64,000 nucleotides of DNA from Desertimonas flava (GTDB lineage: Bacteria > Actinomycetota > Acidimicrobiia > Acidimicrobiales > Ilumatobacteraceae): the NCBI RefSeq assembly GCF_003426815.1, contig NZ_QKYK01000020.1:1-64000 (forward strand), read 5' to 3'. The position numbers were made by a program, and so were the translations under genes. Below, in pieces: positions 1 through 64,000 of the stretch (position 1 is its first letter; each line of letters opens with the position of its first letter). Under the pieces are notes generated by a model. The model saw only the letters and a program-made list of their open reading frames with translations, did no database searches and was not told where the DNA came from.

Positions 1-140
1 ACGACACGGCAAGACTCCCACCCCGGACACCGCCAGCCACGACCGACACAAGTCACCAACACGACCGCCGCGCCCACGATCGCCCACACCCGAGCGACCA
101 CAAACCGCAACAGCCTGGTCTGAGCGCGCTCCGTCGGCAC
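1..140 (-). CDS. Possible N-terminus of a membrane protein (runs off window)
   Basis: An open frame begins with GTG at base 140 and stays open to the window edge, giving about 46 residues. The translation has a basic start followed by a hydrophobic stretch (LLRFVVARVWAIVGAAVVLV), which looks like a single membrane segment or uncleaved signal anchor. It would be the next gene downstream of the TetR gene on the same strand, 38 bases away. No family is recognisable and the frame is too short to be sure it is coding. Confidence 0.3.
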   Translation of the reverse strand, partial: MPTERAQTRLLRFVVARVWAIVGAAVVLVTCVGRGWRCPGWESCRV

Positions 141-178
141 TTCGCCGTCACGGACGCGCCAGCCGGGCGCCGAGGGAG

Positions 179-1456
179 TCAGCCGACGAGCTGGGGCACG
201 CGGCGACGGAGGAGGTCGGCCCAGGCCCGGTTGTCGAGCAACGACGGGTCGACGGTGTCGAGGTGGGCGACGCCCATGAAGAGCATCAGCATCACGAGGG
301 CGGCGAGGTCGTGGTCGGGCCCGGGCTCGGTGCCCTGTTCGGCGGCGAGGGCGACCGACAGGTTGCGGCGGACGCGTCGGTGGAACGCACGCAGGTCGTC
401 GGCCATGCCGGCGCTGCGCCACGCGCCGAAGTCGAGCTCGATCGCCAGGCGGCGGCTGACCCGGTCGGTGCGGGTGCTGAACGCCACGATGAGGTCGGCC
501 ATCTGATCGGCCACGCCGATGTCGTCACGGAAGCGACCGGCGAGGCGGTAGCGCGACAGTGCCCGCTTCGCCACCTCGACGAGGAGTGCCTCCTTGGTGG
601 TGACGTGCCGGTAGAGGCCGGGGACGGTGATCTCGGCCCTCGACGCGATCGCCTCGGTGGTCGTGCCGTCGTAGCCGCGCAGGGCGAACAGCTCCTCGGC
701 CGAATCGAGGATCCTGCGGCGCGTCCGCACGGTGCGCGCCCGACGACCGTCGGTCGGTTCGGGTTCGGTCACGGCGTCGGCGATCGCCGAGGCGACACGC
801 GGTCGGCGCGCCGGCACCGAACCGGGGTCGGCGAGGATCGCGCGGAACCGCTGCTGCAGGAACTCGATCAGGGCGGGGTCGCCGATGCGTTCGGCGTCGA
901 GGGTGTCGAGATGGATCGCCCCCATCAGCAGGACGAGGAAGAGGTGGGCGAGCAGGGCCGCCTCGGCCGGATCTCGACCGGCGTCCCCAGCCGTGAACAT
1001 CTCGGTGAGGCTGTCCCGCAGCAGGGCGTTGAACTCGCCGACGGCGTCGCGCAACTCGTGGTTCTGCAGGGCGGCGCGGCTCAGTTCGATCGACAGGCGG
1101 CGCCGTTCCAGCTCGCCGGGGGCGAGATACTCGGCGAAGAGATCGGCGAGTCCGGCGGCGTGGTCGGCGCCACCGACCAAGGCCTGGCGGGCCTGCGACG
1201 TACGGGTCGCCCAGCGGGCGACCCGGAGTAGCAGCACGTGCTTGGTGGCGAAGTGCCGGTACATGCCCGGCACGGTGATGTCGGCCGCCTCGGCGATCGC
1301 CTCCACGCTGGTCGCGTCGAAGCCCTGCACGGCGAACAGGCGCGAGGCCGCGCCGAGGATGCGCTCCCGGGTCGCCGCGCCCTTGCGGCGCAGATCGGCA
1401 CGGACCTCCGTCGGCAGGTCGCTGGGCAGGTCGGTGGGCAGGTCAGTCGGCGGCAC
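179..1456 (-). CDS. Double-domain TetR family transcriptional regulator
   Basis: The 425-residue protein carries two complete TetR units in one chain. The first helix-turn-helix spans about residues 30-75 (ending ITVPGMYRHFATK) and the second about 247-293 (ITVPGLYRHVTTK); each is followed by its own helical ligand/dimerisation region. TetR proteins are normally about 200 residues and dimerise, so this chain could act as a built-in dimer. The GTG at 1456 is chosen because it overlaps the end of the upstream gene by 14 bases and precedes a PTDLPTDLPSDLPTE low-complexity leader; the longer open frame upstream lies inside the SnoaL-like gene. It is the last clear gene of the ABC transporter cluster and probably controls it. 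The effector is unknown. Confidence 0.85.
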   Translation of the reverse strand: MPPTDLPTDLPSDLPTEVRADLRRKGAATRERILGAASRLFAVQGFDATSVEAIAEAADITVPGMYRHFATKHVLLLRVARWATRTSQARQALVGGADHAAGLADLFAEYLAPGELERRRLSIELSRAALQNHELRDAVGEFNALLRDSLTEMFTAGDAGRDPAEAALLAHLFLVLLMGAIHLDTLDAERIGDPALIEFLQQRFRAILADPGSVPARRPRVASAIADAVTEPEPTDGRRARTVRTRRRILDSAEELFALRGYDGTTTEAIASRAEITVPGLYRHVTTKEALLVEVAKRALSRYRLAGRFRDDIGVADQMADLIVAFSTRTDRVSRRLAIELDFGAWRSAGMADDLRAFHRRVRRNLSVALAAEQGTEPGPDHDLAALVMLMLFMGVAHLDTVDPSLLDNRAWADLLRRRVPQLVG

Positions 1457-2288
1457 GAAGCTGGGCCCGCACCCCTTCGCGATCGGTGACGGCCCGGACC
1501 TCACGGAGGGACCCGTCGGCGTCGACGTCGACGAGGGCGACCACCTGGAGAGACGCCTTGCGACCGATGGCCTGATCCGCGACGCCGAGCACTCCCCCAC
1601 GGTACGACCCGCGGACGGTGGCGTGGACCGCAACCCGCCGTCCGGCCGAGAACGAGTCGTTGATCGTCACGTCGTCGGGCTCCACGACGAGCGGGCCGGC
1701 GTCGCCAACCCGGTCGTCGATGTGGGCGGCGGTCGCCTCGTGCAGCCGGTCGTCGGTGACGGCGGCACGGGCGGTCGCCTCTGCGGCGGCATCGGGCGGC
1801 ACGGGAACCGTGGTGACCCACGGATCGAGGTGCGGGGGCTCGAGGGCGTCGGGCTCACCGGTCTCGAGCTGGCGGCGACGACTGAGGAAGTCCTGCTCGA
1901 CCCAGTTGGACACCAGCCGCTCGCCGTTCCAGGCATACATACCGATGCCCCGCCAGCACGACAGCGCCCGCCCACCACCGGGCAGCGGCATCGACGCGTG
2001 CTCGCTGAACCGCATGCACAGTCGGTCGCCGTTGAGGACGAGCTCGTGCACGAGGAGCCCGAGCCCCGGCGCCCTGTCGTACAGCCAGCGCACCGCCGGT
2101 CCGTAGCTCTCGTCCCGCACCAGGGCGACGCCACCGATGTTCACGGTGTAGTCGTCGACGAACAGTTCGGGGTAGATCGACTGGTCGTGGGCGTTGGTGT
2201 AGTCGATCGCGTAGCGCTTCATCAGGGCCACGAACGGGTGGATCAGCGGCGTGGCGGATGGGCTGGAGGCGGGGTCGGCGGACGTCAT
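1443..2288 (-). CDS. SnoaL/NTF2-like fold protein
   Basis: The protein has 281 residues. The N-terminal part (about residues 20-150, with FVALMKRYAIDYTNAHD and YPELFVDDYTVNIGG) looks like a SnoaL/NTF2-like cone domain of the type used by small dehydratases, isomerases and hydroxylating enzymes. The C-terminal part may be a second, more diverged copy. No catalytic residue can be assigned with confidence. The ATG at 2288 overlaps the stop of the upstream LLM oxidoreductase as ATGA, so the two are translationally coupled. The setting between an F420-type oxidoreductase and a TetR regulator suggests catabolism of the substrate brought in by the upstream transporter; this is inference. Confidence 0.65.
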   Translation of the reverse strand: MTSADPASSPSATPLIHPFVALMKRYAIDYTNAHDQSIYPELFVDDYTVNIGGVALVRDESYGPAVRWLYDRAPGLGLLVHELVLNGDRLCMRFSEHASMPLPGGGRALSCWRGIGMYAWNGERLVSNWVEQDFLSRRRQLETGEPDALEPPHLDPWVTTVPVPPDAAAEATARAAVTDDRLHEATAAHIDDRVGDAGPLVVEPDDVTINDSFSAGRRVAVHATVRGSYRGGVLGVADQAIGRKASLQVVALVDVDADGSLREVRAVTDREGVRAQLRAAD

Positions 2289-3217
2289 CAGAGGGCTCCT
2301 ACGGCGGGCGGGGACGGCGGGGACGGTTGCAGGCCGGCAAGTTCGGCGAGCGTCGGGATCAGATCGATGTGGGCGCGAGCATCGCCTTGATGTGTGGCGT
2401 GCAGCGACACGTGGGTGGCGCCGACGTCTCGCCACCGGTCGAGCGAGCGGACCAGGCGGTCGGGATCGAGCGGTCCGTGGATGTCGATCCGGCCCTGGAG
2501 GCCGATCGACGCGGGGTCGCGGTCGGCGGCCTCGGCGGCTGTGGTGATCACCTTCCAGGCGTTGGTCACCGCCTGGCCCGGGTGTGGATCGTGCACGATC
2601 CACCCGTCGCCGAGACGCCCGACGCGCCGGAGCACCGCCGGCGCCGTCCCCCCGCCCAGCCAGAGCGATATCGAGCCGCGGGCCGGCCGCGGCTCGATCC
2701 CGGCGCCGTCGACTCGGTGGTACGCACCGTCGAACGTGACGACCGGTTCGGCCCAGAGGCGGCGGAGCAGTTCGATCTGCTCGTCGTAGCGCGCCGCGCG
2801 GTCGTCGAACGTGGATCCCAGCGCCTCGTACTCGACGTGGTTCCATCCGATGCCGACGCCGAGCCGCAAGCGCCCACGCGAGATCACGTCGAGGGTGGTG
2901 GCCTGCTTGGCGACGAGCGCCGTCTGCCGCTGCGGGAGCACGAGCACGCCGGTGGCGAGCTCGAGGTCCACCTGTCCGGCGAGGAACGCCAGCAGTACGA
3001 ACGGTTCGTGGAAGGCGTGGTGGCGCGTGTAGACGCCCGTCCAGCCCGGCCGCTCGCTCACGTCCGCGCCGAGGACGTGGTCGAAGATGTCGAGGTAGGC
3101 GAAGCCCGAGGCTTGGGCGGCCCGCGCCCAGTGGGCGATCAGTGCCGGATCGTTCCCGATCTCCTGCTGGGGGACGACCAGCCCGATCTGGATGCCGTCA
3201 CCAGCGGCGGATGGCAC
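2288..3217 (-). CDS. LLM-class F420-dependent oxidoreductase
   Basis: The 309-residue protein is a luciferase-like monooxygenase fold (TIM barrel) protein. Typical landmarks are GLVVPQQE near the N-terminus, ATGVLVLPQR around residue 88, the RGRLRLGVGIGWN segment near residue 115, and WLGGGTAPAVLRRVGRLGDGW in the C-terminal half (quoted here as family-typical glycine-rich sequence). Members use FMN or coenzyme F420; in actinobacteria this subfamily is usually assigned to F420, but the cofactor cannot be read from sequence alone. The stop overlaps the SnoaL-like start and the start lies one base from the end of livF, so it belongs to the same operon. Confidence 0.85.
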   Translation of the reverse strand: MPSAAGDGIQIGLVVPQQEIGNDPALIAHWARAAQASGFAYLDIFDHVLGADVSERPGWTGVYTRHHAFHEPFVLLAFLAGQVDLELATGVLVLPQRQTALVAKQATTLDVISRGRLRLGVGIGWNHVEYEALGSTFDDRAARYDEQIELLRRLWAEPVVTFDGAYHRVDGAGIEPRPARGSISLWLGGGTAPAVLRRVGRLGDGWIVHDPHPGQAVTNAWKVITTAAEAADRDPASIGLQGRIDIHGPLDPDRLVRSLDRWRDVGATHVSLHATHQGDARAHIDLIPTLAELAGLQPSPPSPPAVGAL

Positions 3218-3218
3218 C

Positions 3219-3932
3219 TCAGTGCCCTCCCACCGATTCGCCGAGGTAGGTCGCCTCGAGCTGGGCCGACCGCTCGCGAAGCACGGGCACCGTGCCGTGG
3301 AGGGCGATCTCGCCGCGGTTGAGGACGTAGCCGCGGTCGGCGACGGCGAGCGCCTGCTGCACGTGCTGCTCGACGAGCAGCACCGCGCAGCCGGAGGCGT
3401 GGGCGAGCTCGTCGAGCATGTCGAGGAGTCGCTGGACGATCAGTGGCGCCAGCCCGAGGCTCATCTCGTCGACGAGGAGCAACCGTGGCTTACCGGCGAG
3501 GGCTCTGGCCATGGCGAGCATCTGCTGCTCGCCGCCCGACAACAGACCGGCGCGACGCGACAGAAGGGGGCGCAGCTCGGGACACCGATCGAGAGCGTCG
3601 TCCACGCTGCGTCGGCGGCTGTGCTGACCGAGCTGGAGGTTCTCGAGCACCGTCAGATCGGCGAACAGCGCCCGGTCCTCGGGGACGTGGGCGAGGCCGC
3701 GCCGCACCCGCTCGTCGGGAGCGACCGACGCGAGCGAGCGACCGTCGAGGAGGACGTCGCCGCTCATCGCGGCGACGAGACCGGACAGTCCGAGCAGCGT
3801 GGTGGTCTTGCCCGCGCCGTTGGCGCCGAGCAGGGCGACGATCTCCCCCTCGTCGACGGAGAGGTGGAGGCCACGCACGACGGCCTGGCCGTGGTAGCCG
3901 AGGGTGAGACCGGTGGTCTCCAGGAGGGTCAT
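3219..3932 (-). CDS. livF: Branched-chain amino acid/amide ABC transporter ATPase LivF
   Basis: This 237-residue ATPase has Walker A GANGAGKTT, signature LSGGEQQMLAMARAL and Walker B LLLVDEMSLGL. The MSLGLAPL form after Walker B is characteristic of LivF rather than LivG. It powers import together with LivG and the fused LivHM permease. Its ATG overlaps the livG stop as ATGA. Substrates of this family range from leucine, isoleucine and valine to amides, urea and aromatic or lipid-derived acids, so the liv name does not fix the substrate. Confidence 0.93.
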   Translation of the reverse strand: MTLLETTGLTLGYHGQAVVRGLHLSVDEGEIVALLGANGAGKTTTLLGLSGLVAAMSGDVLLDGRSLASVAPDERVRRGLAHVPEDRALFADLTVLENLQLGQHSRRRSVDDALDRCPELRPLLSRRAGLLSGGEQQMLAMARALAGKPRLLLVDEMSLGLAPLIVQRLLDMLDELAHASGCAVLLVEQHVQQALAVADRGYVLNRGEIALHGTVPVLRERSAQLEATYLGESVGGH

Positions 3933-4717
3933 GGTGCGTCCCCCGTTTCGTCGGCCCGGCCGTCGCCGAGATAGGCGGCGAGCACCGCGGAATCGTTGCG
4001 GATCTCGCCGGGCGTCCCAGCAGCGATCACCCGACCGGTGTCCATGACGTAGATGCGGTCGCAGACGCCAAGGACCAGGCGCATGTCGTGATCGACGAGC
4101 AGCATCGTCGACCCCGCCTCGACCAACGCCCGCAGGCGATGGCCCAGGGCGGCACTCTCCTGCTCGTCCAGTCCGGCCGCCGGCTCGTCGAGGCAGAGGA
4201 CGGCGGGGTCGGTGATCAGGGCCCGGGCGACGCCGACGAGCTTGCGCTGGCCGTGCGACAGCTGGTCGGGGAAGAGATCGGCCGTGTCGGCCAGCCCGAC
4301 CCGGTCGAGGACGGCGCCGATGCGCTCGCGATCGCGGTTGCGACCGAGGCCGACGAGCCCGCGCAGGACGTCGAAGCGGCGGGGGCGACGATCGGCGACG
4401 GCCAGGTTGTCGACCACGTCGAGATCGTCGAACAGTTCGACGGACTGCCAGGTGCGGATCAACCCGGCCCGCGCCCTGGCGACGGCGGGCAGGGACGACA
4501 GGTCGGTGTCGCCGAGACGCACCTCGCCGGTCGACGGGACGAATCCGGTGATGGCGTCGATGAACGTGGTCTTGCCCGCACCGTTGGGACCGATGACCCC
4601 GACGAGCTCACCCTCGGCGATCGACACGTCGACGGCATCGTTGGCGGTGACGCCGCCGAACCGCACGGTGACGCCGCGAGCCTCCAGCAGGGCGCCGTTC
4701 GCTCGTTCCTCGCTCAC
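3929..4717 (-). CDS. livG: Branched-chain amino acid/amide ABC transporter ATPase LivG
   Basis: The 262-residue ATPase has Walker A GPNGAGKTT, signature LSHGQRKLVGVARAL and Walker B VLCLDEPAAGLD, with the C-terminal loop expected of LivG. The start is uncertain because the 5' end lies in a triplicated repeat: GTG codons occur at 4717, 4825 and 4932. The GTG at 4717 gives a protein beginning VSEERANGALLEARGVTVRFGG, close to the usual family length. The GTG at 4825 is in frame and would add 36 residues; the one at 4932 is out of frame because the repeat spacings are 107 and 108 bp. Confidence 0.9.
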   Translation of the reverse strand: MSEERANGALLEARGVTVRFGGVTANDAVDVSIAEGELVGVIGPNGAGKTTFIDAITGFVPSTGEVRLGDTDLSSLPAVARARAGLIRTWQSVELFDDLDVVDNLAVADRRPRRFDVLRGLVGLGRNRDRERIGAVLDRVGLADTADLFPDQLSHGQRKLVGVARALITDPAVLCLDEPAAGLDEQESAALGHRLRALVEAGSTMLLVDHDMRLVLGVCDRIYVMDTGRVIAAGTPGEIRNDSAVLAAYLGDGRADETGDAP

Positions 4718-4932
4718 GCCGCTGCCTCCGGGGGCTGCGCCCCCGCTCGCTGCGCTCGCGCCCCATCCCCGTCCGGCTCGCTGGCGCTCGCTCGAACGGA
4801 CGCCGTTCGCTCGTTCCTCGCTCACGCCGTTACCTCCGGGGCTGCGCCCCCGCTCGCTGCGCTCGCGCCCCATCCCCGTCCGGCTCGCTGGCGCTCGCTC
4901 GAACGGATGGCGTTCGCTCGTTCCTCGCTCAC
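4696..4932. repeat. 107/108-bp tandem repeat at the livHM-livG junction
   Basis: The 22-bp end segment starting CGTTCGCTCGTTCCTCGCTC occurs at 4696, 4804 and 4911, separated by two nearly identical spacers with a one-base difference (a run of five versus four G). On the minus strand every copy contains GTGAGCGAGGAACGAGCGAA, that is, a GTG start overlapping a TGA stop. The copy at 4932 overlaps the real stop of the livHM permease. From there a 36-residue open frame runs and ends in TGA inside the next copy, at 4822. The unit therefore duplicated the stop/start junction itself. It also contains the palindromic-looking CGCTCGCTGCGCTCGC, seen again at 52566. Confidence 0.9.
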
Positions 4933-6995
4933 GCCGTTGCCTCCACGACGGGGGCGGGCGTTCGCCGGCGTCCGGCGAGGTGTCGGATCACACCGCCGGT
5001 GTGCCGCAGCGCCGCGGCGATCCCCTCGGGATTGGCGATCGCCGTGACGATGAGCAGGGCGCCGGTGGCCAGTTGCTCCGTCTCCCCCATGTGCATCACC
5101 TTGTCGAGCACCGTGCTCGAGAGCCCGCCCGCCACCAGCACGCCGGCCGTGATGGCACCACCCACCGAGGAGATGCCGCCGAGATAGGCGATGGCCAGGG
5201 CCGACAGCGAGGTCATCACGGCGAACGTCGTCGGCTCGACACGGCCCGAGTTCTGATAGGCGAGCAGGCTGCCGGCGATGCCGGCGAGGAACGAGGCGAG
5301 GGCGAACGCCAGCAACTTGGTGCGCACGTGATCGATGCCCACCGATGCCGCCGCCCGCTCGTTGGCCCGCACGGCGAGCATCGACCGGCCGACGTTGCTG
5401 CGCCGGAGGTTGACCACGGCGACGACGGCCACGATCATCACGACGCCGGCGAAGATGCCGAACGGGACACTCGGGACCCCCCGGTCGTCGAGCTGGTCGA
5501 GGGGCCCGAACTTGTAGCCCAACAAGCTCGGGGAGGGCGCCGGCACGGCGTCGGCCGAACTGCCGACGAGATCGTCGTTGTTGAAGACCAGCTGGTCGAC
5601 GGCGTAGGCGAAGCTCAGGGTGACGAGCGCCAGATTGACGCCGCGGATGCGCACGGCGGGGACGGCCACGACGAGACCGATCACGGTGGCCACGCCGGCG
5701 GCGAGGATGGGAGCGAGGGGAAACGGGATCCCCCAGTCACCCGCCGAGCGGGTGAGGAAGAACGCGCCACAGCCGGCGACGGCCATCTGGCAGAGCGAGA
5801 TCTGGCCGACGAGGCCGGTGACGACCACGAGCGACAGGGCGATGACCGTGCCGATGGCCGACACCGTGAGCGCCTGGCGCCACTCGTAGCCGAGCGTCAA
5901 CTGACCCACGACGAACACGACGGCGAGCACGGCCACCAGCCGAACCGGCCGTCGGGTCTCGGGGGCCCGGGGCAGCCGCTCGATCTCGGTGGACCCGCGG
6001 ACCGGGAGGGAACGGCCGCGGGCGAAGAGAGCGGCGACGATGACGAGCAGCGGCAACAGCTCGCGGCTGCCGTTGCTCGGCAGCCACCCGAACTGCGGTT
6101 TGCGCAGCAGGAGGATCAGCAGCTGGTCGACCATGCCGAGGGCGATGGCGGCGATCGTGGCGACGGCGACCGACTCGAAGCGGGCCAGCAGCACGGCGCC
6201 GATCGCCGGGATGACGAGCAGCGTCAGCGTGGTCGGCGACAGCGTGACGAACGGGGCGGCGAGGATCCCGACGGCCGCCGACAGCACCGACGACAACACC
6301 CAGCTGCGGGCGGCCAGACGGTCGGGCGAGTAGCCGAGCAGCACGGCGCCCTTCTCGTTGCCGGCGGCTGCCCGCGCGGCGAGGCCGAACACCGTGAAAC
6401 GGAACAGGGCCCAGAGCCCGATGCCGGCGGCCACCACGATCACCGCCAACCACAGGCGGTCGGCCTTGACGATGCCGCCGAGCATGTGGATGGGCTGGTC
6501 GGGCAGGATCGACTCGGCCGACCGGGCGTCGGAACCGAACCGCAGCCCGATCGTCGACTGGAGCACGATGATGACGCCGACGCCGGCGACCGTCTTGGCG
6601 AGCGGCGGCGCCGTGCGCAACGGGCGGTAGACGAGGGCGTGCATGGCGTAGCCGAGGGCCGCGGCAACGGCGAGGGACAGGACGAGGGCGGGGACGACGG
6701 GCATCGAGCCACCCCCGATCCCGACGAAGGTCGGGATGTCGGGAAGGGACAGGTCGGCCCCGAACCACGCCGTCACCCCCTCGAGGAGTGACAGCGGGTT
6801 CGGGATCGGAGGCAGGAACAGCCGGCCGGCGCGATGGAGCTCGTAGTACGTGTACGCGCCGTACATGGCCACGGCGCCCTGGGCCAGGTTGACCACCCCC
6901 GAGCCGCGGTAGGCGACGAGGACGCCCTGGGCGAGGGCGGCGTACAGGGCACCCGTCCCGATGCCCAGGACCAGGAACAGGAGGTACTCGTTCAT
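4929..6995 (-). CDS. Fused LivH-LivM permease of a branched-chain-type ABC importer
   Basis: The 688-residue integral membrane protein is a head-to-tail fusion of the two permeases that are usually separate. The N-terminal half begins like LivH (MNEYLLFLVLGIGTGALYAAL, then GSGVVNLAQGAVAMYGAY). The second half, from about residue 370, is LivM-like: VVTGLVGQISLCQMAVAGCGAF, RIRGVNLALVTLSFAYA, then the EAA-like loop near NERAAASVGID. Many hydrophobic helices fill both halves. It forms the membrane pore with LivF and LivG. The stop overlaps the first GTG of the downstream repeat as GTGA. The binding protein gene lies 25 bases upstream. Confidence 0.92.
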   Translation of the reverse strand: MNEYLLFLVLGIGTGALYAALAQGVLVAYRGSGVVNLAQGAVAMYGAYTYYELHRAGRLFLPPIPNPLSLLEGVTAWFGADLSLPDIPTFVGIGGGSMPVVPALVLSLAVAAALGYAMHALVYRPLRTAPPLAKTVAGVGVIIVLQSTIGLRFGSDARSAESILPDQPIHMLGGIVKADRLWLAVIVVAAGIGLWALFRFTVFGLAARAAAGNEKGAVLLGYSPDRLAARSWVLSSVLSAAVGILAAPFVTLSPTTLTLLVIPAIGAVLLARFESVAVATIAAIALGMVDQLLILLLRKPQFGWLPSNGSRELLPLLVIVAALFARGRSLPVRGSTEIERLPRAPETRRPVRLVAVLAVVFVVGQLTLGYEWRQALTVSAIGTVIALSLVVVTGLVGQISLCQMAVAGCGAFFLTRSAGDWGIPFPLAPILAAGVATVIGLVVAVPAVRIRGVNLALVTLSFAYAVDQLVFNNDDLVGSSADAVPAPSPSLLGYKFGPLDQLDDRGVPSVPFGIFAGVVMIVAVVAVVNLRRSNVGRSMLAVRANERAAASVGIDHVRTKLLAFALASFLAGIAGSLLAYQNSGRVEPTTFAVMTSLSALAIAYLGGISSVGGAITAGVLVAGGLSSTVLDKVMHMGETEQLATGALLIVTAIANPEGIAAALRHTGGVIRHLAGRRRTPAPVVEATA

Positions 6996-7020
6996 CCGGA
7001 ATCTCCATCACGTCCGGCGG

Positions 7021-8283
7021 TCAGCCGAGCGGGTCGAACCAGTCCTCGACCTGCGTCATCTGGCCCTGATCGTCGAGCTGGAAGGCCCGGACGTCGTTGG
7101 CGCAGACGGCGGGGTAGTACTCGCCGGGGCACGACACGCTGGAGACGCCACCGAAGTACGGGCCGTCGAAGGCGGCCATCCCCGCGCTCCAGTCCTCGCG
7201 GGTCATCGTGTCGGGAATGGCGTTGCCGATGTCCCACAGGGCGAGCAGGGCGGCGAACCCGCCGAGGGCGTGGAACGACGAGAGCTCCTCCTCGGACCCG
7301 CCGTACTGCGGGTACACCTCGCGGAAGAAGTCGAGCTCGGCCGAGACCCCTTCGGGAAGCATCGGCGGGAGCCCGCTGCCGACGATGTTCCAGCCGTCGA
7401 ACACCGCGGGGTTCTCGCGCAGGGTCGCCGGCACGGCGCACACCGTCGTGCTGACGATCGGCGTCTCGATGCCGAGGTCCCGAACGGTCTGGGCGATCTG
7501 CAGACACTGCGGTGCGTTGACGAGGGCGAGGATCGCGTCGGCATCGGCCGCTTCCGACGCCTGCACGTCGGCGGTGACGTCGGCTGCCGTGTTGGAGATG
7601 TGGCTGACGAGGATCTCCACACCCTCTGTGGCCGGCAGGGCCTCGATCTGGGCGACGGCGGCCCGCAGGGCGTCGTCATCGGCGCCGAAGATGACGATCT
7701 TCTCGGCCCCGAGGAAGCGGGCCGCGTAGGTCGCCGTGCCGGCGCCACCCCCGGCGTTGCCGCCCTGGTAGGCGTAGGCGTTGGCGGCGTTGAAGTCGGC
7801 CGGGGTGAGCGGCGTCTGCAGCAGCACGGGCACGCCCGAGGCCTCGAGGATCGGCAGGCCGAACGACGAGCTGAACACGTAGCCGTTGATCACGGCGCTG
7901 ACCGAGTCGTCGTTGGCGAACTCCTGGGCGCACTCCTGGTTGCTCGCCTGGTCGACCCCGACGTTGCAGTGACGCACCTCGACCGGACGACCCTGGATGC
8001 CACCGAGCTTGGCGTTCACGTACTCCGCGGCGGCGTCGGCCCCCGCCGACACGAGGGGGTACGACGGCGTGCCTTCATCCATGTTGATCATGCCGATGAC
8101 GACGGGCTCGAGCGACTCGTCGGCCGGTCCCGTCTCGGTCGGGATCGACGACTCCTCGCCGGCCGTAGTGCTGTCGGCGGTGTCCGTGCCCGTCGAGGCG
8201 TCGGTGAGTCCACCGCCGACGCCCAGGGCGACGACGGATGCGGCGAGGGCCGCAGTTGTCCGCAGTGTGATGGTTCGGTTCAT
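7021..8283 (-). CDS. Periplasmic-type substrate-binding protein of the Liv-family importer
   Basis: The 420-residue protein has an N-terminal signal sequence (hydrophobic TAALAASVVALGVGG, then a Thr/Ser/Asp-rich spacer) and then a type I periplasmic binding fold: EPVVIGMINMDEGTPSYPLV, AINGYVFSSSFGLPIL-like segment, GGNAGGGAGTATYAARFLGA. No lipobox cysteine is visible at the signal end, so it is probably secreted or anchored by other means. It delivers substrate to the LivHM/LivG/LivF complex encoded immediately downstream. The ligand is unknown; acyl-CoA ligase, LLM oxidoreductase and SnoaL-like neighbours suggest a carboxylic acid rather than an amino acid. Confidence 0.88.
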   Translation of the reverse strand: MNRTITLRTTAALAASVVALGVGGGLTDASTGTDTADSTTAGEESSIPTETGPADESLEPVVIGMINMDEGTPSYPLVSAGADAAAEYVNAKLGGIQGRPVEVRHCNVGVDQASNQECAQEFANDDSVSAVINGYVFSSSFGLPILEASGVPVLLQTPLTPADFNAANAYAYQGGNAGGGAGTATYAARFLGAEKIVIFGADDDALRAAVAQIEALPATEGVEILVSHISNTAADVTADVQASEAADADAILALVNAPQCLQIAQTVRDLGIETPIVSTTVCAVPATLRENPAVFDGWNIVGSGLPPMLPEGVSAELDFFREVYPQYGGSEEELSSFHALGGFAALLALWDIGNAIPDTMTREDWSAGMAAFDGPYFGGVSSVSCPGEYYPAVCANDVRAFQLDDQGQMTQVEDWFDPLG

Positions 8284-8310
8284 GGTTCCCCCGTGATCTG
8301 GTGGTGTGGC

Positions 8311-8349
8311 GAGGTGTGGTGGTGAGGTGTGGTGGTGAGGTGTGGTGGT
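8311..8349. repeat. Three tandem 13-bp repeats between binding protein and ligase
   Basis: GAGGTGTGGTGGT is repeated perfectly three times at 8311, 8324 and 8337, with related GTGGTG sequence on both sides. It lies in the 97-bp gap between the acyl-CoA ligase (upstream on the minus strand) and the binding protein gene. It may be simple slippage DNA; on the minus strand it is C/A-rich and unstructured. Confidence 0.85.
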
Positions 8350-8380
8350 GTGGAGATGGTCGGTGTCGGGCGGGTGATGA

Positions 8381-9949
8381 TCAGTCGGCCAGATCGGCGC
8401 GGAGGGCGCGCTTGAGGACCTTGCCGGAGGCGTTGCGTGGGAGCTCGCTCACGACGTGGAGACGACGCGGCACCTTGTACCCGCCGAGCTGCTGGCGGGC
8501 GTGGGCCTGGAGGTCGTCGAGGTCGAGTGTGGCGCCGGGAACCAACACGGTGACCGCACAGACCGTCTCGCCCCACCGTTCGTCGGGCGTGCCGATGACG
8601 GCAACCTCGGCGATCGACGGGTGCGTCACGAGGACCTTCTCGACCTCGGCGGGATAGACGTTCTCGCCACCGCTGATGATCATGTCCTTCACGCGGTCGG
8701 TGATGTAGAGGTACCCCTCGTCGTCCATCCGGGCGGCATCGCCGGTTCGCAGCCATCCGTCAGCGTCGAGCAGTTCGGCGGTTTCGGCCGGCCGGCTCCA
8801 GTAGCCGCGGGACATGCTCGCTCCCTTGGCCCAGATCTCGCCGTCGACACCGGGAGTGTCGATCACCCGGCCCTGTTCGTCGCGCAGCTGGACGGCGGTG
8901 GTCGGGAAGGGCAGACCGGCCGAGCCGAGCTTGGCCCTCGCCATCGACGGCTCGAGCAGGCTGACCGTGCCGGTCGACTCGGTGAGCCCGTAGCCCTGCG
9001 TGATCTTGGCGCCTTGCGAGAGGTAGCGATCGAGCAAGGCCGGCGGAACCGGTGCGCCGGCGCACATGAGCAGCACGCGAGAGAGGTCGCTGTCGGCGAA
9101 GCGGTCCTCGGCGGCGATCAGCTGGAGCATCGCCGGCACACCGAACGTGAAGGTGATCGGGTGCTCGTCGAGGGCGTCGAAGAACCGGGGCGGGCTGAAC
9201 GACGGCATGATCACGACACGACCGCCGGTGGCCACTGTGCACAGCACGAGGGCGAGGGCGGCGACGTGGAAGATCGGCGTCATCGCCAACATCGCCGAGT
9301 CGTTGCCGAACGTGACGATCAGCATCAGGTTGCGCACCGATGCGAGCAGGTTGGCGTGGCTGATCATCACGCCCTTGGGGTTGCCGGTCGTGCCCGACGT
9401 GTACATGAGGATCGCCAGGTCGTCGGGATCGGTGTCGGCGGCGCGACGGAGGAGCGGCACGGAACCGTCGACGAGTTCGCGGTCGCGCGTCCATCCGCCG
9501 GGCAACGGTGCGTCTCCGCAACCGAGCAGCCGCGAGCCGAGGTCGTCCTGCACCGGGGCGAGGTGGCGGGCGAGGTCGGCGTCCGCCACGGTGGCCGCGC
9601 ACTGCGCGTCGGTCACGATGAACTGGAGCTCGGCCGCGCTCAGTCGGGTGTTGAGGGGAACGAAGACGGCGCCGAGGGCGAGCGTGGCGACGAGGTAGTC
9701 CACGATGTCGGGGGTGTTGCCGGCGGCGAACGCCACTCGGTCGCCGGCGCCGATGCCCGCCGCGGCGAGGGCGGCTGCGGCCACCGACACCCGGTCACCG
9801 AAGTCGGCGTACGTGGTCGTCGGACCGCCGAGGACGGCGAACGCCGGATTGGGACCGGAGCGCCGGAAGCGATCGATCGCCATCACGGCGGCGTTGCGTT
9901 CGTACTGGTGCCCAGTGCTTGCCGAACTCGATTCGTGCGCGTGTGCCAA
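8381..9949 (-). CDS. AMP-dependent acyl-CoA synthetase/ligase
   Basis: A 522-residue member of the ANL adenylating superfamily that activates a carboxylic acid with ATP and ligates it to CoA. The P-loop-like motif ILMYTSGTTGNPKG lies near residue 170, GYGLTESTG near 320, the YRTGD-type core WLRTGDAARMDDEGYLYITDR near 400, and the catalytic lysine motif in PRNASGKVLKRALR close to the C-terminus. The TTG at 9949 is chosen because a purine-rich stretch (CAGGGGGCAGCAGG) lies just before it; an ATG at 10024 would give a non-family leader running into the divergent promoter region, and an ATG at 9883 would be short. It lies upstream of the transporter on the same strand and probably activates the imported substrate. 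Confidence 0.9.
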   Translation of the reverse strand: MAHAHESSSASTGHQYERNAAVMAIDRFRRSGPNPAFAVLGGPTTTYADFGDRVSVAAAALAAAGIGAGDRVAFAAGNTPDIVDYLVATLALGAVFVPLNTRLSAAELQFIVTDAQCAATVADADLARHLAPVQDDLGSRLLGCGDAPLPGGWTRDRELVDGSVPLLRRAADTDPDDLAILMYTSGTTGNPKGVMISHANLLASVRNLMLIVTFGNDSAMLAMTPIFHVAALALVLCTVATGGRVVIMPSFSPPRFFDALDEHPITFTFGVPAMLQLIAAEDRFADSDLSRVLLMCAGAPVPPALLDRYLSQGAKITQGYGLTESTGTVSLLEPSMARAKLGSAGLPFPTTAVQLRDEQGRVIDTPGVDGEIWAKGASMSRGYWSRPAETAELLDADGWLRTGDAARMDDEGYLYITDRVKDMIISGGENVYPAEVEKVLVTHPSIAEVAVIGTPDERWGETVCAVTVLVPGATLDLDDLQAHARQQLGGYKVPRRLHVVSELPRNASGKVLKRALRADLAD

Positions 9950-10070
9950 CCTGCTGCCCCCTGTCCTGACTGTCTCGTGCCGCCGTCGAGGCAACAATAT
10001 GTTGCGAGGGGTCACTAAAGTCAAACGTCACAGCCGCTCCGGGGCGACTGCCGCATGTCACGATGGGCGG

Positions 10071-11054
10071 GTGATCATCGACGGCGCCTGGTACGTCAGC
10101 GGCGAGCGCACGCTCGACACGGATTCCATCGACGATCTCGCCGCCGAGCGCCACAAGGGCGGCAGCCGGTCCGGGTTCGCCTGGCTCGGTCTCCGCATGC
10201 CCACCGACGACGAGCTCAGTGACGTCGCCAAGGCCTTCGACATCCCCGAGCTGGCGATCGCCGACGCGCGGCACAAGCACGACCGGCCCAAGGTCGAACG
10301 GCACGACAGCTGCCTGCTCACCGTCGTGCCGACCGCGCGCTACGTCGACACTCGGGAAGAGGTGGAGTTCGGCAATCTCTTCCTCTACGCCGGCCAGGAC
10401 TACATCGTCACCGTGCGGTACGGCCAGGCCGCCCCGCTGCAGGGCGTGCGCACCGACCTCGAACGGACGCCGGACATCATGCGGCACGGGCCCGGCGCCG
10501 TCCTCCAGGCCGCCCTCCTCCACGTCGTCGAGTCCTACGGCCCGGTGATGGACGGGCTCGAGAACGACGTGCGCGAGGTGGAGCGCGACGTCTTCAGCGA
10601 GTCCCGCGGTCAGCCGACGCGGCGCATCTACTTCTTGATCCGCGAGGTGCTCGACTTCCTCATCGCCCTCGAACCGCTGTCCTCGTCGATGAAGCGCCTC
10701 ACCGGACCCGAGTGCCTTCCATGGGTCGACCCGGAGATCGTGCCGTTGTTCCGCGACGTGGACGAAGCCTTGTCGGCGGTCGTCGAGCGCGGGCGCACCG
10801 CCCACCAGCTCCTCAACAACGCGCTCCAGGCCAGCATGACGCAAGCGGCGATGAAGCAGAACGAGGACACCAGGCGCATCTCGGCCTGGGTGGCCATCGG
10901 CGTGATCCCCACCGTGGTCGCCGGCCTCTTCGGCATGAACCTCGGCGGCATCCCCGGCCACGATCACGTGTTGGGGTTCGTGAGCGTCTGCGCCGTCACG
11001 CTCCTCGTGTCGATCTGGCTCTACCGCCGTTTCCGCAAGGCGAAGTGGTTGTAG
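10071..11054 (+). CDS. corA: CorA-family magnesium/divalent metal transporter
   Basis: The 327-residue protein ends with two membrane helices; the loop after the first carries the CorA hallmark GMN (VVAGLFGMNLGG). The large N-terminal cytoplasmic domain contains the long helices (NDVREVERDVFS, ALSAVVERGRTAHQLLNNALQ) that form the pentameric funnel. CorA channels import Mg2+ and sometimes Co2+ or Ni2+. The GTG at 10071 lies 121 bases from the divergent ligase start; the open frame before it is not family-like. The 3' end overlaps the glycoside hydrolase gene by 10 bases. Confidence 0.9.
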   Translation: MIIDGAWYVSGERTLDTDSIDDLAAERHKGGSRSGFAWLGLRMPTDDELSDVAKAFDIPELAIADARHKHDRPKVERHDSCLLTVVPTARYVDTREEVEFGNLFLYAGQDYIVTVRYGQAAPLQGVRTDLERTPDIMRHGPGAVLQAALLHVVESYGPVMDGLENDVREVERDVFSESRGQPTRRIYFLIREVLDFLIALEPLSSSMKRLTGPECLPWVDPEIVPLFRDVDEALSAVVERGRTAHQLLNNALQASMTQAAMKQNEDTRRISAWVAIGVIPTVVAGLFGMNLGGIPGHDHVLGFVSVCAVTLLVSIWLYRRFRKAKWL

Positions 11055-12388
11055 GCGCAGGCGCGCGCCGCGCGCTCCCCGATCTCCGAGACGGAGCGGC
11101 CGCCGTGCTGCGCGCCAACGATCGGGGATCGGCCACGGTCGCCGCGCCCCGGTTGTACCCGCACCAGTGGAGCTGGGACGCGGCGTTCGTGGCGATCGGC
11201 CTGGCGCACCTGTCCCCGGAGCGGGCGTGCACCGAGCTCGAACATCTCCTGACCGGCCAGTGGCGCACCGGCATGATCCCGCACATCGTGTACAGCGCAG
11301 AGTCCGGCGACTACTTCCCCGACGCCGCTCGATGGGCCTGTGCCGACCTGACGGACGCCGCGCCCGGAGTTCCGGCCACATCGGGAGTCACCCAGCCGCC
11401 GATCCACGGCATCGCCATCGAGCGGATCCTCCGCACACCTGGCGGCGAGCGGGCTGCCGTGCGGGACCGTGTCGGCCGCATGTGGCCACCGTTGATGGCT
11501 TGGCACCGCTGGCTGGCGACGGCCCGCCGGTCCCCCATCACCGGGCTCGTCACGATCGTGCACGGGTGGGAGTCCGGCATGGACAACTCGCCACGGTTCG
11601 ACGAGCCCTACTCCCGGGTGAAGGTACCCGGCTCGCTCCCCGCCTACCGGCGAGTCGACCGTGACCACGTCGCCGAGGCCGGCGAACGTCCGTCGAACGA
11701 GGACTACGACCGCTACCTCTGGCTCATCGAGGAGCTCAAGGCGGCCCGGTACGACGACGCCGAGGTGATGGCATCGGTGAGCTTCCGGGTGGGCGACGTC
11801 TTCATGACGGCCGTGCTCGCGGCGGCGAGCGAAGCCCTCGCCGCCGCTGGGACGCTGATCGACGCCCCGGCCGCCGACGTCGACTGGCTGACGGCGCAGG
11901 CCGCGTCACTGCGCGCTGCGGTCGGGGCCGCCACCGATCCGGCGACGGGCGACTCCGCGGACGTCGACGAGCGCACCGGACATCACCTCGTTGCGGCGTC
12001 GCCCGCCCGGTTCGCCGCATTGCTGTGCGGCACGGGCTCATCCGAGACCGAGACGCAACTCGTCGATCGGTTCCTCGGCGACGACTGCTGCGGCCACCCG
12101 GCGTTGTTCGCCGTGGGTCCTCCGTCCACCAGCCCGGCGTCGCCGGCGTTCGAGCCCACCCGCTATTGGCGGGGGCCCGTCTGGCCGGTCGTCTCGTGGC
12201 TGTTCTGGTGGGCGCTCGATCGCCATGGCCACACCGACGCCGCCGCGCAGCTGCGCGCGGGCGGGCTCTCCTACCTCGCCGACGGATCGTTCGCCGAGTA
12301 CTACCACCCGTTCACCGGGGCTGCCCTCGGGAGCCGCGATCAGTCGTGGACGGCAGCGGTGACGGTCGACTGGTTGACGCCCACCTGA
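11045..12388 (+). CDS. Glycoside hydrolase of the mannosylglycerate hydrolase/GH63-like (alpha/alpha barrel) type
   Basis: The 447-residue protein has the signature opening LRANDRGSATVAAPRLYPHQWSWD (quoted as the family-typical YPHQWSWDAAF core), GWESGMDNSPRFD around residue 180, and RYWRGPVWPVVSWLFWWAL and SRDQSWTAA near the C-terminus. These match (alpha/alpha)6-barrel hydrolases such as the mannosylglycerate or glucosylglycerate hydrolases; the Asp in GMDNSP and an acid near the C-terminus are the expected catalytic pair. Glucosylglycerate is a common actinobacterial compatible solute, but the substrate is inference. The GTG at 11045 overlaps corA by 10 bases; a GTG at about 11105 is an alternative. 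Confidence 0.8.
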   Translation: MVVGAGARRALPDLRDGAAAVLRANDRGSATVAAPRLYPHQWSWDAAFVAIGLAHLSPERACTELEHLLTGQWRTGMIPHIVYSAESGDYFPDAARWACADLTDAAPGVPATSGVTQPPIHGIAIERILRTPGGERAAVRDRVGRMWPPLMAWHRWLATARRSPITGLVTIVHGWESGMDNSPRFDEPYSRVKVPGSLPAYRRVDRDHVAEAGERPSNEDYDRYLWLIEELKAARYDDAEVMASVSFRVGDVFMTAVLAAASEALAAAGTLIDAPAADVDWLTAQAASLRAAVGAATDPATGDSADVDERTGHHLVAASPARFAALLCGTGSSETETQLVDRFLGDDCCGHPALFAVGPPSTSPASPAFEPTRYWRGPVWPVVSWLFWWALDRHGHTDAAAQLRAGGLSYLADGSFAEYYHPFTGAALGSRDQSWTAAVTVDWLTPT

Positions 12389-12446
12389 TCGCCACTCGGC
12401 ACACCAATTCCGTTGACGACGGCGCCGGCCGGGGCGACGCTGCGCC

Positions 12447-13919
12447 ATGGCCACTACTTCATCAGGCCGAGTGAGCATGCGCCGGGCCGGTGCGGCTCTG
12501 TCCCTTGCCGCTGCGTCGGCGGCGACGATCGTCGGTGCCGGCATCGCCGACGCGGTCGACACCGACATCGCGATCAGCACGACCGCCATCGACTTCGGGC
12601 AGGTCGACGTCGGAAGCTCGGCGACGGCGTCGGTCACCCTCACCAACACCGGCGGCGATCCGTTCGGTCCGATCAACATGTTCGGCGGGGCGCCACCATC
12701 GGCCGAGTTCAACGCGTCGCAGAACTGTCAGGCGACGACGCTCCCCGCCGGCGGCTCGTGCTCGGTCACCTACTCCTTCTCGCCCGGCGCGACCGGCCCG
12801 TTCAACGACACCTCGTCGTTCACCGTCAGCGAGACAACGAGCCAATCCGACGGCGAGGACTTCTCGGTCTCCCTCACCGGTACCGGGTTCGACCCCAACG
12901 CCACCACCACGACGGAAGCCACGACGACGTCCACCTCGACCACGGTGGTGGACGCCACCACGACCCCACCGACGACCGCGAGCACCGGAGACGGCGCCAA
13001 CACCGGCGCAGCACCCCCGGCTCCGCCCACAGCGTCCGTCACCACCAGCAGCACGTCCACCACGTCGACCACGCTGGCCCCGCTCGGCGGTCTCCCACTG
13101 ACCGGCGTCGCGGTCCCGCGTCCGGCGATCGTCGTGAAGGTCGACAACGTCGACTCCGAACCGCAGGCCGGGCTCAATCAGGCCGATGTGGTGTTCGAGG
13201 AGATCGTCGAGGGCAGCGCGACCCGCTTCGCCGCAGTCTTCAACTCGGTCGACGCCGGTCAGGTCGGCCCGGTGCGCTCGGCCCGCACCACCGACGTCGA
13301 TCTGGCGCTCGCCCTCGGCGACCCGGCGATGGTGCTGAGCGGCGCGAACGACAGGGTCCAGCAGGCCCTCCTGACGACCGGGATCGAGCTGATCGGCGAG
13401 GGGGCGCCCGGGCTGGTCCGACGCCCCGATCTGACGGAACCCCACAACCTGTTCGCCGACCTGCGCCAGATCTGGCCGCAGCTCACGTCGTCCGGAGACG
13501 CCGTGCCGATCTTCGGCTACGCCGCCCCGGGTTCGCCCGAGACCGGCACACCGGTGTCGTTCACCGAGATGCGGGTGGGCGCCTACGACGTGCGGTGGGA
13601 CTGGGATCCCGGTGCGGGCCTGTTCGTCCGATCACAGCTCGGCCACCCGCACGCCCTGGCCGACGGGCGCGCGAGCACCGACAACGTCGTCGTCCTCGTC
13701 ACGGAGTACACCGTCGTCGACGACAGCCCGGAGGCACACACCGTGGGCTCCGGACGTGCGGTCGTCTATCTCGACGGTCGGCGCGTGGAGGGGACATGGC
13801 GCCGCGAGACCGCGACGTCACCGTTCACCCTCGAAGCCGACGGGCAGCCGATCCTGCTCACCCCGGGGCGGACCTGGGTGGAACTGGTCAGCTCCGAGCA
13901 CGAACTGACCGACGGCTGA
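12447..13919 (+). CDS. Secreted DUF3048 protein with N-terminal ASH/HYDIN-like domain
   Basis: The 490-residue protein has a signal peptide (RRAGAALSLAAASAATIVGAG), an immunoglobulin-like choice-of-anchor/ASH domain at about residues 40-150 (IDFGQVDVGSSATASVTLTN, SVSLTGTGF), a threonine-rich linker at about 152-205, and a C-terminal DUF3048 region from about 215 (RPAIVVKVDNVDSEPQAGL, GPVRSARTTDVDLA, EPHNLFADL). DUF3048 proteins such as YerB are extracytoplasmic and of unknown function. The ASH plus DUF3048 pairing is unusual. Start options are ATG 12447, GTG 12471 or ATG 12477; all keep the signal peptide. Confidence 0.8.
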   Translation: MATTSSGRVSMRRAGAALSLAAASAATIVGAGIADAVDTDIAISTTAIDFGQVDVGSSATASVTLTNTGGDPFGPINMFGGAPPSAEFNASQNCQATTLPAGGSCSVTYSFSPGATGPFNDTSSFTVSETTSQSDGEDFSVSLTGTGFDPNATTTTEATTTSTSTTVVDATTTPPTTASTGDGANTGAAPPAPPTASVTTSSTSTTSTTLAPLGGLPLTGVAVPRPAIVVKVDNVDSEPQAGLNQADVVFEEIVEGSATRFAAVFNSVDAGQVGPVRSARTTDVDLALALGDPAMVLSGANDRVQQALLTTGIELIGEGAPGLVRRPDLTEPHNLFADLRQIWPQLTSSGDAVPIFGYAAPGSPETGTPVSFTEMRVGAYDVRWDWDPGAGLFVRSQLGHPHALADGRASTDNVVVLVTEYTVVDDSPEAHTVGSGRAVVYLDGRRVEGTWRRETATSPFTLEADGQPILLTPGRTWVELVSSEHELTDG

Positions 13920-13925
13920 TCACGC

Positions 13926-14735
13926 TCACGAGCCGGCGCGGATCCGTCGCGGCGGCACGCCGAGCACGGCCCGGCACGTCTTGTTGAGCGCCTGCAGGTC
14001 GGCGAAGCCGCACGTCGCGGCGATCGTGCCGATCGGCAAGGTCGTCCCCACCAGGAGCAACCGAGCCCGCTCGACCCGGCGCTGCCGCAGGTAGCCGACC
14101 ACCGTGGAGCCGCGGACTGCGCGGAACTGCCGGGCGAGATGGCTCCGCGAGACACCGACCGCGGCGGCGACCTGAGCGATGGTGATCGGCTCGGCGAGGT
14201 GCGCCTCCATCCAGCTCATGGCTGCCCCGACGATCAGGTCCTCCCGCCGGCCGTCGTAATCGCGGGTCCGGCGGGACCACACGTCGCCGAGCCGCAGCAG
14301 CACCGTCCACACGTCCGCCCGCGCCCGCGGGCCGGGCCGACCGGTCGCCGCCGCCGACACGACGGCCGACCGCAACAGGTCGTGCATCGCCGCCTGCTCG
14401 CCGCCGACATCCACGTACATCGGCAGCTCGGTGACGTCGCCGTCGGCGTCGGCCTCGCGGAGATGGACGTACCAATGATTGGACGGTCCGTCGTAGAAGT
14501 AGTCGATCAACGAGTCGGGCGGGACGAGGGTCATCGTGCCGGGACGGATCTCGAACCGGTGCCCCTCGACCCTCATGTCGGCTCGGTAGTCGTACAGGTG
14601 GAGCGACCACAGCTCGGGCAGCCGGAAGCGGTCGTGGTCCCGGTCTCGACCGTGGACACCACGGCCCAGGGACACGACCTCGGGCGGGCTGCCAAGGCGC
14701 AGGGCCACGCGAGGGCGGATGTCCGGCATGAGCAC
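13926..14735 (-). CDS. AraC family transcriptional regulator
   Basis: The 269-residue protein has an N-terminal cupin-like sensing region (FEIRPGTMTLVPPDSLIDYFYDG is the typical AraC_binding hairpin) and a C-terminal double helix-turn-helix: ITIAQVAAAVGVSRSHLARQF and IGTIAATCGFADLQALNKTC. It is divergent from the PhyH-type dioxygenase, with only 66 bases between them, so it very likely regulates that gene. A GTG at 14735 is used (GGGAG ten bases before it); ATG 14729 is an alternative. It converges on the DUF3048 gene with a 6-base gap. Confidence 0.88.
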   Translation of the reverse strand: MLMPDIRPRVALRLGSPPEVVSLGRGVHGRDRDHDRFRLPELWSLHLYDYRADMRVEGHRFEIRPGTMTLVPPDSLIDYFYDGPSNHWYVHLREADADGDVTELPMYVDVGGEQAAMHDLLRSAVVSAAATGRPGPRARADVWTVLLRLGDVWSRRTRDYDGRREDLIVGAAMSWMEAHLAEPITIAQVAAAVGVSRSHLARQFRAVRGSTVVGYLRQRRVERARLLLVGTTLPIGTIAATCGFADLQALNKTCRAVLGVPPRRIRAGS

Positions 14736-14801
14736 AAATTAACCACTCCCTGCAACACGACGACCACGACAGACGATGACGTTCTTCCTAGTCTCCGGGC
14801 G

Positions 14802-15692
14802 ATGGACGATCTCGTCGACCGCAAGCACCTGCTGACCTCCGTCGAAATGGCCCACTTCGTCGCGTGGGGCTTCCTCCGCCTCGACGGCGTGGTCCCGGCC
14901 GAGATCAACACCAGGGCGATGGCGGCGTTCCGCGACGGTCTGCCCCAGTTCGCCTACGGCACCGCGGTGCACCGCACGCATCCAGCCGGTACGGCGATCG
15001 GCGACCTGCTGCGGCTCCCTGCGTTGGCCGGAGCGATCCAGAGCCTCGTCGGGCCGGCGCCGGCCGGTGACCACCAGTTCGTTCACGTGCGGCGGCCGCA
15101 GCAGGAGGCGGCCCAGCACCTCCACGCCGACGCCGTGTTCGACACGCGCACGGACGCCTTCGACGTGCAGCTGATGTACTTTCCCGAGGCGGTCGGCCGA
15201 TTCGACGGCGGCACGCTCCTCGTCCCCGGCAGCCACTTCCGGCGCGTCAGCCACATGGACGTCGCCCGGTACCAGAACGTCCGCGGGCTGCAGCGCGTGA
15301 CGTGCGAGCCGGGCACCGTGCTCATCCTCCACCACGGCATCTGGCACGGCGGCGGGCGCAACGAGTCCGAGCGGCGCCGGGTGATGTACAAGCTGCGGCT
15401 CAATCCCACGGTGCGCCAGCTCCGCCTGTGGAACACCGACGACATCGATCACCCCGACGTCGAGGCGACTCTGATGCGGACGCCGCCGTGGTCGGGCAAC
15501 GACAGCCGGCTCGAGCAGATGAACCGGGCCCGACTGTGGCGTCACCTCACCGGCGACGAGACGTTCGATCTCGACTACTACTGGAGCCGCCGCGACATCG
15601 TGCCGACCACCGTGTCGGAGGCGACGGACCTGCGCATCGGTCGCCATGGCAGCGGCCAGGGATTCCTCCGGGCCACGGCGGTGTCGCGGTGA
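14802..15692 (+). CDS. Phytanoyl-CoA dioxygenase (PhyH) family protein
   Basis: The 296-residue protein shows the double-stranded beta-helix Fe(II)/2-oxoglutarate dioxygenase layout: a HxD motif in QHLHADAVFD, a distal histidine in ILHHGIWHGGGRN, and a downstream arginine (RRVMYKLR) that can bind the co-substrate. LLVPGSHFRR between them is a typical PhyH segment. The substrate is not deducible; PhyH relatives hydroxylate acyl-CoAs, ectoine and many natural products. The ATG at 14802 is the first family-consistent start. It is divergent from an AraC regulator and overlaps the next small gene as GTGA. Confidence 0.82.
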   Translation: MDDLVDRKHLLTSVEMAHFVAWGFLRLDGVVPAEINTRAMAAFRDGLPQFAYGTAVHRTHPAGTAIGDLLRLPALAGAIQSLVGPAPAGDHQFVHVRRPQQEAAQHLHADAVFDTRTDAFDVQLMYFPEAVGRFDGGTLLVPGSHFRRVSHMDVARYQNVRGLQRVTCEPGTVLILHHGIWHGGGRNESERRRVMYKLRLNPTVRQLRLWNTDDIDHPDVEATLMRTPPWSGNDSRLEQMNRARLWRHLTGDETFDLDYYWSRRDIVPTTVSEATDLRIGRHGSGQGFLRATAVSR

Positions 15693-15973
15693 GCGCCGAC
15701 CCAGGCCTTCGCCAGCAGGTGATGATCCTCTACCTCGACAGCTCGGCACTCGACAGCGAAGTCTGCGCATGGACGTTCTACGACGGCACCGGTCGCACCA
15801 CCCACACCACCGGTGAGAGCGACGAGCCGCCCTATGCCACCGGGCTCGCCGCGCTCGTCGACGGATGGCGCCTGTTGCAGATCTCGCCGATCACTCCACC
15901 GGTCAACGGCCACGAGCACGAGGTGTCGGTGCTGCGCCACGAGTTCGTGTTCGAGCGCATCGTGGACCTCTGA
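15689..15973 (+). CDS. Small conserved-looking protein of unknown function
   Basis: A 94-residue protein starts at a GTG that overlaps the PhyH stop (GTGA), so it is translated from the same message. It shows alternating hydrophobic and polar strands (MILYLDSSALDSEVCAW, then WRLLQISPI and VLRHEFVFERIV) with no membrane segment, which suggests a small beta-rich domain. ATG 15722 is an alternative start. The closing segment resembles proteins that simply accompany catabolic genes in actinobacteria. Function unknown. Confidence 0.6.
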   Translation: MSADPGLRQQVMILYLDSSALDSEVCAWTFYDGTGRTTHTTGESDEPPYATGLAALVDGWRLLQISPITPPVNGHEHEVSVLRHEFVFERIVDL

Positions 15974-16021
15974 CGGCTCCCGGCTCGAATCGAGCAGGGA
16001 CCAGCGAGTACAACCGGGCCC

Positions 16022-17179
16022 ATGCCCGGACCACTGGAGGGGATCAAGGTCGTCGAGCTCGGGGTGTGGGTCGCCGCGCCGGCGGCGGGAGGGATCCTCG
16101 CCGACTGGGGCGCCGACGTCGTCAAGATCGAGCCGCCCGAAGGCGATCCGTCGCGGCTCTTCCAGCAGATGCTCGGCGGGGACATGCCGACCAATCCGGT
16201 GTTCGAGATGGACAACCGGGGCAAGCGCGGCGTGATCCTCGATCTGTCCACCGGCGAGGACCTCGCCATCGCCCTCGAGCTCCTCGACGAGGCCGACGTG
16301 TTCGTCACCAATGTGCGCACGGCGGCGCTCGCCCGGCTCGGGCTCGATGACCAGACGTTGCTCGCCCGTAACCCACGCCTGGTGTACGGACACATCACGG
16401 GCTACGGCCGCTACGGTGCCGACGCCGATCAGGCCGCCTTCGACATCGCCGCCTTCTGGTCGCGCGCCGGGATCGCTCACCTGCTCACTCCCGAGGGGGG
16501 CGAGCTGCCGTTCCAGCGCGGCGGGATGGGCGATCACAACACCGGGCTGGCGCTCGCCGGCGGCATCAGCGCCGCGCTGTACTCGCGGGAGCGGACCGGC
16601 GAGGGCCAGCTCGTCACCACCTCCCTCTACCGCGAGGGCGTGTACACGATCAGCTTCGACCTCAACATGGTGCTCGGCTGGGGCCAGCACCCGGCGATCG
16701 GCGAGCGCAGCCGCATGCCCAGTCCCACCGCCAACAACTACACCGCCGGCGACGGCAAACGGTTCTGGATCGTCGGCCTGGTCGGCGACCGCCACTGGCC
16801 GCCGCTGGCCCGCGTCGTCGGGCACCCTGAGTGGATCGACGACGAACGATTCGCGACCGCGATGGCTCGGGCCGAGAACGCCGTCGAGCTGCGCGAGCTG
16901 CTCGACGAGGAGTTCGCCCGCCGTCCCCTCGCCGAGTGGCGAGAGATCTTCGCCGGCGAGCCCGACATGTTCTGGGCACCCGTGCAGGACCCCTACGAGG
17001 TCGTCAACGATCCCGTCCTCCGAGACATCGGCGGCATCGTCGACGTCCCCGACGGCCCTGGTGTCACGCCGATGATCGCCACTCCCGTCGACTTCGGCGC
17101 CACGCCGTGGAGCCCGCGCGGCCTCGCACCGGCACTCGGTGAGCACACCGACGACATCGTCACCCCCCGCCGCCGCTGA
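16022..17179 (+). CDS. CaiB/BaiF family (class III) CoA-transferase
   Basis: The 385-residue protein has the family opening PLEGIKVVELGVWVAAPAAGG, the substrate/CoA segment DVVKIEPPEGDPSR, the DNRGKRGVILDL motif and the probable catalytic aspartate in GGMGDHNTGLALA (near residue 175). These enzymes move CoA between acids through an aspartyl-CoA thioester. They are common in steroid, carnitine and aromatic degradation in actinobacteria. It converges on rpoC; two hairpins lie in the gap. Confidence 0.9.
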   Translation: MPGPLEGIKVVELGVWVAAPAAGGILADWGADVVKIEPPEGDPSRLFQQMLGGDMPTNPVFEMDNRGKRGVILDLSTGEDLAIALELLDEADVFVTNVRTAALARLGLDDQTLLARNPRLVYGHITGYGRYGADADQAAFDIAAFWSRAGIAHLLTPEGGELPFQRGGMGDHNTGLALAGGISAALYSRERTGEGQLVTTSLYREGVYTISFDLNMVLGWGQHPAIGERSRMPSPTANNYTAGDGKRFWIVGLVGDRHWPPLARVVGHPEWIDDERFATAMARAENAVELRELLDEEFARRPLAEWREIFAGEPDMFWAPVQDPYEVVNDPVLRDIGGIVDVPDGPGVTPMIATPVDFGATPWSPRGLAPALGEHTDDIVTPRRR

Positions 17180-17198
17180 CCTGCGCCTGGCGACGATC

Positions 17199-17238
17199 TG
17201 TGAGCGGGAACGACAGGTTTCCGCGCCCTCCGCTCACA
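17199..17238. terminator. Hairpin downstream of the CoA-transferase
   Basis: TGTGAGCG at 17199 pairs with CGCTCACA at 17231, with a GGAA/TTCC inner pairing. It lies 20 bases after the CoA-transferase stop and has no clear U-tract, so it may be a Rho-dependent pause or transcript end. Confidence 0.5.
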
Positions 17239-17302
17239 CATCTCCGACGCCGTCGGCGGCGGCCGCCTCGTGCGCGGACCGCAACCGGCCCGTCACGCGA
17301 AA

Positions 17303-17338
17303 CGTCCGCCCGCCCCGACGAATCGGGACGGGCGGACG
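17303..17338. terminator. Strong hairpin at the end of rpoC
   Basis: CGTCCGCCCGCCCCGA pairs with TCGGGACGGGCGGACG over 16 positions with one mismatch (G-U in one orientation) and a 4-base loop. It lies 13 bases beyond the rpoC stop and probably terminates rpoBC; being symmetric, it could also stop transcripts from the converging CoA-transferase. Confidence 0.75.
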
Positions 17339-17350
17339 CAGAAGCGGGGG

Positions 17351-21274
<3,924 letters not shown>

Positions 21275-21321
21275 TCGCGTCTCTTCTCGTTCTCGTAGTT
21301 CTCTGTCTCAGTTCGTCGCGT

Positions 21322-24300
21322 TCAGAAGGAACGGCTGGCCCGGCGGGCTTCGCGCTCTGCGTCGTCCTCGTCGGTGCCGCGCTCGGGGCGGGAGATGTCG
21401 ATGCCGAGCTCCTCGGCGGCCCGGAAGACGTCCTCGTCGAGGTCGCGCATCTCGATCTCGGAGCCGTCGGTGGCGAGCACCTCGACGTTGATGCAGAGGG
21501 CCTGCATCTCCTTCATGAGCACCTTGAAGCTCTCGGGCACGCCCGGCTCGGGGATGTTGTCGCCCTTGACGATGGCCTCGTACACCTTCACGCGGCCGAG
21601 CACGTCGTCGGACTTGATGGTGAGCAGCTCCTGGAGGCAGTAGGCCGAGCCGTACGCCTCGAGGGCCCACACCTCCATCTCACCGAAGCGCTGGCCACCG
21701 AACTGGGCCTTACCGCCGAGCGGCTGCTGGGTGATCATCGAGTACGGGCCGGTCGACCGGGCGTGGATCTTGTCGTCCACGAGGTGGGCCAGCTTGAGGA
21801 TGTACATGTAGCCGACGGTGATCGGGTTGTCGTACGGCTGGCCCGTGCGCCCGTTGTACAGCGTCGTCTTGCCGTCGGAACCGATGAGGCGGCGGCCGTC
21901 CACCGACTCGGGGTTGAGGTTCTCGAGGATCGACTGGATGGTCGGGTGCTGCCCGGCCCGGTCGACCTCGTCCCAGTGGGCACCGTCGAACACCGGCGTG
22001 GCGATGAACGTCGACGGCGTCGTGTTGGGGCGCGTCTTCGACTCTGTGCCGCGGATCGGCTCGCGGCCGACCTTCTTGTCGTTCTTGACGTCGTCCCAAC
22101 CCCAGCGGGCGCAGTAGCCGAGGTGGGCCTCGAGCACCTGCCCGACGTTCATCCGGCTCGGCACGCCGAGGGGGTTCAAGATGATGTCGACGGGGGTTCC
22201 GTCGGCGAGGTACGGCATGTCCTCGATCGGGAGGATCTTGGAGATGACGCCCTTGTTGCCGTGGCGGCCGGCGAGCTTGTCGCCGACGCTGATCTTGCGC
22301 TTCTGGGCGACGTAGATCCGCACCAGCTGGTTGACGCCGGGCGGCAGCTCGTCGCCGTCGTCGCGGTTGAACACCTTGACGTCGATGACCTTGCCGTTCT
22401 CGCCGTGGGGCACCTTGAGGGACGTGTCGCGCACCTCGCGGGCCTTCTCACCGAAGATGGCGCGCAGGAGGCGCTCCTCGGGGGTCAGCTCGGTTTCGCC
22501 CTTGGGGGTGACCTTGCCGACCAGCACGTCGCCGGGGCCGACTTCGGCGCCGACGCGGATGATGCCGCGGTCGTCGAGGTCGGCGAGGATGTCGTCGCTG
22601 AGGTTCGGGATGTCCCGGGAGATCTCCTCGGGCCCGAGCTTGGTGTCACGGGCGTCGACCTCGTGCTCGTGGATGTGGATCGACGTGAGCACGTCGTCCT
22701 TCACGAGCCGCTGCGACAGGATGATGGCGTCCTCGAAGTTGTAGCCCTCCCACGGCATCAGGGCCACGAGGAGGTTCTTGCCGAGGGCCAGCTCGCCGTG
22801 ATCGGTCGACGGGCCGTCGGCGATGATCGTGCCCTTGGTGACCTTGTCGCCCTCGAACACGCGCGGCCGCTGGTTGATGCAGGTGTCCTGGTTCGAGCGG
22901 CGGAACTTGGCCAGGCGGTAGACCTTCTTGCCGAGCGTCTTGTACTGGACGGTGATGGTGTCGCCGGTGACCTCGGTGACCTCGCCGTCCTCGAGCGCCT
23001 GGATCAGGTCGCCGGCGTCACGGGCGGCGCGGTCCTCGATGCCCGTACCGATGTAGGGCGCCTCGGCCCGCACCAGCGGGACGGCCTGCTTCTGCATGTT
23101 GGCGCCCATCAAGGCCCGGTTGGCGTCGTCGTGCTCGAGGAACGGGATCAGCGCCGTGCCGACCGAGACGATCTGCTTCGGCGAGACGTCCATGTAGTCG
23201 ACCTCGGCCGGCGGCACGTAGGCGATGTCGGTGGTGGCGCCGAAGAAGCTCTCGGCCTCGAGCATGCGCTTGAGGTCCTCGAGGTTGGCGGCCTGCGGTG
23301 ACCGGCGCACGAGCACCCGCTCGTCGGCGAACGTGCCGTCGGGGTTGACGGCGGTGTTCGCCTGGGCGACGACGTAGTTCTCCTCCTCGTCGGCGGCCAT
23401 GTAGACGATCTCGTCAGTGACGCGACCGTCGACCACCTTGCGGTACGGCGACTCGATGAAGCCGAACTCGTTGACGCGGGCGAACGTGGACAGACCGCCG
23501 ATGAGGCCGATGTTGGGGCCTTCCGGCGTCTCGATCGGGCACATGCGGCCGTAGTGGCTGAAGTGGACGTCGCGGACCTCGAAGCCGGCGCGCTCACGGG
23601 ACAGACCGCCGGGGCCGAGTGCCGACAGGCGACGCCGGTGGGTGAGGCCCGACAGCGGGTTCACCTGGTCCATGAACTGCGACAGCTGGGACGTCCCGAA
23701 GAACTCCTTGATCGCGGCGACCACGGGGCGGATGTTGATGAGCGTCTGGGGCGTGATCGCCTCGACGTCCTGGGTCGTCATGCGCTCACGGACGACGCGC
23801 TCCATGCGGCTGAGGCCGATGCGCACCTGGTTCTGGATCAGCTCGCCGACGGAGCGGATGCGCCGGTTGGCGAAGTGGTCCTGATCGTCGAGGCGGTAGC
23901 CGGGCTCCTGCTTGACGAGGTGGAGCATGTACGTGACCGCGGCGAGGACCTCGCAGCGGCTGAGCACGTTCTGGTCCTCTTCGGGCAGGTCGAGCTGGTC
24001 CTCGGTGAGGCCGAACAGCTCACCGAGACGGGCAACCTCGGCGCCGAGCTTGCGGTTGAGCTTGTAGCGGCCGACGCGGCTGAGGTCGTAGCGACGGCTC
24101 TCGAAGAAGGCGTTACGGAAGTAGGCGCGGGCCGACTCCACGGTCGGCGGCTCGCCGGGACGGGCTCGCTTGTAGATCTCGACGAGGGCCTCGTCCTGCG
24201 TCGGGGCGAGGTCGCGCTCCTTGTCCCACTGACCCTGGAGGAAGTCGAAGTGGTTGACGAAGCGGTCGAGGAAGCCGGGGGCGCCCTCCTCGTCGTAGCC

Positions 24301-24939
24301 GAGCGCGCGCAGCAGCATGAAGATGCCGAGGCGACGCTTGCGGGCGACGCGGGTGCCGGCGGTGACGTCCTTGCCGGGCTTCTGCTCGACGTCGAACTCC
24401 ATCCACTCGCCGCGGTAGGGATGGATCGTGCCCTTGACCAGCTGGTGCTTGGTGAGGTTACGCAGGCGGTAGCGCTCGCCGGGCTCGAAGATGACGCCGG
24501 GGGAACGCACGAGCTGCGACACGACGACGCGCTCGGTCCCGTTGACGATGAACGTGCCCTTCTCCGTCATGATCGGGAAGTCACCCATGAACACCGTCTG
24601 CTCTTTGATCTCGCCGGTGTTGCGGTTCATGAACCGGGCCCGCACGAAGACGGGCGCCGAGTACGTCATGTCCTTTTCCTTGCACTCCTCGACGGAGAAC
24701 TTGGGCGGCGGACGAAGATCCTCGTCGAACGGGTCGAACTCCAGCTCGAGCTGGAGGTTCTCGGAGAAGTCCTTGATCGGGCTGATGTCGCGGAACGTGT
24801 TGGCGAGGCCCTCGTTGAGGAACCACTCGAAGCTCGACCGCTGGATGGCGATCAGGTCGGGCAGCTCGAGCGGCTCGAGCAGGTTGGCGAACGAGTAGCG
24901 CTCACGGGACACAGCGGTTGACGCCGAAGCATTGGCCAC
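21322..24939 (-). CDS. rpoB: DNA-directed RNA polymerase beta subunit
   Basis: The 1205-residue protein contains the rifampicin-binding region ([20 protein letters not shown], about residues 420-440) with the wild-type-like residues, the [10 protein letters not shown] catalytic loop and the C-terminal [18 protein letters not shown] segment that contacts beta'. A consensus-like promoter lies about 200 bases upstream. It is divergent from mftA rather than preceded by rplJ/rplL. Confidence 0.98.
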
Positions 24940-25141
24940 GAATCACTCCCTTACAGGTAGGTGGGGGTCACGAGATGAGTCACGGAAGTGCGGGCGCGAC
25001 GAACGAGCACTCGAGGTGAGTGTGAGGACAGGCGACGCACGGCAACTGACGAGCCTATCGGCGCAGAGCGTAGGGAATCAACCCGCCACGGGGCTGGGCG
25101 CAGCCGGGCAGGGAACCTCTGTTCTGGGGCGTGTGCGAGAC

Positions 25142-25170
25142 AGGGTAAACAGCAAGGCTCCCGGTGTCAA
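25142..25170 (-). promoter_or_regulatory. Probable housekeeping promoter of rpoBC
   Basis: On the minus strand TTGACA (25170-25165) is followed after exactly 17 bases by TACCCT (25147-25142). This gives a leader of about 195 bases before rpoB. The whole gap between rpoB and mftA (24940-25277) holds this promoter and G/C-rich sequence (repeated GCCGCCGGCG near 25210-25256) but no gene that can be supported. Confidence 0.7.
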
Positions 25171-25277
25171 GTACCCCAGACGGCGCCGCGACGGGGCCGG
25201 CGGGCCGCACCGGCAGGCCGCCGCCGGCGTCGCACCGGGCAGGCCGCCGCCGGCGTCCACGCACTAGCGTTTGGCCG

Positions 25278-25415
25278 ATGAACAGCCCGACCGTCACCGA
25301 CGACCGCGACGCCGCGCTCGACACGCCCGCCGCCGAGCCGGCCGAACCGCAACTGATCGAGACCGAACTGCTCGTCGAGGAGATCTCCATCGACGGCATG
25401 TGCGGCGTCTACTGA
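25278..25415 (+). CDS. mftA: Mycofactocin precursor peptide MftA
   Basis: The 45-residue peptide ends in LLVEEISIDGMCGVY, which is the conserved C-terminus of mycofactocin precursors; the last two residues (Val-Tyr) are the part decarboxylated, crosslinked and released to form the redox cofactor. The acidic, Pro/Ala-rich leader is the part bound by MftB. The ATG at 25278 gives the usual short length. It is followed at once by mftB and mftC and is divergent from rpoB. Confidence 0.95.
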   Translation: MNSPTVTDDRDAALDTPAAEPAEPQLIETELLVEEISIDGMCGVY

Positions 25416-25428
25416 GCCCGGCCCACCG

Positions 25429-25716
25429 GTGACCGACCGCGACGTCTTGGATCGCCACCTGCGGCTCGACGAACAGGTGGCCCTGCGGCCCGAGCCGTTC
25501 GGCGCGCTCGCCTACCACTACGGCAACCGCAAGCTGGTCTTCCTCCGGCACCCCGACGTCGTGCGAGTGGTGGAGGCCCTTCCCCGTCACGCCACCACGG
25601 CCGCCGCCCTCGCCGGCTGTGGCATCGCCGAGTCTCGCTGGCCGTCGTTCGCCGGGGCACTGTCCTCGCTGGCCGACTCCGGCCTGCTCGTCGAGGTCCC
25701 CGAGGCCGCCCCGTGA
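25429..25716 (+). CDS. mftB: Mycofactocin peptide chaperone MftB
   Basis: The 95-residue protein is a PqqD-like RiPP recognition element that binds the MftA leader and presents the peptide to MftC. LDEQVALRPEPFGALAYHYG followed by RKLVFLRHPDVV matches the MftB pattern well. It starts at a GTG 13 bases after mftA and overlaps the start of mftC by 4 bases, so the three genes form a tight unit. Confidence 0.92.
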   Translation: MTDRDVLDRHLRLDEQVALRPEPFGALAYHYGNRKLVFLRHPDVVRVVEALPRHATTAAALAGCGIAESRWPSFAGALSSLADSGLLVEVPEAAP

Positions 25717-26885
25717 CCGCTTCGCCCCTCGTCCAGCAGCTCAAGCAGGGCCTCGACGCGCCGATCTGCCTCACGTGGGAGCTCACCTACGCCTGCAACC
25801 TGGCCTGCGTCCACTGCCTGTCGTCGTCGGGGCGTCGTGACCCGCGCGAACTCACCACCGACGAGGCCACCGCCGTGCTCGACGAGCTGCGGCGCCTCCA
25901 GGTCTTCTACATCAACATCGGCGGCGGCGAACCGATGCTGCGCCGCGACTTCTTCGACATCGTCGACCACGCCGTCGCCCCGCCCGACGGCGGCCTGGCC
26001 ATCGGCGTGAAGTTCTCCACCAACGGCACCTACCTCGATGCGGCCGCCGCCCGCCGGCTCGCCGCCACCGGCTATCTCGACGTGCAGATCAGCCTCGACG
26101 GCACCGACGCCGCCACCAACGACCACGTCCGCGGTGACGGTTCGTACGCCAAGGCCCGCCAGGCCATGGACAACCTGGCCGATGCCGGGTTCGGGCCGTT
26201 CAAGATCTCCGTCGTCGTCACCCGCCACAACGTCGACCAGCTCGACGAGTTCAAGGCCTTGGCCGACTCGTACGGCGCCCAGCTGCGCATCACGCGCCTG
26301 CGGCCCTCGGGACGCGGCGCCGACTCCTGGCACGAACTGCACCCCACCAACGCCCAGCAGCGCCAGATCTTCGACTGGCTGCTCCTCCACGGCGACTCGT
26401 CGGCGCCGCTCCCGGTGCTCACCGGCGACAGCTTCTTCCACCTCAACGCCCTGAGCGCCGACGTGTCGCTGCCCGGGCTCAACATGTGCGGCGCGGGCCG
26501 GGTCGTGTGCCTGATCGACCCGATCGGCGACGTCTACGCCTGCCCGTTCGTCATCCACGACGAGTTCAAGGCCGGCTCGGTGCGCGACCCCGGTGGTTTC
26601 ACCAGGGTCTGGCGGGAGAGCGAGCTGTTCCTCGGCCTGCGCGAGCCCGAGGCGGCGGGTGCGTGCACCAGCTGCGGCAGCTACGACGCCTGCCAGGGCG
26701 GGTGCATGGCCGCCAAGTTCTTCACCGGGCTGCCGCTCGACGGCCCCGACCCCGAGTGCGTCAACGGCCACGGAGAGGCCGCGATCGGGGCGGTCGACCT
26801 GGCGATCGTCCCCAAGCCGGCCGCCGACCACTCACGGCCGGTGCGGCTGATGTCGCGCCGTCAGGCGACCGCACCCCTGGGCTGA
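25713..26885 (+). CDS. mftC: Mycofactocin radical SAM maturase MftC
   Basis: The 390-residue enzyme has the radical SAM cluster motif CNLACVHC (Cys28, Cys32, Cys35), the GGGEPML motif typical of the family at about residue 70, and a C-terminal SPASM region with CGAGRVVC, CTSCGSYDACQGGC and a final cysteine in DPECVNGHG for two extra iron-sulfur clusters. MftC decarboxylates the terminal tyrosine of MftA and forms the Val-Tyr crosslink. No mftD, mftE, mftF or mftR follows; plsY does. Confidence 0.95.
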   Translation: MTASPLVQQLKQGLDAPICLTWELTYACNLACVHCLSSSGRRDPRELTTDEATAVLDELRRLQVFYINIGGGEPMLRRDFFDIVDHAVAPPDGGLAIGVKFSTNGTYLDAAAARRLAATGYLDVQISLDGTDAATNDHVRGDGSYAKARQAMDNLADAGFGPFKISVVVTRHNVDQLDEFKALADSYGAQLRITRLRPSGRGADSWHELHPTNAQQRQIFDWLLLHGDSSAPLPVLTGDSFFHLNALSADVSLPGLNMCGAGRVVCLIDPIGDVYACPFVIHDEFKAGSVRDPGGFTRVWRESELFLGLREPEAAGACTSCGSYDACQGGCMAAKFFTGLPLDGPDPECVNGHGEAAIGAVDLAIVPKPAADHSRPVRLMSRRQATAPLG

Positions 26886-26888
26886 GCC

Positions 26889-27473
26889 GTGTGGTGGCTC
26901 GCCGTCATCCCCGCCTATCTGGTCGGGACGTTCCCCAGTGCCGATCTGGTGGCGTCGGCGTCGGGCGTCGACATCCACGTGTCCGGGTCGGGGAACCCGG
27001 GGGCGTCGAACGTCACCCGCACGCTGGGCTGGCGCAAGGGCGTCGTCGTGTTCCTCCTCGACATGCTCAAGGGCGTGGTCGCGGCTCTGGTCGGGCTGTG
27101 GCTCGGCGGGCGGGCCGGCGGGCATGCGCTGGGCCTGGCCGCGGTCGTCGGCCACGTCTTCCCCGTGACCCGGCGCTTCCGTGGCGGTAAGGGCGTGGCA
27201 TCCGCCGGAGGCGTCACCCTGACGCTCCATCCGATCGTCGGCCTGTGCGTGCTGGCGATCTGGTTCGGGCTCTCGCGCATCACCCGCAAGGCCGCCATCG
27301 CGTCGATCGTCGCCGTCGTCGCCACGCCGATCGGCGTGGCGATCAGCGGTCGCCCGGCGTGGGAGGTGGTCACGATGGCCGGCCTGGCCGCCCTGCTCAT
27401 CGTCCGCCATGCCGGCAACATCAAGCGCATGGTGCGCCGCGAAGAGCTCTCCCTCGACCGCTCAGCCGCCTGA
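26889..27473 (+). CDS. plsY: Glycerol-3-phosphate acyltransferase PlsY
   Basis: The 194-residue membrane protein carries the PlsY motifs SGNPGASNVTRTLG (residues 36-50) and RFRGGKGVASAGG (about 97-110) between several hydrophobic helices. PlsY transfers an acyl chain from acyl phosphate to glycerol 3-phosphate, the first step of phospholipid synthesis. It starts at a GTG three bases after the mftC stop, so it is probably co-transcribed with the mycofactocin genes, although no functional link is known. Confidence 0.93.
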   Translation: MWWLAVIPAYLVGTFPSADLVASASGVDIHVSGSGNPGASNVTRTLGWRKGVVVFLLDMLKGVVAALVGLWLGGRAGGHALGLAAVVGHVFPVTRRFRGGKGVASAGGVTLTLHPIVGLCVLAIWFGLSRITRKAAIASIVAVVATPIGVAISGRPAWEVVTMAGLAALLIVRHAGNIKRMVRREELSLDRSAA

Positions 27474-27500
27474 CGCGCGACGACGGGCGCGGTGCGCGGG

Positions 27501-27535
27501 ACTTCCGAGATAGTGCCAGGCACTATCTCGGAAGT
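27501..27535. repeat. Perfect 35-nt palindrome, dispersed family copy 1
   Basis: The arms are 17 bases (ACTTCCGAGATAGTGCC and its complement) around a single central A. It lies between the converging plsY and phosphotransferase genes, so it can act as a bidirectional terminator. Its 31-nt core recurs at 52603-52633 with one change, and the same central GTGCC-W-GGCAC occurs at 36255 and 45344 with different arms. Confidence 0.9.
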
Positions 27536-27546
27536 CGGCACGGCCG

Positions 27547-28593
27547 TCAGGGGCGGTAGCGGGCGAGGGCCGCCTGGGCGCCGTCGATGAGGTCGAAGAT
27601 GCCGTCGCCGATGGCGTGGACCTCGGCACTGCCGAGCTGGTCGCCCATCGCCCCGTGGAGGTAGCGGGCGTAGACGCCCTCCAGGATGATCGCCAGCCGC
27701 CAGTACTGAAAGGCGACGTAGTAGTCGATCGCCGAGAGGTCCCGCGTGGACTTGCTGGCGTAGCGCTCGAGCAGGGCGGCGAAGGTACCGAACCCTCCGG
27801 CCGACGTGGGATCGTTGTGGCGCCCGTCGTCGGATGCCTCGTCGGACCAGTGCACCCCGATGTAGCCGAGATCGGCGAGCGGGTCACCGATCGTGCAGAG
27901 CTCCCAGTCGAGCACGGCGACGATGTCGCCGGTGGCCGGGTCGATGATGGTGTTGCCGAACCGGTAGTCGCCGTGGGTGATCGCCGCCCCTTGTTGCTCG
28001 GGGATGTTGTCCGCCAACGCCGTGGCCAGCTCGTCCACGGCGGGGAGGTCACGCGTCTTGGAGCCGGCCCATTGCTTCGACCAGCGACGGATCTGGCGCT
28101 CGACATACCCTTCACGCCGGCCGAAGTCGCCCAGTCCCACCGCGTCGGGATCGACGTCGTGCAGGCTGACCAGGACGTCGACGAGGCTCTCGGTCATGTG
28201 CGCCCGCACCGGCATGCTCAACGGCTCGGCCTTCGGCGGGGCGTCGACCACGACACCGTCGACCATCTCCATGACGTAGAACGGCGAGCCGTTCACCGAC
28301 TCGTCGGTGCACAGGCCGAGCGTCGCCGGCACCGGCACCGCCGTCGGGCCGAGCGCCGTGATCACGCGGTGCTCGCGGGTCATGTCGTGCGCTGTCGCGA
28401 GCACGTGGCCGAGCGGGGGCCGGCGCAGCACGTACCGGTCGCCGTTGGCGCCGACGACGCTGAACGTCATGTTCGAGCGACCGCCGCCGATCCGGTCGTA
28501 GCGGAAGGGAGGCTCTGCTCCCGCGACGTTGGCCGTGAGCCACGCACCGACCTTCTCCGTGTCGATGCCTTCCGGATCGATGCCCTCAGTCAC
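27547..28593 (-). CDS. Phosphotransferase family protein (APH/kinase fold)
   Basis: The 348-residue protein has a protein-kinase-like fold of the aminoglycoside phosphotransferase superfamily: nucleotide loop IGGGRSNMTFSVV near the N-terminus, Brenner motif THGDYRFGNTIID (catalytic Asp) around residue 208 and the metal-binding LDWELCTIGDPLADL. In actinobacteria such proteins are often found beside acyl-CoA dehydrogenases (ACAD10/11-like) and are thought to phosphorylate hydroxyacyl compounds rather than antibiotics. Divergent from the next gene. Confidence 0.87.
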   Translation of the reverse strand: MTEGIDPEGIDTEKVGAWLTANVAGAEPPFRYDRIGGGRSNMTFSVVGANGDRYVLRRPPLGHVLATAHDMTREHRVITALGPTAVPVPATLGLCTDESVNGSPFYVMEMVDGVVVDAPPKAEPLSMPVRAHMTESLVDVLVSLHDVDPDAVGLGDFGRREGYVERQIRRWSKQWAGSKTRDLPAVDELATALADNIPEQQGAAITHGDYRFGNTIIDPATGDIVAVLDWELCTIGDPLADLGYIGVHWSDEASDDGRHNDPTSAGGFGTFAALLERYASKSTRDLSAIDYYVAFQYWRLAIILEGVYARYLHGAMGDQLGSAEVHAIGDGIFDLIDGAQAALARYRP

Positions 28594-28784
28594 GACCGGT
28601 CACCGTAGTTGGGGCGCCCGTCCGGCACCCGATTCGAGCGTGCAGCGTCGCCAAGGGTCGGTCCGCGATGGTCGCCGGGCGGGTTCGCTGGCAGCAGATG
28701 GCCCTGGAGTGCGACCATGCGGACGACGTCCGAACAGGGCCAACACGACGGGTTCTCTGGACCCTTCCGATCGGAGCACACGAC

Positions 28785-29657
28785 ATGACAGACATCGCCT
28801 TCCTCGGACTCGGCGTGATGGGCGCACCGATGGCCCGCCACCTCGCGGCCGCCGGCCACCACGTGACGGTGTACAACCGCACCGCTGCCCGCGCCGAGGC
28901 CTGGGTCGCCGCCAACGGCCAGGCGTCCGCCGCGACGCCCGCCGCCGCCGTCGCCGGCGCACGGCTCGTGATGGTCTGCGTCGGCAACGACGACGACGTC
29001 CGTTCGGTCGTGTACGGCGACGAGGGTGCCCTCGGGGCGATGGAGCGCGGAGCGATCCTCGTCGATCACACGACCGCCTCGGCCGACCTGGCTCGGGAGC
29101 TGGCCGGTCGGTGCGCGGCGGCCGGCGTGGGATTCGTCGACGCCCCCGTCTCCGGCGGGCAGGCGGGCGCCGAGAACGGGCAGCTGACCGTCATGTGCGG
29201 TGCCGACGAGCCGTCGACGTTCGCCGCGGCCCGTGACGTGATCGCCGCCTACGCCAAGAAGTGCGAACACCTCGGGCCGGTGGGCGCCGGCCAGCTCACG
29301 AAGATGGTCAATCAGATCTGCATCGCCGGCATCGTCCAGGGACTCGCCGAGGCGATCAACTTCGCAGCGCGAGCCGACCTCGACGTCGACCTCGTGGCCG
29401 ACGTGATCGGTCAGGGGGCCGCCCAGAGCTGGCAGATGGACAACCGGGCGCGCACGATGGCACGCGGCGAGTTCGACTTCGGCTTCGCCGTGCAGTGGAT
29501 GCGCAAGGATCTCGCCATCGCCCTCGGCGAGGCTCGACGCATCGGCGCCAGTCTCCCCGTCGCCGCGCTCGTCGACCAGCTCTACGAGCGGGTCGAAGCC
29601 CGCGGCGGGTCGCGGTGGGACACGTCGTCGCTCATCGCGTTGCTGCAGACACCCTGA
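28785..29657 (+). CDS. 3-hydroxyisobutyrate dehydrogenase family protein
   Basis: The 290-residue protein has the NAD(P)-binding motif FLGLGVMGAPMARHL at the N-terminus, the substrate segment FVDAPVSGGQAGAENGQLTV at about 117-137 and the catalytic lysine region GAGQLTKMVNQ near residue 170. The family oxidises beta-hydroxyacids (3-hydroxyisobutyrate, tartronate semialdehyde, 6-phosphogluconate-like). The ATG at 28785 is at the family start; the longer frame upstream is not conserved. The 191-base divergent gap before it holds no other gene. Confidence 0.88.
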   Translation: MTDIAFLGLGVMGAPMARHLAAAGHHVTVYNRTAARAEAWVAANGQASAATPAAAVAGARLVMVCVGNDDDVRSVVYGDEGALGAMERGAILVDHTTASADLARELAGRCAAAGVGFVDAPVSGGQAGAENGQLTVMCGADEPSTFAAARDVIAAYAKKCEHLGPVGAGQLTKMVNQICIAGIVQGLAEAINFAARADLDVDLVADVIGQGAAQSWQMDNRARTMARGEFDFGFAVQWMRKDLAIALGEARRIGASLPVAALVDQLYERVEARGGSRWDTSSLIALLQTP

Positions 29658-29684
29658 GCGTGGTGCCCGGGATGGGCCGTGGCG

Positions 29685-30998
29685 TCAGCCCGGGCGGGCG
29701 AAACCGACCGCCTTGCCGAAGTTGACGCTGGTCACATTGACGACCGATCCCGTGTTGGGGGCGTGCACCATCTGGCCGTTGCCGATGTACATGCCGACGT
29801 GGCTGATCGGCGAGTAGAAGAAGATCAGGTCGCCGGGCTGCAGCTGGGCGGCCGACACGTGCGGCAATGAGGCGTACTGCTGGGCCGACTGGTGCGGCAT
29901 GTACACGCCGACGGTGCCCCATGCCCAGGACGTGAGCCCGGAGCAGTCGAAGGCGACGCCCGGAGAGGCCGCGGCAAACCGGTACGGCGTGCCGAGCTCG
30001 CTCATCGCGGCGTTCACCGCGCCGCCCGCTCGGGACGACGCCGGTGGGATGGCGCCACCGCCACCGCCTCCGCCGCCACCACCGGACGAGCCACCACCGC
30101 CGGAGCTGCCACCGCCGCCGGAGTTGCCGCCGTTCGAGCTTCCCCCGGAGTTGCCACCGCCCGAGTTGTTGCTGCCGCCGCCGGAGTTGTTGCTGCCGCC
30201 CGAGTTGCCACCACCCGAGGGCGGCGTGACGGTGGGACGAGCGGTGTCGGCCTGCTGCTGCTGCTGCGCCTGCTGGCGCTGGGCGGCCTGTTCGGCCGCC
30301 GCCTGGGCGGCGGCCTGCTCGGCCAGCATGCGCTCGTACGACTCGCGGGCCCGGCGCTCCTCCTCCTCGCGGATGAGGTCACCGAGCTCGGCCTCGGCCT
30401 CGGCCCGAGCCTGCTGGTATTCGGCCTTCTGCGCTTCGGTCGCCTCCTGGGCGTCGGCGACCTCGGCCTGCTTGTCCTCGGCTTCGCCCCGCTTCTCCTC
30501 GAGGTCGTCCTTGTCCTCGGCGAGCTGGTTGAGCTCCCGCTCGAGGTCGTCGGAGTCGGCGGTGCCGGAGTTGAGCGCGACGCGGGCGAGCTCGTCACGC
30601 TGGAGATCGGCGGTGAGCGTGTCGGTGCTGGAGAACAGCGCCCCGAGACCGCCCGACCCGGCACCCATGAAGGTCTGGACCGCGACGTCTCCGAGGGTGC
30701 TCTGCAGTTCGGCGACCCGCTGCTCCTGGGCAGCGACGGCCTCTTCGGCGTCTGCGACGTCCTCGTTGAGCTGGCGGAGCTCGTCGGTGGCAACGACCAA
30801 CTCCTCGGCCAGGATGTCGGCCTGCTCCTCCAACGCCTCGAGTTGGTCGGTCAGCTGCTCGACGCGATTGCGCTGGTCCTCGATGGGATCGGCCCCCGCC
30901 ACCGTTCCGGTGAGGAGGGGCGCTGCGACGATGGCGGCGCCGGCGACCAGGACGGACGTGAGACGGGCGGACCAGAAATCACGGCGTGACGGCTTCAT
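29685..30998 (-). CDS. Secreted NlpC/P60 peptidoglycan hydrolase with coiled coil
   Basis: The 437-residue protein has a signal peptide, a long coiled coil at about residues 35-230 (EDQRNRVEQLTDQLEALEEQ and later charged heptads), a Gly/Ser/Asn-rich linker at about 245-320, and a C-terminal NlpC/P60 domain. The catalytic cysteine is in AFDCSGLTSWAWG and the histidine in ISHVGMYIGNGQMVHAP. This is the RipA-like layout of endopeptidases that cut the stem peptide at division, with the coiled coil likely receiving activation from FtsX-like partners. A short-leader promoter lies directly upstream. Confidence 0.92.
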   Translation of the reverse strand: MKPSRRDFWSARLTSVLVAGAAIVAAPLLTGTVAGADPIEDQRNRVEQLTDQLEALEEQADILAEELVVATDELRQLNEDVADAEEAVAAQEQRVAELQSTLGDVAVQTFMGAGSGGLGALFSSTDTLTADLQRDELARVALNSGTADSDDLERELNQLAEDKDDLEEKRGEAEDKQAEVADAQEATEAQKAEYQQARAEAEAELGDLIREEEERRARESYERMLAEQAAAQAAAEQAAQRQQAQQQQQADTARPTVTPPSGGGNSGGSNNSGGGSNNSGGGNSGGSSNGGNSGGGGSSGGGGSSGGGGGGGGGGAIPPASSRAGGAVNAAMSELGTPYRFAAASPGVAFDCSGLTSWAWGTVGVYMPHQSAQQYASLPHVSAAQLQPGDLIFFYSPISHVGMYIGNGQMVHAPNTGSVVNVTSVNFGKAVGFARPG

Positions 30999-31008
30999 GA
31001 CGCACGGC

Positions 31009-31039
31009 AGCCTAGCCCAAGATTACGAACTGATGTCAA
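31009..31039 (-). promoter_or_regulatory. Probable promoter of the NlpC/P60 gene
   Basis: On the minus strand TTGACA (31039-31034) and TAGGCT (31014-31009) are separated by 19 bases. The -10 box ends 10 bases before the ATG at 30998, so the message would be leaderless or nearly so, a common actinobacterial pattern. A TCGCGATCGCGTCGCGA inverted sequence lies just upstream. Confidence 0.5.
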
Positions 31040-31107
31040 TCATCGCGACGCGATCGCGACAAACGTCATCAAAATCGCGGACAGGCGCCGACCCACATCG
31101 TGAGGGC

Positions 31108-32676
31108 CTATTCCCACTCGATCGTGCCCGGCGGCTTCGACGTGACGTCGTACACCACGCGGTTGATGCCATGGACCTCGTTGATGATGCGGTTCGACAT
31201 CCTCTCGAGCAGGTCATACGGCAGGCGCGCCCAATCCGCGGTCATCGCGTCGTCGCTGGTGACGGCGCGGATGATGATCGGGTGGCCGTAGGTGCGCTCG
31301 TCACCCATCACCCCGACCGACCGGATGTCGGCGAGCACGGCGAACGACTGCCAGATCTCCCGTTCGAGGCCGGCGGCGGCGATCTCGGCCCGCACGATCG
31401 CGTCCGCCCGCTGGAGCAAGGCCACCTTCTCGCGGGTCACCTCACCGATGATGCGCACGCCGAGGCCGGGACCGGGGAACGGCTGGCGGTACACCATGTG
31501 GTCGGGCAAGCCGAGCTCGAGGCCGAGCTTGCGCACTTCGTCCTTGAACAGGTCCCGCAAGGGCTCGATGAGCTCGAGCTTCATGTCCTCGGGGAGCCCA
31601 CCGACGTTGTGGTGACTCTTGATCACGGCAGCGGTGCCGTCGGCGCCTCCGGACTCGATGAGGTCGGGATACAGGGTGCCCTGCACGAGGAAGCCGGCCT
31701 CGACCAGCCCACCGGTGTGCTCCTCGAAGATGCGGATGAACTCGTCGCCGATCGCCTTGCGCTTCTCCTCGGGCTCGGTGACGCCGTCGAGGCGGGCGAA
31801 GAAGCGATCGGCCGCATCGACGTGGATCAGCTCGAGGCCCATCTCCCGGCGGAACGTCTCGGTGACGTCGGCGCTCTCGCCGAGGCGCATCAGGCCGGTG
31901 TCCACGTAGACGCACGTGAGCTGGTGGCCGATCGCCCGGTTCACGAGCGCTGCGGCGACCGCCGAGTCGACGCCGCCCGAGAGGGCGCAGATCGCCCGGC
32001 CCTCGCCGACCTGCTCGCGGATCCTGGCGACCTGCTCGTCGACGATCGACGACATCGTCCATGTCGGCCGGGCGCCGGCCCGCTCGTGGAGGAACCGCCG
32101 CAAGACCCCCATGCCGTAGGGCGTGTGCCCAACTTCGGGGTGGAACTGCACGCCGTAGATGCGCCGCTCCTCGTTCTCGAGCACGGCCACGGGGGCGTCG
32201 GCCGTCGACGCGGTGGCGGTGAATCCCGGCGGCGGCGTCTTGATGGCCACACCGTGGCTCATCCACACGTCGTGGGTCTCGGGCGCGTCGTCGGGCAGCA
32301 CCAGCGAGGGGGCATCACGACGCATCGACGTGCGGCCGTACTCGCCGCGGGCGCCACGGTCGACATCGCCGCCGAGCTGGAGGGCGAGCAGCTGGGCGCC
32401 GTAGCAGATGCCGAGGATGGGGACGCCGAGCTCGTAGATCTCCGGATCGAGCAGCGGGGCGCCCTCGACGTACACGCTGGCCGGCCCGCCCGACAGGATC
32501 AGCGCCGACGGGCGCTTGGCCGCCACCTCGGCCGGGGTGATGCGGTGACGGACGATCTCCGAGAAGACCTCGAGCTCGCGGACGCGCCGGGCGATGAGCT
32601 GGGCGTACTGCGCCCCGAAGTCGACGACGAGCACGGGGCCGGCCGGGTCGGCGGGGGGAACGGCTGCGGTGGGCAT
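31108..32676 (-). CDS. guaA: GMP synthase (glutamine-hydrolysing)
   Basis: The 522-residue enzyme converts XMP to GMP. It has the class I glutaminase domain with the nucleophile cysteine in ILGICYGAQ (about residue 90) and the histidine in [10 protein letters not shown], then the ATP-pyrophosphatase P-loop [14 protein letters not shown] (about 230) and the family C-terminus KPPGTIEWE. The ATG at 32676 gives the standard length; an in-frame TTG at 32694 is possible. Divergent from the small membrane protein gene. Confidence 0.96.
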
Positions 32677-32775
32677 GGACTCCGTGTCGCTCAAGGCTCC
32701 GATCGTATTCGCTCCGACCGCTGGTCGGCAGGTGACGTCTGGGTGAATTCGGTTCGATTCCGGTAGACCGGTTGC

Positions 32776-33192
32776 ATGCCTCGCCCCGGATCGCGGCCCG
32801 ACCTCGGCCGCGGCCTCCTCTCGTTCGTCGCCATCCTGCTGGTCACCCTGGCCGTCGCCACGCTGACGTCGGGGGCGGTCGAGGCATCCACCCCGCCCGA
32901 CGGTTCCGCACCGCCCGCCTCGGTGGTCCCGGCGGCGGTCGCCGAGGGCGACGAGACCGTGGTGTCGGTCGGTGCGGCGGGCGCGGCGATCGCCAACAAC
33001 GACTTCATGCCCGAGCGCGAGAACCTGTCGGAATGCATCGGCGCAGTGCAACGGCCGAACTGCGGCAGCAAGGCGAAGGGCGGCTGGCGGCAGGGCCTGA
33101 CGTTCGGCGTGATCGCCGGCGGCATGGCGCTGATCGGCTGGCGACTGGTGGTGTCGGTCCGCAAACGCGACCGCGCCCTCAACGCATCCTGA
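32776..33192 (+). CDS. Small predicted membrane protein of unknown function
   Basis: The 138-residue protein has a hydrophobic segment near the N-terminus ([18 protein letters not shown], which may be a signal peptide) and a second near the C-terminus ([20 protein letters not shown]), joined by a Pro/Ala/Val-rich extracytoplasmic loop with two cysteines ([14 protein letters not shown]) that could form a disulfide. It ends with a basic cytoplasmic tail. Similar small proteins next to guaA exist in related actinobacteria but no function is known. Confidence 0.7.
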
Positions 33193-33291
33193 CGCTCACT
33201 GCCCGACCGCCCGACGCCTCGGGCCGTCGGCGCAACGAGCTCCAACTCCTCGGTCGCGTCGTCCACTTCGCGGGCACGCCAGACTGGCGCG

Positions 33292-34719
33292 ATGACGCCA
33301 GAGGAGTTCCGCCGCGCCGGCCACCAGCTCGTCGACTGGATCGCCGAGTACGTCGCGAACGTCGAGTCCCGGCCGGTGACGTCGGACGTCGTTCCGGGCG
33401 ATGTGTTGGCCGCGCTGCCGGAGGCGCCGCCCGACACCGTCGACGACTTCGCCAGCGTCCTCGCCGACGTCGACTCGACGATCGTGCCGGCACTCACGCA
33501 CTGGCAGCATCCGAGCTTCTTCGGCTACTTCCCAGCCAACAGCTCGTACTCCTCGATCCTCGCCGAACTGCTCTCGGCCGGTCTCGGCGTCAACGGGATG
33601 AGCTGGGTCACCTCGCCGGCATGCACCGAGCTGGAGATCCGCGTCGTCGACTGGCTCGCCGCGCTGCTCGGACTCCCCGACCGCTTCCTCTCGACGAGCG
33701 ACGGCGGCGGCGTCATCCAGGGCACGGCCAGCGAGGCGACGCTGGTCGCCATCCTCTCGGCCCGCTGGCGGGCGACGAGCGGCCGCGTGAACAACGATGG
33801 CGACACCACCAAGCTCGTCGCCTACATCACCTCGCAGGCGCACTCGAGCCTCGAGAAGGGTCTGCGGATCGCCGGCATCGGCACCGCCCAGACCCGCATC
33901 GTGGCCCATGACGAGACGTTCGCCATGCGACCCGACGCACTGGCCGAGGCCGTCGCCGCCGACCGCGCGGCCGGTCTGGTGCCGTTCTTCGTCTGCTCGT
34001 CACGGGGCACGACCTCGTCGATGGCGTTCGATCCGACCCCGGCGATCGCCGAGATCGCACGCGCCAACGGCATGTGGCTGCACGTCGACGCCGCGATGTC
34101 CGGGATCGCCGCCCTCGCCCCGGAGTACCGCTGGGTCAACGACGGCCTCGAGTCCGCCGACAGCTATTGCACCAATCCGCACAAATGGATGGGCATCAAC
34201 TTCGACTGCGACGTCTACTGGACGGCGGACCGCTCGGCACTGCTCGGCGCGTTGAGCATCTTGCCCGAGTACCTCCGCTCGGCTGCGGCCGCGGCCGGCG
34301 CGGCCGTCGACCTGCGGGACTGGCAGATCCCGCTCGGACGCCGGTTCCGATCGCTGAAGCTGTGGTTCGGTCTGCGCCTCGACGGCATCGACACGTTCCA
34401 GGCGCGCATCCGCGATCACGTCACGATCACCGCCGAACTCGCCGCATGGATCGCCGACGACCCCCGTTTCGAGATCGTCGCGCCCCACCCGCTCAACCTG
34501 GTGTGCCTGCGCGTGGCCGATCGCGCCGGCGGTGACGAGGCGACGGAACGGTTGATCGAGGACGCCAACGCGACCCGGCGGGTGTTGTTCACGCGCACGG
34601 TGCTCGACGACCGCCCGGTGCTGCGTTTCTCCGTCGGCGGCGCGCAGACCCAGCGCCGCCACGTCCGCGCCGCGTGGGAGCTCCTCCAGTCCCTGGTCGC
34701 GCCCGTCCCGGCCGGGTGA
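33292..34719 (+). CDS. PLP-dependent group II amino acid decarboxylase
   Basis: The 475-residue protein matches aromatic-L-amino-acid/tryptophan-type decarboxylases: HPSFFGYFPANSSYSSILAE, TSPACTELEIRVVDWLA, GVIQGTASEATLVAIL, the aspartate of LHVDAAMSG and the PLP lysine in CTNPHKWMG (about residue 302). Such enzymes act on tyrosine, tryptophan, phenylalanine or DOPA; the real substrate is not clear from sequence. It converges on the Nudix gene with a strong terminator hairpin between them. Confidence 0.92.
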   Translation: MTPEEFRRAGHQLVDWIAEYVANVESRPVTSDVVPGDVLAALPEAPPDTVDDFASVLADVDSTIVPALTHWQHPSFFGYFPANSSYSSILAELLSAGLGVNGMSWVTSPACTELEIRVVDWLAALLGLPDRFLSTSDGGGVIQGTASEATLVAILSARWRATSGRVNNDGDTTKLVAYITSQAHSSLEKGLRIAGIGTAQTRIVAHDETFAMRPDALAEAVAADRAAGLVPFFVCSSRGTTSSMAFDPTPAIAEIARANGMWLHVDAAMSGIAALAPEYRWVNDGLESADSYCTNPHKWMGINFDCDVYWTADRSALLGALSILPEYLRSAAAAAGAAVDLRDWQIPLGRRFRSLKLWFGLRLDGIDTFQARIRDHVTITAELAAWIADDPRFEIVAPHPLNLVCLRVADRAGGDEATERLIEDANATRRVLFTRTVLDDRPVLRFSVGGAQTQRRHVRAAWELLQSLVAPVPAG

Positions 34720-34738
34720 CCCGCCGCCCGTGCTCCGC

Positions 34739-34783
34739 GTGAGGCTGGGATCGTGCCGAAAGCCGGGACGATCGGCGCCTCAC
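34739..34783. terminator. Bidirectional terminator hairpin between decarboxylase and Nudix genes
   Basis: GTGAGGC pairs with GCCTCAC at the base and GATCGT with ACGATC inside, around an AAAG loop. It sits in the convergent gap and is followed by CTCCCCCTT on the plus strand. Confidence 0.7.
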
Positions 34784-34828
34784 TCCCCCTTGGAGGCTCC
34801 GCTGGCTGTGGCCGGGGCTGCGAACGTG

Positions 34829-35464
34829 TCAGCGGGCGAGGCGGCCGAGGAGATCGGTGAGCATCGACGCGGTGGCGCCCCAGACGGTCTCGTCGTCGAG
34901 CTCGTAGAAGTAGATGCGCCGTGACGTCGGCGGCTCGCCCCATCGCTCGACGCGCCACGTGTCGGGACGGACCAGTTCGCGCAGCGGCACCCAGAGGACG
35001 CGCTCGGCTTCCATCGAAGTCGGCTGGAGATCGAGCTGGGCGGGAACGCGGGCGACGATGGGGACGATGTAGCTGCGGCTGACGACGGTGGCCAGATGGT
35101 TGAGCTCGCCGACGACCTCGACGTCGGCGGCGACGAGGCCGACCTCTTCGTTGGCCTCGCGGAGGGCCGCCTGCTCGGCCGTCTCCCCCGGATCGAGGCG
35201 ACCGCCGGGAAAGCTCATCTCGCCCGAGTGGCTGCGCAGCTTCCGTGACCGCCGGGTCAGCAGCACCCCGGCATCGCCGTGGGGCCCGTCGGCGAGAGCC
35301 ACCAGGACCGCGGCCGGGCGGGCGTCAGGCCCCTCGTAGGTGGCCGGCCGGCTCGATGGCGAGGCGGCCAGAGCCGCCACCACGTCCTCGGTGCTCACCT
35401 CGAGCGGATACGGGGCCGGCGGTGGGGCGTCGAGCACCGACCAGGCGTGCGGGCGAGGTATCAC
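34829..35464 (-). CDS. Nudix hydrolase, CoA pyrophosphatase-like
   Basis: The 211-residue protein contains the Nudix box in PGGRLDPGETAEQAALREANEEVGL (glycine, REANEEVG and acidic residues all present). The preceding VLLTRRSRKLRSHSGEMSFPGG matches the CoA-specific subfamily (NudL-like), which cleaves CoA and acyl-CoA to 3'-phosphoadenosine nucleotides and phosphopantetheine. Start at 35464 is the first in-frame ATG; a shorter one is possible. Confidence 0.85.
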   Translation of the reverse strand: MIPRPHAWSVLDAPPPAPYPLEVSTEDVVAALAASPSSRPATYEGPDARPAAVLVALADGPHGDAGVLLTRRSRKLRSHSGEMSFPGGRLDPGETAEQAALREANEEVGLVAADVEVVGELNHLATVVSRSYIVPIVARVPAQLDLQPTSMEAERVLWVPLRELVRPDTWRVERWGEPPTSRRIYFYELDDETVWGATASMLTDLLGRLAR

Positions 35465-35495
35465 CTGCTCACCGCCCGGGCGGCGCGTGCGGCTG

Positions 35496-35663
35496 TCAGT
35501 CAGCGGGCGTCCACCCGGACTCGCTGAGCTGGCGCAGCACCTCGGGCAGACCGGCGGTCTTGAGGTTGGCGAGTACCTTGCCCGGCAGCTCCTCGCCGGC
35601 CTCCCACTGCTCCCATGCCGTGATCAGCTTGGTGAGATCGGGCGGAGGGGTGTCGAACGCCAT
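35496..35663 (-). CDS. Small acidic protein of 55 residues
   Basis: An ATG at 35663 opens a 55-residue frame ending at 35496: MAFDTPPPDLTKLITAWEQW followed by EEGEELPGK-like acidic sequence (actual EAGEELPGKVL), then LANLKTAGLPEVLRQLSES. The sequence looks like a two-helix soluble protein with sensible composition, and it fills the gap 31 bases upstream of the Nudix gene on the same strand. Small proteins with the same W-E-x-G-E-x-LPG pattern are common in actinobacteria. Function unknown. Confidence 0.6.
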   Translation of the reverse strand: MAFDTPPPDLTKLITAWEQWEAGEELPGKVLANLKTAGLPEVLRQLSESGWTPAD

Positions 35664-35732
35664 GGGGGTGACGCTACCGGCTGCCTCCAGACGTCAGCAG
35701 CCGTCGTCAGCAGCGGTCGTGAGCCTTGGTGT

Positions 35733-36209
35733 TCAGCCGTCACGGCGCTTGCGGGCGAACGCCCGCCCCTGGTTGACGAGCCGGCCGGCGGCACGGCCGA
35801 TGGACTCGCTGCGATCGACCGGAGCGCCGGCCGGACGGACACGGGGACCGGGGTTGCGAAAGTTGGTGGTCGCCCACATCAACGCCATCACGGCCACGAC
35901 GCCGAGCATCATCAGGCGGGACGCGTTGTCGATCTCGAGGAACGGCAGGACGGCGGCGAGGGCGATCGCCGCCATGACGCCGACGTCGAGCCATCGGTGA
36001 AGGGGTCGGCCGACCGCCCGCCAGGCGCCGAGCGGGCCGGTCACGATCGCCGCGTTGACCACGATCAGACCGCCGGCGAGCACCGGGAAGAACGGCTCGG
36101 GGTTCTGTACTCCACCCGCAACGAGCATCAGTCCGAGCACGTACTCGGCGCCCTGGTGCAGCCAGAACGGGCGCTGCGCCTTGTCGATTCGCTTGTCGTC
36201 GGCGACCAC
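35733..36209 (-). CDS. Predicted integral membrane protein
   Basis: The 158-residue protein has about four hydrophobic helices (YVLGLMLVAGGVQ, FPVLAGGLIVVNAAIV, VGVMAAIALAAVLPFLEI, LMMLGVVAVMALMWA) and a basic C-terminal tail. GTG 36209 is chosen because the longer frame runs through the palindrome at 36255-36285. An RIDKAQRPFWLHQGAEYVLG opening looks like a genuine cytoplasmic N-terminus. Function unknown. Confidence 0.7.
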   Translation of the reverse strand: MVADDKRIDKAQRPFWLHQGAEYVLGLMLVAGGVQNPEPFFPVLAGGLIVVNAAIVTGPLGAWRAVGRPLHRWLDVGVMAAIALAAVLPFLEIDNASRLMMLGVVAVMALMWATTNFRNPGPRVRPAGAPVDRSESIGRAAGRLVNQGRAFARKRRDG

Positions 36210-36254
36210 GCCGAGAACGTATCGGGTCGACCGCCGAGGTGGGCCGGTGCCCGG

Positions 36255-36285
36255 GTAGCAGATGGTGCCTGGCACCATCTGTTAC
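36255..36285. repeat. 31-nt palindrome, dispersed family copy 2
   Basis: GTAGCAGATGGTGCC and its near complement surround a central T, with one mismatch. It shares only the GGTGCC-T-GGCACC centre with the copy at 45344 and the GTGCC/GGCAC centre with those at 27501 and 52604; the arms differ but remain self-complementary. It lies between the methyltransferase stop and the membrane protein start on the minus strand. Confidence 0.85.
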
Positions 36286-36294
36286 TCGGTACGT

Positions 36295-36813
36295 TCAGGC
36301 GGCGAGGCGTCCGATGACGGTCGCGAGGGCCGGCGAGTCGCTCCGCAACAGGGTCGTGGCGAACCCGTGGCGCCCGAGGTTCGCGGCGACTCGTTCGAGC
36401 AGGGCGTCGTCCAGTGCCCCGGGTGTCTCGAACACGAGGTGGACCGCGCCGTGCGGTCGCAGTGCCGCGGCCAACGCCGCGCATTCGCGCTCCGCCTCCC
36501 CCGTCCAAAAGACGTTGACGTTGATGGCCAGGGCGACGTCGAACGGTGAGACGGCCTCGAAGTCGGCCAACGGCGAGACCTCGAACGCGGCGCGACCGGC
36601 GGCGACCGCGCCGACATGTCGCGCCGCCGCCTTGGCCACGGCGCCGGCCGACCGGTCGATGCAGAGGAGGAAGCCGGTCTCGAGCCGGTCGAGCACGAGC
36701 GCGGCGCCGGCACCGGTTCCCCCACCGATCTCGAGCACGCGCTCATGGCCGGCCAGATCGAGCCCATCCACCGCCCACGCCAGCCGACCTCGTCGTCGCT
36801 CGCCCCTCCTCAC
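36295..36813 (-). CDS. Class I SAM-dependent methyltransferase
   Basis: The 172-residue protein has the SAM-binding motif I VLEIGGGTGAGAALVL near residue 26, an acidic end of strand 2 (FLLCIDRS), and motif DVALAINVNVFW near residue 100, all in normal spacing for a compact class I enzyme. GTG 36813 overlaps the stop of the GNAT gene (GTGA); the longer frame upstream reads through that gene. The acceptor is unknown. Confidence 0.82.
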   Translation of the reverse strand: MRRGERRRGRLAWAVDGLDLAGHERVLEIGGGTGAGAALVLDRLETGFLLCIDRSAGAVAKAAARHVGAVAAGRAAFEVSPLADFEAVSPFDVALAINVNVFWTGEAERECAALAAALRPHGAVHLVFETPGALDDALLERVAANLGRHGFATTLLRSDSPALATVIGRLAA

Positions 36814-37343
36814 GTCACCGCCGGACGGAAGTACCACACCTCGTCGCGGTCGTCGCCGTCGGCGACCCGGATGGCTCCGGGGAATCGCCCGACCTCGCGC
36901 CACCCGAGCCGCGAGTAGTACTCCTCGAGCCCGGTTCGGCTGCGCGCCGACAGATAGAGCTGCTCGATGCCGGCGTCGGCCGCCGCCGCGACGGCGGCGT
37001 CGACGAGGCGGCGTCCGAGGCCGGATCGCTGGAAGTCGGGATCGACCATCAGCAGTTTGAGCATCGCCCGGTGCCGCACGACCGGCTCGGGTCCGGGCTC
37101 GAGACGGACGGTGCCGACGAGGCGACCGTCACGCCGGGCCGCCAGCAGCGTGGTGCGCCCGGCCGCCACCTCGGCGGCGATGTGCGCCGCGACCGGGTCG
37201 ACCGCGGCCCGCTCCACGTGCGTCCCGAATCCCACCGATCCCCCGGCCACCGACACCCGATACCACAACTCCGCCAGCTCAGCCGTGAAGCCCTCGCCGA
37301 CGTCCCGAACCACGCCGATTCCGATGTCATCCTCGTGACCCAT
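36810..37343 (-). CDS. GNAT family N-acetyltransferase
   Basis: The 177-residue protein shows the GNAT acetyl-CoA site at about residues 98-112 (MLKLLMVDPDFQRSGLGRRLV) with the Q/RxxGxG/A motif, and a typical LYLSARSRTGLEEYYSRLGW strand-helix after it. ATG 37343 is preferred over the GTG at 37361. It is the first gene of a two-gene unit with the methyltransferase. Confidence 0.85.
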   Translation of the reverse strand: MGHEDDIGIGVVRDVGEGFTAELAELWYRVSVAGGSVGFGTHVERAAVDPVAAHIAAEVAAGRTTLLAARRDGRLVGTVRLEPGPEPVVRHRAMLKLLMVDPDFQRSGLGRRLVDAAVAAAADAGIEQLYLSARSRTGLEEYYSRLGWREVGRFPGAIRVADGDDRDEVWYFRPAVT

Positions 37344-37421
37344 GAGCGAGACGTCTATCACCCGTCACGAGATGACCAACGCGCGGAGCGAGGTTCGTGG
37401 GCAGTGCAGATGGAGACATCA

Positions 37422-37503
37422 CGAGTTGACATGCAACTCGCGCTGACGGAGGAGAAGGATTTCAGCGCGAAAGAGCGGCCCTGCTTTGAGGGCCGCTCTT
37501 TCG
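37422..37503. ncRNA. Candidate structured RNA: three consecutive stem-loops
   Basis: Three perfect hairpins follow one another: CGAGTTG/CAACTCG (37422-37440), CGCGCTGA/TCAGCGCG (37439-37469, loop purine-rich) and CGAAAGAGCGGCC/GGCCGCTCTTTCG (37469-37503). The last resembles a terminator ending in a short T-run. This lies in the gap between groEL and the GNAT gene (37344-37555). It could be a small RNA ending at 37503 on the plus strand, or two terminators plus a regulatory leader. No coding frame in it is convincing. Confidence 0.35.
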
Positions 37504-37523
37504 CTCGAACAGTGAGGGGGTTC

Positions 37524-37551
37524 CAGAGGGGGGAGCTTGCTCCCCCCTCTG
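37524..37551 (-). terminator. groEL terminator
   Basis: CAGAGGGGGGAGC pairs perfectly with GCTCCCCCCTCTG around a 2-base loop. It begins 4 bases after the groEL stop, in the position expected for the end of the groES-groEL message. Confidence 0.8.
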
Positions 37552-37555
37552 AGAC

Positions 37556-39492
<1,937 letters not shown>

Positions 39493-39548
39493 GGGATTCA
39501 TGCCTCCATTGGCGTGATCGTGTCGGAACAGGATGCGTCCGAGAACGG

Positions 39549-39575
39549 TTAGCACTCGGCTGGTGCGAGTGCCAG
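39549..39575 (-). promoter_or_regulatory. CIRCE operator 1 (HrcA site) upstream of groES
   Basis: TTAGCACTC, nine bases, then GAGTGCCAG (plus-strand reading); the consensus is TTAGCACTC-N9-GAGTGCTAA, so two positions of one arm differ. It lies immediately after the proposed -10 box, where HrcA binding would block initiation. Confidence 0.88.
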
Positions 39576-39603
39576 CGTAGGCTGCGACACGCCGCGTTAG
39601 CAA
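39574..39603 (-). promoter_or_regulatory. groESL promoter between two CIRCE sites
   Basis: On the minus strand TTGCTA (39603-39598) and TACGCT (39579-39574) are 18 bases apart. The -35 overlaps one arm of CIRCE 2 and the -10 abuts CIRCE 1, so HrcA could occlude both ends. Confidence 0.55.
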
Positions 39604-39623
39604 CCGCGGGGTGAGAGTGCTAA
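39597..39623 (-). promoter_or_regulatory. CIRCE operator 2 upstream of groES
   Basis: TTAGCAACC, nine bases, GAGTGCTAA: one arm perfect and the other with two changes. Together with CIRCE 1 it makes a tandem arrangement, 48 bases apart start to start. Confidence 0.88.
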
Positions 39624-39660
39624 ACGCCCTGCTTCGCCGGAGTTCGGACGCCGGCCACGA

Positions 39661-40275
39661 TCACCGCCGCCCGGCCGGCAGCCAGGTCGTCAGCGCCGCC
39701 AGCAACGCGACCAGTTCGGCGAGCGGAAGTCCGACGACGTTGCTCGTGCTGCCCTCGATCCGCGTGACGAAGGCGCCGCCGTGGCCCTGGATCGCGTAGG
39801 CGCCGGCCTTGTCGTGCGGCTCCCGGGTGCCGACGTACCAGTCGATCTGCTCGGCGCCGAACGCCGTCATCTCGACCGACGTGCTCACCACCTCCGTTCG
39901 GACCTGCCCGCCCGCGGCGACCGACACGCCGGTGTGGACGTGATGCCAACGCCCCGACAGCAGACGCAGCATCTTGCGGGCCTCGTCGTCGCTCCCGGGC
40001 TTGCCGAGGACCACGCCGTCGACGTCGACGACGCTGTCCGCGGCGACGACCACGGCGTCCGGTCGGGCCGTGGCGATCGCCGTCGCCTTGTCGTGACCCA
40101 GTCGCCGCACGAGGTCGACAGCCGCCTCCCCCGGACGCGGGGTCTCGTCGACGTCGGGCGGCTCCACGCGGAACTCGGCGCCGAGCTGCGCCAGCAGTTC
40201 GCGACGGCGCGGCGACCCCGAGGCGAGAATCAGCGGACGAGTCAGGGCGGCCACGGCCGGGTGGGGAAGGGTCAC
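39661..40275 (-). CDS. maf: Maf-like nucleoside triphosphate pyrophosphatase
   Basis: The 204-residue protein starts with ILASGSPRRRELLAQLG, the Maf signature, and continues with VVAADSVVDVDGVVLGKPG and GREP-type segment VGTREPHDKAGAYAIQG. Maf proteins hydrolyse dTTP/UTP or modified nucleotides and have been linked to septation. The GTG at 40275 is 39 bases from the divergent nucleotidase. The very long open frame that continues upstream runs antisense to two genes and is not real. Confidence 0.92.
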   Translation of the reverse strand: MTLPHPAVAALTRPLILASGSPRRRELLAQLGAEFRVEPPDVDETPRPGEAAVDLVRRLGHDKATAIATARPDAVVVAADSVVDVDGVVLGKPGSDDEARKMLRLLSGRWHHVHTGVSVAAGGQVRTEVVSTSVEMTAFGAEQIDWYVGTREPHDKAGAYAIQGHGGAFVTRIEGSTSNVVGLPLAELVALLAALTTWLPAGRR

Positions 40276-40314
40276 GGCGTCAGTCTGCCGACGTGGCGAG
40301 GCAGACTCGTCGGG

Positions 40315-40866
40315 ATGCGACTCGGGATCGACATGGACGGAGTGATCTGCGACTTCAACGCCGGCTGGATGGCGCGTCACCGCGACGACTTCGGCAGCGA
40401 CCTGGCCGCGATCGACACCGAGATCAAGTGGGACAACCTGCACACACTGTGCGGGTTCGCCGACATGGAGGCGTTCTGGCGCTGGGCCCAGGGCAGCGAG
40501 GACCGACCGTCGGTGTTCCGGCACCTCGAACCGTTCCCCGGTGCCGTGGACACCCTTCGAGAGCTGGCCGGCGCCAAGCACGAGATCGTGATCATCACGG
40601 CCAAGCCCGACTGGGCGGTGCCCGACACACTCCGCTGGTTGGCCGATCACGAGGTGCCCACGCGCGAGATCCACTTCCGCCACCGGAAGTCGACGGTGGC
40701 GTGCGACGTGTACCTCGACGACTCGCCCCTGGTCCTGCCGGAGCTGGTGTCGCGTCGGCCGGCGGCGACGGTGTGCCGCATGGTGAGGCCTTGGAACACG
40801 CCGCTCGACGGCGCCGTCGACGTCGACGGATGGCCGGCCTTTCGCGCCCTGGTGGGCGGCCTCTGA
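40315..40866 (+). CDS. HAD superfamily 5'(3')-deoxyribonucleotidase-like protein
   Basis: The 183-residue protein has the HAD nucleophile motif I as GIDMDGVICDFN at the very start, motif II VIITAKPDW near residue 97 and an acidic motif IV CDVYLDDSPLVL near 138. The layout fits the NT5C deoxyribonucleotidase family. Divergent from maf with 39 bases between them, so the two nucleotide-cleaning genes may share a control region. Confidence 0.78.
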   Translation: MRLGIDMDGVICDFNAGWMARHRDDFGSDLAAIDTEIKWDNLHTLCGFADMEAFWRWAQGSEDRPSVFRHLEPFPGAVDTLRELAGAKHEIVIITAKPDWAVPDTLRWLADHEVPTREIHFRHRKSTVACDVYLDDSPLVLPELVSRRPAATVCRMVRPWNTPLDGAVDVDGWPAFRALVGGL

Positions 40867-41004
40867 GCGTCCGCCCGCGCCGCTCGTGACGAACCAGTCG
40901 CCGGATGACCAGCGGTTGGCTAAGTTAAGCGGCCGAGCCAGTGGCGGGTCCGCCGTCACAAACCCCTCTTGGGGGAGGATCAGGGAGATGGAAGGGACCA
41001 CACG

Positions 41005-42720
41005 ATGAAATATCGTTCGCTCATCGCCATCGCGGCCGTCGGCGCACTCGCGCTCGCGTCCTGCGGTGACGACGATGACGCGGCCGGCGAGGCCACCACA
41101 CCGGCAGCGGTGACCCAGGCTGCTGCCGACGCCACGGAAGCCGAGGCCACCGACGCTGTCGCGGTGACCACCGCCGAGACCACCGAGGCCGTTGCCACCA
41201 CCGAGGGCGCTGACGCGACGGTGGCCGCTGCGACGACCGAGGCTGCCGCCGAGACCACCGAGGCTGCTGCCACCACCGAGGCCGCCGCGACGACCGAGGC
41301 CGCCGCGACGACCGAAGCCGTGGCCACGACCGAAGCCGTGGCCACGACCGAAGCCGTTGCCACCACCGAAGCGGTCGCCACCACCGAAGCGGTCGCCACC
41401 ACCGAAGCGGTCGCCACCACCGAAGCCGTTGCCACCACCGAAGCGGTCGCCACCACCGAAGCGGTCGCCACCACCGAAGCGGTCGCCACCACCGAAGCGG
41501 TCGCCACCACCGAAGCGGTCGCCACCACCGAAGCCGTTGCCACGACCGAAGCGGTCGCCACGACGGAGCCGACAGCGACCACCGAGGCCGCTGCCGAGAC
41601 CACCGAACCGGCCGCCACCACCGAGGCCGTCACCGAGACCACCGAACCGGCCGCCACCACCGAGGCCGTCACCGAGACCACCGAACCGGCCGCCACCACC
41701 GAGGCCGTCGCCGAGACCACCGAGCCGGCCGCCACGACGGAGCCGACGGCGAGCACCGGTCCCAGCGAGGGCAGCGAGCCCGCCGGGTCCGACGTCGCGG
41801 GCGGCATCACGTTCCCGGTCACCCCGGGTCCGGATTGGCCGGAGTCGCTGACGTTCACGCTCACCCCGTCGCAGGAGGCGGGCGGTCTCATCGACACCGC
41901 CACACCGCTCGCCGAGGCCCTCGCCGAGCGTTTGGGCATCGACGTCGAGCCCATCGTGCCGTCCGACTTCGCCGGTGTGATCACCGCCCTGACCTCCGGT
42001 CAGGCACAGATCGCCGGCGGCCTCGGCCCGGTGCAGATGGTGCAGGCCGAAGACGATGCCGGCGCCGAGCTCATCCTCCAGTCCGAGCGCTTCGGCAGCT
42101 ACGAGTACGTCACGCAGTGGTTCACCAACGACCCCGACACGTTCTGCGAGGACACGCCGGTCGAGGATCCCGAGTCCGGGTTCCTCTTCTGCAACGGCGT
42201 GCTCGACGCGACCGGTCCGTCCGATGGCCCGATCGGTGAGGACCACCTCGCCGACGTCGCCGGCCAGACCGTGGCCTTCGTCGACCAGGGCTCGGCATCG
42301 GGGTACCTCGTGCCGTCGCTGCAACTGCTCAACGCCGACGTCGACCCGCAGGACGACATCGAGACCATCTTCGCCGGTGGCCACGACGCGGCGGTCCAGG
42401 CCGTGTACGACGGCACGGCGTCGGTCGGAGTCTCGTTCAACGACGCCCGCACCACCCTTGTCGACCAGTACCCCGACGTGGGTGAGAAGGTCGTCGTCTT
42501 CGCCTGGTCGTTCCCGATCCCGAACGACGGCTTCGCCGTCGCCGGCGACCTGCCCGAGGATCTCAAGGAGGCCATCACCGCCGCCTTCCTCGACATCGCC
42601 GCCAACGATCCGGACGTCCTCTCGGAGGTGTACGACATCGACGGCCTGACGCCGGTCGATGGGGCCGACTTCGACGTCATCCGCGACCTGCGGGCTCAGC
42701 TCTCCGACCTGCTCGAGTGA
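41005..42720 (+). CDS. phnD: Phosphonate/phosphite-type ABC transporter lipoprotein PhnD with long repetitive linker
   Basis: The 571-residue protein has a lipoprotein signal ending ALALASCGDD (lipid anchor cysteine at residue 20), then an exceptional Thr/Glu/Ala/Val-rich linker at about 28-255 and a C-terminal PhnD-like binding domain from about 275 (LTFTLTPSQEAGGLIDTATPLAEAL is the family's usual substrate-site opening; VAGQTVAFVDQGSASGYLVPSLQL follows). The linker probably spans the cell wall. Phosphate-like sites bind phosphonate, phosphite or hypophosphite; no C-P lyase genes are nearby, so the ligand is open. The gap before it (40867-41004) holds short hairpins (CCCCTCTTGGGG; GTGGCGGGTCCGCCGTCAC). 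Confidence 0.85.
   Translation: MKYRSLIAIAAVGALALASCGDDDDAAGEATTPAAVTQAAADATEAEATDAVAVTTAETTEAVATTEGADATVAAATTEAAAETTEAAATTEAAATTEAAATTEAVATTEAVATTEAVATTEAVATTEAVATTEAVATTEAVATTEAVATTEAVATTEAVATTEAVATTEAVATTEAVATTEAVATTEPTATTEAAAETTEPAATTEAVTETTEPAATTEAVTETTEPAATTEAVAETTEPAATTEPTASTGPSEGSEPAGSDVAGGITFPVTPGPDWPESLTFTLTPSQEAGGLIDTATPLAEALAERLGIDVEPIVPSDFAGVITALTSGQAQIAGGLGPVQMVQAEDDAGAELILQSERFGSYEYVTQWFTNDPDTFCEDTPVEDPESGFLFCNGVLDATGPSDGPIGEDHLADVAGQTVAFVDQGSASGYLVPSLQLLNADVDPQDDIETIFAGGHDAAVQAVYDGTASVGVSFNDARTTLVDQYPDVGEKVVVFAWSFPIPNDGFAVAGDLPEDLKEAITAAFLDIAANDPDVLSEVYDIDGLTPVDGADFDVIRDLRAQLSDLLE
41290..41750 (+). repeat. In-frame 18-bp and 39-bp tandem repeats in phnD
   Basis: An 18-bp unit encoding TTEAVA is repeated 14 times in a row (about 41310-41575), after less regular TTEAAA units. 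It is followed by four 39-bp units encoding ETTEPAATTEAV(T/A) or its variant (about 41593-41750). Third-codon positions alternate between GCGGTC and GCCGTT/G versions, which suggests recurrent unequal exchange. Confidence 0.92.
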
Positions 42721-42825
42721 CGTCACCCGGGCAGAACTGAGCGTTCACGTCTCGTCGGGCCGGGTCGTTCTCACGAACGATCCGGCCCGGCGCCGTTTTC
42801 CACGACCGTTTGCACGAGGGGTTGC

Positions 42826-43605
42826 ATGATCCGCTTCGAGAAGGCCAGCGTCACCTACGGGGGTGGCGTGCATGCGATGAAGGATCTCGATCTCGAGATC
42901 GCCGACGGTGAGTTCGTCGTCGTCGTCGGTCTGTCGGGCGCCGGCAAGTCGACGCTCGTGCGGGCCATCAACGGGCTGGTGCCGCTCACCTCGGGGACCC
43001 TCGAGGTCAACGGCACGATGGTGTCGGGGCTCTCGGGCCGCGGCCTGCGCGACCTCCGGGCCGGCATCGGCATGATCTTCCAGAGCTTCAACCTCGTCAA
43101 CCGCACGACCGTGCTCAACAACGTGCTGATGGGGCGGCTCCACAAGGTGCCCACCTACCGCACGATCTTCGGTGCCTACCCGGCGGCCGACAAGGAGCTC
43201 GCCCTCCAGGCGCTCGAGCGTGTGGAGATCGTCGACAAGGCCTACGTCCGGGCGTCGAACCTGTCGGGGGGACAGCGCCAGCGGGTCGGCATCGCCCGGG
43301 CCCTGGCCCAGGAGCCGAGCATCATCCTCGCCGACGAGCCGGTGGCGTCGCTCGACCCGCCGACGAGTCACGTCGTGATGAAGGATCTCCAGCGCATCAA
43401 CCGCGAGCTGGGCATCACCACCATCGTCAACCTCCACTTCCTCGACCTCGCCACCAAGTACGCCGACCGGATCGTCGGCCTCCGCTCGGGCGAACTCGTC
43501 TTCGACGGGACGGGCGCCGAAGCCGACGCCACGGTGTTCGAGCGGATCTACGGCCGCAGCCTCACCGCCGACGACACGATGGACAAGTCGGCCGCCGCAC
43601 TGTGA
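42826..43605 (+). CDS. phnC: Phosphonate-type ABC transporter ATPase PhnC
   Basis: The 259-residue ATPase has Walker A GLSGAGKST, the Q-loop in IFQSFNLVNRTTVLNNVLMG (the LVNRTTVLNNVL-like part is typical of PhnC), signature LSGGQRQRVGIARAL and Walker B IILADEPVASLD. It lies 105 bases after phnD and overlaps phnE by 4 bases, so it is the ATPase of this importer. Confidence 0.92.
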   Translation: MIRFEKASVTYGGGVHAMKDLDLEIADGEFVVVVGLSGAGKSTLVRAINGLVPLTSGTLEVNGTMVSGLSGRGLRDLRAGIGMIFQSFNLVNRTTVLNNVLMGRLHKVPTYRTIFGAYPAADKELALQALERVEIVDKAYVRASNLSGGQRQRVGIARALAQEPSIILADEPVASLDPPTSHVVMKDLQRINRELGITTIVNLHFLDLATKYADRIVGLRSGELVFDGTGAEADATVFERIYGRSLTADDTMDKSAAAL

Positions 43606-44444
43606 CCGACACCGCCATCGCGCCCGGCGAGCCGGCTCGCCCCGCCACCCTGCCGGCGCGGCACGCACGGCCGCGCAAGCCGCGGCCCGGCCTCTTCGGC
43701 ATCGGTCTCGGGGTTGCCGCCGTGACGATCACGGTCCTGGCAGTTCGGGCGACCGAGTTCTCCGTCGCCGACATCTTCGACACGATCGGCAACAAGAACC
43801 CGGTGCTCGAAGCGTTGCCCCACGCCGAACTCAGTCAGATCTTCTCGCCCCGGTCGCGGGCGGCGTTCATGGACACGCTGCGCATGGCCGTGCTGGCCAG
43901 CATCGCCGGATCGATCGTGGCGCTCCCGTTCGCGCTGCTTTCGACGAGGTTCGGTGCGCCCTGGCTCCCGCTTCGTGGAGTTGTGCGCCTCGTCTCCGGA
44001 ATCGTCCGCGCCGTGCCCGAGATCCTCTGGGCGATGCTGTTCGTCGCCGGTGTCAGCATCGGAAAGCTGGCGGGTCTCCTCGCCCTCTTCATGTTCACGA
44101 TCGCCGTCGTCACCAAGCTCACGGCCGACACGATCGACGGCATCGACACCGGCCCGCTCGAGGCCGCTGACGCCGCCGGCGCGGGACGCACGCAGATGCT
44201 CCGCACCGCCGTCATCCCCCAGATCCTCCCCGCCTACTCGTCGTTCGTCCTCTACGCCTTCGAGCTCAACATCCGCGGCTCGGCGGTGCTCGGCTTCGTC
44301 GGTGCCGGTGGCATCGGCGAGCGCATCCAGTTCTTCCAGGGGCAGAACGACTGGGAGCGGATGTGGGGCATCACCGTGATGTTCATCGCCGTCGTGTTCG
44401 TGATCGACCGCATCTCCACGCTGCTGCGGCGGAGGCTTGTATGA
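43602..44444 (+). CDS. phnE: Phosphonate-type ABC permease PhnE (first copy)
   Basis: The 280-residue membrane protein has about six helices and the EAA loop EAADAAGAGRTQMLRTAVIP, with VGAGGIGERIQFFQ near the end, both typical of PhnE. Extended N-terminus is Pro/Arg-rich. It pairs with the second permease gene, overlapping it as ATGA; such importers often have two PhnE-type subunits. Confidence 0.9.
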   Translation: MTDTAIAPGEPARPATLPARHARPRKPRPGLFGIGLGVAAVTITVLAVRATEFSVADIFDTIGNKNPVLEALPHAELSQIFSPRSRAAFMDTLRMAVLASIAGSIVALPFALLSTRFGAPWLPLRGVVRLVSGIVRAVPEILWAMLFVAGVSIGKLAGLLALFMFTIAVVTKLTADTIDGIDTGPLEAADAAGAGRTQMLRTAVIPQILPAYSSFVLYAFELNIRGSAVLGFVGAGGIGERIQFFQGQNDWERMWGITVMFIAVVFVIDRISTLLRRRLV

Positions 44445-45343
44445 CGTCGTCGGCGACTCCGGGGCGTCCCGGCACCGTTCGGCCGAGCCCGCCCGTCCGG
44501 TGGGGCCTGATCGTGTCGATCGCCGTGGTCGTCGGCGCGGCGACGTGGGCGATCACCGGCCTCGACGTGCGGTGGAGCAAGGTGTGGACTGCGCCCGTCG
44601 AGATGTGGCGGCGCGTCGTCCGCCTGATGGTGGAGAACGCGTCGTGGGACTACGTCGGCGACGCGCTCTCGGCGATGTGGGATTCGATCGCCATCGCGTG
44701 GCTCGGCACGTTGTTCGCGTCGGTCTTCATCATCCCGCTCGGTGTGCTCGGCGCCGAGAACGTCGTCGGCCGCTGGGTGGCGTTCGGATCGCGGCAGGTG
44801 TTCAACGTGCTGCGGGCGATCCCGGAGATCGTCCTCGTCCTGGCCGTCATTCCCGTCCTCGGCCTGTCGAAGACGGCTGGGGTGATCGCCATCGGCATCG
44901 GCTCGATCGGCACGATGAGCAAGCTCACGGCCGACGTGATCGAGGGCATCGACAAGGGGCCCCTGGAGGCGGCCGACGCCACCGGGGCCGGCCGCCTCGA
45001 CCGCGTGCGCTGGGGCGTGCTGCCCCAGGCGATGCCGGAGATCGCCTCGTTCCTGCTCTACCGCTTCGAGATCAACATCCGGGTGTCGGCCATCCTCGGC
45101 GCCGTCGGCGCCGGCGGCATCGGCGAGCTCGTGGTCCTCAACCTGCGGTTCAAGGAGTTCGGCGTGGCCGGTGTCGGCATGGTGGTCATGATCGTCATCA
45201 CGATCCTCGTCGACACGGTGTCGGGCGCCGTGCGTCGTCGCATCCTCGCCGGCCCAGGTGCACCGCTGCGCGGCGGCCCCGACCTCGACCCCGAACTCCG
45301 TGGCGAGCTCTACCTCGGCGGTGGAGCCGGCGGCGTCGGCTGA
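44441..45343 (+). CDS. phnE: Phosphonate-type ABC permease PhnE (second copy)
   Basis: The 300-residue permease carries the same EAA loop form (EAADATGAGRLDRVRWGVLP) and VGAGGIGELVVLNL. It shares a similar fold and motifs with the preceding gene, so the two likely form a heterodimeric pore. The C-terminus is Gly-rich. It ends against a palindromic repeat that separates it from dus. Confidence 0.9.
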   Translation: MTSSATPGRPGTVRPSPPVRWGLIVSIAVVVGAATWAITGLDVRWSKVWTAPVEMWRRVVRLMVENASWDYVGDALSAMWDSIAIAWLGTLFASVFIIPLGVLGAENVVGRWVAFGSRQVFNVLRAIPEIVLVLAVIPVLGLSKTAGVIAIGIGSIGTMSKLTADVIEGIDKGPLEAADATGAGRLDRVRWGVLPQAMPEIASFLLYRFEINIRVSAILGAVGAGGIGELVVLNLRFKEFGVAGVGMVVMIVITILVDTVSGAVRRRILAGPGAPLRGGPDLDPELRGELYLGGGAGGVG

Positions 45344-45413
45344 GCGTTACGGTAGGTGCCAGGCACCTTCCGTAACGCGTGAACCTGACGGTTCGCCTGG
45401 CACCGACCGTTAG
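45344..45413. repeat. Palindrome family copies 3 and 4, in tandem
   Basis: The first, 45344-45378, has arms GCGTTACGGTAGGTGCC and its near complement (one mismatch) around a central A. The second, 45384-45413, has a less regular CGGTTCGCC-T-GGCACCGACCG structure. They fill the convergent gap between phnE and dus and can act as a bidirectional terminator. Confidence 0.85.
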
Positions 45414-45423
45414 GTCGCACAGA

Positions 45424-46623
45424 TCAGCCGCCGGAGAGCGCCATCACGTCGTTGTCGTCGGGCACGGTGACGTCGTGCTCGAGCGCCGACGGGTCGTCGA
45501 GGTAGCCGGCCGGCAGTGACACCTTGATCGGTCCGTTGGTGTGGCCGCGCTTGATGCGCTCGCCACCCGGGACCACGGTGAGGGAGCGGTCGAGTCCGCC
45601 GAGGATGTCGTCGAGCTCGGCGATCGACGACACCATCGCCGCCCGGCGCCGCACCTCGGGACCCACCGGGTAGCCGGTGAAGTACCACGCCGTGTGCTTG
45701 CGGAAGTCGCGCATGGCGATGAATTCGCCGCTGTTGCGGCCGGGCGCCACGTTCCCGTGGGCGTAGTGCTCGGCCAGCATCCGGCCGTGCTCGGCCATCA
45801 CGTCGATCACGTCGCCGAGCGGGCGCGACGCCGGGGCCTCGCCGTCACTGCGTTCTGGGCCACGCGGGCCGGCACCGAGGACGGTGAGCAGGTCGCCGAA
45901 GAGCCACGGCCGGCCGAGGCAGCCACGACCGATCACCACCCCGTCGCAGCCCGTCTGGCGCATCATCTCCACGGCGTCGCCGGCCTCCCAGATGTCGCCG
46001 TTGCCGAGCACCGGGATCGACGACACGTGGGCCTTGAGCTCGCCGATGGCGTCCCAGCGGGCGTCGCCGGCGTAGTGCTGCTCGGCGGTCCGGGCGTGCA
46101 GGGCGATCGCCGCGATGCCCTCGTCGGCGCAGACGGTTCCGGCGCGCAGGTGGGTCAGCAGGTCGTCGAACAGGCCCATGCGGAACTTGGCGGTCACCGG
46201 CACGCCGTACGGCTGGGCGGCGTGCACGGCAGCGCGAACGATGGCGGCGAGCAGGGCCGGCTTGGCCGGGACCGCCGCTCCCCCGCCCCTGCGGGTCACC
46301 TTGGCCGCCGGGCAGCCGAAGTTGAGGTCGACGTGATCGACGATGCCGTCACCGCACACCCGATCGACCGCCCGCCCCAGCATCTCGGGGTCGGAGCCGT
46401 AGATCTGCAGGCTGCGGGGCTGCTCGTCGGGACCGAACTGCATCATCGTGTCGGTCTTCGGGTTGCGATGCACGACCGCAGTGGCCATCACCATCTCGTT
46501 GACGTACACAAGGCCGGGGCCGAACCGGCGACACAGGGCGCGGAACGGCGCGTTCGTGACGCCGGCCATCGGGGCCAGCACCACCGGCGCCGCCGGCACG
46601 AAGTCACCGATCCGCAGTTCCAT
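45424..46623 (-). CDS. dus: tRNA-dihydrouridine synthase
   Basis: The 399-residue flavoenzyme reduces uridine in tRNA D-loops. It has the opening VLAPMAGVTNAPFRALC, the catalytic cysteine in DLNFGCPAAKV (about residue 104) and the FMN phosphate-binding segment CDGVVIGRGCLGRPWL. It is at the left end of the conserved tsa/alr/glmM block and is separated from tsaD by a hairpin. Confidence 0.94.
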   Translation of the reverse strand: MELRIGDFVPAAPVVLAPMAGVTNAPFRALCRRFGPGLVYVNEMVMATAVVHRNPKTDTMMQFGPDEQPRSLQIYGSDPEMLGRAVDRVCGDGIVDHVDLNFGCPAAKVTRRGGGAAVPAKPALLAAIVRAAVHAAQPYGVPVTAKFRMGLFDDLLTHLRAGTVCADEGIAAIALHARTAEQHYAGDARWDAIGELKAHVSSIPVLGNGDIWEAGDAVEMMRQTGCDGVVIGRGCLGRPWLFGDLLTVLGAGPRGPERSDGEAPASRPLGDVIDVMAEHGRMLAEHYAHGNVAPGRNSGEFIAMRDFRKHTAWYFTGYPVGPEVRRRAAMVSSIAELDDILGGLDRSLTVVPGGERIKRGHTNGPIKVSLPAGYLDDPSALEHDVTVPDDNDVMALSGG

Positions 46624-46652
46624 CGCCGTTCGACGCTACCGACCGAACTTCT

Positions 46653-46692
46653 TGTACTGGTTTCTCGTCACCCGTGACGAAAGATCAGTACA
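46653..46692 (-). terminator. Hairpin after tsaD, before dus
   Basis: TGTACTG and TTTC..GTCAC pair with GTGACGAAA and CAGTACA, with small bulges. On the minus strand it lies about 24 bases beyond the tsaD stop, so it probably ends the tsa operon before dus. Confidence 0.6.
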
Positions 46693-46715
46693 GGAACTCG
46701 AGCTGGCCCGGAGGC

Positions 46716-47735
46716 TCAGGTGGGGATGACGAGGCGGAGGTTGGGAATGGCGCCGGTGTCGAGCGGCGACGGGCCGTCGAGACGCAGGCGGTGCCAGCCG
46801 GCGGCGGCGATCATCGCCGCGTTGTCGGTGCACATCTCGCGCGACGGGAGATAGGCCCGCCGCTCGTCGGCGGCAGCGGCGGCCGACATCGCCGCCCGCA
46901 GCACGCCGTTGGCCGCCACCCCACCACCGAGGGCGATGCCCTTGGCGTCGATCTCGGCCGCCGCTCGCCGCGCCTTGTCGACGAGCACGTCCACCACGGC
47001 GTCCTGGAACGAGGCAGCCACATCGGCCGTCGCCACGTCGGGGTGCTTGCGCACGTAGTTCATCACCGACGTCTTGAGCCCCGAGAAGCTGAAGTCGAGC
47101 CCAGCGTCCCGCATCGCCCGCGGGAACCGGATCGCCGACGGGTCGCCGTCGCGGGCCGTCGTCTCGATCGCCGGCCCGCCCGGATAGCCGAGGCCGAGGA
47201 AGCGGGCGACCTTGTCGAACGCCTCGCCGGCGGCGTCGTCGATCGTCTGGCCGAGGAGCCGGTACTCGCCGGGCGCACGCATCTCGACCAGCATCGTGTG
47301 ACCACCGGACACGAGCAGCACGACGATCGGGAACTCGATCGAGGGGTCATCGAGGAGGGCCGCGTAGAGGTGCGCCTCGAGGTGATTGACCGCCACGAAC
47401 GGTACGCCCCACGCGTAGGCGAGGGCCTTGGCCGCCGACACGCCGACGAGCAGGGCGCCGATGAGGCCCGGACCGACGGTGCAGGCGACGGCGTCGATGC
47501 GGGACTCCTCGACGCCGGCCTCGACGATCGCTCGGGCGACGACGGGGTTGAGGAGGTCGAGATGGGCCCGGCTGGCCACCTCGGGGACGACCCCGCCGAA
47601 TGCCGCGTGCAGCTCGATCTGCGAGCTCACCACGCTCGACGCGATGTCGCTGCCTCCGAGCACGATCGCCGCAGCGGTCTCGTCGCAGCTCGTCTCGATC
47701 CCGAGCACGACCGTGTTCTCGTCGATTGGTTTCAT
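46716..47735 (-). CDS. tsaD: tRNA N6-threonylcarbamoyltransferase TsaD
   Basis: The 339-residue protein has VLGIETSCDETAAAIV at the N-terminus, the metal-binding histidines in NHLEAHLYA (about 113-121) and the ATP-site LLVSGGHTMLV. With TsaB and TsaE it transfers threonylcarbamoyl to A37 of ANN-decoding tRNAs (t6A). The start overlaps the rimI stop by 4 bases. Confidence 0.97.
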   Translation of the reverse strand: MKPIDENTVVLGIETSCDETAAAIVLGGSDIASSVVSSQIELHAAFGGVVPEVASRAHLDLLNPVVARAIVEAGVEESRIDAVACTVGPGLIGALLVGVSAAKALAYAWGVPFVAVNHLEAHLYAALLDDPSIEFPIVVLLVSGGHTMLVEMRAPGEYRLLGQTIDDAAGEAFDKVARFLGLGYPGGPAIETTARDGDPSAIRFPRAMRDAGLDFSFSGLKTSVMNYVRKHPDVATADVAASFQDAVVDVLVDKARRAAAEIDAKGIALGGGVAANGVLRAAMSAAAAADERRAYLPSREMCTDNAAMIAAAGWHRLRLDGPSPLDTGAIPNLRLVIPT

Positions 47736-48274
47736 CGCGCGAGCTCCCCGAGGCGGTGGGCGTACTCAGGGCTCTGGATGTCGTGGCACCACATGACGAT
47801 GGCGTCGGTGTTGCCCTCGTAGTAGTTCTTGCGGATGCCGGCGGGTACGAACCCGAAACGCCGGTACAGCTCCTGCGCCCCGTGACTGCTCGCCCGCACC
47901 TCGAGCGTCCACGCCGAACACCCGCGGCTGACGGCCGCCTTGGCCAGCGCCACCATCAGGCGCGTGGCGACGCCCGTGCGACGCTCGTCGGGGTGCACGG
48001 CGATGTTGGTGACGTGCGCCTCGCCGCCCGCCTGATCGTCGATGAACATCACCCCGGCGTACCCGAGCACTCGGGTGCCGCGCCGGGCGACGAGATAGAG
48101 CCGCCGCCCCGACCGCTCCTCGCGCAACTCGTCGTGGAACACCTGCGCCGACCACGGCTTCGGGTAGGCGACGCGCTCGATGTCCATGATCTGGCCGATG
48201 TGGCGGGTGCGCATGGGGTCGATGGACACCGGCCGCGTCACCGCACGTTCCAGCATCCGGTCCAGAATGCTCAC
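47732..48274 (-). CDS. rimI: Ribosomal protein bS18/N-terminal acetyltransferase RimI
   Basis: The 180-residue GNAT protein has IAVHPDERRTGVATRLMVALAK (acetyl-CoA site) and the RimI-type YYEGNTDAIVM end. GTG 48274 overlaps the tsaB stop (GTGA) and gives the expected length. RimI is commonly embedded between tsaB and tsaD in actinobacteria, as here. Confidence 0.92.
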   Translation of the reverse strand: MSILDRMLERAVTRPVSIDPMRTRHIGQIMDIERVAYPKPWSAQVFHDELREERSGRRLYLVARRGTRVLGYAGVMFIDDQAGGEAHVTNIAVHPDERRTGVATRLMVALAKAAVSRGCSAWTLEVRASSHGAQELYRRFGFVPAGIRKNYYEGNTDAIVMWCHDIQSPEYAHRLGELAR

Positions 48275-48975
48275 GGTGTGCCTCCTGCTGCGGCACGGGT
48301 CGACCAGTTGATCTCGGCGTCGGGGGCGCGCAGGTAGAGCGGGTGGATGTCGGCCGGCTGGGCCCACTCCTCGCGGAGCGCCTTGGCGTGGGCCAGTTGG
48401 ACGAGCGGGCCGGCGCTCGGTGATGCCTCGTCGGCGAATTCGCAGCGATAGCCGTCGCAGATCTCGTCGCGGTAGCGCAGTGCTCCGTCGCCCACGCAGA
48501 GCACCTCCTGGCTGCGGGCGAGGAGGTCGGCCACGAGCTCGTCCACCCCGGCGACCCGGGGCGCCGCCACCTGCTGCAGGCCGCCGGGCACCTGCCGGTA
48601 CATGGCGTAGAACACCTCGCCCTTGCGCGCGTCGACGACCGGGACGACGACTCGATCGGACTGCCGGTGGGGGAAGGCCAGCAGATCGAGTGAGGACAGG
48701 CCGATCATCGGGATGCGCAACGCCTGCGCCAGCGCCTTGGCGGCGGCGAGGCCGACCCGCATGCCGGTGAAGAGACCGGGGCCGATGTCGACGGCGACCA
48801 CGCTGATCTCGCCGATCTCGATGTCGGTCTGCGTGCAGAGGAAGTCGATCGCCGGCATCAACGTCTCGGCGTGCCGCCGGCCGCGGGCGATCTCGAACAG
48901 CCCGATCACGCCCTCGTGACCTCCGATCGCCACGCTCACCTGCGGCGTGGCCGTCTCGATCCCGAGAATCAACAT
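48271..48975 (-). CDS. tsaB: tRNA threonylcarbamoyladenosine biosynthesis protein TsaB
   Basis: The 234-residue protein starts MLILGIETATPQVSVAIGG, followed by the VDIGPGLFTGMRVGLAAAKAL ASKHA-like core. It is the inactive partner that activates TsaD. The ATG at 48975 lies inside the 3' end of tsaE (overlap 7 bases). Confidence 0.95.
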   Translation of the reverse strand: MLILGIETATPQVSVAIGGHEGVIGLFEIARGRRHAETLMPAIDFLCTQTDIEIGEISVVAVDIGPGLFTGMRVGLAAAKALAQALRIPMIGLSSLDLLAFPHRQSDRVVVPVVDARKGEVFYAMYRQVPGGLQQVAAPRVAGVDELVADLLARSQEVLCVGDGALRYRDEICDGYRCEFADEASPSAGPLVQLAHAKALREEWAQPADIHPLYLRAPDAEINWSTRAAAGGTP

Positions 48976-49538
48976 GACGGCAACCCGAGTGCGGCGAGAC
49001 GGGACGTCACGGACGGCCAGCGACGGGCCCACGACGTTCCCGTCGCCGAGATCGTGATGCAGCGACCGGTCGGCGGCTCGACGTCGGCGACCGTGTCGTC
49101 CTCGTCGTCTCCGGCTGCGTCCTCGTCGCCGGGGAAGTCCAAGCGGACGACGAGGTGCTCACCCAGTGAGCCGGCGACCACGTCGCCCCACTCGACGAGC
49201 ACGATGCCCTTGAACTCGGCCAGTTCGCCGAGCGCCAGGTCGGCGACCTCGGCGAACTGCTCGAGCCGGTAGATGTCGGCGTGATGAAGGGTGATCGGCG
49301 TGCCGAGCACGGTGGCGTCGTAGCTGTGCACGAGCGTGAAGGTCGGTGAGGTGATCGGTTCGGTCACGCCGAGGGCGTGCCCGAATCCCTGGGCGAACGC
49401 CGTCTTGCCGGCGCCCATCTCGCCGGCCAGCACGACGATGTCGCCGGGGCGACAGACGGCCGCGAGCTCACCGGCGATGGCGTGCGTCGACGCCACCGAT
49501 GACGCGAGTAGGGAGAGGCGGGCAGCGGGTGGCGACAC
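48969..49538 (-). CDS. tsaE: tRNA threonylcarbamoyladenosine biosynthesis ATPase TsaE
   Basis: The 189-residue protein has Walker A GEMGAGKTAFAQGF and LPSPTF-type motif ITSPTFTLVHSY, then the HADIYRL metal/switch region. After IVLVEWGDVV it carries an acidic stretch (FPGDEDAAGDDEDD) and a longer tail than usual. It is followed at once by tsaB. Confidence 0.93.
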   Translation of the reverse strand: MSPPAARLSLLASSVASTHAIAGELAAVCRPGDIVVLAGEMGAGKTAFAQGFGHALGVTEPITSPTFTLVHSYDATVLGTPITLHHADIYRLEQFAEVADLALGELAEFKGIVLVEWGDVVAGSLGEHLVVRLDFPGDEDAAGDDEDDTVADVEPPTGRCITISATGTSWARRWPSVTSRLAALGLPSC

Positions 49539-49550
49539 GGCGTATCTACG

Positions 49551-50711
49551 TTACTGCGGCGACCGCCCGTCACCGGTGGACGAGTCGGTGCCGGCCCGGT
49601 GGACGTGGATACGGCGCAGGCGTGCGCTGAGGCCGCACGTGATCTCGTAGCCGATCGTGCCGAGCGGGCCCGCCCAGTCCTCCACGCGGAGGCCGACACC
49701 GCCCTGCTCGCCGATCAACACGACCTCGTCGCCGGCCGCCACGTCGGCGTCGCCGCAGTCGACGAGCAGCTGGTCCATGGTCACCGTGCCGACGATCGGG
49801 TGACGCCGACCGCGGATGAGCACGTCGACGCCGAGGCCCGACAGGTTGCGTCGCACGCCGTCGGCGTAGCCGAGCGGGACGGTGGCGATGTTGGCGTCGA
49901 CGGGAAGGGCGTACCGCAGGCCGTACGACAGCCGCTCACCCGCCGGCAGGCGTTTGACGAACGACACCCGCGCCTTCAGCGAGAGTGCGGGCCGGAGCAT
50001 GGCGGCCTCGTCGTCGACGCCGGGTCCGGGCGAGATGCCGTAGACGGCGATGCCCGCACGCACGAAGGAGTGATGCGCCCGCGGGTGCACCAGCGCCGCC
50101 GCCGAGTTGGCGGCGTGGACGAGGTCCACTGGCGGCAGGGCGGCCCGAACGGCGTCGAAGATGTCGAGCTGGGCAGCCGTGTCGGGACGATCGGGCTCGT
50201 CGGCCACCGCGAGGTGGGTGAACAGGCCGGCCAGGTGGAGGCAGCCGGTGGCGGCGATGTACTCGGCGAGCTCGGCGGCCTCGTCGGGGCGGGCGCCGAC
50301 GCGATGCATGCCCGTGTCGATCTTGAGGTGGACCGAGACTCCGGTCTCGCCCGCGTCGCCAGCCGCGGCGGCGATGGCATCGATGCCGGCCGTCGTCGAC
50401 ACGGTCGGCGTGATGCCGTGGGCGATGATGTCAGGGGCGGCCTCCCGCGGTTGCTCGCTGAGCACCAGGATCGGCGCCTCGACGGCGGCCCGGCGGAGCT
50501 CGACGCCCTCGCTCACCAGGGCGACGCCCAGCCCGCTCGCCCCGGCATCGAGCGCGGCGCGGGCCACTTCGACGGCGCCGTGCCCGTAGGCATCGGCCTT
50601 GACGATCGCCCACACGTCGGCGGGGGCGACGACGTCACGGAGACACCGGATGTTGTGGGCGATGGCGTCGAGATCGATCTCGACCCACGCCCAGCGGTGA
50701 GACCCGCTCAC
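49551..50711 (-). CDS. alr: Alanine racemase
   Basis: The 386-residue PLP enzyme has the lysine in VWAIVKADAYGHGAVEVA (about residue 39) and the second-base tyrosine region GISPGPGV downstream; GYADGVRRNLSG is typical of the C-terminal domain. It makes D-alanine for peptidoglycan. Start overlaps the nnrE/nnrD stop by 4 bases. Confidence 0.96.
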   Translation of the reverse strand: MSGSHRWAWVEIDLDAIAHNIRCLRDVVAPADVWAIVKADAYGHGAVEVARAALDAGASGLGVALVSEGVELRRAAVEAPILVLSEQPREAAPDIIAHGITPTVSTTAGIDAIAAAAGDAGETGVSVHLKIDTGMHRVGARPDEAAELAEYIAATGCLHLAGLFTHLAVADEPDRPDTAAQLDIFDAVRAALPPVDLVHAANSAAALVHPRAHHSFVRAGIAVYGISPGPGVDDEAAMLRPALSLKARVSFVKRLPAGERLSYGLRYALPVDANIATVPLGYADGVRRNLSGLGVDVLIRGRRHPIVGTVTMDQLLVDCGDADVAAGDEVVLIGEQGGVGLRVEDWAGPLGTIGYEITCGLSARLRRIHVHRAGTDSSTGDGRSPQ

Positions 50712-52075
50712 CGCGGGCTCCCGTGCTCTTCGATCGCGGCGAGCACCGATGGCAGCGCGGCGATCACGTCGCTGGCCACGAGACCCGCCGCCGGGATGCT
50801 GTTGGCGGCGGCGGCATGGAGCCAGGCCCCGGCCGCGGCGGCGTCGAACGCGGTGGCCCCACCGGCGAGCAGCGCACCGATGATGCCGGAGAGCACGTCG
50901 CCGGTGCCGGCGGTGGCCAGGCGCTGGTCACCGTCGGCGACGAGGCGAACCGCTCCGGACGGGTCGGCGACCGTGGTGGTCGGACCCTTGAGCAGGACGA
51001 CGGCGCCTGTGTGGGCGGCGAGCGAGCGAGCGGCCTCGATGCGATCGGGACCCGGCGGAGATCCGGACAGCACCTCGAACTCGCCGTCGTGCGGCGTGAG
51101 CACGGTGGCAGCGGCGCGGCGGTTCACGAAGTCGGTGACCGCGGCACCGAGGGCGACGAGCCCGTCGGCGTCGATCACCAGCGGTGTCGGTGCTGCGGCG
51201 ACGAATCGCGCGATGTCGCCGGCCGTCCCCGGAGCGCGACCGAGCCCGGGTCCGACGATCGCCGCGCGAAACCGCTCGATGCTGTCGAGGGCGGGGTCGG
51301 CCCAGCCGGTGGCGGGGAGCGTCCGGCCCACGGCTTCGACCGGCAGGTCGACGGCGCCGGCGCCGGGAACAGAGACCACCACCATCCCCGAGCCCGCCCG
51401 CATCGCCGCTGCCGTCGCCAGCCGGGCCGCACCCGTCATGCCGGAACTGCCCGCCACGATGCGCAGCGACGTGTGCCACTTGTGGGCGTCGGCGGCCCGG
51501 CTGGGGAGCCATCGGGCGACATCGGTGGCCTCGATCACGTGAGCGGCCGCTCGCGTGACATCGAGACCGATGTCGGCGACCTCCACGATCCCGGCGAGCT
51601 GCTTGCCGGCGCCGAACACGAGGCCCGGCTTCAGCGCGGCGAACGTGATCGTGCGCTGCGCGGTCACCGCGCCCTCTCCGGCAGCGCCGGTAAGGCCGTT
51701 CACACCGCTCGGGATGTCGACGGCCAGGACTGGCGCGCCGCTCGGGTCGGGAGCGGCGTACTCGCCGCGGAAGCCGGTGCCGTACGCGGCGTCGATCACC
51801 AGATCGGACGCAGGGAGCACCGCTGGCGCATCGGTTGCGGTGAAGATCCGCACCTTCACCCCGGCCTGGGCGAGCACCGCGGCGGCCACCCGCCCGTCGT
51901 TGCCGTTGTTGCCTTTGCCGGCGACGACGTTGACCACGCGGCCGTAGGTGCCGCCGAGCATCCGCCGGGCGGTACGCGCGACGGCGGCGCCGGCCCGGTC
52001 GATCAGGACGTCGACCGGCTCGGGCGCGGCGGCGTCGATCGCCGCCATCTCGGCGGGCGTGACGACCGGGCTCAC
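50708..52075 (-). CDS. nnrD: Bifunctional NAD(P)HX epimerase/ADP-dependent dehydratase
   Basis: The 455-residue protein combines an N-terminal YjeF_N epimerase domain (GKGNNGNDGRVAA at about 53-65; DAAYGTGFRG; VDIPSGVNG) and a C-terminal ribokinase-like dehydratase (KGPTTTVADPSG and the TAGTGDVLSGIIGALL active-site motif near 390). It repairs damaged NAD(P)H hydrates. The epimerase domain begins slightly short compared with E. coli Nnr. Located between acpS and alr as in other actinobacteria. Confidence 0.92.
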   Translation of the reverse strand: MSPVVTPAEMAAIDAAAPEPVDVLIDRAGAAVARTARRMLGGTYGRVVNVVAGKGNNGNDGRVAAAVLAQAGVKVRIFTATDAPAVLPASDLVIDAAYGTGFRGEYAAPDPSGAPVLAVDIPSGVNGLTGAAGEGAVTAQRTITFAALKPGLVFGAGKQLAGIVEVADIGLDVTRAAAHVIEATDVARWLPSRAADAHKWHTSLRIVAGSSGMTGAARLATAAAMRAGSGMVVVSVPGAGAVDLPVEAVGRTLPATGWADPALDSIERFRAAIVGPGLGRAPGTAGDIARFVAAAPTPLVIDADGLVALGAAVTDFVNRRAAATVLTPHDGEFEVLSGSPPGPDRIEAARSLAAHTGAVVLLKGPTTTVADPSGAVRLVADGDQRLATAGTGDVLSGIIGALLAGGATAFDAAAAGAWLHAAAANSIPAAGLVASDVIAALPSVLAAIEEHGSPR

Positions 52076-52452
52076 GTGGCGACGACCTGGGCGATCGCGA
52101 CCGGGCCGTCATGGCTGAGCGACACGTGCCAGCGGCCGATCCCTCTGGCGATCGCGAGGTCGAGTGCCTTGCCTGTGACCATCAACGACGGCGCCCCGTT
52201 GGTCTCGCCGCCCTGCTGGACCCGCACCCAGACCTCGTGGAAGCCGAACGCGCCGAGCCCGACGCCCATCGCCTTCATGACCGCCTCGCGGGCCGCGAAG
52301 CGGGCGGCGAGCGAGGGCACGGGGTCGGACTTCGGGGTGACGTACTCCAGCTCCTCGGCGACGAAAATCCGCTCGCGCATCGACGGAGTACGTTGCAGCG
52401 ACAGCCGGAATCGTTCGACGTCGACCACGTCGACGCCGACCCCCTTCACCAT
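52072..52452 (-). CDS. acpS: Holo-[acyl-carrier-protein] synthase
   Basis: The 126-residue phosphopantetheinyl transferase has GVDVVDVERFR at the N-terminus (magnesium-binding Asp) and RFAAREAVMKAMG (about 57-69) as second metal/CoA motif. It activates ACP. The stop overlaps the nnr gene by 4 bases. Confidence 0.95.
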   Translation of the reverse strand: MVKGVGVDVVDVERFRLSLQRTPSMRERIFVAEELEYVTPKSDPVPSLAARFAAREAVMKAMGVGLGAFGFHEVWVRVQQGGETNGAPSLMVTGKALDLAIARGIGRWHVSLSHDGPVAIAQVVAT

Positions 52453-52603
52453 GTCAATTGGGTTCCCCGGCCACGCAGGCCGCGCGAACGGCCGGCCGAC
52501 AAGCCGGCTCGGCTGAAGCCTCGGCAGCTAGCGCTCCGCCGACCTTCACCGCCCGGACCTCAGGACGCTCGCTGCGCTCGCTGAACTCCGGCAACCGAAC
52601 CGC

Positions 52604-52632
52604 TCCGAGATAGTGCCAGGCACTATCTCGGA
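52604..52632. repeat. Palindrome family copy 5 (near-identical to copy 1)
   Basis: TCCGAGATAGTGCC, A, and its complement: a perfect 29-nt palindrome with the same arms as that at 27501. It lies in the 219-base gap between the glmS-like gene and acpS on the minus strand. The gap also has CGCTCGCTGCGCTCGC (52566), shared with the livG repeat, and a lone GCTGGCACC at about 52644. Confidence 0.9.
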
Positions 52633-52671
52633 AGCGGGGTGGGGCTGGCACCATCGGGGACACCGTGTTCG

Positions 52672-55600
52672 TCATGACGTGCGCCAGAGATCGGCGGTCT
52701 CGCTGATCGGCGCGATCAGGAGGTCGGCGACGTCGAGGTCGGCGAGCCGGCTGTCGTCGAACTCCTGCTCGGTCTCGGTCACCCAGTCCACCAGGCGGTC
52801 GTAGCGCCGGTCGTAGCCCTGCAGGGCACCGCGCATCGTCGCCGCGTCGAGTCGCTCGTGGAAGCGCACGTGCAGCAGGGTGATGCCGGTGGTGACGCCC
52901 GACTTGACCTCGGGGACGAAGATGACGGTGCGGCCGTCGCTGCGCCCGCGCGCGACGAGGATCTCCCGCTGGCTGGCCACGTTGCGCTTCGTCCCCGACA
53001 GCACGGGGCGACGCTCGACGCGGCTGGAGAGCTCGCGCGAGATCCCGCCGCGATCGACGACGGTGACGGTGTCGCCGTCGATGCCGTAGCGCGTGAAGCC
53101 CACCACCTCGGCGACGGTCGGGTCGAGGTCGGCGAGCACCTTCAGCGTGCGGTAGCTCAGCACGTCGCGGCCCGCCCCGGCGGTCAGCACCGCCTGCACG
53201 AGCCGCCGGTCGAGCACGCCTTCGTCGCTGCGGGAGATGCCGACCGTGACGGTCTTGGCCTGATGCTTGATGGCGTCGACCGGCCGGGTGAGCTCTTCGA
53301 TCGCCTGGGTGAGGGCGGCGAGGAGGTCGTCGAGGAGGGCGGCGGGCGTGCCGACCTTGCCGGTGCCCGCCTGGTACCGCTCGATCGGCTGATCGGACAG
53401 GGCGTCGCCGAGGAGTCCTGACAGCCGCACGGCCGTGCTCGCCTCGAGGTGGCCGTCGTAGCGGGAGTTGCGGAGCCCGTCGTGGAACTCGTCCGAGCAC
53501 CGGCTGATGCCGGCCCGCACGTTCTGCAGCATCTCGTCGGGCGACAGGTCGAGCACGGCGGCCCGCTCGATCACTTCGCGGGCTTCCCGGAGCGGCAGCG
53601 CCGACGCATCGATCGCCAGGGCTGCCTCGTAGCCGAACAGGTGCCCGGCCATCGTCGACAGGACGAATCCCACGGCCGGATCGACCGGCGGCACGGAGAT
53701 GGTGGCGGCGGCCTGGTAGCGCACGTCGCCGTCGTCGGCGACAACGATCGGCGTGGCCTTGTGGGCCCGGAAGATCGCCACTTCCTTGCTGACGTCGTCG
53801 GCGGTCGATCCCGCGAGCCCGGCCGCGCAGACGAGGATGAGCGGCTCCGACGACAAGTCGATGTGCTTCTTGTCCTCGGTGATGTCGCAGGCGATCGACT
53901 TGTAGCAGAGCTCACTGAGCTTGATGCGGACCTCTTCGGCGGCCACCTTGTTGACACCGTTGCCGACCACGGCCCAGTAGCGCTTGGTGGGGGCAAAGCG
54001 GCGGGCCGCGTCGGCGATGACGTCACGCCGGGCGAGGACGGTGCGCATCGCGTCGGGCAGCGTGCGAAGTGACGACAGCAGTTCGTGCCGGCGACGCTCG
54101 GTGGGCACGCCGGCGGCCTCGGCGATGGCACACGACAGCAGCATGCCTGCTGCGACCTGGGCGTAGAAGGCCTTGGTGGACGCCACGCTCATCTCAACGT
54201 CCCGGCCGTCGGACGTGTACAGCACGCCGTCGGCCTTGTCGGTGAGGTCGCTGGACCGCCGATTGACGATCGACAGCACGGCCGCGCCGCGGGCCTTGAG
54301 CAGGTCGACGGTGCGGTTGGTGTCGGTGGTGGTGCCACTCTGGCTGACGGCCACGGCCAGCGTGTCGGACATGTCGAGACCGAGCCCGAAGCCGGACAGC
54401 TCGGTGGCCGTGATGGCGTCCACGGTCAGCCTGCCGGCGGCGAGCTCGGTGAGCGTCTTGGCCATCGACGCCCCGGCGACCGCGGCCGTACCCTGACCGA
54501 TCACCCGTACGCGCGTGATCGACCCCGCCGCCAGTCGGGCCACCACATCCTCGGGCAGCGCCCGGTGACCCACCACGGCCCGGAGCAGCCCGTCGGGCCC
54601 GTCGGCGATCTTCCCGCGCAACGTCTTGGCGAAGCTGTCGGGAGACTCGGTGATCTCCTTCAACAGGAAGTGCGGGGCGTTGCCGAGGTCGATGTCCCGC
54701 GTCGTCACTTCGGCCGTCACCACGTCGGCGTCAGTGACCGGCAGCGGCGAGCCGTCGTAGGCGAGGCGGATGATCCCGTCGACCGTCCCGGCGCCCGCCG
54801 CGTCGAGGGCGACGAGTTGACCGCCGCCCTCCCCATCGAGCCGGACGAAGCGGTCGGTCTCCTCGACGATGCCGTACGGCTCGCTGGCGACGATGAACCG
54901 GTCGTCGGCGAGACCGATGTACACCCCTTGACCGCTGCCCTTCAGGGCCAGGAGCACCGTGCCAGGGTCCGACGCCGACGCCGCGCCGATGGCGACCGAG
55001 CCCTCGAACTCGGCGACCGTGCGCCGGAAGGCCTCGGCGAGCGCTCCGGCACCGACCGCGGCCTGTCCGGGGCTGCCGGCGACGGTGTCGAGATGACGGG
55101 CGAGGAGGGCGGGGATCACCTTGGCGTCGGTGGTGATGGGACCGGCGAAGCGGAGGCCGTGCGCCACCTTGAGGTCGGCGTGGTTGTCGACGTCGCCGTT
55201 GAGCACCCCGACCGTGTAGTGGTGCTGCTCCCCGCCGGTGAGTTCGCTCTCCGACCCCCCCGAGGAGAGCAACCTCTCCGATCCGCCGGAGGAGAGCGAG
55301 CTCTCCGATCCGCCGGAGGAGAGCAAGCTCTCCGATCCGCCGGAGGAGAGCGAGCTCTCCTCTCCATTGACCGGGTGAGCGTTGGGCTCGGAGATGATGC
55401 CCACGCTGGCCCAGCGGGTGTGGCCGAGGACGGACACCTGCGCGGTGGGCGCGGCCAGTGCTCGTCGCAGCAGTTCGTCGGACGCGATCGCCGCTCGCAT
55501 CGCCGCCGTGTTGTCGCCCAGCTCCCCGATCTCGGCGGCTGCCTTGTAGGCGAACGAGAGCACGGGGCCGGCCGACGAGTCGACGGCGCGCACCGAACCG

Positions 55601-56190
55601 TTCTGGAAGAGCGGATCGCCCGATCGCTTGGAGAGCACGGTGGCGATCGCCGGATCGGCGAGGTCGAGACCGTGACCCCAGAGGAAGACGTGGACACCGG
55701 CCGAGTCGCGGCCACGCACCTCCATGCGATCGATCGCCGACAGCGCCTGTTGCAGTGCGAGATAGCCGGCGCGTGCGGCATCGCCCGCACCGCGGCCGGC
55801 GAGGATGTCGACCTCGCGCACGGTGCGCAGGCGATCGCACCGGATCGCCCACAGCGCGTCCTTGAGCCGGATCGCCGTGGCGCTCTGGCGTTCCAGATCG
55901 TCGGCGGCCGCACCGGCGTCGATGCCGGCGAGGGCCGCGTCGACCTCGGCGGCGTAGGCGTCGAGCTGATCGAGGCGCGAGGTGATGGCCGCCAGCAGTT
56001 CATGCCGGTCGGCGAGGGCGAGCACACCGGGCAACCCACGCAGTGATCGATCGACGCCGGCGAGTTCATCGGCGACCGCTGCCGGGTCGCCCAGGCAGGC
56101 GAGCGCGGCGTCGAGCCCGGCGACCACATCGTCGGCGGCCGGCACGGCCCTGGTCGGAGGCCGGCTGACGATGGCGATGATCCCGCACAT
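52672..56190 (-). CDS. Giant GlmS-like protein: glutaminase plus two SIS domains and C-terminal extension
   Basis: The 1172-residue protein begins MCGIIAIVS with the N-terminal glutaminase cysteine. GHTRWASVGIISEPNAHPVNG (about residues 255-275) and VGVLNGDVDNH match the glutaminase domain. From about 520 (LLKEITESPDSF) it continues with two SIS domains: SQSGTTTDT near 625 and VASTKAFYAQV as in GlmS, and LSELCYKSIACDITEDKKHID, which keeps the Glu and His of the isomerase site although the usual GELKHGP wording is altered. GlmS is about 610 residues, so this has a long N-terminal helical insert, a repeat insert at about 275-318 and about 270 extra C-terminal residues. It lies next to glmM and may supply GlcN-6-P; a regulatory paralogue is also possible. 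Confidence 0.82.
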   Translation of the reverse strand: MCGIIAIVSRPPTRAVPAADDVVAGLDAALACLGDPAAVADELAGVDRSLRGLPGVLALADRHELLAAITSRLDQLDAYAAEVDAALAGIDAGAAADDLERQSATAIRLKDALWAIRCDRLRTVREVDILAGRGAGDAARAGYLALQQALSAIDRMEVRGRDSAGVHVFLWGHGLDLADPAIATVLSKRSGDPLFQNGSVRAVDSSAGPVLSFAYKAAAEIGELGDNTAAMRAAIASDELLRRALAAPTAQVSVLGHTRWASVGIISEPNAHPVNGEESSLSSGGSESLLSSGGSESSLSSGGSERLLSSGGSESELTGGEQHHYTVGVLNGDVDNHADLKVAHGLRFAGPITTDAKVIPALLARHLDTVAGSPGQAAVGAGALAEAFRRTVAEFEGSVAIGAASASDPGTVLLALKGSGQGVYIGLADDRFIVASEPYGIVEETDRFVRLDGEGGGQLVALDAAGAGTVDGIIRLAYDGSPLPVTDADVVTAEVTTRDIDLGNAPHFLLKEITESPDSFAKTLRGKIADGPDGLLRAVVGHRALPEDVVARLAAGSITRVRVIGQGTAAVAGASMAKTLTELAAGRLTVDAITATELSGFGLGLDMSDTLAVAVSQSGTTTDTNRTVDLLKARGAAVLSIVNRRSSDLTDKADGVLYTSDGRDVEMSVASTKAFYAQVAAGMLLSCAIAEAAGVPTERRRHELLSSLRTLPDAMRTVLARRDVIADAARRFAPTKRYWAVVGNGVNKVAAEEVRIKLSELCYKSIACDITEDKKHIDLSSEPLILVCAAGLAGSTADDVSKEVAIFRAHKATPIVVADDGDVRYQAAATISVPPVDPAVGFVLSTMAGHLFGYEAALAIDASALPLREAREVIERAAVLDLSPDEMLQNVRAGISRCSDEFHDGLRNSRYDGHLEASTAVRLSGLLGDALSDQPIERYQAGTGKVGTPAALLDDLLAALTQAIEELTRPVDAIKHQAKTVTVGISRSDEGVLDRRLVQAVLTAGAGRDVLSYRTLKVLADLDPTVAEVVGFTRYGIDGDTVTVVDRGGISRELSSRVERRPVLSGTKRNVASQREILVARGRSDGRTVIFVPEVKSGVTTGITLLHVRFHERLDAATMRGALQGYDRRYDRLVDWVTETEQEFDDSRLADLDVADLLIAPISETADLWRTS
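55239..55367 (-). repeat. 27-bp tandem repeat within the glutaminase domain
   Basis: A 27-bp unit (starting GGAGAGC at 55264, 55291, 55318 and 55345) encodes a nine-residue repeat of type ESSLSSGGS; about 4.5 copies are present. Each unit contains GAGAGCGAGCTCTC-like self-complementary sequence. It inserts a Ser/Gly-rich loop between NAHPV and VGVLNGD. Confidence 0.92.
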
Positions 56191-56283
56191 GACGGTCAGG
56201 TTACGCCGTGCCGACCACCCCCGCCGAGCGGTTACGGGCCCCGGTCGGCGACGATCGGGGCCCTGCCGGGGCCCCGATGGCGA

Positions 56284-57660
56284 TCAGGCGCTGGCGCCCC
56301 AGCGGGCGTCGGCGAGGGCGGCGAGCGACGACGCCGCCTCGTGCGCCACGGCGTCGTCGGCCGCCTCGACCATCACACGGACGAGGGGCTCGGTGCCGCT
56401 CGGACGAACGAGCACCCGGCCGGTGGCGCCGAGCTGCCGCTCGACCGCGGCGATCTCGGCGGCGAGCTGATCGGCGGCGTCGGGCACGCGTACGGCGACG
56501 CGAACGTTCACCATCACCTGAGGCAGCCGAGTCATCGCCTCGTCGGCCAAGCGAGCGAGCGGCCGTCCCGAACGCTGGATGACATCGGCGAGGACGATGC
56601 CGGTGAGCAGGCCGTCGCCGGTGGTGGCCCGGTCGCGGAAGATGACGTGGCCGCTCTGCTCGCCGCCGAGCGACAGGCCGCCCGCGTCGAGTGCCTCGAG
56701 CACGTAGCGGTCGCCGACGGCCGTCTCGATCACCCGGATGCCCGCCTGCTCCATGGCGATGCGGAAGCCGAGGTTGGACATCACGGTGGCGACGACGGTG
56801 CCGTCGCGCAGCAGCCCGCGGCGGTGGAGATCGGTGGCGCAGATCGCCAGCACGTGGTCGCCGTCGACGACGCGGCCGAGGTGGTCGACCGCCATCAGAC
56901 GGTCGGCGTCGCCGTCCAGGGCGAGGCCGATGTCGGCGCCGTTGGCCAGCACCGCGGCCGCCAACGATGCGGTGTGCGTCGCTCCGCAGTGCTGGTTGAT
57001 GTTGCGGCCGTCGGGCTGGTCGTGTATGGCGACGACGTCGGCCCCGGCCGCAGCGAAGAGGGCCGGTCCGAGAGCGCTGGCGGCGCCGTTGGCGGCGTCG
57101 ACGACGACCTTCAGCCCGGTGAGCGAGCGACCCTGGAGCTCGGCCAGCACGTGCTCGACGTAGTCGAGTGACTGCTCGACGTCGAGCAGCGGGGCGGGCT
57201 CACCGGTGGGAGGCGGCAGGGCGACGACGTCGGCCTCGATGCGCTCCTCCACCTCGTCGGGCAGCTTGAGACCGCCCGGGGCGAACAGCTTGATGCCGTT
57301 GTCTCGGTAGGGGTTGTGTGACGCCGAGATCACCGCACCGATCGCGTTGCGACGGGCTGCTTCGAACGCCACCACGGGGGTCGGCACGACGCCCAGACGA
57401 TGGACCAGCACGCCCTCGGACGCCAACCCGGCGACGAACGCCGCCTCGAGCATCGCCGTCGACAACCGCGTGTCCCCGCCGACGACAGCCTCGGCGCGAG
57501 CGCCTGTCGCCACAGCCTCGGCGCGAGCGCCTGTCGCCACAGCGTCGGCGCTCCCCTTCCTGGCAAGAACCCGAGCAGCCGCCCGCCCCAGATCCAGCGC
57601 GAACGCGGCCGTCAGATCCGAGTTGGCAACCCCCCGCACCCCATCAGTCCCGAACTTCAC
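56284..57660 (-). CDS. glmM: Phosphoglucosamine mutase
   Basis: The 458-residue enzyme has the phosphoserine site ISASHNPYRDNGIK (about residue 118), metal-binding LDGDADRLM (about 255) and C-terminal phosphate loop RPSGTEPLVRVMVE. It converts GlcN-6-P to GlcN-1-P. Near the N-terminus, before GGDTRLST, residues 41-58 are two exact copies of a nine-residue unit (AVATGARAE), an insertion absent from typical GlmM. Downstream of rplM-rpsI as in mycobacteria. Confidence 0.94.
   Translation of the reverse strand: MKFGTDGVRGVANSDLTAAFALDLGRAAARVLARKGSADAVATGARAEAVATGARAEAVVGGDTRLSTAMLEAAFVAGLASEGVLVHRLGVVPTPVVAFEAARRNAIGAVISASHNPYRDNGIKLFAPGGLKLPDEVEERIEADVVALPPPTGEPAPLLDVEQSLDYVEHVLAELQGRSLTGLKVVVDAANGAASALGPALFAAAGADVVAIHDQPDGRNINQHCGATHTASLAAAVLANGADIGLALDGDADRLMAVDHLGRVVDGDHVLAICATDLHRRGLLRDGTVVATVMSNLGFRIAMEQAGIRVIETAVGDRYVLEALDAGGLSLGGEQSGHVIFRDRATTGDGLLTGIVLADVIQRSGRPLARLADEAMTRLPQVMVNVRVAVRVPDAADQLAAEIAAVERQLGATGRVLVRPSGTEPLVRVMVEAADDAVAHEAASSLAALADARWGASA
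57487..57540 (-). repeat. Perfect 27-bp duplication in glmM
   Basis: The 27-bp unit at 57487-57513 is repeated exactly at 57514-57540, with a partial third copy after it (AGCGTCGGCGCT). It is in frame and only changes the length of a surface loop. Confidence 0.93.
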
Positions 57661-57810
57661 GCCCCCGATTCTGCCGCACCCAACCCCCCAACCCCCGCCG
57701 CCACCACACCAATCTCAACGCGTCTTCAACACGAAGACCTAGCAACCGCCCAACGCGCCAATGAAGACCGGTAACAAAGCGACCAACGCGAGCGCGCCGA
57801 AGGGGGATGC

Positions 57811-57834
57811 TCGAAGGGGGATTCCCCCCTTCGA
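57811..57834 (-). terminator. Hairpin downstream of rpsI
   Basis: TCGAAGGGGG pairs perfectly with CCCCCTTCGA around ATTC. The gap of 300 bases between rpsI and glmM (57661-57960) also has a CTCGCCGC/GCGGCGAG hairpin at 57910-57927, nearer the rpsI stop; either could end the rplM-rpsI message. The gap's remaining part is C-rich (CCCCCAACCCCC) and carries no supported gene. Confidence 0.6.
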
Positions 57835-57960
57835 TGCGGCGACCAGCGCAGCTTGCTGCGCCGCCGCCTCTTTCAACTCTTCAGCGCGAGCGAAGCGAGC
57901 TCGAACCAACTCGCCGCAGGCGGCGAGGGAGCGAAGCGACCGACGCCGCCGAGGACGAAA

Positions 57961-58356
57961 TCAGCGCTTGGTGAACTGCTTGGCCTTGCGGGCCTTGACG
58001 AGGCCGTACTTCTTCGACTCCTTCTTCCGCGGGTCGCGGGTGAGGAGTCCGGCCTTCTTGAGCGTGGAGCGGCTCTCGGGCTCGACCTCGGCGAGGGAGC
58101 GGGCGAGGGCCATGCGCATCGCGCCGGCCTGGCCACTGACGCCGCCGCCGGTGATGGTGGTGTCGACATCGAAGCGCTCGGTGGCCTCGAGGACCCGCAG
58201 CGGCTCGACGGCCTCCATGCGGTGGGCCGGGGTGGTGAAGTAGGTCTCGAACGGACGACCGTTGACCGTGAGCACGCCGGTGCCGGGGCGCAGACGGGTG
58301 CGAGCGATGGCCTCCTTGCGGCGGCCGGTGGTCTGGGTGAGCGGTGCGGTGGCCAT
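57961..58356 (-). CDS. rpsI: 30S ribosomal protein uS9
   Basis: The 131-residue protein has GRRKEAIARTRLRPGTG at the N-terminus and the conserved basic end DPRKKESKKYGLVKARKAKQFTKR (given as the family's KARKAKQFTKR tail) that contacts P-site tRNA. It follows rplM by 32 bases. Confidence 0.97.
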   Translation of the reverse strand: MATAPLTQTTGRRKEAIARTRLRPGTGVLTVNGRPFETYFTTPAHRMEAVEPLRVLEATERFDVDTTITGGGVSGQAGAMRMALARSLAEVEPESRSTLKKAGLLTRDPRKKESKKYGLVKARKAKQFTKR

Positions 58357-58388
58357 GACGGGTGCCTTCTTCTCGGATGCTTCTCGGG

Positions 58389-58835
58389 TCAGCGGGCCTT
58401 GGCGCCGTCGATGACGAGCGGGGCCGGGGACTGGGCGGAGTGCGGGTGATCGGGGCCGGCGTAGACCTTGAGCTTGGTGAGCATCTGGCGGCCGAGCGGG
58501 CCCTTGGGCAGCATGCCCTTGATGCTGTTGCGCACGGCGTCGGCCGGCTTGGTGGCGAGCAGCTCGGCGTAGCTGTTGGACTTGATGCCGCCCGGGTAGC
58601 CGCTGTGGCGGTACACCCGCTCACGGTCGGCCTTGCCGGCCGACAGCACGACCTTCTCGGCGTTGACGATGACGACGTGGTCACCGGTGTCCATGTGCGG
58701 AGCGAAGACCGGCTTGTGCTTGCCCCGCAGGACGCGGGCGACCTCGGTGGCCATGCGGCCGAGGACGAGGCCCTCGGCGTCGACGACGTGCCAGTCGCGC
58801 TGGATCTCGTTGGCTTTCGGGGTGTACGTGGGCAT
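58389..58835 (-). CDS. rplM: 50S ribosomal protein uL13
   Basis: The 148-residue protein shows WHVVDAEGLVLGRMATEVA, the HMDTGDHVVIVNAEKV segment and the C-terminal YAGPDHPHSAQSP typical of L13. It starts the rplM-rpsI pair. Confidence 0.97.
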   Translation of the reverse strand: MPTYTPKANEIQRDWHVVDAEGLVLGRMATEVARVLRGKHKPVFAPHMDTGDHVVIVNAEKVVLSAGKADRERVYRHSGYPGGIKSNSYAELLATKPADAVRNSIKGMLPKGPLGRQMLTKLKVYAGPDHPHSAQSPAPLVIDGAKAR

Positions 58836-58938
58836 TGTCGGAGACCTTGTCTGTCTGGCGTCTTCGTCGGCTCGACTGGAAAAGAGAACCGGGCAAGGTT
58901 ATCGGCGCCGAGGCCGGATCGGCTACGGGCGGGCCAGG

Positions 58939-60879
58939 TCAGTCGCCGACGATGTAGCAGCGCACCCGGCTGGCGTCGATTTCCGTGATCGTTCCGGCGC
59001 CGGGGTCGAACTGCCAGGCCCGGACGGCGGGGCGATAGCCGTCCACCTCGACGTCGTCGGTCACCGCGGCCATGGTCATGTCGTGCGTGCCGTCGAGCTC
59101 GCACTCCCCGAACTCGACGAACTGCCCCGGCCCCACGGGCACATCGATGGCCGCGAGCACCGTCTCGGGCGTCAGCGTCCCATCGGGATTGCGTCCGTCC
59201 GCTCGCGTCAGCCACAGCATGTGGCGCTCGCCGGCTCTCACGTACTGCCCGCCGAAGAAGGGCGGCTCGTCGCTGAGGCCGAGGACCCAGCCACCCGCGT
59301 TCTCGAGTCCGGGGATCGGCGACCCGTCGGGAGTGTGGATGGTGCCCGCTGGCATCTGCAGCTCGAACACGAGACCGACGTAGGACGCCGCGTCGCCTCC
59401 GGTCGGCGGGGCCGGCGCCGTGACCTCCCACGGCTCGATCGTGCCGTTGCCGTCGGCATCCGTGCCGGCCGGGTCGCCCGTGTAGAGCGCAGCCCACGTG
59501 TCCGGGCCGACGAGGCCGTCGACTTCGAGCCCGGCGGCCTGCTGGAAGTTCCGCACGGCCTGCTCGGTGGCGGGGCCGAAGTAGCCGTCGGCGTCGATGC
59601 TCTGCCCCCGCTTGTTGATCTGCTCCTGGATCGCCCGCACGGCGGGTCCCTTGTCGCACTTGCGCAGGGGGTAGGCGTCGTCGGCCTCGACGTAGGTGCA
59701 GCGGGGCACGGTGGTCGTCGTGGCTGCAGTGGTCGCAGGAGCGGTCGTGGAGGTGGGGGTCGGGGCGGCGGGTGGTGCCGGGCTGCCGTTGCGGTCGAGC
59801 GTGGCCGTGATCCCCGCCGCGCAGCCGGCGTCGGCGACAGCCGGCTCGGCAGCGGCGGTGTCGATCACGAGGACCCGCGCCGCCGGCTCGTGAACGGGGG
59901 CCGTGTCGGAGTCGGCGGGGTCGGGATCGTCGGCGAACGTGCCGACCCAGAAGCGGCCGTCGAAGTCGGCATGCAGCAACCAGCCACCGGGGTCGCCGAG
60001 ATCGAGGCGCAGCGATTCGGTCCCGGTGGCTGCGTCGGCGACCACGACCGACCAACCGCCGACCATCTGCTCGGACTCCATGTCCCAGTCGGGCGCTTCG
60101 ACCCACGCCCAGGTGGGTGCGGTGGCACCGGACGGGATGGCGGCGACCGGCCAGATGTGGAGTGGCGGCTGGGCGTACTCCTCCGGCGTGACGGGCGACG
60201 GCCAGTCCTCCAGCCGGTTGCCGGCTGCGTCGGACGTCGAGAAGGCCTCGCTGAGGTCGGCGAACGCACCTTCGACGACCCGGCCCGCGCCGATCGTGAC
60301 GCTGTTGACGCCGTACTCGATACCGCCCGCCGGTCCGATGTCACGCTGCTCTCCGTCGGCGAAGTCGACGAGGACGGCGCCGTAGGCCTCCTCGTCGTCT
60401 CGCTCGCCTATGACATCGACGATGGTCGCCGCCGTGCGTCCGTCCAGCCAGCCGGCCGAGAGCAACCTGACACCGCCGGTCGCCGCGCGTACGGCTTCGG
60501 TGGCTCCGGGGGCGATACGGAAGACGTCCATCGGCACGCCGTCTCCGACGTCGGCCTCGGCGGGCGCGGTCGTGGTGACGTTCTCCGTCGGCGACGACGG
60601 GACCTGGGCCCACACCGTGCCGTCCGGCCCACGGACCGCGATCGTCGGCGGCGCGGCGAACGCCGGGACGTTGAGGCGCTCGGTGCCGCCGGCCCGCTCG
60701 ATGGCCACGCCGGACGCATCGGCCACCACGAAGGCGACACCCTCGGGCACCGCCTGGCAGATGGTGCCGGTGGGCGAGGCGGAGGCCGGCGCCGCCGAGA
60801 CGCCACTGGCACCGGCCAGGGCGGCGGCGAGCGCGGCGACGGTCGATCCGATCGGGACGGCACGCATGGAGGCCTTCAT
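58939..60879 (-). CDS. Secreted protein with peptidoglycan-binding domain
   Basis: The protein is about 646 residues from the ATG at 60879 (ATG 60867 also possible). It has a signal peptide (STVAALAAALAGASGVSA). The N-terminal region to about residue 370 has no recognised domain; a Pro/Thr-rich linker (APTPTSTTAPATTAATTTTV) follows, then a PG_binding_1-type domain at about 400-470 (GPAVRAIQEQINKRG, GYFGPATEQAVRNFQQ). The C-terminal 200 residues include ELQMPAGTIHTPDG-like sequence and a final YIVGD. It is probably a cell-wall attached protein of unknown role. Confidence 0.8.
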   Translation of the reverse strand: MKASMRAVPIGSTVAALAAALAGASGVSAAPASASPTGTICQAVPEGVAFVVADASGVAIERAGGTERLNVPAFAAPPTIAVRGPDGTVWAQVPSSPTENVTTTAPAEADVGDGVPMDVFRIAPGATEAVRAATGGVRLLSAGWLDGRTAATIVDVIGERDDEEAYGAVLVDFADGEQRDIGPAGGIEYGVNSVTIGAGRVVEGAFADLSEAFSTSDAAGNRLEDWPSPVTPEEYAQPPLHIWPVAAIPSGATAPTWAWVEAPDWDMESEQMVGGWSVVVADAATGTESLRLDLGDPGGWLLHADFDGRFWVGTFADDPDPADSDTAPVHEPAARVLVIDTAAAEPAVADAGCAAGITATLDRNGSPAPPAAPTPTSTTAPATTAATTTTVPRCTYVEADDAYPLRKCDKGPAVRAIQEQINKRGQSIDADGYFGPATEQAVRNFQQAAGLEVDGLVGPDTWAALYTGDPAGTDADGNGTIEPWEVTAPAPPTGGDAASYVGLVFELQMPAGTIHTPDGSPIPGLENAGGWVLGLSDEPPFFGGQYVRAGERHMLWLTRADGRNPDGTLTPETVLAAIDVPVGPGQFVEFGECELDGTHDMTMAAVTDDVEVDGYRPAVRAWQFDPGAGTITEIDASRVRCYIVGD

Positions 60880-61132
60880 ACCCCATTCAGAGCATCGGCA
60901 TCGTCCGATCGATTCACCCTGCACCTCAACGGTTGGTGCCTGGAAGGTTAGCGGACAGGGCACGTAGTTGTCGGTGAGGCGATGGGTGATGTGGATCATG
61001 ACGGTGACCTCCCCAGTCGGGACATGGGTGTTCCCGTCACAAGAACACGGGCCATACGCACGACCGGTGGATCGTCACTCTCCGCGCGTACTCCCGGGCA
61101 CTCCCTCGCCGCGGGGACACCTCAGGTACGAA

Positions 61133-61262
61133 CGGGAGGGTAAATACCCCACCGAAGCGTCCGGTATCTACTCTCCGGTCGGGCGGGCCGGGTGGCCGGT
61201 CACTGCCACGTGCGGACGGGAGGGTACATACCCCACCGAAGCGTCCGGTATTTACCCTCCGG
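61133..61262. repeat. Two tandem 46-nt stem-loops, period 84 bp
   Basis: Copy 1 is at 61133-61178 and copy 2 at 61217-61262. Each has the arms GGAGGGTAAATACC and GGTATTTACCCTCC (with one or two changes in each copy) around a conserved CCACCGAAGCGTCC loop. The stem is unusually AT-rich for this genome. The 473-base gap between the acyl-CoA dehydrogenase stop and the peptidoglycan-binding protein start (60880-61352) carries no gene that I can support besides these. Confidence 0.85.
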
Positions 61263-61352
61263 TTGGGACGGCGACCAGCGGACGGCCCTCCGCCTCGCAC
61301 GGCCTTTCCGCTCACCTGCCTGGCATCAACCGTGAGGTGCAGACCGTCGGGG

Positions 61353-63131
61353 TCAGAGGGTGGCGGCGAAGAGGTCGGCCGGGCCGGCGGTGACGGCGTC
61401 GGCGAGGCCTGCGGCCTGCGGCAGGAGCTGCGTGGCGTAGAACCGGGCGGTCACGAGCTTCTGGGCGAGGAAGTCGGCGTCGAAGCCGGAGTCGCCGGCC
61501 TCGGCGAGGAGAGCAGCGGCGAGGGCCGACTTGGTGAGCATCCAACCGCCGGTGACGATGCCTGCCATCTTCAGGAACGGGGTCGCGCCGGCGAGGGCGT
61601 TGGCCGGATCGGCCAGGCCGTTCACCTGCAGCCACTCCACCGTCGACCGCAACGTGGCCGCGGCAGCGGCCAGCCGCTCGCCGAGGACGGCCAGGTCGCC
61701 ACCGGCGGCGTTCGCCTCGGCCGCCGTGGCGTCGATCTCGGCGAGGAAGTCGGCGATCACGCCGCCACCCCGCAGGCCGAGCTTGCGACCGACGAGGTCC
61801 ATGGCCTGGATGCCGTTCGTACCCTCGTAGATCGGGGCGATGCGGATGTCCCGGTAGTGCTGGGCGACGCCGGTCTCCTCGATGAAGCCCATGCCGCCGT
61901 GCACCTGCACGGCCAGCGACGTGATCTCCACGCCGAGGTCGGTGCCCCAGCCCTTGGTAATCGGAGTGAGCAGGTCGGCTCGCTCCTTGGCCGCCGTGCG
62001 ACCGGCCTCGTCGGGGTGCGACTTGGAGAGGTCGACCGCCTCGGCGTTGGCGTAGGCGATGCAGCGCAGCGCCTCGAGCTGCGCCTTCATCGTGAGCAGC
62101 ATCCGGCGGACGTCGGGGTGGGCCACGATCGTGTCACCGAGCTCGCCGTTGACCGGCCGGCCCTGCTGGCGCTCGTGGGCGTACGCCAGCGCCTGCTGGT
62201 AGGCGCGATCGCCGACCGCGAGGCCCTCGATGCCGACCGACAGGCGAGCGTTGTTCATCATCGTGAACATGTAGCGCATCCCCTGGTTGGGCTCGCCGAT
62301 CAGGTAGCCGACGGCATCGTCGAACGCCATCACGCACGTGGGGCTGGCGTTGATGCCCATCTTGTCCTCCACCGACACGCACTCGACGGCGTTGCGTGCG
62401 CCGAGGGTCCCGTCGTCGTCGACGAGGAACTTGGGCACGATGAAGCAGGAGATGCCCTTGGTGCCGACCGGCGCATCGGGCACGCGGGCCAACACGAGGT
62501 GGACGATGTTGTCGGCGAGGTCGTGCTCGCCGTAGGTGATGAAGATCTTCTGGCCGGTGATCCGCCACGTGCCGTCGTCGGCGGGGATCGCCTTCGTGGC
62601 CACGGCCCCGACGTCGGAACCGGCCTGCGGCTCGGTCAGGTTCATCGTGCCGGTCCATTCACCCGTCACCATCTTCGTGACGTACACCTCTCGCTGCTCC
62701 TCGGAGCCGTGGTGCAAGAGCATGTCGATGGCGCCCTGGGTGAGCAGGGGGCACAGCGAGAAGGCCATGTTGGAGGCCGTCAGCATCTCCTGCATGGCGA
62801 CCCCGACGAGCCACGGGAAGCCACCGCCGCCGTACTCGGGCGGGAACGGCACGGCCGGCCAGCCGGCGTCGACGTAGCGGCCGTAGGCCTTCTGGAAGCC
62901 CTCCGGCGTGGACACCGTGCCGTCGTCGTTGCGGCGGCTGTGCTGCACGTCCCCGACGCGGTTGAGCGGGGCGAACTCGGCCGAGAAGAAGCGCCCGGCC
63001 TCGTCGAGGATCCCGGCCACGGTGTCGGGATCGGCGTGCTCGTAGCCCGGACGCGCGGCGAGGCCGGCGAGGTCGGTGACGTGTTCGAGCACGAAGCGGA
63101 TGTCGGTGAGCGGCGCGTTGTACGCGGACAT
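61353..63131 (-). CDS. Acyl-CoA dehydrogenase, FadE5-like long form
   Basis: The 592-residue flavoenzyme opens MSAYNAPLTDIRFVLEHVTD, as do long-form FadE-type dehydrogenases. It has MVTGEWTGTMNLTEPQAGSD (FAD/substrate site), ITGQKIFITYGEHD, and the IEGLAVGDRAYQQALAYA and VHGGMGFIEETGVAQHYRD motifs; the probable catalytic base is the glutamate in YEGTNGIQ. A C-terminal DUF-type helical domain follows. It introduces the 2,3-double bond in fatty acyl-CoAs. ATG 63131 fits the family; the longer frame upstream does not. Confidence 0.93.
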   Translation of the reverse strand: MSAYNAPLTDIRFVLEHVTDLAGLAARPGYEHADPDTVAGILDEAGRFFSAEFAPLNRVGDVQHSRRNDDGTVSTPEGFQKAYGRYVDAGWPAVPFPPEYGGGGFPWLVGVAMQEMLTASNMAFSLCPLLTQGAIDMLLHHGSEEQREVYVTKMVTGEWTGTMNLTEPQAGSDVGAVATKAIPADDGTWRITGQKIFITYGEHDLADNIVHLVLARVPDAPVGTKGISCFIVPKFLVDDDGTLGARNAVECVSVEDKMGINASPTCVMAFDDAVGYLIGEPNQGMRYMFTMMNNARLSVGIEGLAVGDRAYQQALAYAHERQQGRPVNGELGDTIVAHPDVRRMLLTMKAQLEALRCIAYANAEAVDLSKSHPDEAGRTAAKERADLLTPITKGWGTDLGVEITSLAVQVHGGMGFIEETGVAQHYRDIRIAPIYEGTNGIQAMDLVGRKLGLRGGGVIADFLAEIDATAAEANAAGGDLAVLGERLAAAAATLRSTVEWLQVNGLADPANALAGATPFLKMAGIVTGGWMLTKSALAAALLAEAGDSGFDADFLAQKLVTARFYATQLLPQAAGLADAVTAGPADLFAATL

Positions 63132-63339
63132 GTCGTCAACGCTAATCGTCGGACGTCCGTGCACCGCCCGGCCCGCCTGCGACATCCGGCAACCCTGTTC
63201 CACTCATCCCACGATTTGAAACGCGCGGGCCGTACAGGCACTAAGGTCTCGCCACCACATTGACCGGCGGGTCTCAGGAACCCGTCGGCAACGCAAACGA
63301 GCCGCGTCCGGCGGCAATGAACATGGACAAGGGGAGAGC

Positions 63340-64000
63340 ATGAGACGCCATGGGCGTACTACTGCGATGGGACTGGCTGGAGCCGCTCTCGTCGCCACGG
63401 CGATCGGCGGCACCGCCCTCGCCTCCACCGCACCGACCGAACCCGCCGGCAGCGAAGCGGCCGCCGGTGACCTGCTGTCGTACGACTTCAGCGACACGTG
63501 CGGCACCGAGACCAACGCCAGCAACATCGCCAAGCTCGAGGCCACCGACGCCAGCACGTTCGTGCTGACGCTGTGCAACCCCGACGTGGCGATCCCGGCC
63601 AAGGTCGCCTTCTCGGCGCTCGGCATCTCGCCCAGCGAGCTGGTCGGTACCGATCCCACGCAACTCGTCGAGAACCCGGTCGGCACCGGGCCCTACACGC
63701 TCGGGGCGTGGGAGCGCGGCAGCCAGATCGTGCTCAACGCCAACGAGAACTACTGGGGCGAGCCCGCGCTGGCCAGCACGGCGGTCTTCCAATGGAACCC
63801 CGAGGGCGCCCAGCGACTCGTCCAGCTCGAATCGGGAACGGCGGACGGCATCGACAACGTCGGCACCGACGACTTCGAGCGCATCGCTGCGAACCCGGCT
63901 CTGCAGATCGTCAACCGCGACCCGCTCAACGTGTTCTACGTGGGCTTCAACGTCGACATCCCGCCGTTCGACGACCCGGTCGTGCGCGAAGCCATCGCGA
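63340..64000 (+). CDS. Family 5 extracellular solute-binding protein (5' part)
   Basis: The ATG at 63340 follows GGGGAGAGC and opens a frame that runs off the window (220 codons). A signal peptide (AMGLAGAALVATAIGGTALAS) is followed after only about 35 residues by DASTFVLTLCNPDVAIPAKVAFSALGI, then GTGPYTLGAWERGSQIVLNAN and FYVGFNVDIPPFDDPVVREAI, all peptide/nickel-type SBP_bac_5 sequence. The first lobe of about 100-150 residues usual before this point appears missing. Such proteins feed Dpp/Opp importers. Confidence 0.82.
   Translation, partial: MRRHGRTTAMGLAGAALVATAIGGTALASTAPTEPAGSEAAAGDLLSYDFSDTCGTETNASNIAKLEATDASTFVLTLCNPDVAIPAKVAFSALGISPSELVGTDPTQLVENPVGTGPYTLGAWERGSQIVLNANENYWGEPALASTAVFQWNPEGAQRLVQLESGTADGIDNVGTDDFERIAANPALQIVNRDPLNVFYVGFNVDIPPFDDPVVREAIA

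Follow-up and report, generated by a model that had tools for sequence, protein, structure and literature searches.

A double-length GlmS-like protein with an internal C-tail motif and a PAS-like domain in Desertimonas flava

The open reading frame on the minus strand at 52672-56190 of the window, by which we mean the whole 64,000-nucleotide stretch of Desertimonas flava DNA analysed here, encodes a single protein of 1172 residues with the N terminus MCGIIAIV. We consider it probable (roughly 60%) that the cell has no other L-glutamine:D-fructose-6-phosphate amidotransferase than the product of this gene, a long and deeply divergent form of GlmS to which allosteric control may have been added. 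Taken on its own, GlmS function is highly probable, being well supported by mutual exclusion with the canonical enzyme, synteny, active-site residues and the predicted fold; sensor-type control through the C-terminal tail is plausible, with about even chances. By making glucosamine-6-phosphate, GlmS opens the amino-sugar pathway to the cell wall; it is a paradigm for drugs and regulation, and its two-domain design is very conserved. With whole Actinomycetota families in which a double-sized form stands to the exclusion of the usual enzyme, GlmS is less uniform than assumed, and a sensor-gated version of it may exist. Standard profiles miss the gene: since the long forms score below the curated cut-off, the genomes that carry them look glmS-negative.

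Gene, neighbourhood and distribution

A sequence-only reading of this stretch had described a GlmS-like product of twice the usual size adjoining glmM, with a long N-terminal insert and a 9-residue repeat loop in the glutaminase domain, all of which are borne out by the features below (residue numbers refer to the protein).

52672..56190, minus strand: long-form GlmS-like protein, whole ORF (P0001); same-length homologues in 57 of 148 class genomes, own genome counted
56185..56187, minus strand: Cys2 codon, N-terminal glutaminase nucleophile after Met removal; invariant in 113 long forms, canonical Cys1 (PMC9272926)
55771..56157, minus strand: N-terminal helical insert (about residues 12-140) that follows strand 1 and precedes the RRLEYRG-type glutaminase helix; AF2 helices from 19-31 to 137-156
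54691..55770, minus strand: remaining glutaminase (Ntn) domain, residues 141-500, with HTRWAS, NAHP, NGD and TDAKV motifs; from the alignment with 1xff
55246..55360, minus strand: 27-bp tandem array encoding (S/R)(S/L)LSSGGSE four times (residues 279-314) and lying in a hypervariable loop, with His272 before it and Asn331 after it; from the repeat scan and the AF2 model
53605..54687, minus strand: isomerase (double SIS), residues 502-862, with the SQSGTTT phosphate loop, VASTK and KLSE (K757, E760); from PF01380, fold and invariant residues
53854..53877, minus strand: EDKKHIDL loop, residues 772-779, catalytic His (H776) kept; from invariance and the low-pLDDT loop 764-777
53284..53604, minus strand: helical bundle, residues 863-969, between SIS core and C-tail; AF2 helices 838-879, 884-907, 917-931, 935-943 and 949-967
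53227..53283, minus strand: displaced GlmS C-tail PVDAIKHQAKTVTVGISRS, residues 970-988, with K979 as the proposed Lys603 equivalent; A978-K979 invariant (113 sequences), matrix score
52675..53226, minus strand: C-terminal PAS-like domain, residues 989-1172, mixed fold; AF2 pLDDT mostly over 90
56284..57660, minus strand: glmM, which takes the following step towards UDP-GlcNAc; lies immediately upstream, order kept in relatives
52072..52452, minus strand: acpS, downstream neighbour; order kept in relatives

In Pfam, the protein has a single SIS domain (PF01380) over the cut-off and a sub-threshold GATase_6 match. Against TIGR01135, the curated GlmS equivalog, it scores 209 bits for a cut-off of 418, and its long-form relatives score 213-225 bits. 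Because the long form neither reaches this score nor has the two-domain architecture of ~610 residues that ends in the C-tail, it is a variant of GlmS that stands outside the curated equivalog. An Rfam scan of 50000-60000 gave nothing at gathering score, neither a glmS ribozyme nor another element beside the gene. Between glmS and acpS, at 52605-52631, lies a near-perfect palindrome, CCGAGATAGTGCCAGGCACTATCTCGG, a possible terminator or repeat element.

Following the earlier suggestions to search the genome for a canonical GlmS and to see whether other Acidimicrobiia share the extension, we found no TIGR01135 match over the cut-off in the own genome (96.6% complete), where the long-form gene, with its active-site residues kept (below), is the best match. 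NagB (TIGR00502) was likewise not found in this genome, and its best glmU match (L195, G000:C27:5708-6745) is partial, covering profile positions 2-338 only, with an in-frame TGA; a frameshift, an error of assembly or an atypical C terminus may lie behind it. In the class sample of 148 genomes, the long form (~1120-1200 residues) is present in 57 (about 40%) and a canonical GlmS of ~610 residues over the curated cut-off in 83; none carries both, and eight have neither form over threshold, one of these having a canonical fragment. Each family tabulated is uniformly long-form or uniformly canonical. In the phylum sample, the long form occurs in nine more genomes outside the class, eight of them without a canonical copy over the cut-off; the ninth (G187, 5% contamination) has both. 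Among the best 80 of 554 relatives, those with a name come from Ilumatobacter, Candidatus Microthrix and Aquihabitans, among others. A plasmid search returned no long form: coverage of the query stays below 80% in every record, and the best-ranked ones hold a canonical GlmS about 24-29% identical to it. The long form is a family-wide architecture and not a local oddity; a literature search, conducted largely outside subscription journals, found no paper describing an extended GlmS in this group.

Long and canonical genes share the same slot, glmM > glmS > acpS/nnrD/alr; neighbours in the relatives were identified by motif, so that absences among them mean little. In a tree of 60 sequences, quickly built and unrooted, about seven changes per column separate the long form from the canonical enzymes, among them that of E. 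coli, with full support, and the out-of-class long forms nest among those of the class. With the survey confined to Actinomycetota, this history looks less like a recent fusion than like an in-place replacement by a deeply divergent relative or an extreme remodelling.

Predicted fold, active site and displaced C-tail

Structure prediction, also suggested by the sequence-only reading, gave an AlphaFold model of the 1172-residue protein with a mean pLDDT of 87.7. Over residues 2-862 the model has the overall fold of GlmS and GFAT, matching E. coli GlmS (2j6h) with Z 37.9 (575 residues aligned, 3.6 Å) and human GFAT-1 with Z about 39. Taken separately, the isomerase domain matches its E. coli and human counterparts with Z 36-39, and the glutaminase matches 1xff over 236 aligned residues at 1.9 Å (Z 30.2).

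A profile alignment to E. coli GlmS spans both the glutaminase and the isomerase. Invariant in 113 long forms are the glutaminase residues C2, R259-W260, H272, N331-G332 and D355, which correspond to E. coli Cys1, Arg73-Trp74, His86, Asn98-Gly99 and Asp123. The same holds for the isomerase residues S616-Q617-S618, T621, V669, S671, K757, E760 and H776, the counterparts of Ser347-Gln348-Ser349, Thr352, Val399, Ser401, Lys485, Glu488 and His504. The long forms therefore carry the Cys nucleophile, Arg73, Trp74, Asn98, Gly99 and Asp123 that mark a GlmS glutaminase, together with the Ser347-Gln348-Ser349, Thr352, Lys485, Glu488 and His504 of its isomerase. Among the residues that serve glutamine hydrolysis, phosphate binding and isomerisation, the one exchange is at Ser303, on the substrate side in E. 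coli GlmS, which is Ala569 in every one of the 113 sequences. According to a review, the catalytic residues of E. coli GlmS are Cys1, Glu488, His504 and Lys603 (PMC9272926), and counterparts of all four are among the residues invariant in the long forms.

The altered isomerase motif that had been pointed out earlier is real in that DKKHID replaces ELKHGP, but the catalytic His is kept (H776 for E. coli His504). Since K775-H776-I777-D778 is invariant in the 113 sequences, DKKHID is a fixed feature of the long form and no sign of lost function.

These substitutions bear on whether the protein might be a different sugar-phosphate amidotransferase, making another ketose-derived or aminosugar product, and not the cell's GlmS. 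Such a role would fit the Ser303Ala exchange, DKKHID, the very long branch separating the long form from canonical GlmS, and a low sequence identity, 24-26% to characterised GlmS; we nevertheless regard it as improbable, given a genome without other GlmS, perfect exclusion in the class sample, the shared operon slot beside glmM and a near-complete catalytic set. The sequence-only reading had proposed a GlmS with added control or a different amidotransferase: the same lines of evidence, along with the fold, favour the GlmS role and disfavour the second option, and the PAS-like tail suggests the added control.

Canonical GlmS ends in ...DVDxPRNLAK(T/S)VTVE, in which the AK pair includes Lys603. 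In the long form, VDAIKHQAKTVTVG matches the canonical VD-x5-AKTVTVE that carries Lys603; specifically, residues 970-984 read PVDAIKHQAKTVTVG, with a VD-x5-AKTVTV spacing identical to that of canonical GlmS. We located this element by motif and by a matrix built from 32 canonical tails, because the whole-protein profile-profile alignment stops short of the C-tail and does not cross the 110-residue insert. With this matrix, residues 970-984 score best within the protein, as does the corresponding window in all long forms, and no other of the 106,603 windows from a six-frame translation of the 64 kb ranks above them; their score was reached by 7 of 2000 shuffles of the protein. The motif is found in every long form, but internally rather than at the terminus, and the lid is therefore present but internal. 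The claimed excess of ~270 C-terminal residues is accordingly there at another size, about 310 residues past the SIS core and about 185 past the displaced C-tail. The model has four stretches of low confidence, and the H776 loop (764-777) and the C-tail (971-988) are two of them, as expected of mobile active-site elements. We infer that the C-tail is placed at the active site, where K979 would reach in.

The repeat loop in the glutaminase domain

The 27-bp array at 55246-55360 comprises 4.3 copies with 90% match. It contains three exact 23-mers and a further one with three mismatches, where none would be expected, so the array is not due to chance. The unit is found nowhere else in the genome; its confinement to one array excludes a dispersed repeat element (RPE-like insertion). 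In 22 aligned long-form relatives, the loop that separates the NAHP motif from the NGD motif varies in length and sequence and shows the repeats in none, and because it is missing in all of them the repeat lies outside the long-form design. The AF2 model has a pLDDT under 50 at residues 281-319, and the unit is self-complementary (RNA fold z -3.25), which may favour slippage. We read the repeat loop as most likely a private expansion by slippage, neutral or near-neutral, in a tolerant surface loop. A role in regulation or binding close to the glutaminase site might be read from its position between His272 and the oxyanion Asn331 and from the frame kept through four copies; its absence from every relative aligned, the variability of the loop, the predicted disorder and the self-complementary unit make this very improbable.

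Other repeats were observed in the window. A second 27-bp tandem duplication (57485-57551, ATGARAEAV twice) lies in glmM, 2 kb from the glmS array, so that two adjoining cell-wall genes both carry 9-codon repeats. A long 18-bp array of about 29 copies (79% match) occupies 41171-41711, apparently with an Ala/Thr/Glu-type coding pattern, and a 107-bp tandem repeat of 2.3 copies (95% match) occupies 4693-4944.

Added modules, proposed control and comparison with known systems

The N-terminal insert is less conserved than the rest of the protein, with a mean column identity of 44%. For the N- and C-terminal extras, Pfam gave nothing in the window protein and scattered weak matches in relatives, and a Pfam identity was dropped on these grounds; a PDB sequence-profile search with the two extras returned nothing meaningful.

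Residues 989-1172 were compared with solved structures as folded together with the helical bundle. Their best match is 7jsr 174-359, from Mycobacterium smegmatis L-GDH180, at Z 9.3 over 162 aligned residues, a likeness at fold level only; other PAS/GAF/Cache-like structures reach Z about 7. Foldseek gives a weak E value of 3.5e-3 against L-GDH180, and hhalign aligns the tail domain end to end with an L-GDH alignment at a probability of 4.8%, which lacks significance, so that kinship is unproven. The N-terminal segment of L-GDH180 is described as containing a PAS-type domain, and the authors propose that this segment senses metabolites (PMC8175468). Desertimonas flava itself encodes a 1599-residue large glutamate dehydrogenase (L164 1072-5871) with ACT1/ACT2/ACT3/HM domains, in which the counterpart of the PAS-type region (about 191-340) falls after the ACT1 and before the HM1 match in Pfam.

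Across 198 genomes, the tail domain was seen only within the long form, and its invariant positions include G1005, R1008, G1031, R1034-Y1035, G1049, G1066, K1068 and R1087. PAS-like folds also serve as dimerisation modules, and both the poorly conserved N-terminal insert and the bundle are helical, as would suit a GlmS whose extras act only in assembly or stability, through oligomer interfaces or GlmM scaffolding, and sense no ligand. We consider this unlikely, as the many invariant positions of the C-terminal domain exceed the needs of a plain spacer.

For the preferred reading of a GlmS with added control, sequence and model support an Ntn glutaminase, with Cys2, that feeds a double-SIS isomerase in which the sugar-phosphate site is kept; the Lys-bearing C-tail, the element that closes the sugar site, is present too, yet strung between the helical bundle and the PAS-like domain and not a free end. 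The PAS-like domain might sense a small molecule, either as a measure of nitrogen status or a product of the pathway (UDP-GlcNAc, for example), and would open or close the tethered lid, adding an allosteric control that canonical bacterial GlmS lacks. Weighing against this reading are the identity of 24-26%, a score at half the equivalog cut-off, the Ala569 exchange, a fold match of the tail that sequence profiles leave unconfirmed, and G187 with its two forms. More tentatively, and with somewhat less than even odds, we speculate that Actinomycetota possess a separate allosteric class of GlmS, in which the lid is tethered between bundle and PAS-like sensor, the making of amino sugars is gated by a metabolite that binds at the C terminus, and canonical GlmS has been displaced in place in many lineages.

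Among known systems, NagB-II/AgaS-type SIS enzymes (8eol, 8fdb) share the double SIS fold but lack a glutaminase domain, and the long form scores a weak 65.8 bits to NF046059 for a cut-off of 430. A stand-alone 332-residue SIS protein is encoded elsewhere in the genome (L003 1312-2310, G000 contig C8), next to an apparent ROK-type kinase and DeoR-type regulator, judged by eye, in what is probably an amino-sugar catabolic cluster. The PAS-type region of L-GDH180 (7jsr 174-359; PMC8175468) resembles the long-form tail as its best structural match and in being attached to an enzyme of nitrogen metabolism; it differs in its 9% identity without a significant profile match, and in its N-terminal position in L-GDH as opposed to the C-terminal one here. 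Human GFAT-1 (6r4i, 6svm) shares the fold over residues 2-862 at 24% identity, but has about 680 residues and none of the three added modules. With canonical bacterial GlmS (TIGR01135/NF001484; E. coli 2j6h, 1jxa), the long form has in common the order of glutaminase and double SIS, the catalytic residues, the C-tail motif VD-x5-AK(T/S)VTV and the operon neighbours; it differs in having about 1,150 rather than 610 residues at about 26% identity, in its Ser303-to-Ala and ELKHGP-to-DKKHID exchanges, and in adding a helical insert after strand 1, a bundle before the C-tail and a PAS-like domain after it.
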